Source: Halosimplex rubrum (GTDB taxonomy: Archaea; Halobacteriota; Halobacteria; Halobacteriales; Haloarculaceae). From it: 64,000 nt of DNA. The position numbers and the translations under genes are program-made. The DNA lies in the NCBI RefSeq assembly GCF_013415885.1, contig NZ_CP058910.1, forward strand, positions 186,001 through 250,000, read 5' to 3'. Within the stretch, counting starts at the first letter, position 1. Each line of letters starts with the position of its first letter. This document shows positions 1-64,000 of this stretch, in pieces. The notes under the pieces were generated by a model. That model saw nothing but the letters and a program-made list of their open reading frames with translations. It did not search any database and was not told the DNA's origin.

Positions 1-2
1 GC

Positions 3-545
3 GTCGCGTTCATGTACGTCGCGGCGATCAGCACGGCGCTGACCCGCCACGGGGCGTTCCCGGCCGCCGTCGTCTTCGGGACGCTGCTGATAACGCTCGC
101 CTACGGGTCGACGTTCGTCAGCATCGCGCTGGCGATGTCCTCGGCGGCCGCCTCCCGCAGCCGCGCCATCGCCGGCGCCTTCGGGACGTACTTCCTGCTG
201 GTCATCCTCTACGTCTTCCCGGTCGCGTCGGTCGGCGACATCGCCCGCTGGCTCCACACGACCCTGCTCGGCGCCAGTCCGAACCCCGACCTGTACAACG
301 CCGTCCAGTACACCAGCCCGTATCTGGCCTACCGCAAGGCCGTCAACCTCGTGATGCCGGCCGAGATGCGCCAGATCGTCTTCTATTCGAGCCTGCCCGA
401 CGACATCAGCTACGGGTCGCCGGCGGCCAACGAGGTGTTGCCGCTGTACCTGCAGGACCAGGCCTCGCTGGTCGTCCTCGCCTTCTGGCTGGTGGTACCG
501 CTCGCGATCGGCTACGCGCTGTTCGAGAGGGCTGATCTCGAATGA
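3..545 (+). CDS. ABC-2 type transporter permease, C-terminal part (cut by window edge)
   Basis: The frame is open to the left edge, so the true start lies outside the window; the first in-window Met is at base 12. The visible 180 or so residues hold at least three hydrophobic stretches: one just after the first Met, one around FGTYFLLVILYVFPV, and one at the C-terminus (LVVLAFWLVVPLAIGYALF). A polar loop lies between the second and third. This is the pattern of the last helices of haloarchaeal ABC-2 permease subunits that span the cytoplasmic membrane. The stop overlaps the next start (ATGA), so the two genes are one operon. Substrate cannot be told from this fragment. Confidence 0.7.
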   Translation, partial: VAFMYVAAISTALTRHGAFPAAVVFGTLLITLAYGSTFVSIALAMSSAAASRSRAIAGAFGTYFLLVILYVFPVASVGDIARWLHTTLLGASPNPDLYNAVQYTSPYLAYRKAVNLVMPAEMRQIVFYSSLPDDISYGSPAANEVLPLYLQDQASLVVLAFWLVVPLAIGYALFERADLE

Positions 546-1120
546 ACCGGCGAAGCCAACTCGGCACGGGGCTGGCGGTCCTGGCGGTCGTGCTGTTCGC
601 CGTCCCCGCCTTCTTCCCGGTCCAGCCGATGCTGACCCACGACACCGGGGAGACCGCGCCGGCCCCGCCGGACGAACTGCGACAGCAGGGCTACGAGATC
701 GTCGCCTACGAGAACCTCTCCGAGCGCGGCCAGGAGCTGTACGTGACGACCCTGGAGAACGACGGCGAGTACCGCGTCGCCCTCGGCGAGGGCGCCGACG
801 ACTTCGGCTACCCGACCGACGGGGAAGTCCGCGCGATGTACGACAACGGGACCGAGCCGGGGATCGTCGTCGAACGCCCCGAGGACGCGGAGTCGCTGCC
901 GCCCTCGGACGAGCGGTTCTACGGCTACCCGAGCGACGACGAGGGGCTGAACGAGTCCCAGGCCGAACAGCGCAGACAGCAGATCGAGCGCTACGACGCG
1001 ATGAGCACCCGGACCGCGGAGCCGCCGCTGGGCGCGACCCCGCAGCTGATCCGCCTCGTCTCGGTCCTGCTGGCGGTGCTGTCGCTCGGCGTCGGCGGCT
1101 ACCTGCTCTCCTCGAAGTAG
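542..1120 (+). CDS. membrane-anchored hypothetical protein, ABC operon partner
   Basis: 192 residues. Its ATG overlaps the stop of the upstream permease, so it is translationally coupled. It has an N-terminal transmembrane segment (about residues 10-28, LAVLAVVLFAVPAFFPV) and a C-terminal one (about 170-188, LVSVLLAVLSLGVGGYLL). Between them is a roughly 130-residue acidic, Tyr/Asp-rich domain, probably on the outside. No catalytic motif is recognised. Context suggests an accessory membrane protein of the exporter; no function is claimed. Confidence 0.75.
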   Translation: MNRRSQLGTGLAVLAVVLFAVPAFFPVQPMLTHDTGETAPAPPDELRQQGYEIVAYENLSERGQELYVTTLENDGEYRVALGEGADDFGYPTDGEVRAMYDNGTEPGIVVERPEDAESLPPSDERFYGYPSDDEGLNESQAEQRRQQIERYDAMSTRTAEPPLGATPQLIRLVSVLLAVLSLGVGGYLLSSK

Positions 1121-1220
1121 GCGTCGCCGACTCCGCCTGTTTTCGGTCCGATCCGGTACCAGGACACGGTCGACCCCAAGGGATTTCACCGGCGGACGCG
1201 AGTCGGCTATCGACTCAGAG

Positions 1221-1388
1221 ATGTCCACCGAACGAAACGAAGACGGCAAACGGAACTCGCGGATACTGCTGGCGATCTACGTCGTTCTGTGCGGAGAGTT
1301 ACTGTTCGGCGACGGGTGGCCCGTCGTCTACTCGCTGTTGGTCCTCTCGGTGAGCCTAGTGATTCTGGTCACGGCCTACTTCGACTGA
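1221..1388 (+). CDS. small membrane protein, 55 residues
   Basis: A complete ATG-to-TGA frame of 56 codons. It begins with a charged hydrophilic stretch (MSTERNEDGKRNSR) followed by two hydrophobic segments (LLAIYVVLCGELLFG and a second from about residue 35 to the end), which fits a two-helix cytoplasmic-membrane protein with its N-terminus inside. It lies 100 bases after the preceding gene on the same strand. Family unknown to me. Haloarchaeal codon preference (GTC, GGC, third-base G/C) and the clean membrane topology argue that it is real. Confidence 0.6.
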   Translation: MSTERNEDGKRNSRILLAIYVVLCGELLFGDGWPVVYSLLVLSVSLVILVTAYFD

Positions 1389-1402
1389 CCCGGTCGCGGG
1401 TC

Positions 1403-1708
1403 TCAGATAGCGCCGCTACCGCCTTCGAGTCGGTCGATGACCTCGCGGATGTCGGCTTCGTCCTCGATGGTCTCCTTGGCGTTTTCGCGGCGGCGGACCT
1501 CCTTGGCGGTGGCGTCGTAGGCCCGGACGTACTCCGCGCGGCTGTGCTCGTCGAAGGCGTGACGGATCGCGAAGTAGCCGTCCGGGAGGACGGTCCCGCA
1601 GACCTTGCACTCGATGCGCTCGTGTGCCGTCGACTGATGGACGATCAGGTCCTCGACCCGCTCGAACTGTTCGTCGTCGCCGTCGATCGCACACTCCCAG
1701 GAGGCCAT
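1403..1708 (-). CDS. small zinc-finger protein, Halobacteria-specific
   Basis: 101 residues from the ATG at 1708. An upstream extension of the frame runs into repeat-like, Arg/Ser-rich sequence and is rejected. The protein begins MASWECAIDGDDEQFERVEDL, has CKVC at about residues 35-38 and paired histidines (AIRHAFDEH), and ends in a charged helical tail. The layout resembles a C2H2-like finger followed by a helix, as in a family of roughly 100-residue haloarchaeal proteins of unknown function (I associate it with DUF7565, from memory). It could bind nucleic acid, but that is only inferred from the fold. Confidence 0.75.
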   Translation of the reverse strand: MASWECAIDGDDEQFERVEDLIVHQSTAHERIECKVCGTVLPDGYFAIRHAFDEHSRAEYVRAYDATAKEVRRRENAKETIEDEADIREVIDRLEGGSGAI

Positions 1709-1804
1709 GATACCCGAGTGATGCCCGCCGCTCAGTAAAAGCGTTCCCCCTCCTAGTCGATAGACGCTCTCGAATACTCCCAACTCGCTCTCTAGGAGGA
1801 ACCG

Positions 1805-2185
1805 TGACTGCAGTCGACAGCAAGCGCTGAAAGCCCTCGACCCGCTCGCTAGGAGTTGGATCTGCCGCCGAGAACAACAGGCGTTGAAAGCCCTCGACCC
1901 GCTCGCGGTCGCTGACCGGGATATCCGCGCTCTCCGCACCGCCCGCGCGGATAGTGCCCGCTCAGACGACTAAACTGTACGCGAGCGCGCCTCGCCCTTT
2001 CAGTCCACCAGGGACAGCACCGCCCCGCACGGCACCGCAACCGGCCACGATCCTCCCCAGCCGATTGCGTTGCTCGTCGCTTCGCTCCTGTGCTACTCAT
2101 CCCTCGCACGGCTATTTCGAGCGGCCCGCCAGGAGGCGGGCACGCTCGACAGCGCGCGCCATAGTATTCGATCGATAGCTGTCGT
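1805..2185 (+). repeat. diverged copy of the 469-bp intergenic element
   Basis: This gene-free stretch holds recognisable blocks of the element seen at 20443-20911 and 38635-39103, in the same order and orientation. The GCAAGCG-TGAAAGCCCTCG block occurs at about 1818 and again at about 1878. The CGCGCCTCGCCCTTTCA-TCCACCAGG block is at about 1987, a CCTCCCCAGCCGA block at about 2053, and the GGCACGCTCGACAGCGCGCG right-end block at about 2138. The middle has decayed or been rearranged. No convincing gene is present between 1709 and 2220. Confidence 0.7.
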
Positions 2186-2220
2186 GACCCGAAGATGGAG
2201 TCCGAAAAGCGCGAGAAGGG

Positions 2221-2700
2221 TCAAAACGGCAGCGCGACGCCCTCGGGGAGGTAGGCGGGGAGGACGTGGACGAGGCCGGCGGCGACGACGAGTTCGAAGG
2301 CGGTGACGGCGAGCATCATCGCGCTGGAGTAGTCGCTGCTGACGGGGACGCCGACGGGCGCGCCGAACTCCTCGTCCCAGAAGGGGTAGAAGAGGGCGAG
2401 CCCGCGGGTCGTCCCGAGCGCGTCCAGCACGTAGTGAGAGAGCACGCCGAGCCACACCCAGTGGAGGTTCCCGAAGTAGATCGGGTAGGCGGCGACGATC
2501 GCCAGCACCGGGAGGTTGTGCAGCGTCTTGCGGTGTTTCCCGAAGTGGGTGTCCACGTCGGGGAACAGCGCGCCGAGCACCAGCGGGACGAACACCGCGG
2601 CGATCGTCCGGAACGTCGCCACGTCGCCCGCCGGTTCGAGGATGAACCCCAGCCCCACGGCGAGAAAGACCGCGTTCAACACGTGTCCGCGCTTGTCCAT
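2221..2700 (-). CDS. YdjM/DUF457-type membrane-bound metal-dependent hydrolase
   Basis: 159 residues with four or so hydrophobic segments. The family pattern is clear: MDKRGHVLNAVFLAVG at the N-terminus (conserved His), LGALFPDVDTHFGKHRKTLHN (Asp/His cluster) at about residues 43-62, and WLGVLSHYVLDALG (His and Asp) at about 83-96. YdjM-like proteins are cytoplasmic-membrane proteins with such a metal-ligand set; their substrate is generally unknown. It is transcribed alone, ending beside the diverged repeat. Length matches the family (150-200). Confidence 0.85.
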   Translation of the reverse strand: MDKRGHVLNAVFLAVGLGFILEPAGDVATFRTIAAVFVPLVLGALFPDVDTHFGKHRKTLHNLPVLAIVAAYPIYFGNLHWVWLGVLSHYVLDALGTTRGLALFYPFWDEEFGAPVGVPVSSDYSSAMMLAVTAFELVVAAGLVHVLPAYLPEGVALPF

Positions 2701-2813
2701 GGAGCGATTCGATGGACCCGCGGGTCACAAGTGTTGTCCTTCGGTGGGCGACGAGTCGATGCACCGACTGGTCGGTCCACGGGGGGTCCGGGGCGAGGGG
2801 CCGCTACCGGTCG

Positions 2814-3335
2814 TCAGTCGGCGCGCGAACTGACCGCGGTCTCGAGGTCCCGCAGCGCGCGGCGGGCCAGGCGCTCGCGGACGGCCGTCCGACCGCCGTC
2901 GAACTCGTAGCGGGAGACCCTGGCGGTCGAGTCGCCCGATTCCCAGGGGGCGGCGTACGCGACGCCGACGAACCCGGTGCCGACCGGTTTGGCTTCGGTG
3001 CCGCCGTCGGGGCCGGCGACGCCCGCGGTGGCGACGCCCCAGGTGGCGTCGGCGGTGTCCCTGGCCGCCCGCGCCAGGTCGCGGGTGACCGGCTCGCTGA
3101 CGGCGCCGTGGTCGTCGAGCGTCTCGCGGGGGATAGCGAGCGTCGCCCGGAGCGCGTCGTAGTCGTAGGGGACGACGACGCGGTCGAGGAAGTCGCTCGC
3201 GCCCGGTGGGCTCGTCAGCAGCGCTCCGACGAGCCCCCCGGTGGCCGTCTCGGCGACCGCGACGGTTTCGGCGCGCTCGGCCAACAGGTCGCCGACCCGC
3301 CGCTCGACCGGCGGGTCCTCGGCGAACTCGCGCAT
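2814..3335 (-). CDS. CinA C-terminal-domain amidase (nicotinamide-nucleotide amidohydrolase family)
   Basis: 173 residues from the ATG at 3335. It is a stand-alone CinA-C (PncC-like) domain: VAETATGGLVGALLTSPPGASDF near the N-terminus (the family's AES-TGG-v...t--PG-S signature with Thr in place of Ser), and WGVATAGVAGPDGGTEAKPVGTG in the second half (GiaGP-GG---KPvG signature). The family hydrolyses the amide of nicotinamide mononucleotide in NAD salvage. The longer in-frame extension overlaps the divergent kinase gene and lacks family similarity, so the internal ATG was chosen. Confidence 0.88.
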   Translation of the reverse strand: MREFAEDPPVERRVGDLLAERAETVAVAETATGGLVGALLTSPPGASDFLDRVVVPYDYDALRATLAIPRETLDDHGAVSEPVTRDLARAARDTADATWGVATAGVAGPDGGTEAKPVGTGFVGVAYAAPWESGDSTARVSRYEFDGGRTAVRERLARRALRDLETAVSSRAD

Positions 3336-3473
3336 ACCGTCACCTCGGGCGGCCCCCGGAAAAGCGCAGGGGACGGGTCGACTCGCGGGAGCGTCGGGCG
3401 ACGGGGTGACCGAGTCCCGAACCGGCGACGTGACACCCACGTTCTTGAGGCGCGGGGTTCGAGATGGGGGTAG

Positions 3474-3968
3474 ATGACGCCGCGACTCGTCGTGCAGTGC
3501 GGGCTGCCGGGGGTCGGGAAGTCGACCGTGGCGAGGGAGATCGCCGACCGGCTCGGCGGCGAGCGGATCCGCAGCGACGCCGTCCGCCGGGAACTGGTCG
3601 ACGACCCCACCTACAGCCGCGCCGAGAAAGAGTGCGTCTACGGCGCGATGCTGGAGCGGGCGCGCGAGGCGCTCGCCGACGGTCGCCCCGTCGTCCTCGA
3701 CGCGACCTTCGAGCGCCGCGTCCGCCGCGACGACGCGGCCGCGCTGGCCGAGGAGGCCGGCGCGAACCTGACGCTCGTCCGCGTGGTCTGTGCGGACGAG
3801 GTCGCGCGGCGGCGTATCCGCGAGCGGGAGGACGACCCGAGCGAGGCGGACGTGGCCGTCTACGAGAACGCCCGCGACCGGTTCGAGCCGCCCGAGCGCG
3901 ACCACGTCACCGTCGACAACTCCGGGGACCTGGCGACGACCCGCCGACAGGTCGAGGTGCTGTTCTGA
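3474..3968 (+). CDS. P-loop kinase (AAA/zeta-like small nucleotide-binding kinase)
   Basis: 164 residues. Walker A is at residues 10-17 (GLPGVGKS). ERIRSDAVRRELVDD follows, as in kinases with an S/T-D acceptor-binding loop. DGRPVVLDATFERRVRRD is a typical Walker-B/substrate strand, and a C-terminal LID-like Arg cluster (ARRRIREREDDPSEADV) follows. The organisation matches the cytosolic family that includes tRNA ligase kinases, gluconate kinases and zeta toxins. The phosphate acceptor is not predictable. It is divergent from the cinA gene and upstream of an aminotransferase. Confidence 0.85.
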   Translation: MTPRLVVQCGLPGVGKSTVAREIADRLGGERIRSDAVRRELVDDPTYSRAEKECVYGAMLERAREALADGRPVVLDATFERRVRRDDAAALAEEAGANLTLVRVVCADEVARRRIREREDDPSEADVAVYENARDRFEPPERDHVTVDNSGDLATTRRQVEVLF

Positions 3969-4061
3969 GCGGACGGGGGCGTCCGGTCGCGTGTCGGCCC
4001 GCCCCGCGGCCGCCGCCGAGCGCCAGGGTTTACGTCGCGGGCGGCTAACGGCCGGTGATCG

Positions 4062-5180
4062 ATGGACTACGAGACACCCCAGTTCTTCCGGGTGATGCAG
4101 TACGCGGCCGGCGCCGACCGCGACGTGGTGGACATGGTGAGCGGCAACCCCGACTGGGAGCCCCCCGAGGCGCTCCGCGAGGGGCTGCGCGACTACGCCG
4201 ACGGCGACGTGAGCGAGTTCCAGTACCCCCCGAGCGTCGGCCTCGCGGAGCTACGGACGGAGATCGCCGAGCGCCGCGGCGTCGACCGCTCGCGCGTCGT
4301 CGTCACCAACGGCGCCGGCGAGGCCAACCACCTCGCGACGACGGGCGCGCTGGACCGGGACGAGGGGTCGGAGCTGATCATGACCGACCCGGTCTACCCC
4401 TACTACGCCGGGCGGGCGAACCTGCTCGACGCCGACGCCACCTACGTCCCGGCCGACGAGACGGGCCAGCTCGACCCCGCCGACGTGCGTGCGGCCGCGA
4501 GCGACGACACGGCCGCCATCGTCGTCAACTCACCCAACAACCCCACCGGCGCGGTCTACCCGCCGGAGACGATCGAGGCCCTCGTCGCGGTCGCCGAGGA
4601 ACACGACGCCGTGCTCGTCGCCGACGAGGTGTACGACCACTACGACTTCACCGGCGCCTTCGAGAGCGCGCTGGCGACCGGTTCGGACCGCGTCGTCGCC
4701 ACGAACTCCTTCTCGAAGACGCTCGCGATCACGGGGCTGCGGGTCGGATACACCGTCTTCCCGCCGGCGGAGGGGCCGCTCGGCGACCTGGTCGAGCGCG
4801 CTCGCACCAGACACATGATCCAGAACGTGACGGGCAGCCGGCCGGCCCAGGCGGCGGTGCTGCGGGCGCTCCGGGCGACGCCGCCCGAGTACTACGAGCG
4901 CAACCGCGAGCGGCTCCGCGAGCGCATCGACCGGTTCACCGACGCGCTCGATCGGGCCGGCGCCGAGTACACGACGCCCGGCGGCTCGTTCTACGTGATG
5001 GCTCGCTTCGACGGCTTCCCGGGGACGATGGAAAACGTCGAGCGGCTGATCGACGAGGCGGGCGTCGCGGGGATGCCCGGCGAGGCCTTCGGCGAGTCCC
5101 GCGCCGACTGGATACGGTTCGCGCTGGTCACCCCCCGCGTCGAGGAGGCCGCCGAGCGGTTGGCCGACTACCTCGGTTGA
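4062..5180 (+). CDS. PLP-dependent class I/II aminotransferase
   Basis: 372 residues, usual length for fold-type I aspartate/aromatic-type aminotransferases. Visible motifs: NNPTG at 159-163 (PLP pocket Asn), DEVYD at 188-192 (Asp for the pyridine N, Tyr for the phenol O), SFSKT with Schiff-base Lys219, and LRVGY with Arg at about 227. The N-terminal VSGNPDWEPPEALREG helix fits family members that act on amino acids. Cytosolic. Exact substrate is unresolved. It converges with the oxidoreductase gene, with no spacer between the stops. Confidence 0.9.
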   Translation: MDYETPQFFRVMQYAAGADRDVVDMVSGNPDWEPPEALREGLRDYADGDVSEFQYPPSVGLAELRTEIAERRGVDRSRVVVTNGAGEANHLATTGALDRDEGSELIMTDPVYPYYAGRANLLDADATYVPADETGQLDPADVRAAASDDTAAIVVNSPNNPTGAVYPPETIEALVAVAEEHDAVLVADEVYDHYDFTGAFESALATGSDRVVATNSFSKTLAITGLRVGYTVFPPAEGPLGDLVERARTRHMIQNVTGSRPAQAAVLRALRATPPEYYERNRERLRERIDRFTDALDRAGAEYTTPGGSFYVMARFDGFPGTMENVERLIDEAGVAGMPGEAFGESRADWIRFALVTPRVEEAAERLADYLG

Positions 5181-6290
5181 TCACTCGACAGCCACGGGTT
5201 CGCCCCGCTCGGCCGACTCGTAGATCGCCTCGACGATGGCGACGGCCTTCCGGGCCTCGGGGCCGTCGAGCATGAACGGCTCGCCGCTCGCGCGGGCGTC
5301 GAGGAACTCGCGGACGTTGGGGAGTTCGAGCGGGTTCGGCTCGTCGGCGCCCGCGTCCGGCCCGGAGAAGCGCTCGCGCGTCGCCTCGTCGGTCTCGCGC
5401 TCCTCGCGGAACGTCCACGTCGTCAGCTCCTCGCCGCGGATCTCCGCGGAGCCGTCCCTCCCGCCGAGTTCGTACCGTATCTCGCCGCCGGGGTAGGTCG
5501 CCGTCGTCGCGAGCAGTTGGCCGAGCGTCCCGTCGCGGTAGCGCAGCGTCGCGACGGCGGCGTCCTCCACGGCGAGGTCGGCGTCGTGGCCGCGGACGCC
5601 GGTGAACGCCGACACCTCGGCGACGGGGTTCTCGTCGGGGTCTATATCCATCCCGGCGCCGGCGATCCACTGGATCGCGTCGACGCTGTGGATGGCCTGG
5701 CTCATGACCGCGCCGCCGCCCGCGACCGCGGGGTCGGCCTGCCAGGTCCCGTCGTAGTAGCCGTCGTCGCGCCACCACGGGAGCGCGGCGCTGGCGACCG
5801 CCAGCGACCCGAACCGCCCCTCGGCGACGGCCTCGCGGACGGTCCGGACCACCGGTTTGTACCGCCGCTGGAAGACGCCGCCGAGCCGGATCCCCGCCGC
5901 CTCGGCCGCGTCGATCAGCCGGTCGATCCGTTCGGTCGTGGTCTCCAGGGGCTTCTCGCAGAACACGTCGACGCCGCGGTCGGCCGCCGCGAGCGCCGGG
6001 TCGAGGTGCGCCCCGCTCGGGGTGCAGACGTCGAGTACGTCGGGCTCGACCGAGTCGAGCATCGCCGACACGTCGAGATACGGGTCGCAGTCGTGTTCGT
6101 CGGCGAACGACCGCACGCGCTCGTCGTCGCGGCTCGCGGTTTCACCGCTCGCTCCGTTCGGGGACTCGCTTCGCTCGTCTCCGCGGCCCGCGCAGGCGAC
6201 GACCGCGGCGTCGTCTAGCTGTTCGTAGGCGCGCATGTGGGTCTCGGCGGCGCTACCGACGCCGACGACGGCGATCCGGTGGGTGGGCAT
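5181..6290 (-). CDS. Gfo/Idh/MocA family NAD(P)-dependent oxidoreductase
   Basis: 369 residues from the ATG at 6290 (MPTHRIAVVGVGSAAETH). The N-terminal Rossmann fold has GVGSAAETH as dinucleotide loop. The family's EKPLETT stretch (catalytic-site Lys) is at about residues 117-123, and the C-terminal GFO_IDH_MocA sheet domain starts after about 130 (SLAVASAALPWW). Members oxidise or reduce sugars, inositols and related polyols; the substrate here is unknown. Residues 37-54 form an unusual in-frame insertion in the loop after the second strand, where family members run directly from the strand into the V-SFA-EH helix. Confidence 0.9.
   Translation of the reverse strand: MPTHRIAVVGVGSAAETHMRAYEQLDDAAVVACAGRGDERSESPNGASGETASRDDERVRSFADEHDCDPYLDVSAMLDSVEPDVLDVCTPSGAHLDPALAAADRGVDVFCEKPLETTTERIDRLIDAAEAAGIRLGGVFQRRYKPVVRTVREAVAEGRFGSLAVASAALPWWRDDGYYDGTWQADPAVAGGGAVMSQAIHSVDAIQWIAGAGMDIDPDENPVAEVSAFTGVRGHDADLAVEDAAVATLRYRDGTLGQLLATTATYPGGEIRYELGGRDGSAEIRGEELTTWTFREERETDEATRERFSGPDAGADEPNPLELPNVREFLDARASGEPFMLDGPEARKAVAIVEAIYESAERGEPVAVE
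6118..6187 (-). repeat. 54-bp in-frame mini-insertion (ASGETASR type) in the oxidoreductase gene
   Basis: Two 16-base direct repeats, 6118-6133 and 6172-6187, match at 14 of 16 positions and lie 54 bases apart. Between them lies sequence coding for residues 37-54 of the protein, ending in ASGETASR. Bases 6127-6152 are identical to bases 33971-33996 inside nadC, in the same reading frame. The core GCGGTGAAACCGC can fold as a hairpin. The direct repeats look like a target duplication or a slippage scar. Confidence 0.75.
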
Positions 6291-6366
6291 GGGCGAACGG
6301 ACGGGCAACGGCGGGAAAAAGGCGCGGGTCGGGGGAACCGGGACCGACGAGTTCGACCGCGGCGAA

Positions 6367-8619
6367 TCAGCTCACGTCGTCGGCGTCGCCGGCGTCGAGG
6401 CGGACGGTGACGGTCGTCCCGTCGTCGCCGGTGTCGAAGTCCAGCTCGCCGCCCGAGCGCTCGACGACCCACGACACGAGCCAGAGGCCGACACCGGTGC
6501 CGTGCTTGAGCGGCGTCTCCTCGCGGTCGGCGAGCACGTCGAGTTCCGACTGGGAGATGCCGGGGCCGTCGTCGGTGATCCGGAGTTCGACGGCTCCCTC
6601 GTCGACGGCCGCCGTGATCGTCACCGACGGAGTGCCGTCGCCGTGGGAGACCGCGTTTTCGACGAGGTTCTCGACCGCGTAGGGGAGCGCGCGGTGGGCG
6701 CGGACGGGTACCTGCTCGGTGATGCGCACGTCGTACTCCGCGTCGCCGTGGGCTGCCGCGACGTTGGCGACGCTGCGGTTGACCACGGACCTGAGATCGA
6801 GCGTGACCCGCCCCTCGTCGCTGTCGATGACCCGCTCGATGGCGCGGGCCTTCTCGGTCGTCTCGACGAGCTGCTCGCTGCGGTCGACGATGGTCTCGGC
6901 CATTCGCTGCTGCTCGCCGTCCGTGCGCTCGGCCAGCACCTCCGCCTGTCCGCGGACGACGGTCAGTCCCGTGCGCACGTCGTGTCTGAGCACGCGCGTC
7001 AGCACCTGCTTGAGCAGGTCGAGCTCGCTCTCGCGGCGCTCGCGGGCGGTCACCTCGTGGAGGATCCCGACCGACCCGTCGGCCTCGTCGGCCGGGCTGA
7101 GATCCGCGACGGTGGCCTCGAACCGCCTGACCTCGCCCGTCGGGGTCGGGAGGTCGAACCCGCGGGTGACGCTCTCGTCGGCCGCGCTCGCCCGGGCGAG
7201 CGCCTCGTCGATGCGCTCGGCGGCCGCCTCGGGGAGCAGTTCCGACAGAGCGGTGCCGACCAGCGACTCGCGGTCGCCGTCGAACAGTTCGACCAGCGCG
7301 TCGTTGCAGATCTCGACGCGCCCGTCGTCGTCGACGACGTACATCGGGTCGCCCGCGCTCTCGACGAGCCGGCGGTACTGTTCGAGCGTCCGCTCGCGGT
7401 CGCGGCGCTCGGTCACGTCGCGGGCGACGTTGACCAGCCCCTCGTAGCCGTTTTCGCCGTCGCGGACCGAGAAGTGGACGGCCAGTGTCCGTTCCTCGCC
7501 GTCGGCCGTCTCGAAGGTCATGTCGATGACGGCGCTGTCGCGGTCGGCCGTCCGCAGCTGCTGGAGCGTCCGCTGGCCCGACTGGAGTTCGCCCTCGGCC
7601 ATGTAGGTCGCCGTGTGCTCGCCGACCATGTCGTCGTAGCCCAGCAGGCCGGCGAACGACTCGTTGTGGTACTCGACGCGGCCGTTGGCGTCGACGACCG
7701 AAATGCCGTCCTGGACGTGCCGGTCGAGCAGGTCGAGCAGTTCCAGCCGGGCGCTCGACCGGGCCGACCAGGTCACGTCCTCGACGATGACCAGCCGGAG
7801 GGGCCCGACCGTGTCGGGGAACTCGTGTTCGGTGTAGCGAAATCGGGCCCGCCCCTCGGCGGTCGGGACGGAGAACTCCGTCGGTTCGGCGGGCACGTCC
7901 GGCCCGCGGATCGTCCGGATCGCGTCGGGGTCGTGAGAGAGCGCGGCGGTGAGCTGCCGGTAGAAGTTCGGCGTCTCCGGGACCGCCACGGTGACGCCGC
8001 GGCGGTCGAAGTACTCGTCTAAGGGCGTCGACTCCCAGATGACGGTGCCGTCCTCGTAGACGAGGGAGGAACACGACGACTGTGTGTCCGGGTCGACCCG
8101 GTCGAACGCGCGGGAGAACCGCGAGGCGACCTCCTGCGTGCGTGCCGCCCGCAGCAGTTTCTCGACGACGAAGTCCAGCCCCTCCTCGGCCGTCCACTTC
8201 TCGACGAGCGTGTCGACCGCGTCGAACACCGCCGGGTCCACGTCGCCCGGATCGACCCGCGTGTAGAGAGCGACGGCCGCCCCGGCCGCCCCGGCGTCCT
8301 CGACCAGCGACGCCACGTCCGCCGGCGCGTCCGGCTCGACCACGAACACGTCCACGTCGTCCGCTTCGATCCGGTCGCGGACGCGGTCGGGCTCGCTCGT
8401 CCCATCGTAGTCGATGCGCTCCGCGCCGTCGGTCTCCGCCGTCAGCCGCGAGATCACCGTCTCGTCGGGGTCGAGGTGTACGATTCGGACGCCCGCGTCG
8501 TCGGTGTCGTCCGGCGCCGCGGACGGGTCGCCTCCCGGGTCGCCGTCGGCGCCCTCGTCAGTTCCGCCGGCCGGGTCGCCGTCGTCGGCCGGGTCGCCGT
8601 CGTCGTCGGAAGCCGTCAT
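6367..8619 (-). CDS. PAS-domain sensor histidine kinase with pseudo-receiver N-terminus
   Basis: 750 residues, no clear membrane segment, so probably a soluble sensor. Order: a 45-residue Asp/Gly/Pro-rich acidic tail; a receiver-like domain (about 45-155) whose phosphoacceptor strand reads VDVFVVEPD, with Glu where Asp is usual; a linker; PAS at about 300-400 (DGISVVDANGRVEYHNESF); a second PAS at about 425-535 (GDPMYVVDDDGRVEICND); a HisKA box with VLRHDVRTGL (His phosphorylation site); and HATPase_c with N-box ENLVENAVSHG and G-boxes DDGPGI and GTGVGLWL. It transfers phosphate from ATP to its own His. No cognate regulator is nearby. Such orphan multi-PAS kinases are typical of haloarchaea. 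Confidence 0.9.
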   Translation of the reverse strand: MTASDDDGDPADDGDPAGGTDEGADGDPGGDPSAAPDDTDDAGVRIVHLDPDETVISRLTAETDGAERIDYDGTSEPDRVRDRIEADDVDVFVVEPDAPADVASLVEDAGAAGAAVALYTRVDPGDVDPAVFDAVDTLVEKWTAEEGLDFVVEKLLRAARTQEVASRFSRAFDRVDPDTQSSCSSLVYEDGTVIWESTPLDEYFDRRGVTVAVPETPNFYRQLTAALSHDPDAIRTIRGPDVPAEPTEFSVPTAEGRARFRYTEHEFPDTVGPLRLVIVEDVTWSARSSARLELLDLLDRHVQDGISVVDANGRVEYHNESFAGLLGYDDMVGEHTATYMAEGELQSGQRTLQQLRTADRDSAVIDMTFETADGEERTLAVHFSVRDGENGYEGLVNVARDVTERRDRERTLEQYRRLVESAGDPMYVVDDDGRVEICNDALVELFDGDRESLVGTALSELLPEAAAERIDEALARASAADESVTRGFDLPTPTGEVRRFEATVADLSPADEADGSVGILHEVTARERRESELDLLKQVLTRVLRHDVRTGLTVVRGQAEVLAERTDGEQQRMAETIVDRSEQLVETTEKARAIERVIDSDEGRVTLDLRSVVNRSVANVAAAHGDAEYDVRITEQVPVRAHRALPYAVENLVENAVSHGDGTPSVTITAAVDEGAVELRITDDGPGISQSELDVLADREETPLKHGTGVGLWLVSWVVERSGGELDFDTGDDGTTVTVRLDAGDADDVS

Positions 8620-8862
8620 CTCTCCGTCCCTCGTAGACCCTGCCGTCGAGATCGCGTGCCAACCCGTGTCATCGGCCGTAGTGACGGAATTGCAGTCTCC
8701 ACCAACTTAAGTCTCCCGTGGGGACGGGCGAGCGATCGCCCGACAGCGGACGGAAGCACCGCGGCGGGCGGGTCGGGAACGGGCGCGGGCGGTCCCGCCG
8801 TCGGCGGTCGACCCACCGCGGCATCCGTGCGTTCATACGCGAGGGCGACACAGGGATCCACG

Positions 8863-11475
8863 ATGGCCGACGACCGGGTCGCGAGCGAGGGCGAGGCGAC
8901 CGAAGCCGGGACGGGGAGTGCCGACGCCGCGAGCGCCGCCGGGAGCGGCGACGAGTCGGCAGACAGCGACGGTGCTGGCGCCGGTCCCGAGGGGTGGTCG
9001 AGCGGCGACCCCGCCGAGGCCTGGCGCGACGTGTTCGGGTTCGACGAGCCCTACGAGAGCCAGACCGACGCGATCGAGACGGCGGTCGAAGTGGGCCAGC
9101 GCGGCGGCTACTTCGCGATGGAGGGGCCCTGTGGGACCGGCAAGACGATGGCCGCGCTCACCGCGGGCGCGACGCTCGTCCGGACGACCCGCAAGTACGA
9201 CCGCGTGGTGGTCGTCACGCCGGTCAAACAGCAGCGCAACCAGTTTGTCGAGGACCTGCGGGCGATGAACGCCCGCCTCGCCGCCGACCCCGACCGACCG
9301 GAGCCGCTGGACGGCGTCGCCCTGGTCGGGAAACGAGACCTCTGTCCGTACGGCCGCGAGGGCGCGTTCCCCGACGACGCCTCGACGCACGACCGCTGCG
9401 AAGACCTCCGCGAGAACACCGCTGATCTGGTCGAGGCCGACCGCCGGTCCGGCGACGAACCCGCCGCCGACGCCGCGCTCGCTTCCGACCCCGAGGACAT
9501 CTGGTGGGACCCGAGCCTCGCGAGCGAGCTGGTCCGGGAGGCCCGCATGGACGCCGACACCTACCGCACCTTCGACAGCGCACTCGAAACGGGGGGCGCC
9601 GAGTCGCCGTACCCGCGGAGCCAGCCCAGCGCGCCCGAGTCGATGACCGCCGGCGACGACGAGCCGCTGTACTGCCCCTTCGAGGCCGACTGGTTCGCCC
9701 GCAACAAGGGCTCGCCCGTCGACTTCTCGGTGGGCGAGTCCCAAGTCGTCACCGCCGACGACTACCTCCCAGCCAGCGTCGAGCGGGGCACCTGTCCCCA
9801 CCGGGCGATGGGCGTCATGCTCGAACACGCCGACGTGATAATCGGCAACTACAACCACGTCTTCGACCCCGGGTCGCGCCCGCTCGTCGCGGCCGCGCTC
9901 GACTCCTCGACGTTCCTCGTCGTCGACGAGGCCCACCGGCTGGAGGAACGGGTCCGCGACCTGCTCTCCGACCGGGTGGGACGCTCGACTGTCAAGCGGG
10001 CGCGCAACGACTGCAATCACCTCCTCTCGCGCGCCCGCGAGAGTCGGGACAAGAAACAGCAGGTCCGCGACCGGCTCGCGAGCCACGACGTGCCCCTCTC
10101 GGCGCTCGACCAAGCGCGGGAGTTCTACGACGACCTGCTCGGGTGGCTCGACGAGCGGGTCGAGCGCTACCTCGACGAGGAGGTCGAACGCGACTGGCGC
10201 GTGGGCGACCCGACCGAGAGCGTCCCCGAGCGGGACGTGGAGGTCCCGCTCCGGGACCCCGACGAGCCCGAACCCGACGAACTCACGAGGTGGGCCGAGC
10301 GGCAGGGCTACGACGGCGAGCTCTGGCGGACGCTCGCCACGGTCGGCGCCGCCGTCGAGGACGCCATCGACGGCCTCGGACTGACGCGCCAGCCGGTCTG
10401 CGCCGCCGTCGGCGCCGTGATGGGTCACTGGTGGGAGCGCGGCCACGACCGCTATCTCCGGGAGATCGAACTGGAGTACGCCCCCAAGACCGGGCAGGCC
10501 GCCGACGCCGTCGACGAGGACTACCTACGCGTGTACACACCCGGGCTCGTCCTGTTCGACTGCATGCCCGCCGAGTCGCTCAAGGAGATCTTCGATTCAC
10601 TTGGCGGCGGGGTGCTGATGAGCGCCACCCTCTCGCCGCTTTCCGTGTTCACCGAGGTCTCGGGGCTGGAATCCCTGCGAGAGGGCGACCCGAATCCCGG
10701 GCCGACGCCGGACGACGGCGACCCTGGCCGCCCGGTCGAGGCGACGAGCTACCCGCTGCGGTTCCCCGAAGACAACCGCGCGAGCTGGACGGTCGACGCC
10801 GAGCCGTTCACCGCCCGGAACCGGGGCGACCCCTCCGAGATGGACCCGCTGGGCGACGGCTGGAACCGGACCCGCGACGAGTACGCCCACGTCCTCCGGT
10901 CGGTCGCGCGCTCGCCGGGGAACGTCCTCGTCGCGATGCCCAACTACCGGGAGGCCGAGTGGGCCGGCGCCTACCTCGACGAAACTATCGACAAACCCGT
11001 CCTGGTCGACGAGAGTTCGAGCAACGAGGCGACAGAGGAGCTGAAAGCCGACTTCTTCCGCGGCGACGGGAAGGTGCTCGTGACGAGCACCCGCGGGACG
11101 CTGACGGAGGGCGTCGACTACGACGGCGAGAAGCTGGCGGCGGCGCTGGTGATCGGCGTCCCCCTCGTGAACGTCGGGTCGCCGCGGGTCCAGGCGGTCC
11201 GGCGGGCCTACGCCGACGAGTTCGGCGAGGACAACGCCTTCGCCTACGCGCTGACGGTCCCGGCGGTCCGCCGGGCGCGCCAGGCCATCGGTCGCGTCAT
11301 CCGCGGCACCGACGAGGTGGGCGTCCGCGTGTTCGCCGACCGCCGCTACACGGCGGGCGCCCCCCGCTCGGTCCACGAGTACCTCTCGCCCGCCGAGCGC
11401 GAGGAGTTCGTCCGCATGACCGCCGAGTTCCTCGACGGCCAGCTCGACCGGTTCTGGACCGACCGGTCGCAGTGA
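8863..11475 (+). CDS. Rad3/XPD-type ATP-dependent DNA helicase (superfamily 2)
   Basis: 870 residues from the ATG at 8863; a TTCATACG box sits about 27 bases upstream. A long acidic Ser/Gly/Asp N-tail (1-50) precedes Walker A GPCGTGKT (88-95). Four cysteines (161, 179, 271, 311: CPYG, RCED, CPFE, CPHR) are placed where XPD/DinG helicases bind a 4Fe-4S cluster. DEAH is at 355-358. The C-terminal helicase domain carries STRGTLTEGVDY and motif VI QAIGRVIRG. These enzymes unwind DNA 5'-3' in repair. Monocistronic; the histidine kinase is divergent. Confidence 0.9.
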   Translation: MADDRVASEGEATEAGTGSADAASAAGSGDESADSDGAGAGPEGWSSGDPAEAWRDVFGFDEPYESQTDAIETAVEVGQRGGYFAMEGPCGTGKTMAALTAGATLVRTTRKYDRVVVVTPVKQQRNQFVEDLRAMNARLAADPDRPEPLDGVALVGKRDLCPYGREGAFPDDASTHDRCEDLRENTADLVEADRRSGDEPAADAALASDPEDIWWDPSLASELVREARMDADTYRTFDSALETGGAESPYPRSQPSAPESMTAGDDEPLYCPFEADWFARNKGSPVDFSVGESQVVTADDYLPASVERGTCPHRAMGVMLEHADVIIGNYNHVFDPGSRPLVAAALDSSTFLVVDEAHRLEERVRDLLSDRVGRSTVKRARNDCNHLLSRARESRDKKQQVRDRLASHDVPLSALDQAREFYDDLLGWLDERVERYLDEEVERDWRVGDPTESVPERDVEVPLRDPDEPEPDELTRWAERQGYDGELWRTLATVGAAVEDAIDGLGLTRQPVCAAVGAVMGHWWERGHDRYLREIELEYAPKTGQAADAVDEDYLRVYTPGLVLFDCMPAESLKEIFDSLGGGVLMSATLSPLSVFTEVSGLESLREGDPNPGPTPDDGDPGRPVEATSYPLRFPEDNRASWTVDAEPFTARNRGDPSEMDPLGDGWNRTRDEYAHVLRSVARSPGNVLVAMPNYREAEWAGAYLDETIDKPVLVDESSSNEATEELKADFFRGDGKVLVTSTRGTLTEGVDYDGEKLAAALVIGVPLVNVGSPRVQAVRRAYADEFGEDNAFAYALTVPAVRRARQAIGRVIRGTDEVGVRVFADRRYTAGAPRSVHEYLSPAEREEFVRMTAEFLDGQLDRFWTDRSQ

Positions 11476-11706
11476 CCGGCGGCGTCCGCGCTCGGCGACC
11501 GTGACTCTCCCGCGACCGATATCGGGCCCACCGAAAGCTGTGGTCCCGCCGTCACGCGGTCGCCCGCTCGTATCAACCCGGTTACCGGTAGCGCGGTGGT
11601 ACCCTCGGGAAGTGGGGTCCTGCCGGTTCGAGAGGGGGTGTTAATCGGTCTATACCGCCGTCCACGGCCGGAAAGCATATGCCGGAGGATTACAGTTAGT
11701 CAAGGG

Positions 11707-11862
11707 ATGCCAGAGTGTCAGAACTGTGGGTCGTTCGTGACAGAGGCGTACGTACGCGTATTCACGCCCGACGGTCACACCGGCCCCCGCGTCTGTCCGT
11801 TCTGCGAAGACAAACTCCGCGACGGCGCCGAGGTGCGCGAGGCTCGGTCGTCGCGGTCATAG
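11707..11862 (+). CDS. small zinc-ribbon protein, 51 residues
   Basis: MPECQNCGSFVTEAYVRVF starts a 51-residue protein with two knuckles, CQNC (4-7) and CPFC (30-33), spaced as in a rubredoxin-like zinc ribbon. A short charged tail follows. This compact family is widespread in Halobacteria (I associate it with DUF7563, from memory). Zinc ribbons of this size usually bind DNA, RNA or a protein partner, but no role is demonstrated. The internal ATG at 11707 was preferred because the sequence before it has no conserved character. Confidence 0.8.
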   Translation: MPECQNCGSFVTEAYVRVFTPDGHTGPRVCPFCEDKLRDGAEVREARSSRS

Positions 11863-11888
11863 GCATCTCGCCTGTCCACCGCTCGTGC

Positions 11889-11910
11889 CGGCCGTCCGGG
11901 GGGACGGCCG
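11889..11910. terminator. GC hairpin between convergent genes
   Basis: Perfect 9-base arms (CGGCCGTCC / GGACGGCCG) with a GGGG loop. It lies between the end of the zinc-ribbon gene and the end of the convergent helicase gene. It has no T-run, so a role as terminator is only suggested by its position. Confidence 0.35.
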
Positions 11911-12014
11911 ATCGTACTGTTTCGTGCGGACTCCGTTCCCCAGTCGCCGCGCTCGTCGACGAGTGAGTCTAACTCGGGCGCGGAGCGAGAACGGGAACGC
12001 GGCGAGAAAGGGCG

Positions 12015-13871
12015 TCAGTCGGCGGCGACGGCGTCGCCGAGTTCCTGCGCGTTGGCGAGCACGTCCTCGATGGAGTCGCCGGTCGGCTCGTTGTTGAGCA
12101 ACACGTCGATGGGCAGCGTCGGCGCGCCGTCGACGAGATTCTCCATGATGACGAGTCGCTCGCGGGCGCGGGACATCCCGACGTAGAAGACGCGGCGCTC
12201 GTTGTCGGTGAGCGTCGGGACGGGCGAGGTGCGCTTGGTGAACTCCTCGTCGCCCGGCACGTCGCGGTCGGACTGGTCGACGGTCGCGGCCATCTGCTCG
12301 ACGACCTTCTCCGTGAGGTCGGTGGCGACGAAGACGTGGTCGGCCTCGCGACCCTTCGCGCTGTGGATGGTACCCAGGCGCACGCGATCGGTCTCCATGC
12401 CCTCGTACTGGCCCGAAAAGTACGCCTCGACGCTGCGTTCCTGGAAGCTGGTGACCTTCCGGAGCATGTCGGCGGCCGCCTGGGGGTCGGGAGCGAACGG
12501 CGCGTAGTCGCGGATCGTCTCCGGTTCGACCGACAGCTCTTCGAGGTCCTCGACGTCGGCGGCCTCCTCCATCTCGTCGAGTTCGTCGAACAGGTCGTCG
12601 CGCTCGCTCGTCCCGAACGCCGAGTCGGCGAGCATGTCCGCGAGGCGGCGGGCCTCCAGCCCGGTGACGGACTCGTCCTCGTCGAGTTTCTCGATGGCGC
12701 GGACGTACTGGGTGAGCCGGTCGGTCCACATCCGCTGGTCGGTCAGGCAGGTGAAGGGGATCCCCTCGCCGATGAACTCGTCGATGAACTGGAACATCTG
12801 GTAGCGCGCGCGGAAGAGGATCATCGCCGTCCCCTCCTCGTCCTGTTCGATCGTGGTGCGGACGTTGCGAACGAGGTCGATCATCGAGGGGTTCTGGACG
12901 CCCTCGACGCGACCGCCCTCCTTGCGCGGGTTGAGGTCCTTCTCCTGTCGTTTCTCGATGTGGCTGACCTCGCGGTTGACGACGTTGAGGATCCGAGAGG
13001 GGAGCCGGTAGGAGTTGGGGAGGATGTTGTCGTCGGTGACCTGCTCCTCCAGCAGCAGGTCGGGGTCGGCGCCCTGCCAGGCGTAGACGACCTGGTCGTC
13101 GTCGCCGGCGATCAGCACCGTCTCCATGTGCGGGCGCCACTCGCGATACACGTCGTACTGCAGGGTCGTGATGTCCTGGAACTCGTCGATGACGAGGTAC
13201 TCGACGTTGGGCATGAGCGAGCGCTGGGCGACGCGTTCGAGCATGTCGGCGAAGCCGACCACGTCGTTCTCGCCCTTGAACTGGCGCCAGGCCCGGATCG
13301 TCTCGGGGACGCTGATGCGGTCGTCGTCGCTGGGCCAGGTCGGCGTGTACTTGTTGCCGGTCTGGGCGTTGTCGTCGATCTCCGGCGGGAGGCGGACGAC
13401 CTCGTCGTCCCACTTGAAGGGGACGTCGTACCAGTCGGCCACGTCACGGCGGGTCCGCTGGAGCCACTGGCTCGTGGCGATGATCTTGTTGCCGATCGTG
13501 GTCGAGCGGGCGGTCCGGCGTCGCGACCCCTCGTACTCGTCCTCGTACTCGACGCCGTACTCCTCGCAGAAGTCCTCCTTGTCGGACTCGCCGACCACGT
13601 CCCCCCGCGAGAGGTCGAGGAGTTCGTACGCCTTCGCGTGCATCGTGCAGACGTTCCCCTTGAGCGCGCGCGGGGACTCGCCGAGTCGCTCGGCGAGGCG
13701 GTCGCGGATCTCCGCCGCGGCCGCGCGGGTGTAGGACACCACCAGCACGTCCCGGAACTCCAGATCGTCGTTCTCTTCGAGCAGGGTCTCGACCCTGTCG
13801 AGCAGTGCCGTCGTCTTCCCGCTCCCGGGACCACCAAACAGGCGCGTCACCTGGGTGGACGGTTCAGTCAT
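12015..13871 (-). CDS. UvrD/Rep-type (superfamily 1) DNA helicase
   Basis: 618 residues. Q/Walker A region TRLFGGPGSGKTTALLDRV is at 9-27, motif Ia is VVSYTRAAAAEIRDRL, DEFQDITTLQ is the DExQ Walker B (motif II), and AGDDDQVVYAWQGAD is motif III. IHSAKGREADHVFV is motif V, and RVFYVGMSRARERLVI is motif VI. All SF1A motifs are in order with a short 2B region; total length is somewhat below bacterial UvrD. Expected to be a cytosolic 3'-5' helicase in repair or replication restart. It faces the zinc-ribbon gene. Confidence 0.9.
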   Translation of the reverse strand: MTEPSTQVTRLFGGPGSGKTTALLDRVETLLEENDDLEFRDVLVVSYTRAAAAEIRDRLAERLGESPRALKGNVCTMHAKAYELLDLSRGDVVGESDKEDFCEEYGVEYEDEYEGSRRRTARSTTIGNKIIATSQWLQRTRRDVADWYDVPFKWDDEVVRLPPEIDDNAQTGNKYTPTWPSDDDRISVPETIRAWRQFKGENDVVGFADMLERVAQRSLMPNVEYLVIDEFQDITTLQYDVYREWRPHMETVLIAGDDDQVVYAWQGADPDLLLEEQVTDDNILPNSYRLPSRILNVVNREVSHIEKRQEKDLNPRKEGGRVEGVQNPSMIDLVRNVRTTIEQDEEGTAMILFRARYQMFQFIDEFIGEGIPFTCLTDQRMWTDRLTQYVRAIEKLDEDESVTGLEARRLADMLADSAFGTSERDDLFDELDEMEEAADVEDLEELSVEPETIRDYAPFAPDPQAAADMLRKVTSFQERSVEAYFSGQYEGMETDRVRLGTIHSAKGREADHVFVATDLTEKVVEQMAATVDQSDRDVPGDEEFTKRTSPVPTLTDNERRVFYVGMSRARERLVIMENLVDGAPTLPIDVLLNNEPTGDSIEDVLANAQELGDAVAAD

Positions 13872-13949
13872 TGGACCACTAGTGGGACCCGTGGGTCATA
13901 AACGGCGTGGCTTGGAGCCGCACCCGCGACCCGGGCGCCGCCCGCCCGC

Positions 13950-14249
13950 TCAGTCCCGATACAGCGAGATGTACAGCATCGTGAACCCGATGATGAAGGG
14001 GATGGACTCGGTCATCCGGAAGAACAGCCGGACGGTTTCGGTCGCTTCGCGCACGCCGATCTGGGCGATGACGGTACTGGCGACGCCCATACTGATGAAG
14101 GCGAAACCCATGAAGGCGTACTGCAGGCGCTCGGAGGGGCGCTGTCGGTACGCCTGGAAGCTGATCAACGTGATCCCGAGCGAGAGCCCGAACACCGCCA
14201 TCCGCATCAACGCCAGGACCCCCCGCATGACCGCGACGACTTCTACCAT
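13950..14249 (-). CDS. four-helix membrane protein paired with HTH regulator
   Basis: 99 residues made almost wholly of hydrophobic segments: about 8-27, 40-61 and 80-97, with a charged loop QAYRQRPSERLQ between the first two. It lies 111 bases downstream of the winged-helix gene on the same strand. This regulator/membrane-protein arrangement recurs in haloarchaea (I associate the family with DUF7521, from memory). That would fit a membrane partner that modulates the regulator, but no mechanism can be read from the sequence. Confidence 0.75.
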   Translation of the reverse strand: MVEVVAVMRGVLALMRMAVFGLSLGITLISFQAYRQRPSERLQYAFMGFAFISMGVASTVIAQIGVREATETVRLFFRMTESIPFIIGFTMLYISLYRD

Positions 14250-14360
14250 TCGTCGTCTGTCCGGGAGGACGCTCCGACATATAATTTCGCCGGTCCGACG
14301 CGCGCGGTCGGTCGAGCGGGCGCTCGCGTCGCGGTGGTATCCGGTGCCGTGCCGCCGCGC

Positions 14361-14711
14361 TCACTCGGGGTTGAGGTCGTCCCAGAGCTGGCTGAACCGG
14401 TCCGGGAGGTTCTCCTCGCGGTAGATGCGCACCTTGTACTCGTCGTCCTCCAGCGAGATGACCGTCGACTCGAAGTTCGACTCGTAGACCTTGTAGTGGT
14501 TGCCGTCGTCGGCCACCAGTGTCTGGTCTTTGATGAGGTCGTACTGGGTGAGCATCTCGATGCGGCGGTAGACGGTCGGCAGCGACAGGTCGCACTCTTC
14601 GCTCAGGTCCTTCGCCGATCGGGGCTCGCGGCTGATCGCGGCGAGCACCCGGCGGGCGTGTTCGTCTCCGATGGTATCGAGGATCTCCTCGATTGCCCGT
14701 TCGTCGTCCAC
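14361..14711 (-). CDS. winged helix-turn-helix transcriptional regulator (ArsR-like)
   Basis: 116 residues from the GTG at 14711 (MDDERAIEEILDTIGDEHARRVL). The wHTH is at about 10-75: ILDTIGDEHARRVLAAIS, SAKDLSEECDLSLPTVYRRIEML (recognition helix) and a beta wing. An acidic C-terminal strand region (YKVYESNFESTVISLEDDEYKVRI) may bind a ligand or partner. The GTG start gives the family's usual N-terminus; the longer frame begins with unrelated Arg-rich sequence. A perfect 17-base palindrome lies just upstream, which suggests autoregulation. Confidence 0.85.
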   Translation of the reverse strand: MDDERAIEEILDTIGDEHARRVLAAISREPRSAKDLSEECDLSLPTVYRRIEMLTQYDLIKDQTLVADDGNHYKVYESNFESTVISLEDDEYKVRIYREENLPDRFSQLWDDLNPE

Positions 14712-14729
14712 TACCAGTGTGATCTCTTG

Positions 14730-14746
14730 AGGTCTTACAAAGACCT
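14730..14746 (-). promoter_or_regulatory. candidate operator palindrome of the wHTH gene
   Basis: AGGTCTTACAAAGACCT is a perfect inverted repeat with 7-base arms and a 3-base centre. It sits 19-35 bases before the GTG start, where the TATA element of a leaderless haloarchaeal promoter would lie. Binding there by the encoded regulator would block transcription of its own gene. Confidence 0.5.
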
Positions 14747-15275
14747 TTCGAGCGGGCGGCTCTTTCAGGCTCAGAAAACGCGCCTCCCCCCTTATGGGAA
14801 TCCCCCCACAACGCTGGAATACGGACCAAGTGCGAGCCCGAACGGCCCATCGCACCGTGCGCATCCGTGTGTGCCTGGTGGGGTGTGGGTTCGACCGGCC
14901 CCCGGCGGGAGCCCGACCGCGCCATCCGGCGCGCGGCGTTCCCTCGCGGGCCGGCTCGGGTCGCCCGGGCTCGCATGCGGTCCTCGCCGGTACGAGCGCG
15001 CTGCCGGAGGTCGTTCCCGGCGCATCCCCCCAACGCGTCTCCCCCGACGCAGCCCGGGAACGAACGGGTCTCCCGACCCGCCGGCTCTCCCCCCCTGCCG
15101 GCCTCCGTTGCCCGCCTTCCGGTGGACTTCCCCCCCTACTTTCCCCCCAACGTTCCCCCTTTTCGACCGGCCGGTCAGCACCGCGAGCCGACCGAGCCCC
15201 CGCGGCCGCCCGGGTCCGTGGCCTGCGACCGCAAGGGCGGTTTACAGGTGGTCGAGAGCGCTACGTCCGGTCGCT
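14747..15275. other. gene-free, C-tract-rich intergenic region
   Basis: I see no supported gene in these 530 bases. Six runs of 5-7 cytosines stand on the + strand (15026-15031, 15041-15045, 15089-15095, 15130-15136, 15143-15148, 15155-15159). The last three are separated by only 6 bases each, so the - strand could form a G-quadruplex and the + strand an i-motif. The region upstream of the PRC-barrel gene has no strong TATA box that I can see. Confidence 0.5.
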
Positions 15276-15521
15276 ATGGCGACTGATACCGAAATCACCG
15301 ACTCGGACGAGGGCAAGAAAGTAATCGGCCAGGACGGCGACGAGATCGGCCGCGTCGTCGAGGTGAGCCACGGCACGGCGCACGTCGAGCCCGACCCGGA
15401 CATCTCGGACACGATCATGACCAAACTCGGCTGGGGGAGCCGGGGCGAAGACACGTACCCGCTCCAGGAGGAGAAGGTCGAATCCGTCACAGACGACGAG
15501 ATCCGACTCGGCGCCATCTGA
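15276..15521 (+). CDS. PRC-barrel domain protein
   Basis: 81 residues from the ATG at 15276. The sequence KKVIGQDGDEIGRVVEVSHGTAHVEPDP matches the N-terminal strands of the PRC-barrel fold (G--v-d-dG--iG-v--v), followed by EKVESVTDDEIRLGAI as the last strands. PRC-barrel proteins are small cytosolic modules found with photosynthetic reaction centres, RimM and FtsZ partners (CdpB) in archaea. Here it stands alone, so no specific role is assigned. Confidence 0.8.
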   Translation: MATDTEITDSDEGKKVIGQDGDEIGRVVEVSHGTAHVEPDPDISDTIMTKLGWGSRGEDTYPLQEEKVESVTDDEIRLGAI

Positions 15522-15637
15522 GAGGGGTCTCGGAGTCCGTTTCTGCCGGCTCGTCCCGCCGAGCGACGGCGGCGGGCCGACCGCGCGACGCGAACCCGCG
15601 AACAGCGCCCCGCTCGCCGACGGCCCCGCTCCCCCAG

Positions 15638-16666
15638 TCAGGAGCGCGAAACCACGTACAGCGCGGCGACCCCGCCGGCCAGCACGGCGAAGACGTAGCT
15701 CGCCAGGCGGTAGACGATGGCGATGGAGAGCCCGGTCGCGAAGGAGAACCCACCCAGCGTCCCGAGCAGGCCCGCCAGCGCCGCCTCGACGCCCGCGAGG
15801 CCGCCGGGCGAGGGGGTCAGCCCGGCGAGCGTGCTCGCGGGGACGATGAAGAAGACGAGGAAGATGGAGATGGACTCGCCGATGGCCTCGACGGCGGCGT
15901 ACAGCGGCAGGGCGAAAAAGAGCCAGCCGACGAAGGAGTAGACGAGCGCGTGGGCCAGCGCCGTCCGGTCGGCGGCGATGCGCTCGAAGGCCGTGTTGAG
16001 TTCGCGCAGTCGCTCGCGCAGCCCCTCGACGCTGAGAAAGCGGGTCCGTCGGACGACCGGTGCGGCGACGCGCAGCGCGAACGACCCGACGCGGCGGCGC
16101 GAGCGCCAGCCCACGACCGCGGCGACCGGCACCCCCACGGCGAAGACGACGAGGATACCAGCGACGCCGCGGACCTGCTCCGAGAGCGTCGTCCGCACGA
16201 CGAGGACGACCGTTCCGATGGCGGCGAAGGTGAAGAAAGGCAGGAGGTTCAAAAGGTCCGCCGTCACCACGGAGGCCAGCGAGTCCTCGTAGGACGCCTC
16301 GGTGTCCCGCGAGAGGACGTAGGCGATGAACGGTTCGCCGCCGGCCTGGCCCAGCGGGGTGACGTAGTTGGCGAACGTCGCGGCGTAGTAGGTGACGACG
16401 AGCTTCCGGAACGGGATCCGGTAGCCGACCACCCGGAGCACTATCTGCCAGGCCTTCGCCCAGGCGACGAGGCCGACGGCCGTCGAGAGACAGCCGAGGG
16501 CCAGCCACGCCGGGTCGGCGCGGGCGAGTTCCGCCCGGATCTTCTCGATGCCGATACCGTACGCGATGAGGCCGAGCGCGACGAAGGCGATGGCGAACCC
16601 GCCGACGATCTTGACGGCCGTCCGACGGTCGACGAAGTCGAAGAGGTCCCGTCCGGTGTCGGCCAC
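15638..16666 (-). CDS. flippase-like integral membrane protein (UPF0104/LPG synthase TM family)
   Basis: 342 residues with about eight to nine transmembrane segments. The family signature lies in the first third: KLVVTYYAATFANYVTPLGQAGGEPFIAYVL, with the conserved N-Y-tPl-G-aGgEp core. A second signature, PASTLAGLTPSPGGLAGVEAAL, lies near the end. Such proteins move or modify lipid-linked headgroups in the cytoplasmic membrane. The start is 2 bases after the sulfatase-like gene's stop, so both form one operon, consistent with a shared cell-surface lipid or glycan role. Confidence 0.88.
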   Translation of the reverse strand: MADTGRDLFDFVDRRTAVKIVGGFAIAFVALGLIAYGIGIEKIRAELARADPAWLALGCLSTAVGLVAWAKAWQIVLRVVGYRIPFRKLVVTYYAATFANYVTPLGQAGGEPFIAYVLSRDTEASYEDSLASVVTADLLNLLPFFTFAAIGTVVLVVRTTLSEQVRGVAGILVVFAVGVPVAAVVGWRSRRRVGSFALRVAAPVVRRTRFLSVEGLRERLRELNTAFERIAADRTALAHALVYSFVGWLFFALPLYAAVEAIGESISIFLVFFIVPASTLAGLTPSPGGLAGVEAALAGLLGTLGGFSFATGLSIAIVYRLASYVFAVLAGGVAALYVVSRS

Positions 16667-16668
16667 GG

Positions 16669-18222
16669 TTACTCGATGTACCCCAGGTCAGACAGGCGGT
16701 CTTTGGCCTCCTCGCCCATGTCGTCCAACACGTCCTCGTCGGTGACGTCGTCCCACTCGCCGTCCATCTCCGACTCGAAGGTGACGAGGGCGTCCTCCGT
16801 CGCGGCGATCACCTCGTCGTCCGACTCGGCGAGGTCCTCCAGTTCGTCGGGGTCGGTGTCGAGCCGGTAGGCCTCGTCGGGGATGCGCTCGTTGCGGATG
16901 TACTTCCCGTCGACCCGTCGGCCGGCGCGCATCCGCGAGTAGAACCGCGAGTCGGGGTCGAGTTCGATCCCGGCCGCGCTGGCCTTGCTCTCCAGTTGGT
17001 TCAGCTCGACGACCGGCCGGTGGTAGTCGACGAACGCGTAGTCGTCCAGTTCGCCCTCGTCGTGGGCGGCGAAGCGGGATTCGGCGCCCCGAGGCGCGTC
17101 GACGCTCGCGAACTCGCGGTAGTCGGCGTCGAGCAGCGAGCGGGCGCGGTCGAACGGCTCCCCGCCCGCGTCGGCCGCGACGCCCGCGTGGTCGAGGACC
17201 GTGTGATAGAGGTCCTGTAGTTCGACCTGGGTCTCGGTGTCGCGCTCGGCCTCGACGTCGGGATGTTTGACCATGAGCGGGACGTTGACGAGCGGGTCGT
17301 AGATGCCGAACTCGTGGCCGTAGAGGCCGTGTTCGCCGAACAGCTCGCCGTGGTCGGCACAGACGACGACGAGGGTGTCCTCCCAGCGGTCGGTCTCCTG
17401 CAACCAGTCGAACAGCCGCCCGAGGTGGTGGTCGATGTGGGCGATCTCGGCGTCGTAGAGCCCCTGAATCGCTTCCCACTCGTCGTCGTCGATGTCGCGG
17501 GCACCGGAGTTGTACTCCTTGGAGTTCTGGCAGACCTCGGTGGAGTCGACGCCGGGGGCGAACTCCTCGGCGAACGCCTCGGGCGGGTGGTAGGGCAGGT
17601 GGGCGTCCATCAGGTTGACGAAGGAGAACCACTCGTCACCGCGCTCCTCGCTCTCCTCGACGAAGTCCTGAACGCGGTCGACGATCTCGGGGGTCTTGGT
17701 GTCGCTGCCGCCGCTCTCGGCGAAGTACTCGTGGGCGGTGTTGCCGAGTTCGACGAGGCGGTCGGCGAGGCCCCGGAGCGTGTCGTTGTCGTTCATCGTC
17801 TTCCAGATCTTCGACAGGGGGCCCGACAGCAGGTCGCCGGGCATGACCTGGAAGAAGTTGTCCTGGTCGTCGAAGCCGTCGGCGAGGTTGGTGTAGGGGG
17901 TGATCCAGGCGTTCGAGGAGTAGCAGGCGGTGGCGTAACCCGCGGCCGACAGCGACTCGGCGAGCGTGGTGGCGCCCTCCAGATAGGGGTTCTCCTGGGT
18001 GGCGCCGTGTTGGGTGGGGTACAGGCCCGTGAACAGCGAGGCGTGGACGGGGAGGGTCCAGGGCGCCGGCGCGACGGCCTCCTCGAAGACCCGCGCGTCG
18101 TCGGCGAAGTCCGCCAGGTTCGGCGTCGTCGGCCGGTCGTAGCCGTACACCGAGAGGTGGCTCTGGCGGACCGTGTCCATGACGACGAACAGGACGTTCC
18201 CCGGACCGTCTGTCTCGCTCAT
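16669..18222 (-). CDS. sulfatase-fold (alkaline phosphatase superfamily) enzyme
   Basis: 517 residues from the ATG at 18222. NVLFVVMDTVRQSHLSVYGY (metal-binding Asp16) and PWTLPVHASLFTGLYPTQHG carry the family pattern, but the nucleophile position of C-x-P-x-R sulfatases is Thr56 (TLPVH). CADHGELFGEHG supplies the second metal site. Enzymes with Thr here are usually phosphotransferases or phosphodiesterases rather than formylglycine sulfatases. It is the first gene of an operon with the flippase-like protein. No signal peptide is seen. Confidence 0.85.
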   Translation of the reverse strand: MSETDGPGNVLFVVMDTVRQSHLSVYGYDRPTTPNLADFADDARVFEEAVAPAPWTLPVHASLFTGLYPTQHGATQENPYLEGATTLAESLSAAGYATACYSSNAWITPYTNLADGFDDQDNFFQVMPGDLLSGPLSKIWKTMNDNDTLRGLADRLVELGNTAHEYFAESGGSDTKTPEIVDRVQDFVEESEERGDEWFSFVNLMDAHLPYHPPEAFAEEFAPGVDSTEVCQNSKEYNSGARDIDDDEWEAIQGLYDAEIAHIDHHLGRLFDWLQETDRWEDTLVVVCADHGELFGEHGLYGHEFGIYDPLVNVPLMVKHPDVEAERDTETQVELQDLYHTVLDHAGVAADAGGEPFDRARSLLDADYREFASVDAPRGAESRFAAHDEGELDDYAFVDYHRPVVELNQLESKASAAGIELDPDSRFYSRMRAGRRVDGKYIRNERIPDEAYRLDTDPDELEDLAESDDEVIAATEDALVTFESEMDGEWDDVTDEDVLDDMGEEAKDRLSDLGYIE

Positions 18223-18403
18223 GGCTGGGGAAGCGACTCGCACGGAATTAAACTCCGTGATTCCGCGACCGCTCCGCGCCCGGTCGCGGACCGCCGCCCG
18301 CGCCGGCGAGTCCGGGAGGTATTTGCCGGCGGTAGCCGTCCGACCCGAACATGCACCGGCTGGCAGCCCACGGGGAACCGACGACCGACGGGGGGACCGG
18401 CGG

Positions 18404-19480
18404 ATGAGCGAACGGACCGCCGACGGGACCGAGGACGCGGGCGCCGCCGGCGACACCGACGCGGCCGAGTCGACGACCGGCATTCCGTCGGGCACCTACG
18501 CCTACGCGGGGATCGTCGCGTGCTATACGGCGACGATCGTCCTCGGCCTCTCGCTGACCGACGAGATAGCCGCGATGGGTCTGGCTATGTTTCAGGACCC
18601 CGGAAACGTCGGGAACGTCGGCGTCTTCGCGGTACTGTTGCTGGTGGCCACCGGGGGGATGGTCGCCGCCTTCCGTTACGGGTACGGCGAGGCGCTCGTC
18701 CGCGTGTTCCTGCTGGGGTCGGCGAGCACGCTCACCGCCGTGGCGTTCGTCGCCCTGACCGGGGTCGGGTCGATCGCCGCCAGCGGGAGCGTCCTGATGG
18801 GGCTACCCGACAGCCCCGCCTCGATAGCGGTCGCCGCCGTCGCCTTCGCCGTCCTCTGGGGCTACCCCGAGTGGTACGTCAACGACCTGGCGGCGGTGGT
18901 CTTCGGCGCCGCGGCCATCCCGATGCTCGGGCTCGGGTTCGGGCCGCTCCCGGTGGTCGTCCTGCTGGTGGCCTGGGCCGGCTACGACGCCTACGCCGTC
19001 TACGTCTCCGGCCACATGCAGGAACTCGCCGCGGGCCTGGGCGACCTGAGAGCCCCCATCGTCTTCGTCGTCCCCCACTCGCTCGATTTCTCGATGCGCG
19101 ACCCCGAGTTCGACCTGATCGGCGACGACGAGGAGACCGACGCCGAACCGGCGGACGAACGCGGCGACGACGCCGGGTCGCCCGCCCGCTCCGAGATCGC
19201 CCTACTCGGGCTCGGCGACGCGATCATCCCGGGGATGCTCGCGGTCAGCGCGGGCCAGTTCCTCGACGCGCCCGCCGTCGTCCCGGCGCTCAACGCCAAC
19301 GCGCCCGCCCTCGGGGCCCTCGTCGGCGGCCTCGTCGGTATGGGCGGCCTGCTGTATCTCGTCCACCGCGTCGAGGGCGCCCACGCGGGCCTCCCGCCGC
19401 TGAACGCCGGCGTGCTGGGCGGGTACCTCCTCGGCGCCGTCGCGGCCGGGATCCCGGTCACGACGGCGCTCGGGCTGTAG
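18404..19480 (+). CDS. presenilin-type intramembrane aspartyl protease (A22)
   Basis: 358 residues from the ATG at 18404; earlier in-frame starts overlap the divergent sulfatase gene. After an acidic Thr/Asp/Gly tail (1-25) there are about nine transmembrane segments. The two catalytic motifs are present: YD at 194-195 (GYDAYAVY, Asp195) and LGLGD at 268-272 (Asp272). An acidic cytosolic loop (about 235-262) separates them. A PAL-like PPLN motif follows in the last part. Archaeal presenilin homologues cleave peptides within the membrane. Confidence 0.88.
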   Translation: MSERTADGTEDAGAAGDTDAAESTTGIPSGTYAYAGIVACYTATIVLGLSLTDEIAAMGLAMFQDPGNVGNVGVFAVLLLVATGGMVAAFRYGYGEALVRVFLLGSASTLTAVAFVALTGVGSIAASGSVLMGLPDSPASIAVAAVAFAVLWGYPEWYVNDLAAVVFGAAAIPMLGLGFGPLPVVVLLVAWAGYDAYAVYVSGHMQELAAGLGDLRAPIVFVVPHSLDFSMRDPEFDLIGDDEETDAEPADERGDDAGSPARSEIALLGLGDAIIPGMLAVSAGQFLDAPAVVPALNANAPALGALVGGLVGMGGLLYLVHRVEGAHAGLPPLNAGVLGGYLLGAVAAGIPVTTALGL

Positions 19481-19582
19481 ACGGTTCTCGCGGCCGCTCG
19501 TCGACCGCGTCCGTCCGCTCGGCTGCCGGCGTCGCGACTGGACGACGGGAAAAACACGAGAAGGTGAACCGAGGGGACGGCC

Positions 19583-19957
19583 TCAGAAGGGCGCTTCGGG
19601 GCCTTCGTCGTCGTCGCCGCCGATGTCGCCGCCGCGGGAGTCGCCGGGCATCGAAGGGCCGGTGTCGCCGCCCATCATGCCTTCGCCGCCGCCCATGCCG
19701 CCGCCCGTGCGGGCGTTGACCGTCTCGATCTCGGGGATCTCCTTGGTCATACGGGTCTTGATGGCCTGGATGGTCATCGGGGAGATGCCACAGCCCGAAC
19801 ACGCGCCGCCGAGCTGGATCGTTACGGTGCCGTTCTCGCGGTCGATCTCCTCGATGGCCGCGCTGCCCCCGTGCATCTGGATCTGCGGGAAGTTCCGCCG
19901 CAGGAAGTTCGAGATGCGCTCGCGCAGGTCGTCGCCGTCCTCGGTTTCGGTGCTCAT
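19583..19957 (-). CDS. NifU C-terminal-domain Fe-S scaffold protein
   Basis: 124 residues. Residues 8-80 are a NifU C-terminal domain: LRERISNFLRRNFPQIQMHGGS, then GACSGCGIS with the cluster-binding CxxC (Cys52, Cys55), then IQAIKTRMTKEIPEIETV. The tail is Gly/Met/Asp-rich (GGGMGGGEGMMGGD), low complexity and typical of haloarchaeal homologues. It would hold a transient 4Fe-4S cluster for delivery to apo-proteins in the cytosol. Single gene. Confidence 0.92.
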   Translation of the reverse strand: MSTETEDGDDLRERISNFLRRNFPQIQMHGGSAAIEEIDRENGTVTIQLGGACSGCGISPMTIQAIKTRMTKEIPEIETVNARTGGGMGGGEGMMGGDTGPSMPGDSRGGDIGGDDDEGPEAPF

Positions 19958-20045
19958 AGTAGTTCGTGGTTGGCGACGACGGTGCTTAGACCTTTGGACT
20001 CACTGGTTCGCTTCGGCGAGACCGCGTCGGCCGGCGGCGACCCGG

Positions 20046-20384
20046 TCAGTCCATCCAGTCCGGGTTCGCCCGCGGCGGCGCGAACACGTCGATGCCGTCC
20101 AGCGGCTCGTCGCCGGTCGCCTCGACGCTGTGGGGCTCCCCGCTCGCGAGGTGGTAGGAGTCGCCCGAACTCACCGGGAACTCCTCGCCGTCGACGACGA
20201 ACACGCCCGACCCGCTCGTGATGTAGCCGACCTGCTCGTGCTCGTGGCTGTGTTCCGGGACCACCGCGCCCGGCTCGATATGGACGTGTTGCATGCTCGT
20301 CCGCTCGCCGACCGCCAGCTGTGTGAGGTGGACGCCGTCGGTGACCTCGACCGTCTCGTTCGCCGAATGTGCTTCGACCTGCAT
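20046..20384 (-). CDS. cupin-domain protein
   Basis: 112 residues forming a single cupin barrel. Motif 1 is VHIEPGAVVPEHSHEHEQVGYITSG (G(X)5HXH-type with His and Glu metal ligands). Motif 2 is YHLASGEPHSVEATGDEP (G-P-x-H). The small all-beta protein could be a metal-dependent isomerase, dioxygenase or sugar-binding regulator; the sequence alone does not decide. A strong repeat element begins about 60 bases upstream. Confidence 0.88.
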   Translation of the reverse strand: MQVEAHSANETVEVTDGVHLTQLAVGERTSMQHVHIEPGAVVPEHSHEHEQVGYITSGSGVFVVDGEEFPVSSGDSYHLASGEPHSVEATGDEPLDGIDVFAPPRANPDWMD

Positions 20385-20442
20385 GGATCGGCTGTGGGCG
20401 TCCCCGCACCTAAGCGTGTGTGATACTCGGGACGATACCGGT

Positions 20443-20911
20443 CAGTACGTGGTGTTCGTTTGTCGGTGGTTTCTGTTCGATTCGGTGTGGAAGGAAGTGA
20501 GTCAGGAGTGGCCGAAGGAGACAGCAAGCGCCGAAAGCCCTCGGCTCGCTCGCGGGCGCTGTGCGACATATCCTCGCTTCGCTCGGATAGGGGTCGCGCA
20601 GCGCCCGCCACCGCGCCTCGCCTTTTCAATCCACCAGGAGACAGCACAGCACCCCGGGCAGCCACACACCTCCCCAGCCGACTGCGGTGTCTGCGGGCGG
20701 CCCGCGAGCCGCCCGCATGGCCCGAGGGAGCTTCGCTCCCTCGCTGCTCGCTAGCGCTGCGCACCTCGTCCACTGTCAGAGCACGCTCTGACAGGCCTTC
20801 GTTCACACGTTCACAAAGACCTCGCACGGTGCTGTCGCGCGGCCCTCACCGTGTTCGGGCACGCTCGACAGCGCGCGCCACGGTGGATCGATCAGTCCAT
20901 CACCTGTACCG
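20443..20911 (+). repeat. 469-bp hairpin-rich intergenic element, copy A
   Basis: Nearly identical to 38635-39103: constant offset of 18192 bases, no indels, five mismatches that I count in the 450-base core plus a few at the ends. Ends are CAGTAC (left) and GTACCG (right), close to an inverted pair. Internal perfect hairpins include CTGTCAGAGC/GCTCTGACAG (20773-20794, 10-base arms), CGAGGGAGC/GCTCCCTCG (20723-20743) and GCGGGCGGC/GCCGCCCGC (20693-20716). No protein is supported in any frame. Confidence 0.9.
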
Positions 20912-20935
20912 AACGTGACCGACACGTCAGTCGAC

Positions 20936-22150
20936 TCACTCGCCGGTCGGGAGTCGTCCGGCGCGGGCGAGAACCAGCATCCCGACGGCGACGACGCCCA
21001 CCAGCACCGCGTACCCGCGGAAGACGCCGTCGTAGGGGATCCCGAGCTGGTAGAACGCGCCGACGGCGACGCCGCCAGGGGCCTGCATGAGCATCATGAC
21101 GGCGCTGTAGCCCGAGTAGGCGCTCGCGCGGTTCTCGTCGGGCAGCGAATCGAGCAGGTAGGCGTCCGCGACGGGGAACAGGCCGTGGACGACCAGACTC
21201 ATCGCGATCGAGACGGCGGCGACCGCGGCCCAGGAGCCGACGAGCGTGAGGGCGAACAGGGTGACGACGAACCCGCCGAGGATGGCGAGCAGGACCGAGA
21301 GGTACGAGAAGCGGTCGGCCAGCCGGCCGGCGACGACGAACGACGGGACGCCGGCGGCGAAAGTGATCGTCAGGAGGGTGTTGGCCGGCCCCGCGTCGAA
21401 TCCCTTCGCGCCGAGGTAGGTGACGTAGAAGTTGAACACGCCCTGCCAGACGAACCCGGTGACGCCGACGAAGACGACGCCGGCGGCGACGAGGCGCCAC
21501 TGGGCGCGGATCGCCCCCAGCAGGTCGCGGTCGTCGACGCCCGCATCGGGGAGGTCGGCCCGTCGGACCGCGAAGACGAACAGGACAGTGACGACGACGG
21601 CGAGGACGGCCAGCGCGCGAAACGAGAGCCGCCAGGAGCCGCGGGCGATGGCGACCGAGACGAGGAACGGGGCGGTGACGGCGGCGATCTGCGAGGCCAT
21701 CCCGCGGAGGCCGACCGCCAGGCCCACCCGGTCGGGATAGAGTTCGCTCACGAGGGGGTTGGCGGCGATGAAGAACACGCCCGAGGCGAGGCCGACGAAC
21801 AGCGCGCCGGCGACGGTGACACGGATGTTCGGCGAGAACGCGGTGAACGCGGCCGCGGCGGCGAGGCCGACGCCCATCCCGGTGACGACGCGGTGGCGCG
21901 AGACGAGCGTGAGGAGATAGCCCGTCGGCAGTCGCGGGAGCGCGCTGCCGACCCAGACGGCGGTGGCGGCCAGGCCGGCCGTCGCGGGGCTGACCCCCGT
22001 GCGGATGAAGTAGTCGACCAGCGGCGCGAACGCGATCCGGCCGAAGTTCACGAGAAAGGAGAAGGCGCAGATGGAGACGAACACGCCGGCGCGGCCGCGG
22101 GGCTTCGCTGCGGTCGTCGCGGTCGCGCCCGAGCCCTCGCTGGCGGTCAC
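20936..22150 (-). CDS. major facilitator superfamily (MFS) transporter
   Basis: 404 residues from the GTG at 22150, chosen because a GTTTAAC box lies about 28 bases upstream; an ATG at 22198 would put that box inside the gene. About twelve transmembrane segments, with the MFS loop signature PRLPTGYLLTLVSRHRVVTGMG (loop 2-3) and a second-half repeat at GRLADRFSYLSVLLAILGG (G-laDr-s). The cytoplasmic N-tail is short. The cargo cannot be named; it resembles the haloarchaeal NarK/oxalate-formate-like branch in general form only. Confidence 0.88.
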   Translation of the reverse strand: MTASEGSGATATTAAKPRGRAGVFVSICAFSFLVNFGRIAFAPLVDYFIRTGVSPATAGLAATAVWVGSALPRLPTGYLLTLVSRHRVVTGMGVGLAAAAAFTAFSPNIRVTVAGALFVGLASGVFFIAANPLVSELYPDRVGLAVGLRGMASQIAAVTAPFLVSVAIARGSWRLSFRALAVLAVVVTVLFVFAVRRADLPDAGVDDRDLLGAIRAQWRLVAAGVVFVGVTGFVWQGVFNFYVTYLGAKGFDAGPANTLLTITFAAGVPSFVVAGRLADRFSYLSVLLAILGGFVVTLFALTLVGSWAAVAAVSIAMSLVVHGLFPVADAYLLDSLPDENRASAYSGYSAVMMLMQAPGGVAVGAFYQLGIPYDGVFRGYAVLVGVVAVGMLVLARAGRLPTGE

Positions 22151-22175
22151 GGTCTCCGGTCGCGGCCGCTGTCGG

Positions 22176-22181
22176 TTTAAC
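22176..22181 (-). promoter_or_regulatory. TATA-like box of the MFS gene
   Basis: GTTAAA on the coding strand lies about 28 bases before the GTG at 22150. This fits a leaderless haloarchaeal promoter and decides the start. Confidence 0.5.
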
Positions 22182-22280
22182 CCCCCGCTCGCGGCCAAAG
22201 GTTCCCGTTTGCGGTGCGGTCACAGTGGACGGGGCGAGGGCGAACCGGCGGGGAGCGGAGCCGATCCGAGGCGCCGACGG

Positions 22281-23087
22281 TCACCGCAGACAGCGCGTCC
22301 GGAGGTCGCGGACCCGTCCGAGGCAGTCGGCGACGGCGGCCAGCCCGGGACACCGCCGCTCGCGGTCGCCGTAGAGGAAGTTGATCAGGCTCACGCCGTC
22401 GACGCCGGAGAGGGGGACCGCGGGGCGCCCGTGGACGAGTCGCTGGCGCTCGTCGGCCAGGTCGGCGCAGCTCGCCTCGGCGTCGGCCAGCCGTTCGTCG
22501 AGGCGGCCCAGTCGCTCGGGGTCGGCGCCGTCGAGTTCGGCGTCGATCTCGTCGAGCCGCCGCTCGCAGGCCGCGAGGCCGTCCCCGACGGTCGTCAGCG
22601 AGTCGCGCTCGCGTTCGAGGGAGCGACGGAACCGCGACCGTTCGTCGACGGCCCGGTCGGCGGCGGCGGCGAGTGCGCGGTACAGCGGCGGCGTCAGCCG
22701 CGTGCCCTCGACGACCTGCGCGGCCACGTCGGCGCCGCACTCGGCGGCGAGGTTGGCCCGGAGCGTGTCGTCGTACTCGGCCTCGAAGTGCGGCACCGCC
22801 ATCACGGTCTCGCGGTAGGCCCTCCGGACGGTCCGGAGTCCGGTACCGACGGGCGGCTCGGACCGCGCCGCGGCGAGCGCCGGGGCGGAACCGGTGGCCG
22901 CCGAACCCGCGCCGATGCCCGCGGCGTCGGTCGCGGGTCCGTCGGCCGTCGCGGGGGTCCACGGTTCGACCTTCGAGAGACGGGCGCGGAAGCGGTCGAA
23001 CGCCGCCCGCTCGTCGGTGATGTACTCGATCTCCCTGTCGACGGTCTCGACGGCGTCGGCGACCCGGTCGTGCAGTGTCTCCGTCAT
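22281..23087 (-). CDS. coiled-coil hypothetical protein, Halobacteria-specific
   Basis: 268 residues, no membrane segment. An N-terminal helix (VADAVETVDREIEYITDERAAFDRFRARL) is followed by an Ala/Gly-rich linker and a long charged helical region. That region has coiled-coil heptads (about 150-225: RSRFRRSLERERDSLTTVGDGLAACERRLDEI). The C-terminus has two Cys near GLAAVADCLGRVRDLRTRC. Similar proteins are scattered in haloarchaea (I associate the family with DUF7260, from memory). Function unknown. Confidence 0.7.
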   Translation of the reverse strand: MTETLHDRVADAVETVDREIEYITDERAAFDRFRARLSKVEPWTPATADGPATDAAGIGAGSAATGSAPALAAARSEPPVGTGLRTVRRAYRETVMAVPHFEAEYDDTLRANLAAECGADVAAQVVEGTRLTPPLYRALAAAADRAVDERSRFRRSLERERDSLTTVGDGLAACERRLDEIDAELDGADPERLGRLDERLADAEASCADLADERQRLVHGRPAVPLSGVDGVSLINFLYGDRERRCPGLAAVADCLGRVRDLRTRCLR

Positions 23088-23248
23088 GTGTCTCAGGCGT
23101 GGTGGTATCTGTCCGCCAACCCGTGTAACCGGTTGCTATGTGGGGCACGTAGCGCTCCCGACGGCTATGTAGCGGCGTCGCCCCGCGGGGCGCGGGCGGA
23201 CGGCGCCGGAGCTATCGCTGGGGCGACCGAAGAGACGTTCAGCGAACC

Positions 23249-23254
23249 TTTATT
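23249..23254 (+). promoter_or_regulatory. TATA-like box of the flavin reductase gene
   Basis: TTTATT lies 25-30 bases before the ATG at 23279, the spacing expected for a leaderless haloarchaeal transcript. Confidence 0.55.
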
Positions 23255-23278
23255 CGGTCGGTGCGTCGATCCGAGTAC

Positions 23279-23860
23279 ATGACCCGCCCCGACGTGGTCG
23301 CCGTCTGCGGCAGTCGCCGCGAGGGCAGTTACACCCGCCGGGCCCTCCGGACCGCGCTCGACGCGGCCGCCGAGGCCGGCGCCGACACCGAGTTGCTCGA
23401 CCTGCGAACGATCGACCTGCCGCCGTTCGACCCCGACGCCGAGGAGGGAGAGGCGGTGACCGAGTTCAAGCGGCGCGTCCGCGAGGCCGACGCCGTGATC
23501 CTGGGCTCGCCCGTCTACCACGGCTCCTACTCGGCGACGCTGAAGGACGCGCTGGACTACTGCGGCAAAGACGAGTTCACCGACGCGACCGTCGGCCTGC
23601 TCGCGACCGCCGGCGGCGGCAGCTACGCGAGCACGTTCGACCACCTCCGAACCGTGGTCCGGTCGGTCCACGGCTGGACGATACCCACCCAGGTCGGCAT
23701 CCGCGGCGCCTACGACAAGTTCGACGGGTCCGAAGTCGTCGAGCCGGGCCTGGAAGACCGGATCCGAAAACTCGGCCGCGAGGTCGCCGCCAACGCGGAC
23801 GTGGCGCCGGCCGCCCGCCGCGAGCGAGGCGTCGTGGCCGCCGTCGACTGCGACGACTGA
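23279..23860 (+). CDS. NADPH-dependent FMN reductase family protein
   Basis: 193 residues with the flavodoxin-like fold. DVVAVCGSRREGSYTRRAL gives the FMN phosphate loop (GS-R-gS-t), and EADAVILGSPVYHGSYSATLKDALDY is the family signature around the flavin ring (SP-Y-gs-p--LK-alD). AGGGSYASTFDHLRTVVRSV follows. It is a cytosolic flavoprotein that would reduce FMN, quinones or azo-type acceptors with NAD(P)H. Start taken at the ATG that sits about 27 bases after the TTTATT box. Confidence 0.9.
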   Translation: MTRPDVVAVCGSRREGSYTRRALRTALDAAAEAGADTELLDLRTIDLPPFDPDAEEGEAVTEFKRRVREADAVILGSPVYHGSYSATLKDALDYCGKDEFTDATVGLLATAGGGSYASTFDHLRTVVRSVHGWTIPTQVGIRGAYDKFDGSEVVEPGLEDRIRKLGREVAANADVAPAARRERGVVAAVDCDD

Positions 23861-23904
23861 GCAGCGGGCTGTCGGGCGGAGACGACGAGCGACGCCCGCG
23901 GCGC

Positions 23905-24816
23905 TCAGATCAGGTCGAGCGTCCGCAGCGTCCGTTCCAGTTGCACTTCCTCCTCCTCGCTCATCCGCTGGAGCGGCCGTCGCATCGGGCCGGGGTCGAA
24001 GTCGACCTCGGGATGGAGGTCGAGGGCGGACTTGACGCCGCCGAGGTAGGGTCCCTGGTCGATGGCCTTCCACACGTCGAACACGCGGCTCTGGAGCTCG
24101 CGGGCGCGGGTCTCGTCGCCGTCGACGTAGGACTCGTACAGCTCGACCGCCATCTCCGGGAAGACGTTCGAGACGGCGCTCACCAGGCCGGTACAGCCGA
24201 TCTCCAGTTCGGCGAACAGCAGCGAGTCCAGCCCGGCGAGATACGTGAGTTCGGGGTGGCGGTCGATGGCCTGGCCGAGCCACGCCACGTCGCCGCTGGA
24301 GTCCTTGACGCCGACGATCCCGTCGATGGCCGCGAGCCGGTCGAGGGTGTCCAGATCGAGCTTGTTGCCCATCCGCGCGGGGAAGTGATAGATGTACACC
24401 GGGACGTCGACGGCGTCGGTGACCTCCTCGTAGTGTTCGACGACGGCGTCGTTGTCGATCGGGTAGTAGTAGGGGACTCCCACGACGACGGCGTCCGCGC
24501 CCGCCTCCGCGGCGTCGCGCGAGTAGGAGACGGTGTTTCGGGTGCTCGGTGCGCTGACACCGGCGATCACGGGCACCTCCTCGCCCACTTCGTCGACGAC
24601 GGCCTCGACGACCGCGGCCCGCTCGTCGGGCTTGAGCATCGGGAACTCCCCGTTGGTCCCCAGCGGGAACACGCCGTGGACTCCCCTGTCCACCACGAAC
24701 CGCGCGTGAGCCGCCGTCGCGTCGAGCGCCAGCTCCTCCTCGTCGGTGAAGGCGGTGATCGTCGGCGGGATCACCCCGTGTATCGATACGTCGTGCGTCG
24801 GGCCAGTGTTCGCCAT
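23905..24816 (-). CDS. dihydrodipicolinate synthase family (DapA-like) class I aldolase
   Basis: 303 residues, (beta/alpha)8 barrel. PLGTNGEFPML (about 51-61) is the keto-acid carboxylate loop, VYIYHFP carries Tyr143, and GIVGVKDSSGD carries Schiff-base Lys171. The family includes DHDPS, N-acetylneuraminate lyase and 2-keto-3-deoxygluconate aldolase. The neighbouring PfkB kinase on the same strand favours a sugar-acid aldolase over lysine synthesis, as in the haloarchaeal semi-phosphorylated Entner-Doudoroff route. That is an inference from context. Confidence 0.88.
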   Translation of the reverse strand: MANTGPTHDVSIHGVIPPTITAFTDEEELALDATAAHARFVVDRGVHGVFPLGTNGEFPMLKPDERAAVVEAVVDEVGEEVPVIAGVSAPSTRNTVSYSRDAAEAGADAVVVGVPYYYPIDNDAVVEHYEEVTDAVDVPVYIYHFPARMGNKLDLDTLDRLAAIDGIVGVKDSSGDVAWLGQAIDRHPELTYLAGLDSLLFAELEIGCTGLVSAVSNVFPEMAVELYESYVDGDETRARELQSRVFDVWKAIDQGPYLGGVKSALDLHPEVDFDPGPMRRPLQRMSEEEEVQLERTLRTLDLI

Positions 24817-24900
24817 CTGTCGATCACTGCACGACCCGCGAATATGAAGCTGTCGCCACAGGTCAGTTCTGACACCGTTCGAGAGCGGCGAACGGGCGGT

Positions 24901-25842
24901 CTACACGACGGAATCGGAGTTCGGGAGGTCGGCCATCCCGCCGGCGCGGGTGGTCGCCGCGGCGGCGACGGCGTTCCCGCGTTCGAGGACCGCCGAGAGG
25001 TCGCGTCCACCGCCGGCCAGCGCGTCGACGACGCCGGCGGTGAAGGCGTCGCCGGCCCCCGTGGTGTCGACCGCGTCGACGGCGTAGCCGCCGTGGCTCG
25101 CCGCGGCGGGGCCCCAGGGCGCGTCGTCGGTCGCCCGGGCCGCCGCGCCGCCCTCGCCCAGCGTCAGGAAGACGGTGTGTGGACCGCGCTCGTGGATTCG
25201 GGGCGCGACGGCGTCGATGTCGTCGGTATCGCCCTCGATCCCGGCCGGTCCCAAGTCCTCAGGAGAAGCCTTGACGGCGTCGACGGCCGGGAGTATCCGG
25301 TCGGCCTGTCGGGCGAAATCGGCGTCGCCCCACAGCTCCGGCCGGGCGTTGAGGTCGAAGACGACGGTGCAGTCGCGGGCGTTCGCGCGGTCGACGAGGT
25401 CGTGGACGGCGCTGCGGGCGGGGTCGCTGGCCAGCGGGACGCTACCGACGACGACCCACTCGACGGCGTCGAGGGCGTCGGCGGGGACGCGGCCCGGCTG
25501 GAGGCGGGTGTCGGCGGTGCGGTCGCGGTAGAAGGTGAACCGTGGGCCGCTCGTCGGGTCGCCGCTGACGAACGCGAGGGTGGTCTTCGCTTCGGGGTCC
25601 CGCTCGACGAAGCGGTCGGGGACGCCGCGGTCGGCGAGCGTCTCGGCCAGGAAGTCGCCGAACGGGTCGTCCCCGACGCGGGTCCAGAACCAGGCGGGGC
25701 GGTCGAGTTGGGCGAGGCGGACGGCGACGTTAGCGGGGGCCCCGCCCGGCCGGCGGGCGAACGCGTCGGTGGTCGCGAGGGGCGAGTCTCCCTCCGGCAG
25801 GAAGTCGACGAGCGTCTCGCCGGCGACGAGAACGTCGGGCAT
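24901..25842 (-). CDS. PfkB family carbohydrate kinase
   Basis: 313 residues from the ATG at 25842 (MPDVLVAGETLVDFLPEG). The N-terminal PfkB signature is RRPGGAPANVAVRLAQLDRP, and the C-terminal one is VDAVDTTGAGDAFTAGVVDAL, with the catalytic Asp in GAGD and the anion hole. PfkB kinases phosphorylate fructose, ribose, 2-keto-3-deoxygluconate or nucleosides. It lies 84 bases upstream of the DapA-like aldolase gene on the same strand, so 2-keto-3-deoxygluconate kinase is a reasonable guess, not proven. Fructokinase is the main alternative. Confidence 0.88.
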   Translation of the reverse strand: MPDVLVAGETLVDFLPEGDSPLATTDAFARRPGGAPANVAVRLAQLDRPAWFWTRVGDDPFGDFLAETLADRGVPDRFVERDPEAKTTLAFVSGDPTSGPRFTFYRDRTADTRLQPGRVPADALDAVEWVVVGSVPLASDPARSAVHDLVDRANARDCTVVFDLNARPELWGDADFARQADRILPAVDAVKASPEDLGPAGIEGDTDDIDAVAPRIHERGPHTVFLTLGEGGAAARATDDAPWGPAAASHGGYAVDAVDTTGAGDAFTAGVVDALAGGGRDLSAVLERGNAVAAAATTRAGGMADLPNSDSVV

Positions 25843-25963
25843 ACGCCGGGCTACCGGGCCGACAAGGAAAAGTCGCGAGGGTCGACGGCGAGCGGGTGCC
25901 GTCGCGGTCGGGCGGGTCGGTGCGCGGTGGGCGGTCACCCGGAGAGCACGCCCCGGTCGGTGC

Positions 25964-28114
25964 TCACTCCGGCGGTTCGAACTCCTCGTCGGTGCTTGCC
26001 TGCGTGAGTCCGGTCAGGGTGGTCCCGATCGGCATGTTGACGTTGCGCGCGTAGTCGAGGGCGCGGGCGCCGTCGTCCGGCCACTCGAAGTCCCGGACGT
26101 TGCCCCACGTCCCGGACAGCGACTGGGCGAACACGAAGTCGGGGAGGTAGTAGTTGTAGTACTGCGCGCAGGTGCGGTACAGCTCGAGAACCTCCTCCTG
26201 GGAGGCGCCGGGCTCGCGGATCGCCTGGACGACGTCGAACATGTCGACCTCGCGGCCGTTGTCCAGGTCGGGGTTGATGCCGGCCTCGTCGGGCGCCTCG
26301 ATGGAGCCGACCTCCTCGGGCAACTGGACGTGGACGGGCTTGTTCTGGGTGTCGCGGTCGTCCTCCTCGGTGAGTTCGAAGACGCTGCCGGCGGTGGGGC
26401 TGCCGCCGAGCAGGGCCTCGCCCCACCAGGCGCCGCGGTCGTTGTACTTGCCGAAGATGGTGGCGGTGTCCGACCAGAAGATCGACGTGTCGTAGTTCAG
26501 CCCGCTGCCTTCCGGGTTGAGGCTGTCCGACCACGTCGAGAAGCCGGGCGTCGAGAAGTTGACGCCGAAGCCCCAGTTGGCGAGGTTCGCCCGGATGGTC
26601 TGGGCGGCCTGGACGTAGCTGCTGTTGCCCGACTGGGCCGTGAGGTCGATCGTGGCCTGGTTGCCGTTGGGGTCGACCCACTGGCCGCCCTGCCTGCTGT
26701 ACCCCGCGTTCTGCATGTACTGGTTCGCGGTCTCGACGTTCTGCTCGCGGGAGTAAGTGTGGAGGCTGTTCAGGAACTCCTCGGAGAAGGTGGACTCGTT
26801 CTCCGAGTCCATCAGGAACGTGTCGTAGGAGGTGGTCTGGCCGGTCTCCTGGCCGAAGCCGTTGGCGACGACGGCGTTCCAGTCGACCGCCTCGACCAGG
26901 GCCCGGCGCACCCACAGCCGCTGGAGGTGCGGGTTGTGCCAGTTCATCAGCCACTGGGTGCCCAGCGTGGAGTTGAGCCACCGCGTCAGCTCCTGCATGT
27001 GGTCGGGGAGCATCTCGCGGTTGAAGTCGGAACTCGGCGTGACGGCGCCGCCGTTGAAGTCGATCGAGCCGTTGCTCGCGAGCGTCTGGCGCCGGCTCGC
27101 GTCCGCCCAGAAGATCTCGACGTTCTCGACGTTCGTGTGGCCGGCGTTGGGGTGGTCGTCGTTCTTCCGGAGGACCATCGACTCCGAGCCCACGTCGTCC
27201 ATGTTCTCGAGGACGTACATCCCCGACCCCCAGCCCTCGCCCTCCTCCATGGCGATGCGCTGCAGGGAGACGCGGTCGCTCGCCAGTTCGTCGCTGACCG
27301 ACGAGACCTCGTCGGCCGAGGAGGCGTCCTGGAACTGCTCGTGGTACGGGTCCGTGAAGTCGGTGTGCAGCGGCGGGTTGAAGAGTAGGCCCTTCGCCTG
27401 GGCTTCGATGATCGGCTTGGCGACGGGGTTGGGGTCCTGCGCCGGGATCGTCCCTTTGTCGAACCAGCCGTGGCGGGTCCACTGGTCCTCGGCCTCCTCG
27501 TTGAACGTCGCGCCCTCGGTGTACTTGTTGCCGTTGAAGAACCAGGCGGTGTGGTTGTGCTGGACCAGCGTCGGCGCGTCGTAGGGGTCGCCGTTCCAGA
27601 ACGACGCCCGGTCGTCGAGGTGGTGGCGCCAGTCGTAGGGCTCGTTGACCGACCAGTCCTCGATCCACGTCATCAGCTCGACCTCCTCGTGGTCGGGTTT
27701 GTGCGGGGTCGGCACCGTCGTCCCGCTGTAGGCGTTGGTCTTCGTGTGGACGTTGTTGAGCCCGTTCAGCTCCGACATCCAGTTGTCGCCGTAGGTGTTG
27801 TCCTGGGGCGTCCAGGGGTTCCAGTTGAACACGTCCGGGGAGTTGTTGACCGCGACGCGGACGGTGTCGGTGACCGCCGGGCGGTCGGTGGCGGTCTCGC
27901 TCCCGCCGTCGTCCGACTCCGTCGGCGTGTCACCGCCGTCTCCCCCCGCGTCGGTCTGGGTGTCCTCGCCGCCACCGCCACCGTCGGTCGGCGTGTCGCC
28001 GCCACCGCTGCCGCTGGGACACCCCGCCAGGCCCGCCGCACCCAGGCCCGCGAGTATCTGTGCGTACTGTCGACGTGACAGGTCCGAACCACTGCCATTG
28101 GGATCGCGTGGCAT
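25964..28114 (-). CDS. ABC transporter solute-binding lipoprotein (SBP_bac_5 type)
   Basis: 716 residues from the ATG at 28114. The N-terminus is a Tat lipoprotein signal: SRRQYAQILAGLGAAGLAGC, with the twin Arg and a LAGC lipobox. A Thr/Gly/Asp low-complexity spacer (about 35-75) reaches the exterior. The rest resembles large family-5 (peptide/nickel/sugar-oligomer) binding proteins, with many Trp/Tyr residues (GYSRQGGQWVDPNGNQATID). It would be anchored to the outer face of the membrane. No permease or ATPase gene is within reach, so its transporter lies elsewhere. Confidence 0.85.
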   Translation of the reverse strand: MPRDPNGSGSDLSRRQYAQILAGLGAAGLAGCPSGSGGGDTPTDGGGGGEDTQTDAGGDGGDTPTESDDGGSETATDRPAVTDTVRVAVNNSPDVFNWNPWTPQDNTYGDNWMSELNGLNNVHTKTNAYSGTTVPTPHKPDHEEVELMTWIEDWSVNEPYDWRHHLDDRASFWNGDPYDAPTLVQHNHTAWFFNGNKYTEGATFNEEAEDQWTRHGWFDKGTIPAQDPNPVAKPIIEAQAKGLLFNPPLHTDFTDPYHEQFQDASSADEVSSVSDELASDRVSLQRIAMEEGEGWGSGMYVLENMDDVGSESMVLRKNDDHPNAGHTNVENVEIFWADASRRQTLASNGSIDFNGGAVTPSSDFNREMLPDHMQELTRWLNSTLGTQWLMNWHNPHLQRLWVRRALVEAVDWNAVVANGFGQETGQTTSYDTFLMDSENESTFSEEFLNSLHTYSREQNVETANQYMQNAGYSRQGGQWVDPNGNQATIDLTAQSGNSSYVQAAQTIRANLANWGFGVNFSTPGFSTWSDSLNPEGSGLNYDTSIFWSDTATIFGKYNDRGAWWGEALLGGSPTAGSVFELTEEDDRDTQNKPVHVQLPEEVGSIEAPDEAGINPDLDNGREVDMFDVVQAIREPGASQEEVLELYRTCAQYYNYYLPDFVFAQSLSGTWGNVRDFEWPDDGARALDYARNVNMPIGTTLTGLTQASTDEEFEPPE

Positions 28115-28136
28115 ACCACACAGGTCCAGCGACTCG

Positions 28137-28144
28137 TATATAAT
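28137..28144 (-). promoter_or_regulatory. TATA box of the solute-binding protein gene
   Basis: ATTATATA on the coding strand is centred about 26 bases before the ATG at 28114. It is among the best TATA matches in the window. Confidence 0.6.
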
Positions 28145-28619
28145 GGTTATCCACGTTATCGTAACAGATTCCGGCTCGCTAAATCCGAACGGGCCAGAAT
28201 ACGCCGGAAACGCGCTATCGACGCCTCGAAGGCACACACTTATATCAAGATATCGCGGTCGATTTTGTTTGACAATAAAGAACATGCAACACGCAGCGAG
28301 TCGGACCGCCGCGTCGAGAGGACAGTGTTGCTGGTTCCCGGCGACGGGGTCCGCGTCGGTTCGAGCGGGACCGATAGCGAGACGCGCTGACCCTCGGTGA
28401 CGGGCGTACGATCCCGCTTCCAGTGGTCGGATCGGGGTTCCCCTCCACGGAACGCGATGGGATCCTTCCAACATGGCTGGAATGCATTGGCCGCCGAAAC
28501 GCACCGCAGGTCCGTCCCGAGCGGGAGTGGCGTGGGGTTCTACCCGCGATCGACGTGTCCAACAGTAGTGGATCGCTTCGACGTGACAGCGAACCGGTGA
28601 CTGTCCGACGGACACACCC
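28145..28619. other. AT-richer divergent intergenic region
   Basis: These 475 bases separate the divergent solute-binding protein and SDR genes and hold no gene I can support. The left part (28145-28290) is clearly less GC-rich than its neighbours. It contains a repeated GTTATC word and the near-palindrome ATATCAAGATAT at 28242-28253. A TTCCA/TGGAA inverted pair lies near 28470. These could be regulator sites, but nothing ties them to a protein. Confidence 0.4.
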
Positions 28620-29432
28620 ATGTCGGTCGGGACGGAACGGCGGGTCATGGGAACGACCGACTTCGACTTCGCGGGCGAGACGGCCCTGGTCACCGGCGGG
28701 GGTTCCGGCATCGGGCGGGCGCTCGCGCTGGCGTTCGCCGACGCCGGCGCGGCCGTCGTCGTCGCCGACAGGCGCGAGCGGCCGCGGGGCGACGACGCGG
28801 CGGTCCCGACGCACGGGGCCATCGAACGCGACGGCGGCCGCGCCGAGTTCGTCGAGACGGACGTGTCCGACCCGGTGCAGGTCGAGACCGCCGTCGAAGC
28901 GGCGCGGGCGCTGGGCGGCGTCGACGTGATGGTCAACAACGCCGGCGTCCACCTGACCGAGTCGGTGCTCGACATCACTCCCGAACAGTTCGACCGTCTC
29001 CACGCCGTCAACGTCCGGGGCTGTCTGTTCGGCTGTCAGGCCGCCGCCCGGGACATGCGCGAGCGCGGCGTCGAGGGCGCGATCCTCAACATGTCCTCGA
29101 TCTCCGCGACGATGGCCAAACCCGGACAGATCGGCTACGAGTCGACGAAGGGAGCGATCCGGATGATCACCCGGAGCGCTGCGCTGGAACTCGCCCCCGA
29201 CGTCCGGGTCAACGCCGTCGCGCCCGGGCGGACGGCGACGGGATTCGGCGACTCCTCGGCCGCCGAGAAGCGTCGTTCGGTCGAGACGGGCGACCTGCTG
29301 AAACCGATCCCGATGGGTCGAGCCGGGACTGTCGACGACGTGACCGGCGCCGCGCTGTTCCTCGCCAGCGACGCCGCCGGCTACGTCACCGGCGAGACCG
29401 TCCACGTCGACGGCGGCTACCAGGTGGTCTGA
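28620..29432 (+). CDS. short-chain dehydrogenase/reductase (SDR)
   Basis: 270 residues from the ATG at 28620; a second ATG nine codons later (28647) gives a more typical SDR N-terminus and is possible. Classical SDR marks: TGGGSGIG (25-32) for NAD(P), NNAG (106-109), Ser160, and YxxxK at Tyr173/Lys177. PIPMGRAGTVDDVTGAALFLASD plus VTGETVHVDGGYQVV form the C-terminal substrate/tetramer region. Acts in the cytosol on an alcohol or sugar; the substrate is unknown. The hydrolase gene converges on it. Confidence 0.9.
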   Translation: MSVGTERRVMGTTDFDFAGETALVTGGGSGIGRALALAFADAGAAVVVADRRERPRGDDAAVPTHGAIERDGGRAEFVETDVSDPVQVETAVEAARALGGVDVMVNNAGVHLTESVLDITPEQFDRLHAVNVRGCLFGCQAAARDMRERGVEGAILNMSSISATMAKPGQIGYESTKGAIRMITRSAALELAPDVRVNAVAPGRTATGFGDSSAAEKRRSVETGDLLKPIPMGRAGTVDDVTGAALFLASDAAGYVTGETVHVDGGYQVV

Positions 29433-29466
29433 GCGTCGGTCGGGACGGTCGCGCGGTCGGAGACGG

Positions 29467-30522
29467 CTAGGACTCGTCGTCCGTCGCTGGCGCGTCCTCG
29501 GGGCCGGTGACGCCGTCGAGGTACGCGAAGAAGGCCTTCTTGCGGGGCGTGTTGGCGTCCCAGCGGACCGGCGGCGACTGGTAGCCGTGCCAGTAGTCGT
29601 TCTCGCCGGGGTCGAAGTAGCCCCAGGAGGCGCCGGCCTCGACCGCGGCATCGAGGTTCGACGCCGAGCCGAACGCGAAGTGGTCGTCCTCGTTGAAGAC
29701 GACCGGCATCGGCTCGTAGGACGGGCGTTCGCGGACTTCGGCGACCATCTCGCGGATGCGGTCGGGGTCGTCGACGCCGTTGCCGTGCAGCAGGGCGAAG
29801 TCGGAGGCCCCGACCACGTCGTCCGGCGGGACGACGCCGCCGCTGGTACTGACGCCGACGGGGTAGCCGAACCCGTCGCGTTCGATCCCTCGCACGCGCT
29901 CGACCAGCTCCGTCACCCGCTCGACGTCGATGATGTCGTGGTCGTAGTTGATGTCGCACTCGTTGGCGACCTCGACCAAGACGTTCGTGTACTCCCGGTC
30001 GAGCAGCCACCCGACGGCCTCGTCCACGGCCCGCTTCACCGCCGCCTCGTCTTCGAGGACCCCGTCCTGACCGAAGTAGAACAGGCCGAGGACGACGACC
30101 ATCCCGAGGTCGTCGGCGCGGTCGAGGACGCGCTCGACGCGGGCCATCCAGTCGGGTTTCAGCGAGCCGTCCGGGCGAAAGGCCGAGACGGTCCACGGCT
30201 GGGTCTCCGAGTAGCCCTCCGGGCTACCGCACTGGAGGTTCGCGGCGATCGCGCGCAGACCGCGGTCGCGGTAGGCGGGCAGCGCCGCGCAGAACTCGGC
30301 GACGTTGCGCTCGGGGTCCCACTCCCCGGTGTCGGGGTAGGCCCACTCGTCGCGGGTCTCGGGGTTGTCGTCGTCGAACCACGCGTGGACGAGGCGGGCG
30401 TTGAACAGCCGCCCCTCGATCGAGACTCCCTCGTGGCTGGCCCCCTCGTAAGTCGGGCGCCCGTCGATCGTGAACCGGTCGCCGTCGATACCGACGCGAG
30501 TCGACCGGTCGCTGCCGAACAT
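29467..30522 (-). CDS. glycoside hydrolase-like TIM barrel (clan GH-A, GH5-like)
   Basis: 351 residues from the ATG at 30522. VLVEVANECDINYD carries the Asn-Glu pair at the end of strand 4 (acid/base Glu), and PMPVVFNEDDHFAFG carries the candidate nucleophile Glu on strand 7. GMVVVLGLFYFGQDG matches an earlier barrel strand. No signal peptide is visible, so an intracellular enzyme is likely unless an upstream start is missed. Whether it is an active glycosidase or a haloarchaeal cellulase-like protein of other function is open. Confidence 0.75.
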   Translation of the reverse strand: MFGSDRSTRVGIDGDRFTIDGRPTYEGASHEGVSIEGRLFNARLVHAWFDDDNPETRDEWAYPDTGEWDPERNVAEFCAALPAYRDRGLRAIAANLQCGSPEGYSETQPWTVSAFRPDGSLKPDWMARVERVLDRADDLGMVVVLGLFYFGQDGVLEDEAAVKRAVDEAVGWLLDREYTNVLVEVANECDINYDHDIIDVERVTELVERVRGIERDGFGYPVGVSTSGGVVPPDDVVGASDFALLHGNGVDDPDRIREMVAEVRERPSYEPMPVVFNEDDHFAFGSASNLDAAVEAGASWGYFDPGENDYWHGYQSPPVRWDANTPRKKAFFAYLDGVTGPEDAPATDDES

Positions 30523-30619
30523 GCCCCCACTGGCGCGACCCGCCGACAAACCGTTTCGGGTGGGGATCGATTCCGCCCCGACCCGGGGGATCCGTCCGGA
30601 CGGACCGACCCCGCCCGAC

Positions 30620-31297
30620 TCACTCGTCGTCGAGCACCGAGAGGTACGCGGGCGGCACGCGCTCGGTCGTGTAGGTCGTCCGGCCGCGGCGGGCGATCTC
30701 GCGGCCGTCGTCGAGCATCCGGGCGGCGCCGATCTCGAACACGACCGGCTCGGTGGCGTGGCGAGCGCCGACGCGCCGCGCTTCCGCGACCGTCCCGGAG
30801 AGGTGGACCAGCTGGCGCGACATCGGCTGGAGTCCCTCCTCGCGGATCGCGTCGACGGTCCCGGGCGCGGTACCGTGATAGAGGGTATCGGGGACCGAGT
30901 CGTCGCCCGAGTCGAGGTCCACGTCGACCGAGTGGCCGTAGGCCGCGCGGACGCGGTCACCCGCCCCCTCGACGCGTGAACTGCCGCCCGCTCGGGACCC
31001 GCCGGTGCGCTCGAAACGGCCGTTCGGGTCGGTCGCGACGACGGCGGCGACGGCCTCGCGGTCGGCCCAGTCGTACTGTCGTTCGACCGCGGCGACCAAG
31101 TCGTCGAAGGCGGTCCAGCCCGCGCCGTCCAGCGTCAACCCGGCGTCGTCGGGGAAGTGCCGCAGCGCCCCCGACAGGAACTTCGAGAGCCGGCGGCGAC
31201 GCCCGCCGGCGAGGACTGCGTCCCCCTCGCGGTCGCAGACGGGACAGGTCCCGCCCTCGAAGTAGCCGTGGTCGTCACAAGCGCCAAGGTCGGTCAT
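30620..31297 (-). CDS. kptA: RNA 2'-phosphotransferase (Tpt1/KptA) with N-terminal zinc ribbon
   Basis: 225 residues from the ATG at 31297. An N-terminal metal knuckle (CDDHGYFEGGTCPVC) precedes the KptA domain. RRRLSKFLSGALRHFPDDAGL is the N-terminal lobe with catalytic Arg/His, AYGHSVDVDL the ADP-ribose strand, and DTLYHGTAP and HLSGTVAEARRVGARH the ART-like lobe. KptA moves an RNA 2'-phosphate to NAD+, making ADP-ribose 1'',2''-cyclic phosphate. The added zinc ribbon is longer than bacterial KptA and may help RNA binding. Confidence 0.9.
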   Translation of the reverse strand: MTDLGACDDHGYFEGGTCPVCDREGDAVLAGGRRRRLSKFLSGALRHFPDDAGLTLDGAGWTAFDDLVAAVERQYDWADREAVAAVVATDPNGRFERTGGSRAGGSSRVEGAGDRVRAAYGHSVDVDLDSGDDSVPDTLYHGTAPGTVDAIREEGLQPMSRQLVHLSGTVAEARRVGARHATEPVVFEIGAARMLDDGREIARRGRTTYTTERVPPAYLSVLDDE

Positions 31298-31456
31298 CGG
31301 GCGGGCGTTCGTCCGGGCGGGTGAAAACACGTTCGCGGTGGCGGGCCGAAACCGGTCGACGGGACGCCACCGGGCGGACGTGCGAAGCGGTGACACGTCC
31401 CGGAACGGCTCCCGACCGCACGGTTTTTCACTCCGATCCCGCTAGGGTGGTCCACA

Positions 31457-31627
31457 ATGGGCTTCGGGAGCTACGACGAATCCGAACAGGAGAACCAGAG
31501 CGGGGACGCCGACTACGACGAGGACGACGCCGTCAACGTCCACGAACACGACCACGAGGGGGAGGTCTCCGTCGAGGGCGCCGACGAGGCCGACGAGCTC
31601 GTCGACCGGCTGCAGGACATGAAATAG
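31457..31627 (+). CDS. small acidic protein, 56 residues (DUF5786-like)
   Basis: Complete frame MGFGSYDESEQENQSGDADY... ending LVDRLQDMK. It is highly acidic with a His-rich centre (VNVHEHDHEGEV) and a short C-terminal helix. The N-terminal MGFGSYDESEQENQ is the hallmark of a small, well-conserved haloarchaeal family (I associate it with DUF5786, from memory). A GGTTTTTCAC stretch lies about 30 bases before the start. Function unknown; no fold can be assigned confidently. Confidence 0.8.
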   Translation: MGFGSYDESEQENQSGDADYDEDDAVNVHEHDHEGEVSVEGADEADELVDRLQDMK

Positions 31628-31685
31628 CGCGGCGACCGACCCCATCCGACCGCGCGGAGCGCTCCGGTCGTCCCTACCGCCCCGC

Positions 31686-32024
31686 TCAGTGCGCGGGCGC
31701 GTAGGCGTCCGAGAACGCGTTCAACACGGCGACGCCGGCGACGACGAGGGCCATCCCGACGACTCCGGCCGCGTCGAGATTCTCTTCGAAGACGACCACG
31801 CCGACCAGCGCCGTCGCCACGATGCCGACGCCGGCCCACGTCGCGTAGACCAGCCCGACGGGGAGTTCGTCGAGCGTCAGCCCGAGCAGGTAGAACGAAC
31901 CGACGTAGCCGACGACGACGGCGGCGGTCGGGAGGGGGTTCGAGAACCCCTCGCTGGCCTTCAGCGCGGTCGTCCCGGTCACCTCCGCGGCGATAGCGAG
32001 CGCGAGCGTCAGGTACGGTCGCAT
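31686..32024 (-). CDS. small multidrug resistance (SMR) family transporter
   Basis: 112 residues, four transmembrane helices. The family's essential Glu is in helix 1 (LTLALAIAAEVTGTTALKASEGF). LPVGLVYATWAGVGIVATALVGVVVFEE carries the helix 3 GG-type packing and Trp. The length is exactly that of EmrE/QacE. Works as an antiparallel or parallel dimer exchanging protons for cationic drugs or guanidinium. Only one SMR gene is present, so a homodimer is expected. Confidence 0.92.
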   Translation of the reverse strand: MRPYLTLALAIAAEVTGTTALKASEGFSNPLPTAAVVVGYVGSFYLLGLTLDELPVGLVYATWAGVGIVATALVGVVVFEENLDAAGVVGMALVVAGVAVLNAFSDAYAPAH

Positions 32025-32093
32025 GGGCGGGGCGACCCGCGCGACCGGAAAAGCCGTTGTCGAACCCGCCGCCACTTCCTGTCCGTTCCCGAG

Positions 32094-32101
32094 TACTTTA
32101 G
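32094..32101 (+). promoter_or_regulatory. TATA-like box of the TrmB gene
   Basis: TACTTTAG lies 25-32 bases before the ATG at 32126, the spacing of a leaderless haloarchaeal promoter. Confidence 0.5.
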
Positions 32102-32125
32102 TCGCGGCCGCGCCCACCGCCGGGT

Positions 32126-32944
32126 ATGTCTGACCTGGGGGAGCTGGGGCTGTCGAGCTACGAGGAGAAGGTCTACCGGACGCTGCTGTCGCTCGGATCG
32201 GCGACGGCCCAGGAGGCCTCCGACGCCAGCGGCGTCCCGATGGGGCGGATCTACGACGTGCTGAACGGGCTCGACGCTCGCGACGTGGTACGGAGCCAGT
32301 CGACCGAGCCGACGCGGTACGCGGCGGTCGACCCGGAGACGGCGGTCGATCGGTTGCTCGCCGAGTGCCGTCGGGAGCTCGACGCCCGCGAGGCGCGCTA
32401 CGAGGCGATCGCCGAGGGGATCGGACCGGAACTGGCGGCGACGACGCCCGCGGAGAGCCGGTTCTGGACGGCCCCGTTGGGCAGCGACGCGGCCGTCTCG
32501 CTGGAGCGGGATCTGTTCGCTTCGGCGGGCGAGGCGGTCCGGTCGGCGATGAGCTACCCCTACGCAGGGGCGCCGTGGGACCGGTACGAACCCGAGGTCG
32601 ACCCCTTCTACGAGGCGGTCGGTGACGGCGTCGAGGTGCGACTACTCGGTCACGCGGCGATGCTCGACGCGGCGCCACCCGGGGCAGCCGAGCGGGTGGC
32701 CGACGCACCGGCGAACGTCTCCGTGCGCGTCACGACCGACCTGGGGACGACCTTCGATATCGTCGACGGGAACGAACTGACGCTCCACGTCCCCCACCCG
32801 ACCGAGCGCGGCGAGCGACTGGGCGTGATCCACGTCCGCGACGAGTCGATGGCCGGCCGGCTGGTCGAGGTGTTCGACCGCGCGTGGGAGGCGGCGACGC
32901 CGCTGTCCGCCGTCGCCGAGGGCGAAGTCCCGGTCGGGGAGTGA
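32126..32944 (+). CDS. TrmB family transcriptional regulator
   Basis: 272 residues. The N-terminal wHTH (1-75: LGLSSYEEKVYRTLLSLGSATAQEASDASGVPMGRIYDVLNGL) is the TrmB-type DNA-binding domain, with the IYDVLN recognition helix. A coiled linker (CRRELDAREARYEAIAEGI) and a roughly 150-residue TrmB C-terminal domain follow; the latter resembles the PLD-like effector-binding part. TrmB proteins control sugar uptake and central sugar enzymes in archaea by binding sugars. Its target could be itself or the divergent SMR gene. Confidence 0.88.
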   Translation: MSDLGELGLSSYEEKVYRTLLSLGSATAQEASDASGVPMGRIYDVLNGLDARDVVRSQSTEPTRYAAVDPETAVDRLLAECRRELDAREARYEAIAEGIGPELAATTPAESRFWTAPLGSDAAVSLERDLFASAGEAVRSAMSYPYAGAPWDRYEPEVDPFYEAVGDGVEVRLLGHAAMLDAAPPGAAERVADAPANVSVRVTTDLGTTFDIVDGNELTLHVPHPTERGERLGVIHVRDESMAGRLVEVFDRAWEAATPLSAVAEGEVPVGE

Positions 32945-32968
32945 GCGCTCGGGGGGATTCGACCGTCG

Positions 32969-33421
32969 CTACTCGTCCCACTCGTCGCTGGACCAGGCGT
33001 CCTCGTGGTCTTCGACGGACGACTCGCCCGCCCGCGGGAGGACGCGCGAGAGGACCACGTACTCCGCCATCGCCAGCGTGAGCGCGACCGCGACCGGGAG
33101 GAGGAGGCTCTCGAAGACGAACAGCAGCGCGAGGACGACGACGCCGGCCCCCGACAGCGCGTAGCCCGCGGCGCCGGGGTGGAAGCTCCGCGCGAGGTTC
33201 CGGTGGGCGTCGCGCACGTAGTCCTCGTCGGCCCGGCGGATCGTGTAGGGGACCGTGTAGAAGATGCCGACGCCCGAGAGCGCGCCGACGAGGACCGCCA
33301 CGGCGATCCGGTCGAACAGGAGGACGGTCACGGAGGCGAGCATGCCGAAGGTGACGACCCCCGCGGCGCCGCCGACCAGCCCGGGCGATATCGGGGCGTC
33401 GTCCATCGCCGTCTCTGACAT
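32969..33421 (-). CDS. membrane protein, hypothetical
   Basis: 150 residues from the ATG at 33421. Four hydrophobic segments occur in two hairpins (about 13-35, 37-56; 85-104, 107-126) with a charged loop between them (IRRADEDYVRDAHRNLARSF). The tail is Glu/Asp-rich (SSVEDHEDAWSSDEWDE). No catalytic signature. It converges with the TrmB gene and lies downstream of nadC on the same strand with a 62-base gap, so it may be a distal passenger of the nad operon. Confidence 0.75.
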   Translation of the reverse strand: MSETAMDDAPISPGLVGGAAGVVTFGMLASVTVLLFDRIAVAVLVGALSGVGIFYTVPYTIRRADEDYVRDAHRNLARSFHPGAAGYALSGAGVVVLALLFVFESLLLPVAVALTLAMAEYVVLSRVLPRAGESSVEDHEDAWSSDEWDE

Positions 33422-33483
33422 GTCCGGGTCGTCGCGGCCGCGGGGGATAAACGGTGGGGGCGGCGAGTCGCTCCGCGACTCCG

Positions 33484-34362
33484 TCACCCCGTCCGGAAGG
33501 ACAGATCGAGCGTCGGCGCCGAGTGCGTCAAACTTCCCATCGAGATCACGTCGACGCCGGTCGCGGCGTAGTCGGGCACGGTCTCGACGGTGATCCCACC
33601 CGAGGCCTCGGCCAGCACCTCCCGACCCAGGTCGTCGGCCGCCGTCCGCAACAGGTCGACCGCCTCGGCGGTCGTCTCGGGGTCCATGTTGTCCAGCAGG
33701 ACGATGTCGGCGCCGGCTTCGGCGGCGCGGGGGGCCTGCTCGACCGTCTCGACCTCGACCTCGACCTTCGTGGCGAACGACGCCCGTTCGCGGAAGTGCT
33801 CGACGGCCGGTTCGAGGCCCATCTCGGCGACGTGGTTGTCCTTGACCATCACCATGTGCGACAGATCGAGGCGGTGGGTGTCGCCGCCACCGGCGACGAC
33901 GGCCCGCTTCTCGACGCCCCGCAGTCCGGGCGTCGTCTTGCGGGTGCCGGCGACGCGTACGTCGTCGCTCTCGCGGCTCGCGGTTTCACCGCTCGCATCG
34001 CCCGAGGTCTCCCATCGGTCGATCTCGCGAGCGGCGTCCACTGCGCGTCGCGTCTTCGTCGCGACACCGGAGGCGTGGCCCGCGATATTGACGGCCACCC
34101 GCTCGCCGCGCAGCACCTCGCGAGCGGAGCCCTCGACTTCGAGGACGGTGTCGCCGGCGTCGATGCGGTCGCCGGCGGCCGTGCTGTCGACGACTTCGAC
34201 GCCGAGGTACTCGAAGACGGCCCGGGCGGCGTCGAGGCCGGCGACGACGCCGGCCTCCTTGGCGACGAGGCGACCGGTCGTCCGGCCGGGCACCTGATTC
34301 GTCACGTCGTGGTGGCCGACGTCCTCGCGGAGCCACGTCTCGATCTTCGAATCGGGGATCAT
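33484..34362 (-). CDS. nadC: nicotinate-nucleotide pyrophosphorylase (carboxylating)
   Basis: 292 residues. REDVGHHDVTN (N-terminal), NIAGHASGVATKTRRAVDAA, GTRKTTPGLRGVEKRAV (phosphoribosyl/quinolinate-binding Arg/Lys), HMVMVKDNHVAE, VEVEVETVEQAP and DIVLLDNMDPE are all canonical NadC motifs. The enzyme joins quinolinate and PRPP, releasing CO2, to give nicotinate mononucleotide. Last of nadA-nadB-nadC, 15 bases after nadB. Residues 113-130 are an in-frame insertion between the ATKTRR helix and GTRKTTPG, absent from ordinary NadC. Confidence 0.95.
   Translation of the reverse strand: MIPDSKIETWLREDVGHHDVTNQVPGRTTGRLVAKEAGVVAGLDAARAVFEYLGVEVVDSTAAGDRIDAGDTVLEVEGSAREVLRGERVAVNIAGHASGVATKTRRAVDAAREIDRWETSGDASGETASRESDDVRVAGTRKTTPGLRGVEKRAVVAGGGDTHRLDLSHMVMVKDNHVAEMGLEPAVEHFRERASFATKVEVEVETVEQAPRAAEAGADIVLLDNMDPETTAEAVDLLRTAADDLGREVLAEASGGITVETVPDYAATGVDVISMGSLTHSAPTLDLSFRTG
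33964..34029 (-). repeat. 54-bp in-frame mini-insertion (ASGETASR type) in nadC
   Basis: Twelve-base direct repeats at 33964-33975 and 34018-34029 match at 11 of 12 positions and are 54 bases apart, the same spacing as in the oxidoreductase gene at 6118-6187. The inserted residues end in ASGETASR. Bases 33971-33996 are identical to 6127-6152 in the same frame. The core can form a GCGGT-GAA-ACCGC hairpin. Confidence 0.75.
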
Positions 34363-34377
34363 GCGAGAGCGCCCCCG

Positions 34378-35997
34378 TCAGTCGGCCCGCGAGGGCGCGG
34401 GCTCCTCGACGAGGTTGTGCGTCCCCACGGACTCGCCGTTCTCGGCGGCCGCCCGCGTCACGAGCAGCGCCGTCACGGAGGCGTGGCGGAGTTCGTACAG
34501 CGACCGCGCCGTGCGCGTCCGGACGTAGGCGTCGACCTCGCCTTTCAGCCGCCGGAGGACCGCCTGGGCGCGACCCAGGTCGTCGGGACTCCGGCGGAGG
34601 CCGACGTACTCGTCCATCGTGCGGCGCAGGCGGTGGAACTTCTCGCGGGCGAAGTTGTCCGGAAGTGCGGGGTCCCGGTCGAGGAGTTCGGGCGCCTCGA
34701 CGACCGCGGGGTCGAAGTCGGCGGCATCTTCGCCGGCCCGGAGGCCCCAGACGAGTCCCTCCAGCAGCGACGTGGAGGCCAGCCGGTTGGCGCCGTGGAC
34801 GCCGGTCCGGGAACACTCGCCGACGGCGTACAGCCGGTCGAGGGAGGCCCGACCGCGGGTGTCCACGTCGACGCCGCCACAGAGGAAGTGCTCGGCCGGG
34901 CCGACGGGGATGCCGGACTCCCAGTCGACGCCGCGGGCCTCGCACTTCTCGGCGAGGTCGGGAAACTCCCCGCCGAAGTCGAGCGGGCTCACGTCGAGGA
35001 CGACCTCGCCGGTCTCGTCGATCTCCGTCTGGACGGCCCGGGCGACCACGTCCCGGGGCGCGAGTTCGGCGTCAGCGTGGTAGTCGGGCATGAAGCGCTC
35101 GCCGTCACCGTTCAGGAGGTGGGCGCCCTCGCCGCGGACGGCCTCGCTGACGAGGAAGGGGCCGTCGTCGGGGTCGTCACCGGACTCGACGGGTTCACCG
35201 TCTCGTTTCGATGCGCTTCGCGCCTCGCTCCCGGGGTAGACGGTCGGGTGGAACTGGACGTACTCCATGTCCGCCACGTCGGCGCCGGCGAGCGCGGCCA
35301 TCGCGATGCCGTCACCCGTCGACCCGTCGGGGTTGGTCGACCGGGTGTACAGGTCGCCGATGCCGCCCGTCGCCAGCACCGTCGCGCCCGCGAAGGTGGG
35401 CGTGACGTCGCCCTCGCGTTCGAGCAGGGCACCGTGGACGCGGCCCTCGTGGGAGACGAGTTCGAGCGCCGCGGTGTCGTCGCGGACGGTCACGTCGTCG
35501 CGGTCGTCGAGGTAGTTGAGGAACGGCACGTGGATCGCCTTGCCGGTCGAGGCGTCGACGTGGAGGATCCGCGGCTCGTCGTGGGCGGCCTCGCGGCCGA
35601 AGTCGAACGCCTCGGCGTCGTCGGCGCTCGCTTCGGCGGCGCCCGCCTCGGTCTCGTCGCTCGTGTCGAACTCCACGCCGAGGGTGTCGACGAGCACCTC
35701 GGAGACGGCGTCGTTGGCCTCGTCGACGAGCACGTCGACCGCTTCCGGGTCCGCGGTGTCGGCACTGGCGGTCAGGATGTCTTCCTTGAACTGGTCGGGG
35801 TCGTCCCGAGAGACGGCGATACCGCCCTGGGCCCACCACGAAGACGCCCCTTCCGGCCGGGTGGCCTTCGTCGCGACGGTCACCTCGGCGCCCTCGCGGG
35901 CCGCCCCGAGCGCGGCGGCCAGCCCGGCGATGCCGGATCCGACCACGAGCACGTCCGTCGTGCGGTAGTCGTCGTAGTCTTCGAGTTCGGAAGTCAT
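34378..35997 (-). CDS. nadB: L-aspartate oxidase
   Basis: 539 residues from the ATG at 35997. The FAD GxGxxG motif is VVGSGIAGLAAALGA (about 17-31), followed by GASSWWAQGGIAV (substrate/FAD loop), MEYVQFHPT, HLLNGDGERFMPDY, CGGVDVDTRGRASLDRLYAVGECSRTGVHGANRLASTSLLEGLVWG, and the C-terminal helical domain. It oxidises L-aspartate to iminoaspartate for NadA. Its start overlaps the nadA stop (ATGA). A 20-odd-residue insertion between FHPTVYPG and FLVSEAVRGEG is unusual. Confidence 0.95.
   Translation of the reverse strand: MTSELEDYDDYRTTDVLVVGSGIAGLAAALGAAREGAEVTVATKATRPEGASSWWAQGGIAVSRDDPDQFKEDILTASADTADPEAVDVLVDEANDAVSEVLVDTLGVEFDTSDETEAGAAEASADDAEAFDFGREAAHDEPRILHVDASTGKAIHVPFLNYLDDRDDVTVRDDTAALELVSHEGRVHGALLEREGDVTPTFAGATVLATGGIGDLYTRSTNPDGSTGDGIAMAALAGADVADMEYVQFHPTVYPGSEARSASKRDGEPVESGDDPDDGPFLVSEAVRGEGAHLLNGDGERFMPDYHADAELAPRDVVARAVQTEIDETGEVVLDVSPLDFGGEFPDLAEKCEARGVDWESGIPVGPAEHFLCGGVDVDTRGRASLDRLYAVGECSRTGVHGANRLASTSLLEGLVWGLRAGEDAADFDPAVVEAPELLDRDPALPDNFAREKFHRLRRTMDEYVGLRRSPDDLGRAQAVLRRLKGEVDAYVRTRTARSLYELRHASVTALLVTRAAAENGESVGTHNLVEEPAPSRAD
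35168..35231 (-). repeat. in-frame hairpin-prone insertion in nadB
   Basis: The stretch codes for about SEARSASKRDGEPVESGDD, inserted where other L-aspartate oxidases go almost directly from FHPT to the FL-SEA-RGEG motif. Its layout (CGAAGCG, a CGAAAC word, then GACGGTGAACCCGTC, which can pair with itself) parallels the elements in nadC and the oxidoreductase gene, though the peptide differs and no clear flanking direct repeat is seen. Confidence 0.5.
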
Positions 35998-37118
35998 ATT
36001 TCGAGCATCCGGTCGAGGGCGACCTGCGCGAGCTCCTTCTCCTCCGGTGCGACCTCGATGACGTTGCGCTCGCGACCCGCGACGAGCTCCTCGAGCACCC
36101 ACGTCAGGTAGTTGGGGTCGATCTGGCGCATGGCGTTGCAGTCCATGCAGGCGTCGCCACAGAGGGGCAACACCTCCACGTCGGGGTGCCAGCGGTCGAG
36201 GTGCTTGGCGAGGTGGATCTCCGTGCCGATGGCCCAGGCGTCGCCGGGGTCGGCCTCCTCGACGACCTCGCAGATCGTCGCCGTCGAGCCGACCACGTCG
36301 GCGGCCTCGACGACCTCGCGGCGGCACTCGGGGTGGACGACGACGTTCGCGTCCGGGCGGCGCTCGCGCAGGTCTTCGATGTGGCTCTCGCTGAAGCGCT
36401 CGTGGACCTGGCAGTAGCCGTCCCAGAGGACGATGTCGTTCTGGACGACTTCCGCGGCGTCCTTGCCCTCGGGGTCCCACGGGTCCCACTCGGCGATCTC
36501 GTCTTCCATGCCGAGCCGGTAGGCCGTGTTCTCGCCGAGGTGCTTGTCGGGGAGAAAGAGGACCTTGTCGCCCTTCTCGAAGGCGTACTCGAAGGCCTTG
36601 TGGGCGTTCGAGGAGGTACAGACCAGCCCGCCCTGCTCGGCGCAGAAGGCCTTCAGGTCGGCGTAGCTGTTCATGTAGGTGATCGGGATGATCTCCTCGT
36701 CGGGCGCGGCGCCGGTGATCTCGGCCCACGCGGCGTCGACCTGCAGCGCCTCGGCCATCCCGGCCATCGGACACGAGGCCTCCATGCTCGGGAGGATCAC
36801 CGACTGAGAGTCGTCGGTGATGATGTCCGCCGACTCGGCCATGAACGTCACGCCGCCGAAGATGACGTAGTCGGCGTCCGCGTTCGCGGCTTCCTTCGAG
36901 AGCTGGTAGGAGTCGCCCACGAAGTCGGCGTGTTCGACGATCTCCCGGCGCTGGTAGTTGTGGCCGAGGATCACTACGTCGTCGCCGAGTTCGTCGAGCG
37001 CGGCCTCGATGCGCTCCGTGCGTTCGGCCTCGTCCAGATCGCGGTAGGCCGGCGGCAGCTGTTCCAGGTTGTCGTACTTGAAGAGACTGAGGTCAGTCTC
37101 GAACTGCGCTGTTTCCAT
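35994..37118 (-). CDS. nadA: quinolinate synthase
   Basis: 374 residues from the ATG at 37118; a GTG three codons earlier is possible. LGHNYQRREIVEHADFVGDSYQLSKEA is the N-terminal motif. Three conserved 4Fe-4S cysteines appear in EASCPMAGMA or the neighbouring YC-VHE stretch, HPECRREVVE and CGDACMDCNAMRQI. The enzyme condenses iminoaspartate with dihydroxyacetone phosphate to quinolinate. First gene of nadABC; start region preceded by an 8-base-arm inverted repeat that may control the operon. Confidence 0.95.
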   Translation of the reverse strand: METAQFETDLSLFKYDNLEQLPPAYRDLDEAERTERIEAALDELGDDVVILGHNYQRREIVEHADFVGDSYQLSKEAANADADYVIFGGVTFMAESADIITDDSQSVILPSMEASCPMAGMAEALQVDAAWAEITGAAPDEEIIPITYMNSYADLKAFCAEQGGLVCTSSNAHKAFEYAFEKGDKVLFLPDKHLGENTAYRLGMEDEIAEWDPWDPEGKDAAEVVQNDIVLWDGYCQVHERFSESHIEDLRERRPDANVVVHPECRREVVEAADVVGSTATICEVVEEADPGDAWAIGTEIHLAKHLDRWHPDVEVLPLCGDACMDCNAMRQIDPNYLTWVLEELVAGRERNVIEVAPEEKELAQVALDRMLEI

Positions 37119-37163
37119 TTCCGGCACGGGTGGTCACTTGGGTTGGCGATTCTATGGACCACC

Positions 37164-37190
37164 GTATTGAAAAAGTTTTGTCTTCAATAC
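37164..37190 (-). promoter_or_regulatory. inverted repeat upstream of nadA, candidate NAD operon operator
   Basis: GTATTGAA and TTCAATAC form perfect 8-base arms separated by 11 bases. The site is 46-72 bases before the nadA ATG, in an AT-rich island within GC-rich flanks. The symmetry suits a dimeric repressor, but no NAD regulator is encoded nearby. Confidence 0.5.
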
Positions 37191-37338
37191 ACCCGACCGG
37201 TGACTCGGTCGGTTGAAACGGGCCGTCCGACAGGCGTATCGGAGACGATATCCGGGATTGTTGGTTCGTGATGTGTGCTACCACGGGCCGATATCAGCCG
37301 GAGATAGGTGGCCGCGAACCGGGAGAAGGGTGAGCCGT

Positions 37339-37581
37339 TCAGACGACCTGCTCGCCGTCGTCGTCGTAGACTTCGATGGCGTCGACGGGACAGGAGCGGG
37401 CGGCGAACTTCGCGTCCAGCTCGGCATCTTCGGGCACCTCGCGGACGAACAGATCCTCGTCGGTCTCCTCGCCGTCGACGAGGACCGCCTTGCCGGCGTC
37501 GCTGTCGCGCTCGAACCCGTCCCACTCGGCGACGCACTGGAACATTCCGATACAGGTGTCGCGGTCGTACTCGATGCGCAT
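37339..37581 (-). CDS. ferredoxin-like small Fe-S protein
   Basis: 80 residues. Cluster ligands are C-IGMFQ-C (Cys10, Cys16) near the N-terminus and CPVDAI near residue 64. The usual middle Cys of a CxxCxxC motif is replaced (Met13), which suggests a 3Fe-4S or partly ligated single cluster rather than a standard 4Fe-4S. An acidic insert (DDEETDEDLFVREV-type) lies between the ligand groups. Probably a cytosolic electron carrier. It is upstream of nadA on the same strand, but a 220-base gap suggests its own transcript. Confidence 0.85.
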   Translation of the reverse strand: MRIEYDRDTCIGMFQCVAEWDGFERDSDAGKAVLVDGEETDEDLFVREVPEDAELDAKFAARSCPVDAIEVYDDDGEQVV

Positions 37582-37689
37582 ACTCGCGGTTGGCCGGCGA
37601 CCGGCATAGGGATGGCGGGACGACGGGGACGGCCGACGGCCCGAGCGCAGTCCACGCGGTTTTCTATCTGCCCGCCCACGTCACGGTCG

Positions 37690-38616
37690 ATGACCGACGG
37701 GTCCCCGACGGAGCGCGACGCTCGCCGCGCGGTCGCCGACGCGGTCCCCCGCGAACGGGTCCGTTCGACCGCTCGCATTCAGGGCGGGACGAACACCCTC
37801 TACCGCGTCGAGACCGACGCGGGCGGGTACGTGGTGAAATTCAACACGTTCGTCGGACCGGAGATCACGGCCGCCGAGGTCGAAGTGTGTCGCCTGCTCG
37901 CCGACACCGACGTGCCCGTCCCACGAGTCGTCGACGCCGTCTTCGACCGCGCCGAAGGACCAGGCTACTTCGTCACGACGGCACTCCCGGGCGACCCGCC
38001 CACCGACGTGTCGCCACCGCTCGCGCGGCGGATGGGCCGGGTTCTCCGCGAGTTCTCGTCGGTGTCCGGCGTCGACGCCATCGACGGGTACGGCCGGCTG
38101 CAGCGCGCATCCGAGGAGACGCCGCCGCTCGCCGGCTCGGCCGACACCTGGCGCGAGTACGTCGCGTGGTACGTCGACATGCTGCTGTCGAAGCCGAGCG
38201 ACCGAGTGGCCGACCTGGTCGACCCCGTCCGCGGCGTCGTCGACGAGACGCTCGACGCGGTCCCCCGGCGACCCGACCCCGCGGTCGTCCCCGACGACTA
38301 CCGGCCGGCGAATATCCACGTCGCCGAGGGCGAAGTCGTCGGCGTGGTCGACCTCGAACGCGCCGCCCGGGGTGACCTCCGGCTCGCGCTGGTCAAGAGC
38401 GGCTACCTCCTGACCCGGGAGCGTCCCGCTGGCGGCGGCGATCGGCTCCGGACGGCGCTGTACGAGGGGTTCGACGCCGACGCGCCCGACGCGCTCGGGC
38501 GGTGTTACCGTGCGGTGGCCGTCGCGAGCGAGATCCGAGGCTTCGACATCTGGTGGAACGACGCCGACGAGGCGGCCGAAACGCTCCGTAGCATCGTCGA
38601 CGAGCTGGCGGAGTGA
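37690..38616 (+). CDS. aminoglycoside phosphotransferase (APH)-family kinase-like protein
   Basis: 308 residues from the ATG at 37690. The N-lobe has TARIQGGTNTLYRVETDAGGYVVKFNTF (ATP-binding Lys). FVTTALPGDPPTDV is the hinge, VVPDDYRPANIHV is the catalytic loop (Asp-x-x-P-x-N, an atypical DYRPAN for HGDlhpgN) and VVGVVDLERAARGD is the metal-binding D. The family phosphorylates drugs, choline, homoserine or other small hydroxyl compounds. No resistance role should be assumed. A 469-bp repeat begins 18 bases after the stop. Confidence 0.85.
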   Translation: MTDGSPTERDARRAVADAVPRERVRSTARIQGGTNTLYRVETDAGGYVVKFNTFVGPEITAAEVEVCRLLADTDVPVPRVVDAVFDRAEGPGYFVTTALPGDPPTDVSPPLARRMGRVLREFSSVSGVDAIDGYGRLQRASEETPPLAGSADTWREYVAWYVDMLLSKPSDRVADLVDPVRGVVDETLDAVPRRPDPAVVPDDYRPANIHVAEGEVVGVVDLERAARGDLRLALVKSGYLLTRERPAGGGDRLRTALYEGFDADAPDALGRCYRAVAVASEIRGFDIWWNDADEAAETLRSIVDELAE

Positions 38617-38634
38617 CAGGGAGTCGGTCGCGTT

Positions 38635-39103
38635 CAGTTCGTGGTGTTCGTTTGTCGGTGGTTTCTGTTCGATTCGGTGTGGAAGGAAGTGAGTCAGGAG
38701 TGGCCGAAGGAGACAGCAAGCGCCGAAAGCCCTCGGCTCGCTCGCGGGCGCTGTGCGACATATCCTCGCTTCGCTCGGATAGGGGTCGCGCAGCGCCCGC
38801 CACCGCGCCTCGCCCTTTCAATCCACCAGGAGACAGCACAGCACCCCGGGCAGCCACACACCTCCCCAGCCGACTGCGGTGTCTGCGGGCGGCCCGCGAG
38901 TCGCCCGCATGGCCCGAGGGAGCTTCGCTCCCTCGCTGCTCGCTAGCGCTGCGCTCCTCGTCCACTGTCAGAGCACGCTCTGACAGGCCTTCGTTCACAC
39001 GTTCACAAAGACCTCGCACGGTGCTGTCGCACGGCTCTCACCGTGTTCGGGCACGCTCGACAGCGCGCGCCACGGTGGATCGATCAGTCCATCTCGTGTA
39101 CTG
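38635..39103 (+). repeat. 469-bp hairpin-rich intergenic element, copy B
   Basis: Aligns to 20443-20911 end to end without gaps; internal mismatches to copy A are near 38817, 38901, 38955, 39031 and 39036. Its right end, GTACTG, is the perfect inverted partner of copy A's left end CAGTAC, while its own left end reads CAGTTC. The 9-base-arm hairpin of copy A at 20693 has one mismatch here. No gene is supported within it, and no flanking target duplication is visible. Confidence 0.9.
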
Positions 39104-39174
39104 AGCATCCGCGCGCCGGAGGCGCGCGGTTCCACGCGGCCGAACGGAGTGAGGCCGCGCCTTTTTCACCCATG
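39104..39174. other. stacked hairpins between repeat and hel308
   Basis: Two further inverted repeats follow copy B: CCGCGCGCC/GGCGCGCGG around 39109-39130 and GCGGCC/GGCCGC around 39136-39158, the latter ahead of a short T-run. No gene. They may be remnants of terminators or of other intergenic elements. Confidence 0.4.
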
Positions 39175-39217
39175 TTTTTTGCGAGGGGGTCGCCAGCGGC
39201 GACCCCCTCGCGAAAAA
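39175..39217. terminator. strong bidirectional terminator-like hairpin upstream of hel308
   Basis: Perfect 14-base arms GCGAGGGGGTCGCC (39181-39194) and GGCGACCCCCTCGC (39198-39211) with an AGC loop. T6 lies to the left and GAAAAA to the right, so a T-run follows the stem on either strand. It lies just before the TTTAAA promoter of hel308 and would insulate that gene from upstream transcription. Confidence 0.6.
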
Positions 39218-39231
39218 GATGGTCCCGACAG

Positions 39232-39237
39232 TTTAAA
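39232..39237 (+). promoter_or_regulatory. TATA box of hel308
   Basis: TTTAAA centred about 28 bases before the ATG at 39263; this fixes that ATG over longer in-frame options. Confidence 0.6.
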
Positions 39238-39262
39238 TCCCGAAGGGCGCAAGGCGTCGGTA

Positions 39263-41674
39263 ATGGACGTCGCGGACATCCCGGGCGTGCCCGAGTGGTT
39301 GCCCGAGCACCTGCAGGGCGACGGCATCGAGTCGCTGTACCCGCCCCAGGCCGAGGCCGTCGACGCCGGCGTCACCCAGGGCGAGAACCTCGTCGCCAGC
39401 GTCCCCACGGCCAGCGGGAAGACCCTCGTCGCCACGCTCGCCATGCTCGCCAGCGTCGAGCGCGGTGGGAAGGCGCTGTACATCGTTCCACTGCGCGCGC
39501 TCGCGAGCGAGAAACGCGAGGAGTTCGAACAGTTCGAGCAGTACGGGCTCGAAGTGGGGGTCTCGACCGGCAACTACGAGTCCGAGGGCGGCTGGCTCGC
39601 GACGAAGGACATCGTCGTCGCCACGAGCGAGAAGGTCGACTCGCTGGTCAGGAACGACGCGCCGTGGCTGGACGAGTTGACCTGCGTCGTCTCCGACGAG
39701 GTCCACCTCGTCGACGACCCGAACCGCGGCCCCACCCTCGAAGTGACGCTCGCGAAGCTCCGCCAGCTGAATCCCGACCTGCAGACCGTCGCGCTCTCGG
39801 CGACCATCGGGAACGCCGAGGCGCTGGCCGAGTGGCTCGACGCCGCCCTCGTCGACTCGGACTGGCGCCCCATCGAGCTGAAGAAGGGCGTCCACTACGG
39901 CCAGGCGCTCCACCTCGAAGACGGCTCCCAGCGCGAACTCCCGGTCAGGAACTCCGAGAAGCCGACCGCCGCGATCGTCCGCGACACGCTCGAAGACGAG
40001 GGGTCGACGCTCGTGTTCGTCAACTCCCGACGGAACGCCGAGGCCGCTGCCGGGCGGCTGTCTTCGACGGTCGAGCCGCATCTCACGCCCGAGGAGCGCG
40101 ACCAGCTCTCCGAGGTGGCCGACGAGATCCGCGACGTGAGCGACACGGACACGAGCGACGACCTCGCCGACGCCGTCGAGGGCGGTGCCGCCTTCCACCA
40201 CGCCGGGCTGTCGAGCGGCCACCGCTCGCTCGTCGAGGACGCCTTCCGCGACCGACTGATCAAGGTCGTCTCCGCCACGCCCACGCTCGCCGCCGGCGTC
40301 AACACGCCGTCGCGGCGCGTCGTCGTTCGCGACTGGCGACGCTACGACGGCACCGCGGGTGGGATGCAACCCCTCTCGGTGCTCGAGGTCCACCAGATGA
40401 TGGGGAGAGCGGGGCGGCCCGGCCGCGACCCCTACGGCGAGGCGCTCCTGCTCGCGAGCAGTCACGACGAACTCGACGAACTGTTCGAGCGCTACGTCTG
40501 GGCCGAACCCGAGGAGATCGAATCGAAACTGGCGGCCGAGCCGGCGCTCCGGACGCACATCCTCGCCACCGTCGCCTCCGGGTTCGCCAACTCCCGCGAG
40601 GGCCTGCTGGAGTTCCTCGAACAGACGCTCCACGCGAGTCAGAACGCCGACCGCCAGCAGCTCGAACGGGTCATGGACGACATGATCGAGTATCTCGAGG
40701 TCAACGAGTTCTTAGAGCGCGAGGACGACGGCGGGCTCGCGGCCACGTCGCTCGGACACACCGTCTCGCGGCTGTATCTGGACCCGATGAGCGCCGCGGA
40801 GATCATCGACGGCCTGCGCGCGTGGAAGCGCGGCGACGGCCGCGCGCGGGCGGACGACGGGGCGAGCGGGGCCGACCGCCCGGCCGCCGACGGCGAGGAG
40901 CCGCCGGGGTTCACGACGGCGGGCGAACTGGCCGACGACGCCGACGAGGAGGCGGCCGAACGGCCCGACCCCACGGCGATGGGGCTGTACCACCTCGTCG
41001 CGCGCACGCCGGACATGTACGAGCTGTACCTGCGCTCGGGCGACGAGGAGGAGTACCAGATGCTCGCCTTCGAGCGCGAGGCGGAGTTCCTCGGCTCGAT
41101 GCCCAGCGAGTTCGACCCCGCCTTCGAGGACTGGCTCTCGGCGCTGAAGACCGCGCGCCTGCTGGAGGACTGGGCCAGCGAGGTCGACGAGAACGAGATC
41201 ACCGACCGCTACGGCGTCGGCCCCGGCGACGTGCGCGGCAAGGTCGAGACCGCCCAGTGGCTGCTCGGTGCTGCGGAGTCGCTGGCCGGCGAACTCGGGC
41301 TGGGGCTCGCACCGGCCGTCCGCGAGGCTCGCGTCCGCGCCGAACACGGCGTCCGCGAGGAGCTGACCGAACTCGCGGGCGTCCGGAGCGTCGGCCGCAA
41401 GCGCGCCCGGCGGCTCTACCAGGCGGGCATCGAGGACCGCGAAGACCTCCGCGAGGCCGACAAGTCCGTCGTGCTGGGCGCGCTCCGCGGACGCGAGCGC
41501 ACGGCGGAGACGGTCCTCGAAAACGCCGGCCACCGCGACCCCTCGATGGACGGCGTCGACCCCGACGACAGCGCCCGCCCGGACGACGGCGGGAGCGGGG
41601 CCGGCGGCGGGGACGGGGGGACGGGCACCGAACCGGACGACGAGGAGGACCAGTCGAGCCTGGGGGACTTCTGA
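39263..41674 (+). CDS. ATP-dependent DNA helicase Hel308 (Hjm), Ski2-like
   Basis: 803 residues. YPPQAEAV (Q motif) and [13 protein letters not shown] (Walker A) are followed by [13 protein letters not shown] (DEVH), [10 protein letters not shown] (motif III), [12 protein letters not shown] (motif IV), [17 protein letters not shown] (motif V) and [16 protein letters not shown] (motif VI). The C-terminal ratchet and HhH region is present ([21 protein letters not shown]), then an acidic low-complexity tail. Hel308 unwinds lagging-strand forks 3'-5'. The stop overlaps the next start (TGATG), so it is coupled to cgi121. Confidence 0.93.
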
Positions 41675-42201
41675 TGGAGCTGGTCGAGGGGGTCGCGACC
41701 GTCGACGACCTCGACGCGTTCGTCGCTCGGCTCGGCGAGATCGGCGACGAGCACGGCGCCAGCGTGCAGGCGTTCGACGCTCGCACCGTCGTCGACCGCG
41801 CCCACCTCGACCGGGCGGTCGAACTCGCCGACCGGGCGCTCGCCCGCGGCGAGAACGTCGCCCGCGACCGCGCGGTGGAGGTCCTGCTGTACGCCGCCGG
41901 CACCCGACAGATCGATCGGGCGCTCGAACTCGGCGTCAACGACGGGGAGTGCCCGGCGGTCGTCCTCGTCGACGCCCGCGAGCACTCGGACGACCCCTCA
42001 GCGGCCGAACAGCGGGCGGCGGCAGCCGTCCGCGACCTGACGGGGCCGGGCCGGATCGAACCCGCGGAGACGCTCGGCGAGTACGACGGCGAGCGGGTCC
42101 GCGAGTACTTCGCGGTGAGCGACGCGGAACTCGACGCGGTCGAGGGGTCGCTGGCCGACGTGGTCCGCGAGCGGGTCGCACTGCTCGACGTGGCGAAGTG
42201 A
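41674..42201 (+). CDS. cgi121: KEOPS complex subunit Cgi121
   Basis: 175 residues, start overlapping the hel308 stop by one base. The pattern VEVLLYAAGTRQIDRALELGVNDGECPAVVLV is the Cgi121 core: a tRNA 3'-end-binding surface and Bud32 interface with the family's conserved -tRqI--Al---G- run. Cgi121 recruits tRNA to KEOPS, which makes t6A37 with Kae1-Bud32. The hel308-cgi121 pairing is common in haloarchaea, which supports the call. Confidence 0.88.
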   Translation: MELVEGVATVDDLDAFVARLGEIGDEHGASVQAFDARTVVDRAHLDRAVELADRALARGENVARDRAVEVLLYAAGTRQIDRALELGVNDGECPAVVLVDAREHSDDPSAAEQRAAAAVRDLTGPGRIEPAETLGEYDGERVREYFAVSDAELDAVEGSLADVVRERVALLDVAK

Positions 42202-42230
42202 GCGGCCGGGGCGGTCGCAGCCGTCACCAG

Positions 42231-42236
42231 TTTAAC
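42231..42236 (+). promoter_or_regulatory. TATA-like box of first uspA gene
   Basis: TTTAAC lies 23-28 bases before the ATG at 42259, fitting a leaderless transcript. Confidence 0.5.
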
Positions 42237-42258
42237 CCCGCGAGTCGAACCGTCACCC

Positions 42259-42699
42259 ATGTACGAGGACATCCTCGTTCCGACGGACGGGAGCGCGGGC
42301 GCGAGCGCGGCACTCGAGGAAGCCATCGAACTTGCCGACCAGTTCGACGCGACGATCCACTCGCTGTACGTCGTCGACCTGGCGTCGCTCGGCACCGAGG
42401 CCGGTGCCGTCGACATGGTCGAGTCCTTCGAGCAGACGGGCGAAGAGGCGACCGAGGCCGCGGCGACTCGGGCCCGCGACGCCGGCGTCACGGCGGAGGC
42501 GTCGGTCGCGACCGGCAGTCCCCACCGCGAGATTCTCGAGTACGTCGACGACCACGGGGTCGACCTCGTGGTGATGGGCACCCACGGCCGCACCGGGCTG
42601 GAGCGGTACCTCCTCGGCAGCGTCACCGAGAAAATCGTCCGTGCCGCCGACGTGCCGGTGCTGACCGTTCGAGCGGACGAGGCGGGCGACGGGGAGTAG
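42259..42699 (+). CDS. universal stress protein (UspA family)
   Basis: 146 residues. MYEDILVPTDGSAGASAALEEAIELA is the nucleotide-site N-terminus (Asp in PTDGS). VVMGTHGRTGLERYLLGSVTEKIV holds the ATP-binding G-x2-G-x9-G-S signature, so it is an ATP-type Usp. VPVLTVRADE ends the domain. Cytosolic homodimer. The first of three Usp genes within 2 kb. Confidence 0.92.
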   Translation: MYEDILVPTDGSAGASAALEEAIELADQFDATIHSLYVVDLASLGTEAGAVDMVESFEQTGEEATEAAATRARDAGVTAEASVATGSPHREILEYVDDHGVDLVVMGTHGRTGLERYLLGSVTEKIVRAADVPVLTVRADEAGDGE

Positions 42700-42748
42700 C
42701 GACCGCCCGGGAGAAAGGCTCAGGGCCGTCCGTGCCGTACGGTACCAC

Positions 42749-43198
42749 ATGCGATTCGCAGTAGCGATCGACGGTTCGAGCGAGAGCGATCGGGCGCTCG
42801 ACCACGCCGTCGAGGTGGTGACCGCCGCGGGCGCCGCGCTGACCGCCGTCCACTCGGTCGACCCCGACGTGTACGACACCGGTGGTACCGAGCCGCCGAC
42901 CGACCGAGCCGAGTACGACGACCGGCTCGTCGTCGAGAGCGTCGACGACGCCGAGCGGCGGGGCGAGCGTCTGCTGGACGACGCGGTCGAGCGCGCGGCC
43001 GACGCCGGGTTCGATATCGACGCCGAGCTGCTGTACGGCGACCCCGTGCGGACGATACCCGACTTCGCGACGACGGAGGGGTACGACGGCGTCTTCGTCG
43101 GCCACCGCGGCCTCTCGGAGGCCCACGAGCGCGTCCTCGGTAGCGTGGCGAAAGGGATCGTCGAGCGGTCGTCGCTGCCGGTGACCGTCGTCCGCTGA
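42749..43198 (+). CDS. universal stress protein (UspA family)
   Basis: 149 residues. MRFAVAIDGSSESDRALDHAVEVV and GYDGVFVGHRGLSEAHERVLGSVAKGIVERSSLPVTVV give the fold and a modified phosphate loop: G-H-R-G-L-9x-GS, with His-Arg in place of the usual HGR. It lies 49 bases after the first Usp gene on the same strand and has no visible promoter, so co-transcription is likely. An insertion with SVDPDVYDTGGTEPPTDRA enlarges the loop after the second strand. Confidence 0.9.
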   Translation: MRFAVAIDGSSESDRALDHAVEVVTAAGAALTAVHSVDPDVYDTGGTEPPTDRAEYDDRLVVESVDDAERRGERLLDDAVERAADAGFDIDAELLYGDPVRTIPDFATTEGYDGVFVGHRGLSEAHERVLGSVAKGIVERSSLPVTVVR

Positions 43199-43214
43199 GG
43201 TCGCGTCGCCGGCG

Positions 43215-43739
43215 TCAGCGGTCCGGTCGGGAGTCGACGGCCGCCCCGTCGGCGGACCCCTGCTCACCCGACTTCGCGGGCGCGGCGAGCTCGCCGTGTT
43301 CGTCGATCTCGCCGCCGACCAGCCGCGTCGAGGAGATGCGTTCGCCGTCGGCCGCGCGGACGAACGGGACGACGAACCCCTCCATCGGGGCGAGGTTTCG
43401 GCGGACGCGCTCGGCGTTGATGTCGGCGATCTCGTGTGCCGTCTCGGGCGAGACGACCAGCGCGTCGAGGGTCGGTTCCGTCGACGCGATACCGTGTTCG
43501 TCGTGTAACTCCCGGATCTCCACGTCGCGGCCCCACTCGTCTACCCGGTCGAGCTCCGCGCGGAGTCGCTCGCGGCGGTCGGTGAAGTCGGGGACCGGGC
43601 GCTCGCGCTTGCCGCGTGCGAACTCGTCGCTCGTCAGCGCGACGAGGACCCCCTCGTCGCCGCGCTCGAGCGCCTTGCGGAAGAGCGCGCGGTGTCCGTC
43701 GTGGATCGGTCCGAACGTGCCGGCGACTGCGACGCGCAT
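43215..43739 (-). CDS. coaD: phosphopantetheine adenylyltransferase, archaeal type
   Basis: 174 residues from the ATG at 43739. The nucleotidyltransferase HxGH site is GTFGPIHDGHRALFRKAL (10-20 region), and GERISSTRLVGGEI carries the ISSTxI motif. The archaeal enzyme joins ATP and 4'-phosphopantetheine to dephospho-CoA. The C-tail after about 145 is low complexity and dispensable-looking. It overlaps no neighbour but lies between convergent/divergent Usp genes. Confidence 0.9.
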   Translation of the reverse strand: MRVAVAGTFGPIHDGHRALFRKALERGDEGVLVALTSDEFARGKRERPVPDFTDRRERLRAELDRVDEWGRDVEIRELHDEHGIASTEPTLDALVVSPETAHEIADINAERVRRNLAPMEGFVVPFVRAADGERISSTRLVGGEIDEHGELAAPAKSGEQGSADGAAVDSRPDR

Positions 43740-43830
43740 ACCCCGATCTGGAGCGCGGGCGAGAAGTGTCTCACGGGTGGATACGCAACCCGAGTGGCCT
43801 CCGGTCGACGAGTGCGTCGGCGCCGGGCGG

Positions 43831-44265
43831 TCACCGCCCGACGAGCGCACCGGGCGCGACGACGGTGTCGGCGACCCGTTCGAGTTCCTTCCGGACGCGA
43901 CCGGGACGGCGCCGACCGGCGAGCACGACCGTGTCGGCGTCGATCTCGGCGGCGTAGGCGGGCAGTTCCTCGTTGGGTCGCCCGTGACAGCAGCGGGTGA
44001 GCACCGTGACGCCGCGCTCGCGGCCCCGCCGGTCGACGGCGGCGAGCAGGTCGTGGCCCGCGTCCTCGGCGTCGTCGACGAAGATCTCGGCGCTCGACAG
44101 TGCCGGCTCGCCGTACCGTCCCGTGTCGACGACGTACAGCGCGTGGACGGTCCCGCCCGTCCGCTCGGCCGACGCCAGCGCGTGGTCGATCGCCCGGTCG
44201 GTCGCCTCCGCCCCGTGCCCCTCGGTCGCGCTCCCGTCGAGCGAGAGCAGGATGCGCTCGGTCAT
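43831..44265 (-). CDS. universal stress protein-like, divergent
   Basis: 144 residues from the ATG at 44265. ERILLSLDGSATEGHGAEATDRAIDHALASAE is the N-terminal strand-helix, and ADTVVLAGRRRPGRVRKELERVADTVV occupies the place of the ATP signature, but the G-x2-G-x9-GS motif is lost (GRRRPGRVRK). It is probably a non-ATP-binding Usp. It is transcribed away from the OYE gene and reads toward coaD, about 90 bases upstream of coaD on the same strand. Confidence 0.85.
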   Translation of the reverse strand: MTERILLSLDGSATEGHGAEATDRAIDHALASAERTGGTVHALYVVDTGRYGEPALSSAEIFVDDAEDAGHDLLAAVDRRGRERGVTVLTRCCHGRPNEELPAYAAEIDADTVVLAGRRRPGRVRKELERVADTVVAPGALVGR

Positions 44266-44289
44266 CGATCGGATGGAGTCGGATCGGCC

Positions 44290-44297
44290 GTAAATAG
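44290..44297 (-). promoter_or_regulatory. TATA-like box of the third usp gene
   Basis: CTATTTAC on the coding strand lies 25-32 bases before the ATG at 44265. Confidence 0.5.
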
Positions 44298-44352
44298 CTT
44301 CGAGACGGTTCGTGCGCCCGGTCGGCCGGTAGCCCCCTTCGACTGGGAGTAA

Positions 44353-44360
44353 GCTTATCC
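44353..44360 (+). promoter_or_regulatory. TATA-like box of the OYE gene
   Basis: GCTTATCC lies 23-30 bases before the ATG at 44383. Together with the opposing box at 44290-44297 it forms a compact divergent promoter. Confidence 0.45.
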
Positions 44361-44382
44361 TGCGGACTCGGCTAAATCGACC

Positions 44383-45735
44383 ATGCCGACGCTCGACGAC
44401 CCCGTCTCGATCGGCGGGGTCGACCTGCCGAACCGTCTCTACCGCGCGCCGCTGCTGGAGTGCGCCGGCAACGGGCCCGACGCCGTCGACACCCTCCTCG
44501 ACGAACTCGAACCGACCGCCGCCGCCGGCGTGGGTCTGATCTTTCAGGGCGCCAGCATCGTCACCGCCGAGAGCGGCTGCGCGGCGCCGAACATGACCCG
44601 CGTTCACGACCCCGCGTTCGTCGACCGCTGTTCGCGGCTGACCGACGCCGTCCACGACCGCGGCGGCCGGATCTTCGTCCAGCTGGGCCACGGCGGCCTC
44701 CGCAGTCTGGCCGTCTGGCACGCCGAACAGCGCGCCCGGAACCCCGACCACGAGGAGCTGGCCGTCTCCCGGCCGCCCCCGCAGTTGCGCGCGCTCGACC
44801 GGCTCGGGCTCGTGGAGTTTCGGCCCCGCGTGATGACGACGAGCGAGGTGTACGAACTCGCCGAGCAATTCGGGAAAGCTGCGGGCTACGCGGCCGACGC
44901 CGGCTACGACGGGGTCCACCTCTCGGGGGCGAACATGGGCATCGTCCAGCAGTTCCTGTCGCCCTTCTACAACCGTCGCGACGACGAGTTCGGGACCGAC
45001 CCCGACGAGCCGCCGGGCAGCGGCGGCGTGGCCTTCCTCGAAGCGGTCCACGACGCCGTCCGCGAGCACGCCGGCGATATCCCGCTGGTGACGAAGGTGC
45101 CCGCCGAGACCGCCGCGCCGCGGTTCGTCCGCCGTCGGCTCTCGCGAACGGACGCGATCGATATCTGCGAGCGCGTGGCCGAGATCGGCTACGACGCCGT
45201 CGTTCCCGTCGAGGTCTCGACGTTCTGGGACATGAGCGTCGTCCGCGGGGCTTATCCCGAGCGGGCGTGGGACCACGCGGACCTGCAGTCGGGGTACGCG
45301 GGGGCGCTTGGGAGTCCGCTGAAGGCGCGGGCGGTCGCGGCGCTCAATCGGCTACAGAGTCGGCGGTTCCCCGAGGAGCCCGGCTGGAACGCCGCCCTCT
45401 GTCGGCGCGTCCGTCGGCGGGTCGACGTGCCCGTCCTCTGCGAGGGCGGGATCCGGGAGCGCGAGACCTGCGAGGACCTGCTGGGCGGCGGCGCCGACGG
45501 GGAGCCGGCCTGCGATCTCGTGGGGATGGGCCGACCGTTCTACGCCGAGCCGCGGCTGGGGGCGCGGCTGCTCGGCGAGACGGGGTCGAACGCCGACGCG
45601 CGGGCGCTCTGCGAGAGCTGCAACAACTGCACCGTCCCGCAGGTGACCGGCGCGCCCGGTCTCTGTCGGACCCCGTCGGTGGTGCGCGAGCGGGCTCGAC
45701 TCGAGACGGAGGGCGTCTACGAGCGCGGGGAGTGA
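44383..45735 (+). CDS. NADH:flavin oxidoreductase (Old Yellow Enzyme family) with Fe-S cysteines
   Basis: 450 residues. The FMN barrel starts LPNRLYRAPLLECAGNG, and FVQLGHGGLRS matches the family's lxHaGR strand. AGYDGVHLSGANMGIVQQFLSPFYNRRDDEFG is the catalytic-face motif. VPVLCEGGIRE and DLVGMGRPFYAEP bind FMN phosphate. The C-terminus has C-ES-C-NN-C plus a further Cys (GLC), as in 2,4-dienoyl-CoA reductase and trimethylamine dehydrogenase. It ends before their second (Rossmann) half, so a partner or other electron source is implied. Confidence 0.88.
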   Translation: MPTLDDPVSIGGVDLPNRLYRAPLLECAGNGPDAVDTLLDELEPTAAAGVGLIFQGASIVTAESGCAAPNMTRVHDPAFVDRCSRLTDAVHDRGGRIFVQLGHGGLRSLAVWHAEQRARNPDHEELAVSRPPPQLRALDRLGLVEFRPRVMTTSEVYELAEQFGKAAGYAADAGYDGVHLSGANMGIVQQFLSPFYNRRDDEFGTDPDEPPGSGGVAFLEAVHDAVREHAGDIPLVTKVPAETAAPRFVRRRLSRTDAIDICERVAEIGYDAVVPVEVSTFWDMSVVRGAYPERAWDHADLQSGYAGALGSPLKARAVAALNRLQSRRFPEEPGWNAALCRRVRRRVDVPVLCEGGIRERETCEDLLGGGADGEPACDLVGMGRPFYAEPRLGARLLGETGSNADARALCESCNNCTVPQVTGAPGLCRTPSVVRERARLETEGVYERGE

Positions 45736-45812
45736 CCGGCGGCTGGCGGCGCCGGCGGAGACGGAGAAGCGGGGAGCGGACGGGATTGGCCGAAACGGAG
45801 CGCGGCCGCGGC

Positions 45813-46427
45813 TTACTCGTCGTCGGGGAGTTCGTCGACGAGGACGACGGCCTCGCCGTCGATGATGGTCTCGCCGTCGTCGACGACGCGGGTGGTCAGG
45901 CGGTACTGGTCGTCGCCCAGGTCCTCGACGATCTCACAGACCGCGGTGAGCCGATCCCCGAGGCGGACGGGGTTGTGGAACTCCAGATCCTGAGAGAGGT
46001 AGATCGTGAGGCCGGGCAGGCGCGCGAGTCCGGCGGAGATGAGGCCGCCGACGAGCGTCCCGTGGGCGATGCGGCCCCGGAAGCGGGTCTTGCTCGCGAA
46101 CTCGTCGTCGAGGTGCAGCGGGTTGGTGTCACCGCTCGCGGCCGCGAACGACTGCACGTCGCGGTCGGAGATGTTCTTGGTGAACTCGACGCGGTCGCCG
46201 ACGCCCAGCCGGCCGCGGTCGTGCTCCGTCAGCTCGACGTGCCACTCGGGGAGATCCTCGTCGGCCTCGATGCGGTCGACGGCCGCCGGCCCCTCGTCGT
46301 CGTCCGACGGCGTGACGCCGAAGGCCGCGAACGCCGCCCGGTTGGCCGCGACCACGCTGTTGAACATGTGCGAAGAGGTCTCCGCCCACGTGTCAAGCAG
46401 CGCGTTTCGGTGCGGTTGAGAACTCAT
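45813..46427 (-). CDS. MaoC-like (R)-specific enoyl-CoA hydratase, PhaJ-type
   Basis: 204 residues. A poorly conserved 90-residue N-terminal part precedes the hot-dog fold. The hydratase-2 motif FAAASGDTNPLHLDDEFASKTRFRGRIAHGTLVGGLISA contains the catalytic Asp/His pair. Such enzymes make (R)-3-hydroxyacyl-CoA, the monomer for PHA synthase. It is divergent from phaR with a 389-base shared upstream region, which places it in the polyester locus. The N-terminal part (SSHMFNSVVAANRAAFAAFG) resembles phasin-like helices. Confidence 0.88.
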   Translation of the reverse strand: MSSQPHRNALLDTWAETSSHMFNSVVAANRAAFAAFGVTPSDDDEGPAAVDRIEADEDLPEWHVELTEHDRGRLGVGDRVEFTKNISDRDVQSFAAASGDTNPLHLDDEFASKTRFRGRIAHGTLVGGLISAGLARLPGLTIYLSQDLEFHNPVRLGDRLTAVCEIVEDLGDDQYRLTTRVVDDGETIIDGEAVVLVDELPDDE

Positions 46428-46452
46428 CGATACCCGCGTTTGGGTTTGATGC

Positions 46453-46459
46453 TATTAAA
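46453..46459 (-). promoter_or_regulatory. TATA box of the PhaJ-type gene
   Basis: TTTAATA on the coding strand lies 26-32 bases before the ATG at 46427. The rest of the region up to the phaR repeats (46460-46744) holds no gene I can see. Confidence 0.55.
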
Positions 46460-46744
46460 GCGTAGTGGTACAGAACGGGCGATATCGCGACAGAAACGGC
46501 TTCTCAGCCCGCTACGCGGGATACGCGCCGCTTACTCCCGGCGGATTTCGCGGTGACCGAAACCGGGACCTTCCGGTTCGACCATCCCGGTACAACCCGG
46601 TCGGTAACCCCGGGCTACCGCACTCCTCGCCCCGTCTCGTCGCCGTCGTCCACTCCACCCGGCCCGATCGCGGCTCGACCGACACCCGCTCCGGCCGCTC
46701 GGACGCCTCCGGACCCGCCCGGTTCGGGGCAGCGATCCATCGTG

Positions 46745-46774
46745 TGGTATCGAATGGTATCAAATGGTGTTGAG
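46745..46774 (+). promoter_or_regulatory. three tandem decamers upstream of phaR, candidate operator
   Basis: TGGTATCGAA, TGGTATCAAA and TGGTGTTGAG stand head to tail in perfect 10-base register, about one helical turn each. They end 9 bases before a CTTATGTAA box (46782-46790) that itself lies about 30 bases before the phaR ATG. The place and phasing suit cooperative binding by PhaR or another regulator on one DNA face. Confidence 0.55.
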
Positions 46775-46816
46775 CGCAATCCTTATGTAATTGAGGGGTG
46801 TAGGTGTATTCGACCG

Positions 46817-47110
46817 ATGACCGACGAGAGCGACGGTCCGACGTGGCCGCCGATGTTCAGCGGGATGCAGGAGATGAGTGAGCAGGCGATGGAGAGCCAG
46901 CAGGAGATGCTGAGTCAGATGATGCAGGCGGGGGCTGGCGGGCTGGACATGAACCAGCTCGGCGCGATGAGCCAGACGGCGACGTTCAAGACGCGCGTCC
47001 AGTCGGGCGGACGGATCTCTATTCCCGACGCCGAGCGCGAGGCGCTGGACATCGAAGAGGGCGACATCGTTCAGACCGTCGTCATCCCGGTCAAGCGGAA
47101 CAGAGAGTGA
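46817..47110 (+). CDS. phaR: AbrB-domain PHA regulator PhaR
   Basis: 97 residues from the ATG at 46817. The N-terminal half is a Met/Gln-rich amphipathic helix (MQEMSEQAMESQQEMLSQMM) that could touch the granule surface. The C-terminal half (RVQSGGRISIPDAEREALDIEEGDIVQTVVIPV) is an AbrB/SpoVT swapped-hairpin DNA-binding domain. In haloarchaea PhaR represses the phaRP operon and binds granules. It is followed after 5 bases by phaP. Confidence 0.9.
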   Translation: MTDESDGPTWPPMFSGMQEMSEQAMESQQEMLSQMMQAGAGGLDMNQLGAMSQTATFKTRVQSGGRISIPDAEREALDIEEGDIVQTVVIPVKRNRE

Positions 47111-47115
47111 TACAC

Positions 47116-47664
47116 ATGGCATACACGACCCCCATCACCACGGCGTTCGAGATGCAGCGCGCGACGATCGAGCAGAGCCAGAAGGCCTTCGAGCAGAGCC
47201 TCGAGATGCAGCAGACGATGAGCGAGGCCGTCGTCGACAGCTTCGACAGCCAGGAGTCGGCCCAGCGTCGCGGCGTCGAGCTGACCCAGACGATGGTCCA
47301 CGGCTACCTCGACGTGATCGAGTCCTCGATGCCCGGCGCCGCCGGCACCGTCGACGAGGTGCGCGCGGCCGTCGACGAGCAGTACGACTTCCTGCTGGAG
47401 AACCACGCCGAGGTCTTCGAGACCGTCGCGAGCGAGTACGAGCAGGGCATCGACGCCTACGACGAGCTGAGCCACGACTACGTCGAGGCCGTCGACGAAC
47501 AGGTCGCGATGCTGGTCGAGGCTCACGAGGAGCTCGAAGCGCAGTCGGTCGACGTGGCCGAGGAGTGGGGCGACCAGCTCGAGGAGCTGCAGGGCCAGGT
47601 CGAGGACCTGCAGGACCAGGTCAGCGACGTGCAGGAGCGGGCCGCAGCGGCCGTCGACGCGTAG
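47116..47664 (+). CDS. phaP: phasin, PHA granule-associated protein
   Basis: 182 residues from the ATG at 47116. Almost wholly helical and acidic, with amphipathic N-terminal repeats (FEMQRATIEQSQKAFEQSLEMQQTM) and a C-terminal coiled-coil of heptads (EEWGDQLEELQGQVEDLQDQVSDVQ). No Cys. This matches haloarchaeal PhaP, which coats polyhydroxyalkanoate granules and controls their size. It lies between phaR and phaE in one operon. Confidence 0.92.
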   Translation: MAYTTPITTAFEMQRATIEQSQKAFEQSLEMQQTMSEAVVDSFDSQESAQRRGVELTQTMVHGYLDVIESSMPGAAGTVDEVRAAVDEQYDFLLENHAEVFETVASEYEQGIDAYDELSHDYVEAVDEQVAMLVEAHEELEAQSVDVAEEWGDQLEELQGQVEDLQDQVSDVQERAAAAVDA

Positions 47665-47703
47665 GAACACGGTTTTTTCTTTCAGGACACCCGAGACATA
47701 CCC

Positions 47704-48249
47704 ATGAGCAACACCAACGAGATGCAGGAGCAGTGGACAGAGATGGTCGAGGAGATGAACGACGCGGTCGCCGACTCCCTCGAACAGAACATGAAGGCCC
47801 AGGCCGCCTTCGTCGAGTCGTGGGCCGAGGCCGTCGAGGACTCCGTGCCCGAGGACGAGGCGATGGCCGAAGGCATCCAGGGGTACAACCGCGCCTACGA
47901 GGTGTGGATGGACGCCGCCGAGCAGATGTTCGAGCGGACCACCGACGCCGCCCAGGGCGACGACGTCTCCCCCTCGGAGTACCGCGACATCTGGCTGCAG
48001 TCGGCCAACGAGGCGTTCAAGGAGGTCATGTCGACCAGCGCCTTCGCCGCCGCCAACGGCCAGCTCGTCGAGCGCATGATGGAGATGCGCCGCGAGGCCG
48101 ACGACGTGAGCCAGGAGACCATCTCACAGCTCGGCTTCCCCACCCGCGACGACATGGACGAGGTCGGCGAGCGACTGGTCGAACTCGAACGACGCCAGCA
48201 GGCCGTCGAACAGAAACTCGACCGCATCATCGACCACCTGGAGGAGTAA
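47704..48249 (+). CDS. phaE: class III PHA synthase subunit PhaE
   Basis: 181 residues. Helical; the N-terminus [21 protein letters not shown] and the central [21 protein letters not shown] run fit PhaE, as does its place directly before phaC. The final helix ([24 protein letters not shown]) is a coiled coil. PhaE lacks catalytic residues; it binds and activates PhaC. The last codons carry a GGAGGAG stretch that can serve as the ribosome site of phaC, one base beyond the stop. Confidence 0.92.
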
Positions 48250-48250
48250 G

Positions 48251-49606
48251 ATGGCGAGCGAACGCGCCGAACCGTTCAACCCCATCTCGCTCGCGCTCGA
48301 CGCCCAGCGCACCGCGCTGGAGACGATGACCGACGCGACCGAGCAGAACGCCGAGCTCCCCGAGGCGCTGGCGACCGTCGAGACCGTCGACGTGGGCCAG
48401 ACCCCCAGCGAGGTCGTCTACGAGGAGAACAAGCTCGAACTGCTGCACTACCAGCCCGAGGAGGCCGGCATCGAGCCCGACGAGACCCACGACGTGCCGA
48501 TCCTCATCGTCTACGCGCTGATCAACAAGCCGTACATCCTCGACCTGCAGGAGGAGCGCTCCGTGGTGCGGCGCCTGCTCGAAGCGGGCCACGACGTGTA
48601 TCTCATCGACTGGAACGAGCCCTCGCGGATGGACCAGCACCTCACGCTCGACGACTACGTCAACCGCTACATCGAGAACTGCGTCGACGTGGTCCGCGAC
48701 CGGTCGAGCCAGGACAAGATCAACATCCTCGGCTACTGCATGGGCGGCACGATGTCGGCCATGTACGCCGCCTTGCACCCCGAGAAGGTCAACGCCCTGG
48801 GCCTGATGGCCGCGGGGCTGTGTTTCCAGGGCACCGGCGGCGTCCTCGAACAGTGGGGCTCCGACGAGTACTACGACCCCGAGGACGTGACCGACACCTT
48901 CGGCAACGTCCCCGCGGAGTTCCTCGATGTGGGCTTCGCGCTGATGGACCCCGTCGACAACTACGTCTCGAAGTACGTCCGCTTCTACGAGAACCTCGAC
49001 AACGAGGACTTCGTCGAGAACTTCGGCCGGATGGAGCGGTGGCTCTCCGAGGGCATCGACGTCGCCGGCGAGGCCTACGACCAGTTCCTCACCGACCTCT
49101 ACCAGGAGAACAAGCTCTACCACAACGAGATGGAACTGGACGGGGTCCACGTCGACGTCGAGAACATCGACATGCCCGTCCTGCAGATCATGGGCGAGTA
49201 CGACCACCTCATCCCCGCCGACGCCTCCAAGCCGTTCAACGAGGTCGTCGGCAGCGACGACGTGACCACCATCGAGTACGCCACCGGCCACATCGGCCTC
49301 TCGGTGTCCTCGTCGTCCCACGAGGAGGTCTGGCCCGAGGTCTGCGAGTGGTACGCCGACCGCGCCCCGGCGACCGACGAGGAAGCCGCCGAGGAGGAGG
49401 CCGTCGCCGAGACGACCGCCGAGGACGAACCCGACAGCCCCGACGTGGACACCGTCGACGGCGTCGGCCCGACCTACGCCGACCGCCTGCGCGACGCCGG
49501 CATCGCCACCGTCGCCGACCTGGTCGCCAGCGAGCCCGCCGACGTGGCGGAGATCACCGGCGCGCCCGTCTCTCGCGTCGAAGACTGGTTCGAGCAGGTC
49601 GAGTAA
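48251..49606 (+). CDS. phaC: class III PHA synthase catalytic subunit PhaC with C-terminal HhH module
   Basis: 451 residues. The lipase-like box GYCMGG holds nucleophile Cys163. The other triad members are Asp318 (GEYDHLIP) and His347 (ATGHIGLSV). It polymerises (R)-3-hydroxyacyl-CoA. After the alpha/beta-hydrolase domain ends (about 370) there is a Glu/Ala-rich linker. It is followed by about 50 residues ([26 protein letters not shown]...) that form a helix-hairpin-helix-like unit, usually seen in DNA-binding or clamp proteins. Confidence 0.93.
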
Positions 49607-49748
49607 GGCCGCTCTCTGTTCCGCTTTTCGCGTAGATCGTCAGGTGTGTCCGGGCGAATCCGGACCAGCCGCAGCCCGGAATTCGCGTCGTCGAGAGAAG
49701 AGAGAATCGGCCGAAACTGATTTGCCCGGGGCCCGATCAGTGGGAGGT

Positions 49749-49973
49749 ATGGGAGTCCAGTCCCGCGAACCCGACGAGTTCGACACCGTCACACTCACCG
49801 AGAGTGACGGCTACGTCGTCGCGCGTGACGACGATTCCGGGGTTGCGAGCCAGGGCGACACCAAAGCGGAGGCACTTGCCAACCTCGCCGAAGCGCTCGA
49901 ACTCCACGAGCGACCGGACCCCGACGACGCGGAACTGGAAGAAGCCACTGCGCCATGGCTGACCGACGAGTAG
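49749..49973 (+). CDS. HicB family antitoxin
   Basis: 74 residues. SDGYVVARDDDSGVASQGDTKAEALANLAEALELH is the compact HicB partial RNase-H-like fold (-w-a-d---Gv-s-GdT-eEAl-Nl-Ea-). It is the antitoxin, placed upstream of hicA as in some archaeal pairs. No separate DNA-binding domain is visible, so autoregulation may need the whole complex. GGGAGGT precedes the ATG. Confidence 0.88.
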   Translation: MGVQSREPDEFDTVTLTESDGYVVARDDDSGVASQGDTKAEALANLAEALELHERPDPDDAELEEATAPWLTDE

Positions 49974-50036
49974 TTCTTTCGAGCGACGAGTGCCCGCAAA
50001 CCAAAGCGTTATTTTCGACCCGGAAGCATCGCCTCT

Positions 50037-50279
50037 GTGTCTCGGCCCTATTCCGGACGGGAACTGATCAACGCGCTTCGGAAGTGGAACTTCCGGCGCG
50101 TCGATCAGACCGGGAGTCACGTGAAACTCCGGTACGTCGACCCGAACACGGGCGAGAAACGGACCGTCACGGTCCCGTTGCACGACGAAGTCGCGACCGA
50201 CACGCTCCGTTCTATCGCGGACCAGGCCGGTGCCGAGGACTTTCAGTCGTTTCTCGACGCGATCGACGACCTCGTGTAG
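50037..50279 (+). CDS. HicA family mRNA-interferase toxin
   Basis: 80 residues from a GTG (MSRPYSGRELINALRKWNF). RRVDQTGSHVKLRYVDP carries the active-site His of the dsRBD-like fold, and TVTVPLHDEVATDTLRSIADQAG gives the second conserved motif (p-H-evk-GTlr-IlkqaG-type). HicA cleaves mRNA until neutralised by HicB. The gene begins 63 bases after hicB and its toxic residues look intact. Confidence 0.88.
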   Translation: MSRPYSGRELINALRKWNFRRVDQTGSHVKLRYVDPNTGEKRTVTVPLHDEVATDTLRSIADQAGAEDFQSFLDAIDDLV

Positions 50280-50344
50280 AGTTCAAGCGGCCCGGCCGGG
50301 ACTGCCGCTCTCGGTTCCACGGATCCATTTCGCCGGAGATCCGG

Positions 50345-50515
50345 TCAGACGAAGTCGACATCGAGTAGCTCGTCGATCCCCTCGACATCGAAGTCGGAGT
50401 CGGCGACGGCAAGCGGTTCGTCGAGGTGTTTCGCCGTCCCTGCGATGAACGCGTCGCGGGCGTCGGGATCGAACACGTCGAGACACCGAAACAGGCAGTG
50501 GAGTCGATAGAGCGG
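50345..50515 (-). pseudogene. remnant of a PIN-domain (VapC-like) toxin, C-terminal part only
   Basis: The last 55-60 codons (LFRCLDVFDPDARDAFIAGTAKHLDEPLAVADSDFDVEGIDELLDVDFV in pieces) resemble the C-terminal PIN motif: D-a-IA-TA and v-DsDFd with acidic metal ligands. Upstream, the frame dissolves into unrelated Arg/Gly-rich sequence. The catalytic N-terminal Asp half is absent, so it cannot be active. It sits directly after hicA, as part of a small toxin-antitoxin patch. Confidence 0.55.
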
Positions 50516-50547
50516 CGCGTCTGAGCGGGCCCGCGGCCGCCGGGCGG

Positions 50548-51909
50548 CTACGCGGCGTCCAGGGCGGCCAGCGCCTCGTCGACGGCGCCGGGCGTCGCGC
50601 GAGCGAGGGCCGCGAACTCGACGTAGTACCTGCCCCGGTCCGCAACCGCGGCCCGCTGGAGGGTCGGCTGGTCCCACTCACGGAGCGACGCGTCGGTGCT
50701 CGCCATCCGCGCGACCGGGTACGCCAGCAGTTCCCGCGCCAGTCGGCGGTCGGCGCTGGCTTCCAGCGCGTCCTCGACGGCGGCGATGGCCGCCTCGCGG
50801 CGCTCGCGCAGGGCCGCCGCACTGTCGACCGACAGCGACTCGCCGCCAGCGACCCGCTCCCGCAGCGACAGGAAGGCGTCGGCCGTCGCGATCCCGTCGT
50901 AGCGAGCGAGCACGTCCGAAGCCGGGTCCGCCGTCGCGCCGCGGTCCGCGAGGTAGTGAGCGTCGCCGTGGAGCTGTCGGAGGGCGGACTCGACCGCTCG
51001 ACCGAGGCCGTCCGCGTCGGTCCCGGCCAGTCCGGCGGCGTCGGTCGCGTCCGGCCCGGGGAGGGCTGCGATCCGCGAGTCCAGCGCCGCCGTCAGCGAC
51101 TCGCGGGCGTCGACGAAGGTCGACGCCAGCGACCGGGAGTCGGTCAGCGCCTCGGAGAACCGCTCGTCGACGTGACGGGCGTCGTCCAGCCGCGCCAGCC
51201 CCTCCGCGATCGTCCCGGCTCGCTTCCCGACCGCGTTCGCGTCGGGTAACCGCTCGGCCTCGGCGTCGGCCGCCGTCGGCGCGTCAGACGACGCCCGCTC
51301 GTAGTCGTCCCACTCGGGCGTGGCCGCGTCGGCCGCCCCCTCGGCCAGCGTCTCGACGATCCCGTGGACGAGCAGCGCCCGAACGGGGTCGGCCGGGTCG
51401 CCGTCGAGCGCCCGGTCTTCGCGGAACGCGCCGGCCTTCCGTTCGAGCGTTCGCCCGCGCGAGCCCACGTCGTGGCGGGAGCGGTCGCCGGTCGCGAACG
51501 CCCACGTGCTCGCGGCGCGCTCGGCCGAGTAGCGCGCGTCGCGGAGGTCGCCGAGCCGCTCCCCCGTCGCCTCGGCGTCGTCCGCGGTCGAGAGGGTCTC
51601 TCGGGCCCGCTCGACGCTGCGCTCGACCAGCGTCCGCGTCGTCTCGTCGGGCGCCGCCTCGGCCGGGAGCGGGTCGGGAACGCCGTCGAGCGTCGACCGG
51701 ACCGCCCGCCGGGCCCTGTCGAAGTGCGACGGGGAGACCAGAACGGGAAACGGCTCGGTCACCGTCGGGAACGACCCCGAGACGGCCGTCGCGACCGCGG
51801 TCGCGTCCAGCGGTGTGGGCTCCGCGTCTCCGCCGCCGAGGCCGCCACAGCCGCCGAGCGCCGCCGCTCCCGCGACCGCCAGCACGCGCCGCCGCGTCGG
51901 TTCGGTCAT
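50548..51909 (-). CDS. Tat lipoprotein of unknown function, paralog 1
   Basis: 453 residues from the ATG at 51909. RRRVLAVAGAAALGGC is a twin-Arg lipoprotein signal with an LGGC lipobox. The mature part is wholly helical, Ala/Arg/Asp-rich. It shares collinear segments with the next protein: ARHVxERFxxxLxDSRSLASTFVDARxSL, ALRQLHGDAHYL, and EDALEASADRRLARELL near the end. A whole-length paralogy to the 52011-53408 gene is therefore clear. No domain recognised. An 18-base promoter module is shared with the 54157 gene. Confidence 0.8.
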   Translation of the reverse strand: MTEPTRRRVLAVAGAAALGGCGGLGGGDAEPTPLDATAVATAVSGSFPTVTEPFPVLVSPSHFDRARRAVRSTLDGVPDPLPAEAAPDETTRTLVERSVERARETLSTADDAEATGERLGDLRDARYSAERAASTWAFATGDRSRHDVGSRGRTLERKAGAFREDRALDGDPADPVRALLVHGIVETLAEGAADAATPEWDDYERASSDAPTAADAEAERLPDANAVGKRAGTIAEGLARLDDARHVDERFSEALTDSRSLASTFVDARESLTAALDSRIAALPGPDATDAAGLAGTDADGLGRAVESALRQLHGDAHYLADRGATADPASDVLARYDGIATADAFLSLRERVAGGESLSVDSAAALRERREAAIAAVEDALEASADRRLARELLAYPVARMASTDASLREWDQPTLQRAAVADRGRYYVEFAALARATPGAVDEALAALDAA

Positions 51910-51933
51910 TGACACGGCTGGTGAGGTAGCGGC

Positions 51934-51951
51934 GCGGTAAATGTCTCGTGG
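51934..51951 (-). promoter_or_regulatory. promoter module of lipoprotein paralog 1
   Basis: The coding strand reads CCACGAGACATTTACCGC; 17 of 18 bases match the module at 54179-54196. The ATTTAC core lies about 30 bases before the ATG at 51909. Confidence 0.6.
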
Positions 51952-52010
51952 TCGCGGACGGGACGGCGGCGGTGGCGGTGGCGGTGGCGGTCACGGCCGA
52001 GGGCAGCGGG

Positions 52011-53408
52011 TCACTCGACGCCGAGGGCGGCCAGCGCCTCGTCCACGGCCGCGGGGACGGCGCCGGCGATCACCTCAATCTCGAGGTAGATGGCGATCTC
52101 GTCGGCGACCCGTTCGAGCTCGACCGGGTCGTCGCCGGCGCGTCGGTCGATGTCGCGGGCCGCGTAGTCGAACCAGCCCGCGAGCGTGGCCAGTTCCGTC
52201 CGCGCGAGTCGCTCGTCCGCGCTCTCGGCCAGCGCGTCTTCGACGGCCGTCACGGCCGCCCGCCGCAGTTCCTCGACGTCCTCGGCGCTCTCGACCGTCC
52301 GGTGCTCGTCGGCGGCGATCCGCTCGCGAAGCGTCTCGAAGCCGCCGATCTGTGCGAGCGTCTCGACCTGCCACAGGATCCGCCCGGGCAGTTCGGTCTC
52401 GGGGACGAACTCCCCCTCGTAGGGAAGGTCGCCGTGTAGTTGGCGCAACGCAGCGCCCGCGACCGTCCCCTCCAGATCGCCACCACCGTCGACGAGACCT
52501 GGGAGGTCCGCGTGCTCGCCGGGCTTGTCTGTCATTCGCGAGTCGATGGTGTCGGCCAGCGAATCGCGGGCGTCGGTGAACGTCGCCGCCAGCGACCGGG
52601 CGTCGGACAGCGACGCGGTGAATCGCTCGCCGACGTGGCGGGCGTCACCGAGCGCGGCGCGGGCCTGTTCGACCTCGCTGGCGCGCTCGCCGACGGTGAG
52701 CGGGGTGACGGGCGAGGACTGGTCGTCGGGCCGCCTCCGACTCAGGTCGTTCTCGCCCTCCCGGACCCACTGCTCGACGAGCGCGTGGACGACCACCGCG
52801 CGAACGGGGCCCTCACCGACGTACTCCCAGTCGTCGCGGAACTCGCTGACGTCCTCGCGGACCGACGCCCGGGCCGAGCGCACGTCCGCGGCGGTCAGCT
52901 CGTCCTCGATAGCGGCCCACGCGGCCTCGACCGCGCGGGCGGGCCCGCGAGCGTGGGCGAGCAGTTCGAGCCGGTCGCGGGCCCCGGTCGCGCGGGCGGG
53001 CCCGCGAGCGTGGGCGAGCAGTTCGAGCCGGTCGCGGGCCCCGGTCGCGCGGACCGCCTCCGCGAGGTGTTCGCGGGCGTGGTCGGCGTGATCGGCGATC
53101 TCCTCGCGCATCGCGCCGTTCGGGAGGTCGTCGGCGGTCAGCGGCAGCGGCGCCGCGCCGAGCATCGCGTGGGCCCGGCCGCGGGAGTCGGCGACGTGGT
53201 CGTCGGTCACGTCGACCGGGAGCGGGTGGTCGATCGTCGGCCCCTCCCGGCCCGCGATCCGCGTGAGGGCCGCCCCGTCGAGCTCCACCGGGTCGGACCC
53301 GAGCGGGTTGGGCAGGGCACCACACCCCGCCAGCAGCGTCGCACCGCCGAGCGCGAGGGCGCCGCGGCGGGTGAACCGCGGGTCGTCCGGTATCGGATCG
53401 TCCGTCAT
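52011..53408 (-). CDS. Tat lipoprotein of unknown function, paralog 2
   Basis: 465 residues from the ATG at 53408, whose first bases overlap the stop of the upstream lipoprotein gene (ATGA). RRGALALGGATLLAGC is the Tat/lipobox. The mature part is helical and paralogous to the 50548-51909 protein. Residues ATGARDRLELLAHARGPAR occur twice in a row because of an exact 57-base tandem duplication. Function unknown; probably an extracytoplasmic, membrane-anchored protein. Confidence 0.8.
   Translation of the reverse strand: MTDDPIPDDPRFTRRGALALGGATLLAGCGALPNPLGSDPVELDGAALTRIAGREGPTIDHPLPVDVTDDHVADSRGRAHAMLGAAPLPLTADDLPNGAMREEIADHADHAREHLAEAVRATGARDRLELLAHARGPARATGARDRLELLAHARGPARAVEAAWAAIEDELTAADVRSARASVREDVSEFRDDWEYVGEGPVRAVVVHALVEQWVREGENDLSRRRPDDQSSPVTPLTVGERASEVEQARAALGDARHVGERFTASLSDARSLAATFTDARDSLADTIDSRMTDKPGEHADLPGLVDGGGDLEGTVAGAALRQLHGDLPYEGEFVPETELPGRILWQVETLAQIGGFETLRERIAADEHRTVESAEDVEELRRAAVTAVEDALAESADERLARTELATLAGWFDYAARDIDRRAGDDPVELERVADEIAIYLEIEVIAGAVPAAVDEALAALGVE
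52933..53046 (-). repeat. 57-base tandem duplication within a lipoprotein gene
   Basis: Bases 52933-52989 and 52990-53046 are two identical 57-base units, adding 19 residues in frame (ATGARDRLELLAHARGPAR twice). The perfect identity implies a recent duplication in this strain or population. Confidence 0.9.
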
Positions 53409-54157
53409 CGGTCCCCCCCGTCGGTGCCGGTCGCGGCGTTCGTCGCGGTCCCAGTGGCCGAGCGTGGCCGGGGCGTCGAGCGAGCGCGCTCGCGCTCGCG
53501 TCCCACCCGGAAACACCGGCCGCTGGCGACGCCGGTGGCGCCCATTTCGAACGCCGCGGGGTCGAGCGCGGCCGGGAGCCGGGCGATGGTGACGCCGGCG
53601 TCGCGTTCGCCGCTCTCGCAGACTACGTCGGCGTCGCGGAGGAACCGACCGTAGCGGGTCTCGACCTCGCCGCTGTCCCAGGTGACGTAACAGAGCACCA
53701 TCCGGTAGCACTCCTCGACCTGGTGCCCTTCGACCAGCAGCGTCTCGCTGTCGAAGTCCGTCTCGGCGACGAACGCCCGGGCGGTCTCGGCGCTGTCGGA
53801 GACCTCGGTCTCGGTCACGCGGTCGGAGACCGCGAACGTCTCGGCGGTCGCCGCGTCGGCGACGAGACCTTCCCACTGGCGGTCGTCCGGGTCGACGGTC
53901 CCGCCGTCGGTCGCTCTGTCGGCGGCGTCAGGGACGAACCACGCGAGCGGATCGCGGTAGTCGGCCTCGTCGGCGCGGAGGGTGACGTAGTCGGGGTCGT
54001 CGACGCGGTCGTCGCCGACAGAGGGAACCGGCTGTGTCGGCGACCCGACGGGGGTGCCGGCGTCGCCTCGGCCGGCGTCGCCGTCGGGACAGCCGGCCAG
54101 GCCGGCGACCAGCCCGACAGCTCCCTGGAGGGCGCGGCGGCGGGTGAGTCGGGGCAT
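53405..54157 (-). CDS. Tat lipoprotein, first gene of operon
   Basis: 250 residues from the ATG at 54157. RRRALQGAVGLVAGLAGC is a Tat lipoprotein signal with a LAGC lipobox. The mature protein (Asp/Thr-rich) has four or so cysteines (EECYRMVLCYV, VVCESGE, GRCFRV) that could form two disulfides outside the cell. Not similar to the next two lipoproteins, but co-transcribed and overlapping with paralog 2. Function unknown. Confidence 0.8.
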   Translation of the reverse strand: MPRLTRRRALQGAVGLVAGLAGCPDGDAGRGDAGTPVGSPTQPVPSVGDDRVDDPDYVTLRADEADYRDPLAWFVPDAADRATDGGTVDPDDRQWEGLVADAATAETFAVSDRVTETEVSDSAETARAFVAETDFDSETLLVEGHQVEECYRMVLCYVTWDSGEVETRYGRFLRDADVVCESGERDAGVTIARLPAALDPAAFEMGATGVASGRCFRVGRERERARSTPRPRSATGTATNAATGTDGGDR

Positions 54158-54178
54158 CGACACGTCCTGCGTGCGTCG

Positions 54179-54196
54179 GCGGTAAATATCTCGTGG
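54179..54196 (-). promoter_or_regulatory. promoter module of the lipoprotein operon
   Basis: The coding strand reads CCACGAGATATTTACCGC, with the ATATTTAC core about 27 bases before the ATG at 54157. It is almost identical to the module at 51934-51951. Confidence 0.6.
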
Positions 54197-54251
54197 CTCG
54201 CCTCGCCCGAGTGCCTCACGTTCAAGTACCGGGGCGGTCGAACGAGGTGGT

Positions 54252-55766
54252 ATGTCCGGCTCCGAACTCGCGGCTCGCGTCCGGGAGGCACAGGCGGTCG
54301 ACCGCGAGGCGTTCGACCGACGAGCCGCCGAGGAGGCCGAGCGACTCAAAGCCGAAGTGACCGACGGCACCTTCGACAACACGGAGGCCATCGTCGGCCT
54401 CGAACTCGAGCTGTACGCCGTCGGCGCCCGCTCGGGCTCGCTCAAGCGGGTGCCCCGCGGGTTGCTCGACCTCATCGGCTTCGAGAAGGAGCTGGGACTG
54501 CACAACGCCGAGATGCAGACCAGCCCCCAGCCGCTCAACGAGCACGGTCTCGTCGCACAGGAGCAGGAACTGAAGGCGAACCTCGCGCCCGCCCTGAAGC
54601 GGACCGCTCGCGACGAGATCCGCCTCGTCAGCGACGGCATGTGGACGGTCCCCCCCACTGGAGAGACCGCGACCGACTACCTCTGTGACTCGGTCGAACA
54701 GGACGGCGTCCGCATCGCGACCAACATGTCCGACGCCGCCCGCTACCACACGATGGCCAACACGGACTATCCGACGGGGATGCGCGTCGAGGCGCCCCAC
54801 GTCTCGCTGTCGGCCGACACCGTCATGCCCGAGAGCCTCATCACCTCCATCCAGCCGCACTACCAGATCCCCCACGCGCCCGACCTGCCCGAGTACTTCC
54901 GCTACGCGCTGCGCGTGGCCGGTCCGCTGCTCGCCCTGGGCGTCAACGCCCCCTTCTTCCCGCCGGACCTCTACGACGACGCCGACGACGAGGCCATCGT
55001 CGACGACGCCTGGCTGGAGAACCGCATCATCGTCTTCGAGGACGTGCTCAACCCGGCTGCCGACGACGCCCCCGACAAGGTGCGGTTCCCGCCGGACTTC
55101 GACAGCGTCGAGGAAGCCATCGACGACGTCGTCGCCGACGAGACCATCGTCCCGATGGACGTGGAGGCGGGCCAGCGCTTCGACGACGCGTTCGTCCACT
55201 TCCGGCACAAACACGGCAGCTACTGGCGGTGGATCCGCCCGGTCTTCGACGGCCCCACCGAGCCCCAGGCCAACGCCCGCATCGAGTTCCGCCCGCTGCC
55301 CGGTCAGCCCACCGTCCGCGACGCAGTCAGCTTTCAGGCGGTGTTCGCCGGCCTGCTCACCACGCTCACCAGCATCGAACACCCCGTCCGCGCGATGGAC
55401 TGGGAGACCGCCCGCGAGAACTTCTACGCCGCCAGCCGCGAGGGGCTGGCCGCGGACCTCACCTGGATCACCTCCGACGGCGAGGAGACGACCGACCTCG
55501 ACCACATCTACGGCGAACTGTTCGAGGCCGCCCGCCAGGGCCTCGAAACCCAGGGCCTCTCGACCGACGCCGCCCGCCGCTACGTCCGCCCGCTGCGCGA
55601 GCGGGCCGACCGACGGATCACCCCCGCCCGCTGGAAACACGACCACGTCGCCGCCGCCGTCGACCAGAACGTCCCTCTCGCCGAGGCCATCTGGGGGATG
55701 CAGTCGGCCTACGTCGACCATCAGGAGGAGACGCTGCTGGAAGGCACGTTCGTCGACTGGCTGTGA
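54252..55766 (+). CDS. glutamate-cysteine ligase family (GCS2-like) protein
   Basis: 504 residues. NTEAIVGLELELYAV begins the GCS2-type ATP-grasp-like core (E-E metal ligands). LGLHNAEMQTSPQPLNEHGL, SDGMWTVPPTG, ANTDYPTGMRVEAPHVSLSAD and ARIEFRPLPGQPTVRDAVSFQAVFAGL match the family's conserved stretches. Many haloarchaea use gamma-glutamylcysteine in place of glutathione, so a ligase of that kind is plausible; but this long variant may act on other amino acids. Divergent from the lipoprotein operon. Confidence 0.8.
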   Translation: MSGSELAARVREAQAVDREAFDRRAAEEAERLKAEVTDGTFDNTEAIVGLELELYAVGARSGSLKRVPRGLLDLIGFEKELGLHNAEMQTSPQPLNEHGLVAQEQELKANLAPALKRTARDEIRLVSDGMWTVPPTGETATDYLCDSVEQDGVRIATNMSDAARYHTMANTDYPTGMRVEAPHVSLSADTVMPESLITSIQPHYQIPHAPDLPEYFRYALRVAGPLLALGVNAPFFPPDLYDDADDEAIVDDAWLENRIIVFEDVLNPAADDAPDKVRFPPDFDSVEEAIDDVVADETIVPMDVEAGQRFDDAFVHFRHKHGSYWRWIRPVFDGPTEPQANARIEFRPLPGQPTVRDAVSFQAVFAGLLTTLTSIEHPVRAMDWETARENFYAASREGLAADLTWITSDGEETTDLDHIYGELFEAARQGLETQGLSTDAARRYVRPLRERADRRITPARWKHDHVAAAVDQNVPLAEAIWGMQSAYVDHQEETLLEGTFVDWL

Positions 55767-55889
55767 GGACGGCGTCCGTCGTCGCCGACCCGCTCCGAAG
55801 CCACGTCGTCGACCGCGTCGCCGACCGCGTCACTGCCCGGCTGAACCACTCAAAAGGAGAAGCGTTTCAACGGCGCCTCAAACCCGCCC

Positions 55890-56591
55890 TCACCGCTCCG
55901 ACGCCGCAACGTACTGCTCCGGGTCGGGGAGGTCGGATTCTAACACTTCGACGCGCTTGCCGGTCTCCGGGTCGATCCGGAGAATCGCTCGTCGAGAATC
56001 GTTCGGAACGACCGTCTCGACGAGGAGGTCGTCTCTGATTTCGAATCCAGAGCGCCCGTTCTTTCGCCAGCGGCGAGAGCCATCGGTTTCGAATCCGTGG
56101 ACCGAAGCCCCGGATACTCCTTCCTGAACTACGACGAGGTCCCCCAACTGGAAAACATCCTGTATCGGAGAGACGAACGAGACGACCCGGTCCCCGATGG
56201 GCAGTTCAGTCTCCGTCCACCTATCGACGATCTCACCGGTCGACGGTTCGATCTCGTAGTGGTGGTCGTCGCTGTTGGTGGCGATGAAACGTCCTGAAAC
56301 CGTCTGCAGATCCATGAACCCGTCGTTGGGCCCACTGTGCTTCGGTTCGCCCACGACCCAATCGTGTCTCCCGCGTTCGTCGAACCCGATGAGGTTCTGA
56401 TTCGTCGCCGGGAGGTCGATGTCGGCGTTTTCCGCGAGCTGTGCGTGGTCACCGACGATTTGTTCCGGCGGTATGATACTGACTACGAGATGGTGCGCAG
56501 ACTCCTCGGCGTCTCGGATCTTCCCTGGGACGGCCCACTCTCGCGAATCGATCGTCACAGAACTTCTGTTACTCTCGTAGGTAGCATCCAT
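55890..56591 (-). CDS. PQQ-like beta-propeller protein, hypothetical
   Basis: 233 residues. Several beta-propeller-like blades (GFDERGRHDWVVGEPKHSGP; GEIVDRWTETELPIGDRV; HGFETDGSRRWRKNG; ILRIDPETGKRVEVL) alternate Trp/Gly/Asp turns as in WD40/PQQ repeats. No N-terminal signal seen. Codon use is less GC-rich at third positions (e.g. TTC/TTT mix, GAT), which suggests acquisition or relaxed selection. Upstream region contains only a weak AT-rich promoter. Confidence 0.6.
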   Translation of the reverse strand: MDATYESNRSSVTIDSREWAVPGKIRDAEESAHHLVVSIIPPEQIVGDHAQLAENADIDLPATNQNLIGFDERGRHDWVVGEPKHSGPNDGFMDLQTVSGRFIATNSDDHHYEIEPSTGEIVDRWTETELPIGDRVVSFVSPIQDVFQLGDLVVVQEGVSGASVHGFETDGSRRWRKNGRSGFEIRDDLLVETVVPNDSRRAILRIDPETGKRVEVLESDLPDPEQYVAASER

Positions 56592-56664
56592 GGGTGATAT
56601 TTGGTACGTACCGTCCGGTTTGAAGCTACAAAACAGTTGTTTCGTGTGACCGATGCTCGAACCC

Positions 56665-59600
56665 TTACGGACTCACGTTACAATCGTGTCCCGAGGAAAC
56701 GGGGAGAGGGTCTCCCGGATCTCCGACCGCTCCCCATCGACCGTCGAATTCACTCTTCTTTGTGAGTTCCTCGATCGATCCGAGCGGTCGCCAGTGGTCG
56801 TCGGGCACCTGACCCGGGCTCCCGACGATCTCGTACTGGATCTCCCCGCCACTCAACTCACCACCGTACTCGGCACTTGCGAGCGCTTCGTCGTCCAGTT
56901 TCGGATAGTTGTTCGGATGGAACCCGCCCGAATAGCTCACTCGCATGTCGACCCCCTCTGGAACGTACGCCTTCGCGATGCAACTGTAGTTCCCCCAGGC
57001 ATCGTTCCCATCACCGACGACGTCTCCGTCCCAGAGAGCGAACGTATCGATTAGGGCAGTCCTGTCGTAGCTACGGACTTCCGGCTGGCGGGCCAACCAG
57101 CTACCACTGGGGCCATAGCCGCTCTCGTTGTCGAAGATCCGCACGAACTGGTCTTCATCGATGTCCGTCGTGAATTCCGTCACGATCCCGGGCTCTCTGT
57201 GCGAGTCGACACCACCGTGACTGGCGAATTCAACGTCGTTCGTATACCGGGCGGTCATGAACCGCTGGATGTCGTGTTCCTCGGCGAGACTCATTCCGTT
57301 GCCGTTCTCGTCGCGCAGGAGGTAATCGAGCGCGTTCTCGATGTTCTCGTGGTCGTAGCGGGTCAGGACGATCGTGTCCCGCCAGGTGGTGGCGACGTCG
57401 TCGTCACCGGCGTCACCGGGTTCGTCCCCGTTGATGAACTCCGCGTAGCGACCCTTGTACCGGTCGGTAGGGAGCTGACAGAACTGCCCCCTCCAGAGCC
57501 GCTCTTGGAGCGAGTCCGAGAGCCCGTCGTACCACTCCATCCCGCTGGTGGCCGAATCGAGCTCCGAGTCACTGTCCTCCTCCAGTTTCTCGGTCAGATC
57601 GTCTTCCTCGCAGTTGTCCGGCCCGGGCGCGTCGAATTCGAATTCCCCGTCGTCGTCGTCCCACTCCAGGGGAACGTCGCTGACCGCGCTGCTCCCCGGC
57701 ACGTAGTCCGCCAGCGACGCTTCGATCGGTCCGCCGCCGTCGTTGATGTTGCTACACTCGTCCGGGTTGATCGCCCCGGGGTTGAACCCGGGCCCGACGT
57801 GGCTCCACGTCGCCGAGCACATGTTCTGCCAGGGCTTGCTGTTGGGACCGCCCTTGATCCGCCAGTCGTCGCCCACCCCGTACCGGGGCTTCGGGTAGAC
57901 GGTCCCGCCGGGCACCGGGATCACCACGGCGGTCGATCCGGAGAAGTTGATCGGGTCGACCTGCCCCACGCGGCGTTTCTGGCCGGCGATCTCCAGGTCG
58001 ACGGGCATCGCCTGGCGGACGTACGTCGTCGTCTTGGGCGACGCCGGCGCGCTGTTGTCCGCCGTCACCTCGAAGCGGCCGTACTCGCCGTTGACCTGGA
58101 CCGACCAGTGGTCGACCGACAGGTACCAGTAGGTCGGCCAGGGCACGATCGGCACCCCGGGGTAGCCGAACGTGTTGTGCTTCCTGACGGCCATCGGGAC
58201 GTGTTGGGTGTCGCCCGCCTCGGTGACGGTCGCGTAACTCGGCCGCACCGCCGGCACCGTCGCACGGCTGACCGGCCCCGTCGTCAGGTACGTCGGCGAG
58301 GCGTCGACCGTGTAGCGGATGTCCCCCAGCAGGTCCGTGTCTGACATCGTCCCCGGGCTGTACAGCGGTCCCGACCCGTCGATCTGGTTCGACGCGAACG
58401 CCAGTCCCTCGTTCATCACGTCCGTCACGCCGTCGACCTCGCTGGAGATTTCGTCGTTCACGTCGCTGGAGGACTCCGACCGCGCGCTCTCGACGCGGTC
58501 GACCCACCGGTGGACCGCGTCGACGTACTCCATGCGCGCCTCGGCGATGGCCTTCTCGCGGGCGCTGTCGTAGCTCCCCGACGTGTCGTAGTAGACGTGG
58601 TGTGACGTGTTGGTGCGCTCGCGCAGCGGGCCGAACACGTCGCTACCGGTCGCCATCTCCGTCGGCGAAACTTGCAGGTCCGAGACGGGTCGAGGCGGCG
58701 CCGACTCGTCGCCGACCACGTGGTCGTGGAGGCCGACCACCTCGTCTTCGAGCGCGGTCTCGAGGTCCGAACGCTCGCTCGCCGAGAGGAACGTGTCGGA
58801 GTTCAGTGTCGTGATACCGGATATCTGGTCGGAGACCGCCGATTCGAGGTCGCCGGCGCTCTCGATCGACCCCGTCGAGATGGCGTCCCCGAAGTTGCCG
58901 TCCGGATCGCCGGGGTCGACGTTCAGCCCCCCGCGGATCGACTCGGCGATGGCCTCCTCGAAGTTCGGGCTCGACCCGGTGTAGGCGCCGTCGGTCCCGT
59001 TGTGCGAGACGTTGATGTCGGGATCGTCGCTGTAGGTCCCGCCGACGGTCACGTCCACCTCCCAGGTGACGCGCTCGTAGTCGGTCCGGTCCTCGTACTC
59101 GTAACACGGACCGGTCGGCGTGGCGGTGCTCGACCCGGACCCCGACGAGCACGGCTCCTGGCGCCTGTATTCGTCCGTCTCCTTCAGGACGTTCGTCACC
59201 TCGACGCGGAACTCGTGGAGGTCGCGGGTCCGCGCCGTCGACTCGTCCCAGACCTCGGTGTGGTCGACGGTGACGTCGGCGGTGCGGTCGACTTTCACGT
59301 TCCCGTCGTCGAAGACCGACCAGCCGCTGCCGGGCGGTGCGGACGCCTCGGGCATCTCCCCGGAGACCTTCGCGGCGCCGCCGGTGCTCGTGGAGACGGA
59401 GTAGGAGTAGATCCGGTCGATCAGCCGCTCGAAGGTGTTGCGCCCGGAGAAATCGGAGGGAAGGTCCTCGTCGATTTCGGGGGCCTCGTCGGTCCCGTTG
59501 GGGTCCTCCTGCTCGGTGTCGTCGCTGTACTCGGGGTCGTAGTCGACCGACTGGGCGAGCACCTCGTCGAGCGCCGGCTCGGCGAACTTGTCGATCTCGA

Positions 59601-60834
59601 CGGTGCTCTTCTTGTTGAACGCCCGCTGGGCCTGCTGGCCGATGAACTGGTTGACGACCTCCTGGACGGAGCTTGGCGGGGTCCCGCTCGCGCCGCCAGT
59701 GAGCATCGACGCGGCCGCACAGAAGTCCTTGGCGTTCAGGCCGGTCGGCGTACTCCCGAGTCCGTACCGGCTCTTCCAATCGCTGGTCGACCCCTGGTCG
59801 TCGAGACTGCTCCCCCCGGCGCCCTCGGTGTAGTCGTCGCTGGAACTGCTCGCGCCGGGCCCCGACCGACTGAACGCGCCCGCGTCGTACAGCTTCTCGA
59901 CGTTCCGGAGGGCCATACAGGCGTAGGCCGACCCCATTACGCGCGTGTAGCCCGGGTCTCGCGTCCCGAAGACCTCGCCCTGGACGGCGAAGTTGGCGCT
60001 GTTGGCCAGCACCTCGATGTCCTTTTTCATCACCATCTTGTCGAACGCGTCGGCCTTCCCGGGCGGCGCCATCCGCTCGTAGTAGGCCTTGGCGTACATC
60101 AGCGGGTACAGCCGGGCGGCGAACTGCTTGCCGAAGCCGCTGGTCCCGGAGTCGAAAAAGCCCTTCGCGAGCCGGTCCTGATACTTCTGGGTCTTGTGCT
60201 GGAGCAACAGGCTCGTCGACGCGACGGAGACGGTGATCGACTCGGTCTCGCTGGCGCGGATCTCGCCCTCTTCGACGACTTCGGTCGTGAGCCCGTCTAT
60301 CGTCGCGGTGATCGTCCCGTTGCTCAGGTCGTCGGAGCGGTCGTCCATCCCCGCTTCGAGGTCGACGCGACCGATCGCCGACTGGATCGACGACTCGGTG
60401 TAGCTGACCGGCGGGAGCGACGTGCGGGTGACCGACCCGTCGCTCAGTCGCTGGCGAGAGCTGTCCAGTTGCGCCTGCGTTTCGAGATAGGCCCGCAGTT
60501 TCAGGTACCGCCGGTAGACGGCGTCGGGGTCGGGATCGCTGGCGCCGGCCGCCAGCGCTCGGCCGGCCGGCGTGTCCGCGGGGACGGTGACCGGTTTCTG
60601 TGCGGCGGCGCTCGCCGCGTCCGAGACCGCCTCTCGGACGACCGACTGGGCGGACGCCCGGGACTGATCCACCGCGAGCGCGATATCCGTCTCGGTGTCG
60701 GCACCGTCGCGCGACTGTATCACCCCGACGACGGTGGCGCTGGTGATCAACAGCAACACGCCGACGACGGCGAAGGGGATCCGCGCTCTGTTGCTCGTTG
60801 CGATCGACAGTGTCTGTGGTCGTCTCGGGCTCAT
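56665..60834 (-). CDS. giant membrane-anchored surface protein, Halobacteria-specific
   Basis: 1389 residues, starting with overlap (ATGA) to the upstream gene's stop. One N-terminal transmembrane segment (about 18-40: IPFAVVGVLLLITSATVVGVI) precedes a very long acidic exterior region. That region has low-complexity Gly/Ser/Thr stretches (e.g. SGPGASSSSDDYTEGAGGSS) and many Tyr/Trp, and shows no catalytic domain I recognise. Membership of the DUF7284-7288 set linked to archaeal pilus-like systems is my recollection, not seen directly. Confidence 0.75.
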   Translation of the reverse strand: MSPRRPQTLSIATSNRARIPFAVVGVLLLITSATVVGVIQSRDGADTETDIALAVDQSRASAQSVVREAVSDAASAAAQKPVTVPADTPAGRALAAGASDPDPDAVYRRYLKLRAYLETQAQLDSSRQRLSDGSVTRTSLPPVSYTESSIQSAIGRVDLEAGMDDRSDDLSNGTITATIDGLTTEVVEEGEIRASETESITVSVASTSLLLQHKTQKYQDRLAKGFFDSGTSGFGKQFAARLYPLMYAKAYYERMAPPGKADAFDKMVMKKDIEVLANSANFAVQGEVFGTRDPGYTRVMGSAYACMALRNVEKLYDAGAFSRSGPGASSSSDDYTEGAGGSSLDDQGSTSDWKSRYGLGSTPTGLNAKDFCAAASMLTGGASGTPPSSVQEVVNQFIGQQAQRAFNKKSTVEIDKFAEPALDEVLAQSVDYDPEYSDDTEQEDPNGTDEAPEIDEDLPSDFSGRNTFERLIDRIYSYSVSTSTGGAAKVSGEMPEASAPPGSGWSVFDDGNVKVDRTADVTVDHTEVWDESTARTRDLHEFRVEVTNVLKETDEYRRQEPCSSGSGSSTATPTGPCYEYEDRTDYERVTWEVDVTVGGTYSDDPDINVSHNGTDGAYTGSSPNFEEAIAESIRGGLNVDPGDPDGNFGDAISTGSIESAGDLESAVSDQISGITTLNSDTFLSASERSDLETALEDEVVGLHDHVVGDESAPPRPVSDLQVSPTEMATGSDVFGPLRERTNTSHHVYYDTSGSYDSAREKAIAEARMEYVDAVHRWVDRVESARSESSSDVNDEISSEVDGVTDVMNEGLAFASNQIDGSGPLYSPGTMSDTDLLGDIRYTVDASPTYLTTGPVSRATVPAVRPSYATVTEAGDTQHVPMAVRKHNTFGYPGVPIVPWPTYWYLSVDHWSVQVNGEYGRFEVTADNSAPASPKTTTYVRQAMPVDLEIAGQKRRVGQVDPINFSGSTAVVIPVPGGTVYPKPRYGVGDDWRIKGGPNSKPWQNMCSATWSHVGPGFNPGAINPDECSNINDGGGPIEASLADYVPGSSAVSDVPLEWDDDDGEFEFDAPGPDNCEEDDLTEKLEEDSDSELDSATSGMEWYDGLSDSLQERLWRGQFCQLPTDRYKGRYAEFINGDEPGDAGDDDVATTWRDTIVLTRYDHENIENALDYLLRDENGNGMSLAEEHDIQRFMTARYTNDVEFASHGGVDSHREPGIVTEFTTDIDEDQFVRIFDNESGYGPSGSWLARQPEVRSYDRTALIDTFALWDGDVVGDGNDAWGNYSCIAKAYVPEGVDMRVSYSGGFHPNNYPKLDDEALASAEYGGELSGGEIQYEIVGSPGQVPDDHWRPLGSIEELTKKSEFDGRWGAVGDPGDPLPVSSGHDCNVSP

Positions 60835-61805
60835 TCGTTCCAGGTAGTCACGGTAACGGTCACTTCACCGACCGAGACGGCCGACGCGATGCGTTCGGCG
60901 TCCGCGCTCGGGTACTCGTGCTGTAGCTCCTCGCCGATCATCGTCGCCAGGTCGGCCTGCAGTTCCGCGTTGGCCGTCGCGGCGTCGGCCTGCGTCCGGC
61001 TGACCGGGTGGGACCCGACCGCGCCGAGCGCGGGGTCGGTCTCGAACTCCGGGTGGTCGACGAGTTCGGCCATCCGCTGGTAGCGGTAGACCGCCAGCGC
61101 CCGACCGAGCCCGTCGCGCTCGAGCGCCAGCTGGGTCTCCCCGGTCGGGAAGTACCCCTCGACGATCGCCCCGGCGATCAGCTCCGAGACGCCGCTGTAG
61201 CCGTCGACGCGGAAGGCCCGTTCGAGATCCGCCTCGTCCGGCGCGGGCATCTTGCTCGGGACCGTCAGCGTCGCCGTACTCGTGTCGCCACCGGGGGGCA
61301 GGTCGGCGCCCGCCTCCATCCGCCCGCGGATCGCCGAATCGGTGTACGGCGTCCAGACCGCGACGACGTGCGCGTCGGTGCCGGCGCTCGTCAGCGTCCC
61401 CCTGACCGCGCCGTCGACGGCCGTCGCGAAGTCCTCACCCGCTCTCGTCAGGTGCGCCGGCCCGTCGGGGTCGTACGGGTCGCCGTCGCCCCCGTCGGGG
61501 AACTGCGCGTTCGTGACCGCCCCGTCGGCCAGCAACCCCGTCAGCGCCCCGTGGGTCGACCGCTCGTAGTCGTACCCGCCGTCGTTGAACTGTGATTCGC
61601 TGCGGACGGGGTCGAGCGTGTACTCGACCGTCCGGGTCGCTGCCGCGAGCGTCTCGGCCGTCCGGTCGGCCTGGAGCGGGTCGCTGGCGGGCTCGTCGTC
61701 GGTCAACGCCACCGCCAGGACCGCGATCGACGCGCTGACCAGCAACAGCGCGAACGTCACGTCCACGACCGTACTGATCGCTCTGTCCGGTCGTCGTCCC
61801 GTCAC
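60831..61805 (-). CDS. pilin-like membrane protein, Halobacteria-specific
   Basis: 324 residues from a GTG at 61805. RRPDRAISTVVDVTFALLLVSASIAVLAVAL resembles an archaeal class III (pilin) signal: a charged head followed by one hydrophobic helix. The rest is an acidic exterior domain with a helical C-terminus. The stop overlaps the giant surface protein's start, and its own start overlaps a 25-codon leader ORF. The family is linked in my memory to DUF7284 beside type II/IV secretion-like ATPases; none is in the window. Confidence 0.75.
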   Translation of the reverse strand: MTGRRPDRAISTVVDVTFALLLVSASIAVLAVALTDDEPASDPLQADRTAETLAAATRTVEYTLDPVRSESQFNDGGYDYERSTHGALTGLLADGAVTNAQFPDGGDGDPYDPDGPAHLTRAGEDFATAVDGAVRGTLTSAGTDAHVVAVWTPYTDSAIRGRMEAGADLPPGGDTSTATLTVPSKMPAPDEADLERAFRVDGYSGVSELIAGAIVEGYFPTGETQLALERDGLGRALAVYRYQRMAELVDHPEFETDPALGAVGSHPVSRTQADAATANAELQADLATMIGEELQHEYPSADAERIASAVSVGEVTVTVTTWNE

Positions 61806-61879
61806 GGGCGACGCCCCCGGACGACCTCGGAGTCCCGGGCTCGGCTGCTCCCCCCGAGCGCAGACAACCGAGACAGCAT
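61802..61879 (-). CDS. 25-residue leader ORF, translationally coupled
   Basis: MLSRLSALGGSSRARDSEVV... ends with a TGA that overlaps the next GTG (GTGA). The ATG at 61879 is 25-30 bases after a TTTAAA box, so a leaderless transcript would begin at this ORF, not at the pilin-like gene. It could be a regulatory upstream ORF, or a remnant of a deleted pilin-like gene of the same cluster. No known family. Confidence 0.5.
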   Translation of the reverse strand: MLSRLSALGGSSRARDSEVVRGRRP

Positions 61880-61903
61880 ACCCCCATTGGCCTCGTCATG
61901 TTA

Positions 61904-61909
61904 TTTAAA
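61904..61909 (-). promoter_or_regulatory. TATA box of the pilin-like operon
   Basis: TTTAAA in an AT-rich patch, 25-30 bases before the ATG at 61879. It indicates that the transcript starts at the 25-codon ORF. Confidence 0.6.
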
Positions 61910-61960
61910 CGTAACACGGGAGCCGACGGTGGCGAGAGGGACGTGCAGCCGACGGCGCGC

Positions 61961-62242
61961 TCACTCCTCGTCGATCTGGGCCTCGACGCGGTCTCTGAGG
62001 GCGTCGGCGTGTTCCTTGGCCGCCGCGGCGTGGGCCGAGTCCTCCGTCTCGACGAGGCGGTCGACCGACTCGCGCAGCGCGACGAAGTGTTCGGGTTCGC
62101 TCTCGAAGAAGTTCCCGAGCTGGTCGACGTGTTCCTGGGCCGCCGAGGCGTTGGTCTCGTTGTATCCGACCTCCAGGCCGGCGAGACGGGCGTCTAAGTC
62201 CTCCAGTGTCTCCAGCACCCGTTCGTACGGCCCAGGCGCCAT
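61961..62242 (-). CDS. helical hypothetical protein, 93 residues
   Basis: MAPGPYERVLETLEDLDARL... is an all-helical acidic protein, likely a coiled-coil bundle; regular heptads run through 5-90. No Cys, no membrane segment. The ATG at 62242 was preferred over a GTG seven codons earlier because a TTTTTATCC box sits about 27 bases before the ATG. Function unknown. Confidence 0.7.
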   Translation of the reverse strand: MAPGPYERVLETLEDLDARLAGLEVGYNETNASAAQEHVDQLGNFFESEPEHFVALRESVDRLVETEDSAHAAAAKEHADALRDRVEAQIDEE

Positions 62243-62264
62243 GTACGGACTGTTCCTCCCCACG

Positions 62265-62273
62265 GGATAAAAA
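62265..62273 (-). promoter_or_regulatory. TATA-like box of the 93-residue helical protein gene
   Basis: TTTTTATCC on the coding strand, about 27 bases before the ATG at 62242. It rules out the upstream GTG start. Confidence 0.5.
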
Positions 62274-62342
62274 CTACTGTGGTGGCGGCGACCGACAATC
62301 GCCCCATGCCAGCGGGACAGGTCAGTCTCCCAACTCGATCGA

Positions 62343-63470
62343 TCACTCGACGCGCGCGTCGACGACGACGTGGGCCACGCCCTCGCTGTAACCCTTGACG
62401 CGGCGCGTTTCGAGGACGTCGACCGACCGGCCGCGCTCGGCGGCGGCCGCGCGCAGTCGCTCGACGGGGCGGTCGGGCACCAGCGTCTCCGGCGTCGCCT
62501 CGTGCATGTGGACGACGCCGCCGGGTTCGAGCGCGCCCAGCGCGCTGTCGAGGTACTCGTGGGAAGCGTCGGAGGGACTCCGACTGTCTTCCGAGCGCGG
62601 CTCGGAAGCGTCGTAGTGGCCCATCACGACCCGGTCGGCGCGCACGTCCGTCGCCGAGTCGACCTGCGCGGGGTCGGCGTCGCCGACCTCGTCGGTCCGT
62701 GGCGGCTCCGCCGCCACGCGCAGCACGTCCCGACAGTCCGCCCGGTAGGGCTGGACGCGGTCGGTGACCCCGTTGCGCCGGACGTTCTCCAGCAGGAATT
62801 CGAAGGATGCGGGGTTTCGCTCGATGGCGGTCACGTCCGCCCCGGCGCGGGCCATCGGCAGCGCGAAGTAACCGATCCCGGCGAACATGTCGACGACGCG
62901 CTCGCCCTCGCTCACCTCATCGCCCATCCGCGCTCGCTCGGCCTTGTTCCCCGGCGAGAACATCACCTCCGCCAGGTCCATCGCGTAGGTGGTACCGTGC
63001 TCGCGGTGGACGGTCTCGGTATCGCCCTCGCCCGCCAGCACCGTCACGTCGGGCTCGCGGTGGGCGCCGGTGACCGGTCCCCGGGCGAGGACGGTGTCGG
63101 CGGCGCCGTGCAGGTCCAGCAGCGCCTCGCCGAGTTCCGCGGGCCGGGGCGCGTCGCCGATGTCGACGAGGACGACCGTCCCCAGCACCGCCCAGGACGA
63201 CGGCGCCAGTTCGACCTCCTCGTCGGTCCAGCCGCGCTCGCGGAGGTGGTCGGCGAGGTCACGCAGACGCGGCTCGCCCACCTGTCGCACGACCTCGCGG
63301 TAGTCGACGGCCTCGGGTACCGCCGTCACCGGGAGCGAGACGCTCCCCTCGTCGAACTCGCGGACCGAGCGGTCGGCGTCGTAGACCCCCGCCCGTTCGA
63401 GGTCGTCGATGACCGCCTCGGCGCGGGGCTTGTCGACGACGACCGCCAGTCGGTCGTCACGCTCGTCCAT
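62343..63470 (-). CDS. taw2: tRNA wyosine-pathway enzyme, TYW2/Taw2-type (Trm5 superfamily)
   Basis: 375 residues. A THUMP-less N-terminal region is followed by YAMDLAEVMFSPGNKAERARMG (the TYW2-type MFSpGN-tEk-R motif rather than Trm5's YFSPRL-TER), then VVDMFAGIGYFALPMARAG (SAM-binding motif I) and RADRVVMGHY (motif IV region). It would transfer the aminocarboxypropyl group of SAM to the tRNA-Phe G37 intermediate. Residues at DASEPRSEDSRSPSDAS are an insertion after GHY, flanked by a perfect direct repeat. Trm5 methyltransferase is the alternative. Confidence 0.85.
   Translation of the reverse strand: MDERDDRLAVVVDKPRAEAVIDDLERAGVYDADRSVREFDEGSVSLPVTAVPEAVDYREVVRQVGEPRLRDLADHLRERGWTDEEVELAPSSWAVLGTVVLVDIGDAPRPAELGEALLDLHGAADTVLARGPVTGAHREPDVTVLAGEGDTETVHREHGTTYAMDLAEVMFSPGNKAERARMGDEVSEGERVVDMFAGIGYFALPMARAGADVTAIERNPASFEFLLENVRRNGVTDRVQPYRADCRDVLRVAAEPPRTDEVGDADPAQVDSATDVRADRVVMGHYDASEPRSEDSRSPSDASHEYLDSALGALEPGGVVHMHEATPETLVPDRPVERLRAAAAERGRSVDVLETRRVKGYSEGVAHVVVDARVE
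62562..62613 (-). repeat. 42-bp in-frame hairpin insertion with 10-base direct repeats in taw2
   Basis: Bases 62562-62571 and 62604-62613 both read GGAAGCGTCG. Between them, 62588-62608 is a perfect hairpin (CTTCCGAGC/GCTCGGAAG, 3-base loop), and 62568-62584 is another (GTCGGAG/CTCCGAC, 3-base loop). In the protein the sequence is DAS, eleven residues, DAS. The position is the loop right after motif IV, where homologues go directly to the HE(Y/F)L helix. Confidence 0.75.
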
Positions 63471-63569
63471 CTACTCGTCGGGTGGGGACCGACGGCCGAA
63501 ACGGTTTCGGGTCGGGCGCGACCGGGCGAGCGGACCGCGGCGGTCCGGCGACGGCACCGGGCCGCTCGC

Positions 63570-63986
63570 TCAGGTCGACTCGGGTTCGCGGTCGCGGCCG
63601 GGCGCGGACGGTCGGTCGTCCGCCGGCGACCCGCCGCGCGCCGCCTCGCGTTCGACCGCCCGGCCGGGTGACGTTCCGCTCGGACCGTCGAGCGGCCGGT
63701 CGTCACCCGCCTCGCTCGCCAGCAGCGCGTCGAGGCGGCGCTCGAACTCGGTCTGGTCGATCTCGCCGCGGGCGAACCGCTCGCGGAGCGTCTCGACCGG
63801 GTCGTCGCCGCCCGAGCGGTCGCCGCCCGACCCCGAGCCGTCGAGCATCGACGGGAGGTCGACGCGACGCTCGCCGAGCGTCCCCGGCAGGTCCACGGGC
63901 GAGAGGCCGAGGACGACCCACACGAGCAGCGCCGTCACCGGCGTCGCCAGCAGCCAGCCCGCCACCGCGACCTCGATCGCGGTCAC
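63570..63986 (-). CDS. SHOCT-domain membrane protein
   Basis: 138 residues. An N-terminal transmembrane segment (about 5-27: VAVAGWLLATPVTALLVWVVLGL) is followed by a Gly/Ser/Asp linker. The SHOCT motif DPVETLRERFARGEIDQTEFERRLDALL lies at about 61-88. The tail is charged and low complexity. SHOCT modules mediate oligomerisation; the overall role is unknown. It precedes taw2 on the same strand with a 99-base gap. Confidence 0.8.
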   Translation of the reverse strand: MTAIEVAVAGWLLATPVTALLVWVVLGLSPVDLPGTLGERRVDLPSMLDGSGSGGDRSGGDDPVETLRERFARGEIDQTEFERRLDALLASEAGDDRPLDGPSGTSPGRAVEREAARGGSPADDRPSAPGRDREPEST

Positions 63987-64000
63987 GACGCCGGCGTTGA

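Follow-up and report, generated by a model that had tools for sequence, protein, structure and literature searches.

A double-hairpin repeat, probably mobile, carried in frame within protein genes of Halosimplex rubrum and other haloarchaea

A short repeat of two adjacent hairpins occurs in frame within unrelated protein genes of Halosimplex rubrum, and we consider it very probable that the repeat is mobile and is tolerated by its hosts as an acidic loop. The window, which is the whole stretch of 64,000 nt analysed here, covers positions 186001-250000 of the single-contig 4.48-Mb genome. Genome comparison shows insertion against empty orthologues, a family structure, covariation, frame bias, distribution and tandem amplification; based on the presence and absence of copies, the element appears to move. 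A preliminary description of the window had suggested a hairpin-type mobile mini-element, in principle like those of Rickettsia, and this view is supported by the presence/absence pattern, the unrelated host genes, the compensatory changes and the tandem amplification.

The repeat was found in three genes on the minus strand whose products were checked with Pfam. The first (5181-6290) encodes a Gfo/Idh/MocA family oxidoreductase (PF01408, PF22725 and PF02894) and the second (33484-34362) is nadC, the quinolinate phosphoribosyltransferase gene (PF01729 and PF02749), both as previously proposed. The 26 bases said to be shared by 6127-6152 and 33971-33996 on the minus strand are identical, and they are read in a common frame that gives the peptide ASGETASR. 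A 24-base part of this 26-mer occurs twice in the window and in none of 100 window shuffles. The 26-mer is half of an insert present in both genes, for which a length of 54 bases had been given; codon-phased, the inserts are 54 nt each at 6132-6185 (minus strand, peptide RGDERSESPNGASGETAS, 77.8 bits with model R1) and 33976-34029 (minus strand, peptide REIDRWETSGDASGETAS). A third, diverged copy had been overlooked. It is a 48-nt in-frame insert at 35182-35229 (minus strand, peptide SEARSASKRDGEPVES, model R2 28.1 bits, E 9e-4), missing in the same-genus genome G093, and its hairpins H1 and H2 lie at 35209-35227 and 35185-35205 on the same strand. Its host, at 34378-35997, is assigned as nadB, L-aspartate oxidase, by homology and by the nadC neighbourhood, with FAD_binding_2 of Pfam matching 34381-35946. 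As a side observation, nadB adjoins nadC, and it also holds a six-unit array in G074 and probably the copy at locus L028.

Same-genus species lack the insert at the same codons, and thus empty sites exist for the Gfo/Idh gene and for nadC. The same 18 extra codons of the Gfo/Idh gene are present in H. rubrum and G090 and absent from G093, G091, G094 and G089 as well as from paralogues; those of nadC, also 18, are common to H. rubrum and G095, with none at that place in six other same-genus species. The insertions thus lie where the family normally has no residues, as had been stated. The orthologue alignment proposed as a check showed the peptide to be missing in most orthologues, so the objection that it is ancestral fails. 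In both genes, a 12-nt repeat surrounds a 42-nt core, and one copy of the repeat corresponds to the empty site. The left repeat of the Gfo/Idh copy (CGCGGAGACGAG, 6174-6185, minus strand) matches the right repeat (CGCGACGACGAG, 6120-6131, minus strand), which is the counterpart of the empty site CGCGACGACGGG in G093, at 10 of 12 positions and, in G090, at 11 of 12 (CGCGACGACGAG/A); the 14 of 16 matching bases described earlier were also recovered. In nadC, the left (CGCGAGATCGAC, 34018-34029) and right (CGCGAGAGCGAC, 33964-33975) repeats, again on the minus strand, agree at 11 of 12. In both copies, the left arm of H1 seems to be chimeric, part target and part element: the base that breaks the stem is in both genes that of the target and not that of the right arm. 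The same pattern was seen in the loop of TrpA (GGTAGCGACGGC in G164, GGTAGCGA..GCGAGCAGCGACGGC in G256).

Further in-frame inserts of H. rubrum relative to G093 were located at genome positions 161554, 164220, 221183, 527632, 716706 and 759013, in a comparison made on stretches that form part of the genome. The lengths of the clean coding inserts are all divisible by three (54, 54, 48, 48, 48, 42, 45 and 111 nt, and a codon-phased 51 nt), and a few of the inserts could be deletions in the sister genome, as most comparisons rest on one sister genome. Several targets contain NGCGA, which is also the opening sequence of the element. The motif is missing at 716706 and in nadB, and we therefore regard target duplication at insertion as no more than possible. 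The direct repeats are uneven, being strong in the Gfo/Idh and nadC copies of the window and 3-5 nt or absent in others. When left and right 12-mers were compared at a 54-nt offset, one of 12 offsets tested, similarity within loci was modestly higher than between loci (p 0.005, permutation over 51 coding copies), and some direct repeats may arise simply because a GAC/GAG-rich target happens to resemble the end of the element. The H1-H2 unit as a whole has no visible terminal inverted repeat, and its direct repeats vary in length; the end comparison covered the genome's own IS200 copies.

The element consists of a variable hairpin, H1, followed downstream by H2 (GCGAGCGGTGAAACCGCGAGC), with a linker that in coding copies is commonly 6 or 9 nt long. 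In the Gfo/Idh copy, H1 (6159-6183, minus strand; core GAC-GA-GC-GAA-GC-GA-GTC) folds and is backed by covariation in the family, and H2 lies at 6132-6152 on the same strand. In nadC, H2 (33976-33996, minus strand) has the same bases as 6132-6152. The pairing of H1 (34003-34027, minus strand), which includes an A-C mismatch and a GA/GA pair, was read from the sequence; it is backed by family covariation and differs from the computed minimum-energy fold. The GCGGT-GAA-ACCGC fold proposed earlier is part of the structure, but the folded unit is the two hairpins and not that core alone. Copies were aligned in two size classes, A (54-nt unit) and B (48-nt unit). Over the whole structure of class A, standard pairs fill 97.1% of cells against 89.7% in shuffles, changes on both sides of a pair occur in 18 cells against 5.7, all within H1, and pairing falls to 33-38% when the partners are slid. 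In class B, 99.6% of cells are paired against 91.6% in shuffles, and there are 13 double-change cells against 1.6. H2 is invariant in these two sets because it was the search word; among copies found with the covariance model, its stems vary with pairing kept (GCGGC/GCCGC, GCGGG/CCCGC, ACGGC/GCCGT, GACGG/CCGTC and longer), the stem forms including GCGGT, GCGGC, GCGGGC, GCGGG, ACGGC and GACGG. As such, the stem-loop of the haloarchaeal element is supported by covariation.

Both hairpins use GNA-type loops, those of H1 being mostly GAA, GGA, GTA or GCA, and a tandem G-A mismatch (C-GA-G opposite C-GA-G) is frequent in both. A generic count of C-GA-stem-GA-G hairpins was uninformative at 2-bp stems, because codon periodicity yields similar control counts, and the contrast became clear once the count was limited to GNA loops: in 0.4 Mb of the genome, the inner dinucleotides of CGA-NN-GNA-NN-GAG are complementary in 30% of cases (56% with a GAA loop), whereas the other loop classes reach 7-8%. 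Very stable DNA minihairpins are known to have GNA loops closed by C-G, and the style of loops and mismatches points to folding as single-stranded DNA. In computed folding, RNA was at least as favourable as DNA for H1 and H2, and the DNA fold of the Gfo/Idh copy was no better than that of shuffles. The sampled element loci gave no Rfam match to the element; SRP RNA and a tRNA were the only matches, elsewhere in the loci. The pattern GGCGAAACCGC, which is not the true sequence of the element, gave a single, irrelevant match. Two side observations concern related structures. In Halorubrum (loci L036, L059, L069, L081, L083, L112, L117, L125 and similar ones), H2 forms a single helix within a longer intergenic sequence that is itself repeated, laid out as GGTGGCGCG...GAGGGACGCGGC-H2-GCCGCGAGGCTGGGGAGGCGTGAGG and without an Rfam match in the loci scanned; this could represent a repeated structured RNA or element not yet described. 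Minihairpins in the style of CGAACGGAGTGAG stand within a GC stem directly before T-runs at window positions 39133-39193 and at genome positions 684377 and 715453, in two of the three cases after a stop codon, like an intrinsic terminator.

Within genes, a clear coding frame runs through the element at 51 of 126 distinct H2 loci, and in 50 of these 51 the sense strand is read in phase 0 (S-G-E-T-A-S). Sense phase 0 alone of the six readings has a negative mean charge (-2.1), with 2% V, I, L, M, F, W, Y and C; the other five are basic, hydrophobic or interrupted by stops. Since only phase 0 is open, acidic and hydrophilic, selection acting on the protein suffices to explain the frame bias, and no special targeting is needed. 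In-gene copies encode an extra acidic loop of 14-18 amino acids. Judging by sequence motifs, further hosts include TrpA (tryptophan synthase), CarB, RNR, MoeA, acetyl-CoA synthetase and tRNA synthetases. Of about 50 species whose TrpA loop was read, most have no insert there, and those that carry one are scattered over lineages of several families. In AlphaFold models, the inserted residues 117-132 of NadC form a low-confidence loop at the end of a long helix, and residues 38-51 of Gfo/Idh, in a model of modest quality, form a low-confidence loop after the second strand. The insert seems to be translated as part of the protein and is probably neutral for its host.

The element is also amplified in tandem. 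The nadB gene of G074 (L323:1447-1770) contains six in-frame 54-nt units (REVDQRETSERASGETVS), five of them nearly identical, and an array of four units in G137 shares this period and the unit ends. The reading of the G137 array has stops in this frame and is thus non-coding in it, so the 54-nt period belongs to the element and does not merely reflect frame selection. On the protein side, the six units of G074 add 108 residues to L-aspartate oxidase directly after the FAD-binding GGGIAG motif.

The 18-mer core of H2, AGCGGTGAAACCGCGAGC, occurs exactly four times in the H. rubrum genome, and the six best matches to it there all resemble in-frame coding inserts. Over 146 genomes of the family, the word was found at 76 places in 46 genomes, and its reversed control at none; the search of haloarchaeal genomes recommended in the preliminary description thus speaks against a similarity due to chance alone. 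Among about 85,000 prokaryote genomes scanned, the exact 21-mer H2 was present in at least 120 stretches, with haloarchaeal titles for all of the matches listed; it was present in none of 2.9 million viral contigs. Of 197 genomes sampled across the phylum, 28 were positive, all from the window's own order, and no relatives of the element were found outside it. The covariance model R1 at E 0.001 gave 46 matches in H. rubrum and 40, 33, 32, 18, 18, 1 and 1 in seven same-genus genomes. G091 and G093, with one match each against 18-46 in their siblings, offer a natural comparison for a mobilising factor. In 0.8 Mb, at E up to 0.01, H. rubrum has about 28 matches against 3 in G093, and most strong copies in that part of H. 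rubrum lie between genes. A relative is also present in frame inside an annotated, deposited P-type ATPase CDS on a plasmid of Halomontanus rarus.

Based on these comparisons, we propose that the element is a short dispersed haloarchaeal repeat of about 42-54 nt, with H1 and H2 adjacent and no protein of its own, that opens with NGCGAG and closes with GCGAGC. New copies would often insert at a site containing NGCGA and leave a short direct repeat of it. Copies within genes would persist if their length is a multiple of three and they are read in sense phase 0 (S/R-E-A-..-A-S-G-E-T-A-S); this reading would supply a loop free of stops, acidic and hydrophilic, of a kind that the surface of a halophilic protein could tolerate. 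Movement may depend on an activity acting in trans on hairpin DNA, possibly single-stranded, and any specific mover is at best a tentative candidate. A broader picture is rather doubtful, in which an order-wide element has GNA triloops closed by C-G and tandem 5'-CGAG/CGAG-3' sheared pairs shaped by single-stranded-DNA folding, is copied by a hairpin-based route at NGCGA and continually adds acidic loops to enzymes.

Other explanations bear on how copies arise and spread. Perfect arms could be made and kept by template switching in replication together with gene conversion, and copies dispersed by ectopic gene conversion at NGCGA microhomology, with no transposition machinery. This is a serious alternative with some chance of being right: the chimeric look of the left arms, the exact period of the tandem arrays, stem changes on both sides and the absence of a transposase match would all fit, but by itself it does not account for copies in so many unrelated genes, for an H1-H2 order that is fixed and an H2 sequence conserved between families, or for the burst seen in certain species of one genus. 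That a transposase of the IS200/IS605 type (Y1/HUH) mobilises the hairpins in single-stranded DNA form, which would make them short relatives of PATEs or REPs, seems unlikely. The loop and mismatch code does resemble stable single-stranded DNA minihairpins, given the 30% against 7-8% of complementary inner dinucleotides, haloarchaeal PATEs with subterminal palindromes are known (PMC3119063), and Y1 counts follow copy number within the family (rho 0.40, p 0.018). Over 59 genomes, however, the correlation is weak (rho 0.19, p 0.14), 11 genomes have at least 10 copies but no Y1 match and five have Y1 but no copies, the ends of the genome's two IS200-type copies differ from the hairpins, and computed RNA folding is at least equal. 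The end comparison and the Y1 co-occurrence likewise argue against classing the element as a PATE or another IS200-IS605 derivative.

We are similarly sceptical that terminating transcription or acting as structured RNA is the primary role of the hairpins, with in-gene copies spilling over from a functional intergenic element. Most strong copies in the 0.8 Mb lie outside genes and minihairpins of similar style stand before T-runs behind stop codons, but the sampled loci lack an Rfam family, the in-gene copies are recent, species-specific and without T-runs, and insertion into coding loops would stay unexplained without mobility. Ribosome-skipped hairpin inserts exist in some fungal mitochondria, a precedent for removal of the inserts from the product as introns or ribosome-bypassed segments; here, removal is very improbable, for the clean inserts are stop-free multiples of three in one acidic frame, and bypass would require neither. 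GAC/GAG-rich loops are common in haloarchaea and could suggest a conserved ancestral protein segment or chance low-complexity similarity. This reading is practically untenable, since the segment is missing in most orthologues, occurs also outside genes and is far above its 18-mer control. A mobile double-hairpin repeat carried in frame is thus the explanation that we favour.

Among known systems, the palindromic elements of Rickettsia are also inserted in frame in unrelated conserved genes as unstructured surface segments, occur outside genes and are missing in orthologues (PMC2229807, PMC10969869). The haloarchaeal element is similar in being in many genes, in frame, also intergenic, missing in close orthologues and apparently tolerated as loops. 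It is not a Rickettsia palindromic element proper, which is 105-150 bp with one long stem-loop, whereas the haloarchaeal unit is 42-54 nt, GC-rich and made of two hairpins; its GNA-type loops, tandem G-A mismatches, tandem arrays and order-wide spread differ as well, and size, architecture and host separate the two by description rather than by sequence alignment. Protein-coding palindromic repeats of Wolbachia, as far as they are described where PMC2996958 cites them, are in-frame inserts in protein genes. They share in-frame palindromic insertion with the haloarchaeal element and belong to an unrelated host. To our knowledge, they are unrelated to it in sequence, again a separation by description. 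Coding-potential palindromic repeats of Methanocaldococcus jannaschii (Suyama, Lathe and Bork 2005) are cited in PMC2229807 and PMC2996958, and going by these citations, they too are archaeal palindromes fused into protein genes, from one methanogen outside the haloarchaea and distinguished by description only. With this precedent, the kind is already known, and coding palindromes in archaea are not wholly new. The PATEs, MITEs and SMRs of Haloquadratum walsbyi are small non-autonomous haloarchaeal repeats with palindromes, and in-frame use is not described as a rule in the passages of PMC3119063 consulted, in contrast with the element studied here. PATE ends match IS605-type ends and MITEs carry terminal inverted repeats, neither of which was found for the haloarchaeal element. 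REP/REPIN sequences (RAYT transposases) are likewise short hairpins in tens to hundreds of copies, possibly with single-strand processing, but REPs are extragenic, while the haloarchaeal element has two different hairpins in fixed order and a distribution that a linked Y1 family does not explain. In the literature searched, which consisted mostly of papers outside subscription, we found no earlier description of the haloarchaeal family, its double-hairpin code, its single frame or its arrays.

Taken all together, in-frame coding palindromes, known from obligate intracellular bacteria and one methanogen, now also have a family in the haloarchaea. This group is large, free-living, culturable and genetically tractable, so that direct tests of insertion, translation and fitness effects can be made in it. 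With clean filled and empty pairs available inside a single genus, the way in which such elements move can also be tested, and protein annotation and alignments in haloarchaea are affected by such inserts. They also illustrate how acidic surface loops can come to be part of haloarchaeal enzymes.

Follow-up and report, generated by a model that had tools for sequence, protein, structure and literature searches.

An 18-residue insert in the NadC of Halosimplex rubrum as a probable copy of a small mobile element of Halobacteria

The NadC protein of Halosimplex rubrum contains 18 residues (112-129) that its relatives lack, which raises the question of whether a piece of DNA was inserted into the gene or whether a loop of the enzyme is simply variable in length. 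The original prediction, made for the 64,000-nt window considered here (the whole stretch of DNA that was analysed), held that about 18 residues had been added by an element flanked by direct repeats, and that an oxidoreductase gene elsewhere in the window carries the same element. The comparisons described below support this reading of insertion plus target duplication, and the extra residues are accounted for by a 45-bp element together with a 9-bp duplication.

The insert in nadC and other occupied sites

On the minus strand the nadC insert reads, 5' to 3', CGCGAGATC (left target copy), then the 45-bp element GACCGATGGGA-GACCTCG-GGCGAT-GCGAGCGGTGAAACCGCGAGC, then CGCGAGAGC (right target copy), so that the protein around it is ATKTRRAVDAA-REIDRWETSGDASGETASRES-DDVRVAGTRKTTPG (Table 1). 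The 12-base direct repeats noticed originally are indeed present (CGCGAGATCGAC, 34029-34018, and CGCGAGAGCGAC, 33975-33964; 11 of 12 bases matching, 54 bases apart), but the true duplication is 9 bp long, the last three bases (GAC) being an accidental match to the first bases of the element. The two 9-bp copies agree at 8 of 9 bases. The ends of the element were inferred from the empty-site comparisons at IleRS and the oxidoreductase; GAGAGCGACGACGT of the right target copy occurs also in a relative devoid of the element (L012).

Table 1. Positions in the window of the nad genes and of the two inserted elements with their parts
Feature	Position	Strand	Remarks
nadC, quinolinate phosphoribosyltransferase, 292 aa	33484..34362	-	TIGR00078 320 bits vs 198 cut-off; QRPTase_N + QRPTase_C
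nadB	34378-36774		adjoins nadC
nadA	35994-37127		beside nadC/nadB
Inserted element in nadC, 45 bp	33976..34020	-	codes DRWETSGDASGETAS (residues 115-129)
Left copy of 9-bp target duplication in nadC	34021..34029	-	CGCGAGATC; last 7 bases = 5' arm of hairpin 1
Right copy of target duplication in nadC	33967..33975	-	CGCGAGAGC
Hairpin 1, 3' arm	34003..34009	-	GACCTCG; 6/7 pairs with 34021-34027; covariance-model alignment; arm covaries across copies
Hairpin 1, loop	34010-34020	-	GACCGATGGGA
Conserved core with hairpin 2	33976..33996	-	GCGGT-GAA-ACCGC; coding ASGETAS
Sister element in Gfo/Idh/MocA oxidoreductase gene (about 5181-6291)	6132..6176	-
Left target copy in oxidoreductase gene	6177..6185	-	CGCGGAGAC; diverged from CGCGACGAC (kept in G007)
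Right target copy in oxidoreductase gene	6123..6131	-	CGCGACGAC

A NadC match was obtained in 45 of the 59 genomes searched, and 30 loci, including the window's own copy, were examined. Uninterrupted versions of the gene, as expected from the original prediction, were found in 28 of the 29 relatives. The remaining one, the congener G001, has a decayed insert at this position that is still open to reading, indicating that the insertion was inherited within part of the genus. Relative to the nearest empty relatives NadC has gained 51 bp rather than 54, because this loop naturally differs in length by one residue to several (by at least three among the empty relatives). PDB sequence alignments show a gap at the insert region, immediately ahead of the TRKTTPG motif, and the Pfam matches place the insert between the N and C domains; on these alignments and domain matches alone, it is predicted to lie in a surface loop. 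A single-sequence AlphaFold model of NadC was too poor for placing it (mean pLDDT 42).

The oxidoreductase gene displays the same arrangement of target copy, element and target copy (6185-6123), with the same period of 54 (6132-6185). The original suggestion that the two sites share an identical core holds for 21 nt (GCGAGCGGTGAAACCGCGAGC), the rest of the 54 bp being similar only. Of eleven loci taken for comparison, five, all from matches of lower rank, lacked a fit to the motif; in the others the site is filled in G000 and G007 and empty in G003, G004, G005 and G006. The target is single in the empty G004 (GGC-CGCGACGAC-GGGCGC), while the filled G007 reads GGC-CGCGACGAC-(45 bp)-CGCGACGAC-GAACGC, a gain of exactly 54 bp. 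An equally clean comparison is provided by a genus belonging to the window's family, whose IleRS site is empty in 25 of 30 genomes and filled in 5; CGCGAGGGC stands exactly on both sides in G365 and G121, is single in empty species such as G297, and the gain is again 54 bp. Insertion with an exact 9-bp target duplication is thus observed at two sites.

Other hosts give a less uniform picture. TrpA is filled in 7 of 30 genomes with gains of 36 to 51 bp (45 bp in G152, with a repeat of only 5-6 bases), and gains of 45 bp were found in MoeA, empty in all seven congeners, and in ribonucleotide reductase (RNR), empty in all three congeneric orthologues (the count covers one of the two RNR sites, with L004 left out). 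Relatives of the imidazolonepropionase also lack the core, but the loop is too variable for a clean reading; at L301 the left arm CGCGAGGCCGAC is there without the element. On a 30-species tree built without the inserts their presence is sporadic, 5 changes being needed for the 5 species filled at IleRS and 4 for the 7 filled at TrpA. Near-identical inserts are nevertheless shared by non-sister species (IleRS of G365 and G121; TrpA of G152 versus G187 and G121), which suggests transfer by recombination or precise loss besides new insertion.

Two further observations concern these genes. Within one genus the IleRS loop carries at least four different inserts, and the genus of the window contributes a further one (L394); with different inserts across several genera (L394; L305-L308; L315; L108), this loop is a hot spot. 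A Halobacteriales MAG (L147, near 4737) has a nadB with an in-frame copy of the core, the adjoining nadC being empty.

Family size, hairpins and reading frame

Four exact copies of the 21-nt core and two near copies are present in the 4.48-Mb genome of origin (reversed control 0), all in one reading frame; their hosts are the oxidoreductase, NadC, two ribonucleotide reductase genes, a MoeA-type gene and an imidazolonepropionase. The exact core was detected in 115 of 391 Halobacteria genomes (reversed control 0), and scanning one genome per species yielded at least 120 stretches, which, among the 80 matches listed, were all haloarchaeal. A covariance model of the family retrieves the nadC and oxidoreductase copies in the window with E about 6e-17, although both were among its 16 training rows. 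Chance or low complexity is ruled out by the empty reversed controls and these E-values. A viral origin was considered and rejected, the exact core being found in 0 viral contigs and no viral NadC being found.

Copy number is uneven between sister species. The 54-nt model, with E values up to 0.1 accepted, gave 73 matches in the genome of origin and 86, 79, 63, 47, 41, 9 and 9 in seven congeners, among 150 candidates scored per genome; genomes of one genus therefore differ nearly tenfold (9 to 86), the weak matches being uncertain. A model of the 3-nt-loop form gave 45 matches in the genome of origin at E up to 1, overlapping the former set. No Rfam 15 family matched over the element in 14 loci, tRNAs being recognised beside some copies. 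Five of these 14 loci (L064, L068, L084, L100 and L117, each near position 1500) have a tRNA gene within about 60-200 nt of the element, and intergenic copies may favour such neighbourhoods. The same search returned a guanidine-II riboswitch-like match in L002 (2517-2566; 28.6 bits against the Rfam threshold of 32), probably by chance. Elsewhere in the window, a hairpin-1-like match on the plus strand (39133-39186; E 5.6e-5) has an 11-nt loop and a poor second hairpin and is perhaps a decayed copy. The window also holds a 300-nt direct repeat whose two copies (20439-20738 and 38631-38930) are 99% identical and separated by 18 kb; together with weaker, partial copies near 1804-2072 it is possibly another repeat family.

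The original prediction that repeats differ from site to site, as target duplications would, was borne out in the subfamily with the 11-nt loop. After removal of near-duplicates 156 of 193 distinct copies were retained, and in the 31 copies with an 11-nt loop and a 6-nt linker the 12 bases at -33 were compared with the 12 bases after the core. Identity was 0.594 within copies versus 0.493 between copies, a value reached in 0 of 5000 shuffles, and the excess persisted without four tandem copies (0.546 versus 0.467; 0 of 5000) and disappeared at other offsets. The 3-nt-loop subfamily gave no consistent excess in six registers, one being matched by 12 of 5000 shuffles and another falling below nearly all of them. 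In L043 and L153 hairpin 1 is arrayed in tandem with a period of 54; slippage or unequal exchange may have amplified it there.

Hairpin 1 consists of a 7-8-bp stem and a loop of either 3 nt or 11 nt (GA-NN-NNN-NN-GA). In 30 copies picked by loop alone, 85.2% of the cells are paired versus 63.6% after shuffling, with a covariation score of 0.478 versus 0.145 for shuffled and 0.06-0.10 for slid partners; the 3-nt-loop set scores 0.336 versus 0.061, its copies having been picked partly by pairing. The search pattern prescribed hairpin 2, which does not vary in the copies so found; other copies in the genome of origin have an altered stem (e.g. CGGGC-AAC-GCCCG in L399). Where the insertion has the 54-bp form, hairpin 1 takes its 5' arm from the left target copy. 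The idea that the left repeat is a hairpin arm only was dropped, as the empty IleRS and oxidoreductase sites reveal it to be the target copy too.

The right copy, on the host side, also fits the 3' arm of its own element (0.582 versus 0.464 across copies; 0 of 2000 shuffles as high). This fit may reflect pairing-guided insertion or be the trace of later compensation, and the two are not distinguished. That the element picks its target by base pairing, with an internal arm complementary to the 9-bp site and the duplicated target completing the hairpin, is offered as a tentative idea that we doubt more than we believe. Should the fit reflect insertion and not compensation, it would amount to a structure-completing, guide-paired insertion of a 45-bp DNA; we know of no integration rule of this kind.

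Of 115 copies, a codon-usage classifier assigned 49 clearly to genes, and all 49 are read in the ASGETAS frame; the remaining 66 are intergenic or unclear, some being genic by eye (e.g. L001). Stops alone do not explain this single frame, since stops are also missing from one other sense frame and from three antisense frames. Part of the bias could come from the target motif: in 22 genes of the window, CGCGAG falls in the ASGETAS frame 60 out of 132 times. Given that the motif favours this frame but not exclusively, a tolerable peptide has probably been selected for. Of the 36 genic copies whose hairpin was recognised, 35 have a linker of 3 or 6 nt, compared with 20 of 39 others.

Explanations for the spread of the insert

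We consider it probable that the nadC insert belongs to a family of non-autonomous mobile elements of Halobacteria, comparable to the palindromic coding elements that lie in frame in Rickettsia genes. An element of the NadC subtype (45 bp) would enter sites like CGCGAGNNC and duplicate 9 bp, whereby the gene gains 54 bp and the frame is kept. The left target copy would then pair with the arm inside the element, completing hairpin 1, the core would form hairpin 2, and genic copies would be retained only in the sense frame reading ...ASGETAS, a small, polar, unstructured-looking peptide, so that the host enzyme presumably tolerates the insert. It is inferred rather than shown that a trans-acting transposase or recombinase moves the element, that this enzyme recognises the hairpins and that the host enzymes stay active; no movement was observed and no mobilising enzyme has been identified. 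Neither a transposase with matching ends nor, by eye, terminal inverted repeats on the 45-bp element were found. We also count against this explanation the 51-bp gain in NadC, the one mismatch in nine between its target copies, and the 3-nt-loop subfamily without clear duplication.

Could the hairpins have spread without any dedicated mobility, by template switching and homologous recombination between haloarchaea that exchange DNA? The same-site identical or near-identical IleRS and TrpA inserts in the non-sister species named above fit transfer by homologous recombination, and the complementarity of target and element arm and tandem 54-bp copies such as L043 point the same way; two unrelated sites where 9 bp are duplicated exactly, and one genome with the same core in six unrelated places, speak against it, and we regard it as unlikely, though to be kept in mind. 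Rather unlikely, too, is a REP/REPIN-type element moved through single-stranded hairpins by a Y1 transposase (IS200/IS605, RAYT), despite the short, many-copy hairpins with small GNA-type loops both between and within genes, and despite the Y1 transposases that six of the eight genomes of the genus possess. Y1 transposition is not known to duplicate its target, yet a 9-bp duplication is seen at IleRS and the oxidoreductase; the GTAG/CGTC tag is absent, by eye, from the consensus and the copy ends; and gene counts do not track matches in the eight genomes (G006, 47 matches and no Y1 gene; G001, 71% complete, 79 and none; G004, 9 and two). A Y1/RAYT mobiliser is hence not supported, copy number not following Y1 genes in these eight genomes, although this comparison does not exclude past action in trans.

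It is also conceivable that the insert is no tolerated mobile DNA but a selected functional peptide or RNA module, such as a halophilic surface loop or an mRNA structure. The single frame of the clearly genic copies, the compensatory changes that preserve stem pairing and the open though decayed NadC insert of G001 would all be expected of such a module, which sits poorly with the sporadic occurrence among close species (IleRS 5/30, TrpA 7/30), the unrelated functions of the hosts and the numerous intergenic copies; we hold it to be very improbable. Ordinary variation in NadC loop length, unrelated to the other gene, can invoke the differences seen among empty relatives, but core and hairpins recur in unrelated genes with the E-values given above, and the copies of the core in the genome of origin and in 115 of 391 genomes, together with the oxidoreductase empty/filled pair, refute it; we attach next to no credence to it. 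A family of mobile elements that duplicates its target thus remains our preferred reading.

Relation to known systems

On this reading, essential enzymes throughout an archaeal class repeatedly acquire the same peptide from a small DNA: their genes are hit by a 45-base hairpin element and are apparently unbroken (host activity being inferred), with a short soft peptide added each time. Haloarchaeal hosts are genetically tractable, which, with clean empty/filled pairs, an exact 9-bp duplication and many copies, makes both element movement and gene tolerance testable. In-frame palindromic elements in Rickettsia have reportedly been known since 2000, without their insertion mechanism having been shown.

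We found no description of the haloarchaeal family, its target duplication or its hairpin completion in the open-licence literature. RepRanger seeks archaeal REPs in intergenic regions, and no word beginning 'Halo' occurs in its main text (PMC12306157). REPs are short high-copy hairpins, some of them inside ORFs, and different REPs occupy about the same recB site in Xanthomonas, according to the accessible portion of that source (PMC3733652). The present element resembles REP/REPIN-RAYT systems, to the extent that this source documents them, in being a short high-copy hairpin that is partly intragenic, but differs in lacking, by eye, the GTAG/CGTC tag, in its target duplication and in the absence of a correlation with Y1 genes in eight genomes. 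MITEs are likewise non-autonomous and of high copy number, and their criterion of a target duplication is met; in contrast, inspection of the 45-bp element by eye showed no terminal inverted repeats, and a parent insertion sequence was not found, without a systematic scan for insertion sequences.

The closest counterparts are in-frame elements of other lineages. The Rickettsia RPEs are, in the sections available of a review, short hairpin-forming DNAs that occur between genes as well as in frame within conserved protein-coding genes; they are 105-146 bp long, with terminal inverted repeats and a target duplication listed as '?' (PMC2229807). So far as those sections go, the haloarchaeal repeat is of the same kind, being in frame in conserved genes, with empty sites in relatives and a palindromic structure with conserved pairing; it does not meet the length criterion of 105-146 bp and is distinguished by its 45 bp with a demonstrated 9-bp duplication, its two separate hairpins and its occurrence in another domain of life. 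In-frame 'selfish' coding elements in housekeeping genes are also reported, in the accessible parts of the source, from Wolbachia and Methanocaldococcus jannaschii (PMC2996958), the latter again an archaeal host but a methanogen, the present family having been found in Halobacteria. The kind of element is therefore already known from Rickettsia, Wolbachia and M. jannaschii, and what is new here, as far as the open-licence literature goes, is the haloarchaeal family, its 9-bp target duplication and the completion of a hairpin by the duplicated target.

Follow-up and report, generated by a model that had tools for sequence, protein, structure and literature searches.

The phaR gene of Halosimplex rubrum is preceded by three tandem repeats of ten base pairs, which raises the question of which protein reads them and what its binding would do to transcription. 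The window, the whole stretch of 64,000 nucleotides analysed here, corresponds to bases 186001-250000 of a 4.48-Mb Halosimplex contig. The repeats are located in the phaR-phaP promoter, with 42 bases between the end of the array and the phaR ATG, and five bases separate the phaR stop from the phaP start. Its PhaR has its best named match in Halosimplex pelagicum (99%). The C-terminus of PhaC carries a helix-hairpin-helix domain (HHH_5, residues 398-446, 34.2 bits for a cut-off of 27), and by eye the phasin of one distant locus (L171) seems to end with a stretch resembling it. On the other side of the array, a MaoC-type phaJ gene starting at 46427 diverges from phaR. In its promoter, ACCACTACG is found immediately before a TTTAATA box (46445-46475, minus strand) and is retained with minor changes in Halosimplex and several relatives. 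Considered as a possible second array, this phaJ/maoC promoter was rejected, as it displays one TACCA beside TTTAATA and no array.

Table 1. Elements of the phaR promoter and genes downstream of it, in window coordinates.
Feature	Position	Strand	Basis or remark
Slot D, ATCCA, degenerate inverted unit	46735..46739	-	TACCA matched at 3/5
Slot C, decamer 1, TGGTATCGAA	46745..46754	+	sequence, alignment of upstream regions
Slot B, decamer 2, TGGTATCAAA	46755..46764	+	sequence, alignment of upstream regions
Slot A, decamer 3, TGGTGTTGAG	46765..46774	+	slot start to TATA-like box, 17 bp
CGCAAT, presumably BRE-like	46775..46780	+	conserved column block among phaR upstream regions
TATA-like box CTTATGTA	46782..46789	+	sequence, alignment of upstream regions
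phaR, AbrB-like regulator, proposed reader of the array	46817..47110	+	ORF, profile searches, structure model
phaP, phasin	47116..47664	+	ORF, phasin search
phaE, PHA synthase subunit	47704..48249	+	ORF, profile search
phaC, class III PHA synthase	48251..49606	+	ORF, profile search

Reading of the letters confirms the three tandem decamers reported at 46745-46774 by the first-pass annotation, and also that they stop just before the TATA-like box, the array being followed by CGCAAT, which we take to be a BRE-like element, and then by CTTATGTA. The degenerate unit ATCCA in slot D is shared with loci L002-L005 and L083 of the same genus. Pairwise, the decamers are identical at 9, 6, and 7 of 10 positions, and in the 64-kb window a three-copy similarity this high is found at six starts only, all inside this repeat. 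When 20 sequences of equal length were drawn from a first-order Markov model, such triplets were absent from 12 and numbered 1 to 8 in the other 8. By generic similarity alone, the triplet is only modestly unusual, and from the window alone a functionless chance tandem would be weakly possible. The more specific pattern TGGTR-N5-TGGTR-N5-TGGTR has a single occurrence in the window, and the exact 20-mer formed by units 1 and 2 occurs once in the 4.48-Mb genome.

The comparison of phaR promoters that had been put forward as a check was carried out on haloarchaea. It started from 153 loci in which phaR was matched, namely 80 named ones (the best of 130), 30 from a genome search, 40 hand-picked from the listing of that search, two plasmid records, and the window itself (L001); removal of 18 duplicates left 135 distinct upstream regions, which are related sequences. 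In each region, four slots of 5 bp were compared to TGGTA or TACCA, and the matches were summed to a score of at most 20. At a pitch of 10 bp, the mean score is 16.74 out of 20, compared to 11.27 for shuffled sequences, and 78 of the 135 regions but no shuffled sequence score at least 17. Mean scores at pitches of 6-9 and 11-16 range from 11.27 to 12.71, and only the 10-bp pitch stands out between 6 and 16. A score of at least 15 is displayed by 120 of the 135 regions, compared to one of 1003 control windows drawn from more upstream parts of these loci; shuffling yields such a score in 15 of 5400 cases. This conservation rejects the chance tandem, to which we attach a vanishingly small probability, and only the relatedness of the loci could weaken the argument.

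The other 15 of the 135 phaR promoters score below 15. In the upstream regions examined, the array is not recognisable for at least four Halovenus loci (L025, L027, L033, and L035). The conserved C-terminal residues of PhaR are kept in L025, L027, and L033, the three of these that were aligned. One locus (L057), with a haloarchaeal phaR on a contig labelled Bradymonadaceae, is probably a binning error.

The position of the array relative to the TATA box is also constrained. The TATA word was located independently of the slots, and in every one of the 114 high-scoring promoters that contain such a word the distance from slot start to TATA, taken modulo 10, is 7 (n=80) or 8 (n=34); six other high-scoring promoters have none. 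Among 127 TATA-anchored promoters, the slot at -17/18 is direct in 109, inverted in 7, and neither in 11. The corresponding numbers are 100, 14, and 13 at -27/28, then 56, 46, and 25 at -37/38, and finally 9, 46, and 72 at -47/48. Positions beyond the array are mostly empty, with neither form in 121 promoters at -57/58 and in 112 at -7/8. At no more than one mismatch, 44 of the 127 promoters have four slots and 56 have three. These counts therefore define an operator with up to four slots, the outer ones often inverted. The decamers of the first-pass annotation stand, while their number gives way to four slots whose units can be inverted in place; its spacing of exactly one DNA turn likewise holds as a 10-bp pitch but not as an exact turn, 10 bp being slightly less than 10.5 bp.

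Inverted units follow the same register as direct ones. In promoters with a direct last slot, 32 of 33 exact TACCA and 132 of 134 exact TGGTA occurrences fall in the same 10-bp register. On the PhaR tree (127 rows), slot A requires at least 4 orientation changes, slot B 9, slot C 16, and slot D 6; these counts are noisy and may be too high, as the tree was built from proteins of about 100 residues. A protein with two-fold symmetry would be expected to tolerate slots that are turned around their centre in this way.

An operator of this kind is already known from Haloferax mediterranei, where four tandem repeats in the phaRP promoter are described as a negative element to which PhaR most likely binds (PMC9049629). 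As represented in citing papers, the phaRP operator of Cai et al. (2015) is alike in its tandem repeats upstream of phaRP, its probable recognition by PhaR, and autorepression. Compared to this four-repeat type, the operator of the window matches in three units and partly in the fourth, ATCCA. For sequence comparison, H. larsenii (L152), a relative of H. mediterranei, stands in for the latter. Its slots read ACCCA, TACCA, TGCCA, and TGGTA in 10-bp steps, the last one beginning 17 bp before TATTTG. Its units are thus mostly inverted, whereas in Halosimplex three are direct and well matched and the fourth is inverted and degenerate. The literature searched yielded no mention of units inverted in place or of distant phasin genes targeted by haloarchaeal PhaR, part of which may be contained in Cai et al. 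(2015). The orientation rule and the wider target set deserve a test.

Two bacterial systems are also comparable. Bacillus AbrB sites are described as bipartite TGGNA (PMC8552724, PMC11135676) with the motifs 4 to 5 bp apart (PMC8552724). The TGGTA-N5-TGGTA at 46745-46759 fits this description of B. subtilis AbrB sites, with TGGNA motifs at that distance, and the regulator is AbrB-like here too. In contrast to B. subtilis AbrB, the present system has up to four units, a fixed register and TATA phase, dedicated targets, and an archaeal promoter. According to a review, bacterial PhaR binds DNA and represses both its own gene and phasin genes. The haloarchaeal protein differs in being AbrB-like, and in H. 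mediterranei a single promoter serves phaR and phaP, while each gene has its own in bacteria (PMC9049629).

Papers on haloarchaeal PhaR call its domain AbrB-like (PMC9049629, PMC7137286, PMC10948481). We keep this term and do not file PhaR in the AbrB family, because its profile scores are below the curated cut-offs of TIGR01439 (23.3 compared to 28.3 bits), PF14250 (16.2 compared to 25), and PF04014 (15.5 compared to 24.7). Searched against the PDB, the PhaR profile matches 2glw with an E-value of 2.3e-8, and SpoVT with an E-value of 0.78. Examined for the swapped-hairpin beta-alpha-beta fold of the AbrB family, the structure model displays a beta-alpha-beta unit within residues 55-89 at good confidence (strand 55-60, helix 71-76, strand 84-89), and its N-terminal part is poor. 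A Foldseek search with this model returned no match at E <=0.001, the best one being a DZBB protein. The C-terminal motif FK-RVQSGGR-SIP--ER is nearly invariant in 32 aligned PhaR sequences, Halovenus included.

Which protein reads the array can be approached from the distribution of its sites. An exact two-unit site, ATGGTANNNRATGGTA, was searched in 391 genomes of the class, with phaR-negative genomes and the distance to phaR as controls; the reversed pattern is no control because ATGGTA reads identically backwards. The site occurs 121 times and is present in 90 of 227 phaR-positive genomes, compared to one of 164 phaR-negative genomes. In the 150 genomes for which the place of phaR is listed, 68 of the 121 sites lie at most 150 bp upstream of it and 18 elsewhere; 35 belong to genomes with no listed place. 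The Halosimplex rubrum genome is not among the matches because its first unit is without the leading A. In 15 stretches with ATGGTANNNRATGGTA sites not attributed to any listed phaR, the site precedes a phasin gene in five (L161, L163, L166, L170, and L171) and phaR itself in two (L172 and L173). In L162 (genome G267), a TACCA-type array is found just before a phaJ-like gene distant from phaR, and no TATA box clearly follows it. The sites in the seven remaining stretches could be attributed to no gene. The co-occurrence of ATGGTANNNRATGGTA with phaR, together with its recurrence before phasin genes, makes PhaR the likely reader. It is improbable that another protein (PspR or a second AbrB-like regulator) reads the array and that PhaR is merely a regulated neighbour. 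EMSA and ChIP do show binding of the second repressor PspR to the phaR promoter of H. mediterranei, but in the table of the same paper PspR is found in only 13 haloarchaeal strains and it is described as a weak binder (PMC10948481), while ATGGTANNNRATGGTA tracks phaR and the array tracks phasin genes.

The recurrence at phasin genes extends to a larger sample. We hand-picked 60 phasin genes among the matches listed and removed four located behind a second phaR, which left 56; candidates left out include G229:C16, G086:C1:3099079, G132, G092, G167:C45, and G287:C1:2088238. Second phaR-phaP copies are seen at L218, L219, L221, and L222 in genomes G305, G049, G303, and G339. A score of at least 15 is displayed by 27 of the 56 distant phasin genes, compared to 3 of 578 control windows from these loci (p ~1e-28 by Fisher's test, a value that overstates the contrast as the genes are related), and 29 of the 56 score below 15. 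Among the positives, L233 and L238 are nearly identical and come from the same genome, L204-L206 resemble one another, and chance probably accounts for L242 and L252. As at phaR, the phase to TATA takes the values 7 or 8 (modulo 10) in all 22 promoters with a TATA word, using a word list slightly longer than that for phaR promoters; the five remaining positives have no such word within reach. Halovenus rubra (L025/G179) and H. aranensis (L027/G301), which have no array at phaR, carry one before a distant phasin gene (L208 and L217).

In the Halosimplex rubrum genome, one phasin gene is found among the matches listed, and it adjoins phaR. Allowing one mismatch, the three-unit pattern has no site in this genome besides the phaR operator. 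Searches for direct pairs gave one other place and those for palindromic pairs two, and the sequence surrounding these places displays no array that could be recognised next to a TATA box. Per strand, the four-slot pattern gives 4 sites at two mismatches, compared to 11 for its reversed control. The phaR operator is the only one found in this genome, and the regulon claim therefore rests on relatives.

The first-pass annotation had proposed a protein seated on the phased units beside the TATA/BRE elements, with PhaR as the candidate. This proposal gains comparative support, since the array accompanies phaR, has a constant pitch and a constant phase relative to TATA, and recurs before distant phasin genes. 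On the strength of the sequence comparisons, the decamers are very probably the operator of PhaR, which would be a polyhydroxyalkanoate-responsive repressor encoded just downstream. The four 5-bp slots, each TGGTA or flipped TACCA, would follow one another in 10-bp steps on nearly one face of the DNA and end at the BRE/TATA elements. Copies of PhaR could thus sit side by side on slots A-D, adjoining TFB and TBP. Bound PhaR would hinder the assembly of TFB and TBP, a detail we lean towards with less assurance, and phaR and the genes behind it would be held down. As polymer granules form, they would pull PhaR off the DNA and release phaRPEC. For Halosimplex rubrum itself, PhaR binding with presumably one symmetric dimer per slot, occlusion of TFB, and release by granules are what this model predicts.

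The sign of the effect had been left as blocking or helping TBP/TFB. Archaeal activators also use sites upstream of BRE/TATA, where this array is located, and PhaR could act as an activator or with dual sign, the units serving as upstream elements beside BRE that recruit TFB. Complementation with PhaR, which restores PHBV accumulation in the deletion strain (PMC9049629), could be read in the same way. However, the review that reports this result describes the H. mediterranei repeats as a negative element and PhaR as the repressor of phaRP (PMC9049629), and deletion of phaR raises promoter activity fourfold in a phaRPEC-deletion background (PMC7137286). An activating or dual role is thus unlikely, and of the two proposed effects the work on H. 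mediterranei favours blocking and not helping. In the same species, loss of phaEC halves promoter activity, the promoter being weaker without polymer synthesis (PMC7137286). Repression by PhaR bound to the array is the reading we retain.

In other haloarchaea, the same operator would place distant phasin genes under PhaR. We give even chances to a more general reading, in which these operators act as an orientation-blind ruler: a PhaR dimer with two-fold symmetry would read each asymmetric 5-bp slot, which would make the flipping of a slot harmless, whereas neither the 10-bp pitch nor the TATA phase could change. The haloarchaeal granule regulon would then comprise phaR and scattered phasin genes, released together as the polymer draws PhaR off the DNA. 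Taken together, these comparisons turn one reported promoter element into a site defined by its slots, orientation rule, pitch, and phase. With such a definition, PhaR targets can be predicted in the haloarchaea that serve for making bioplastics. The comparisons also provide an archaeal example of an operator whose units are free in orientation, although its helical phase relative to the TATA box does not change from one family to another.
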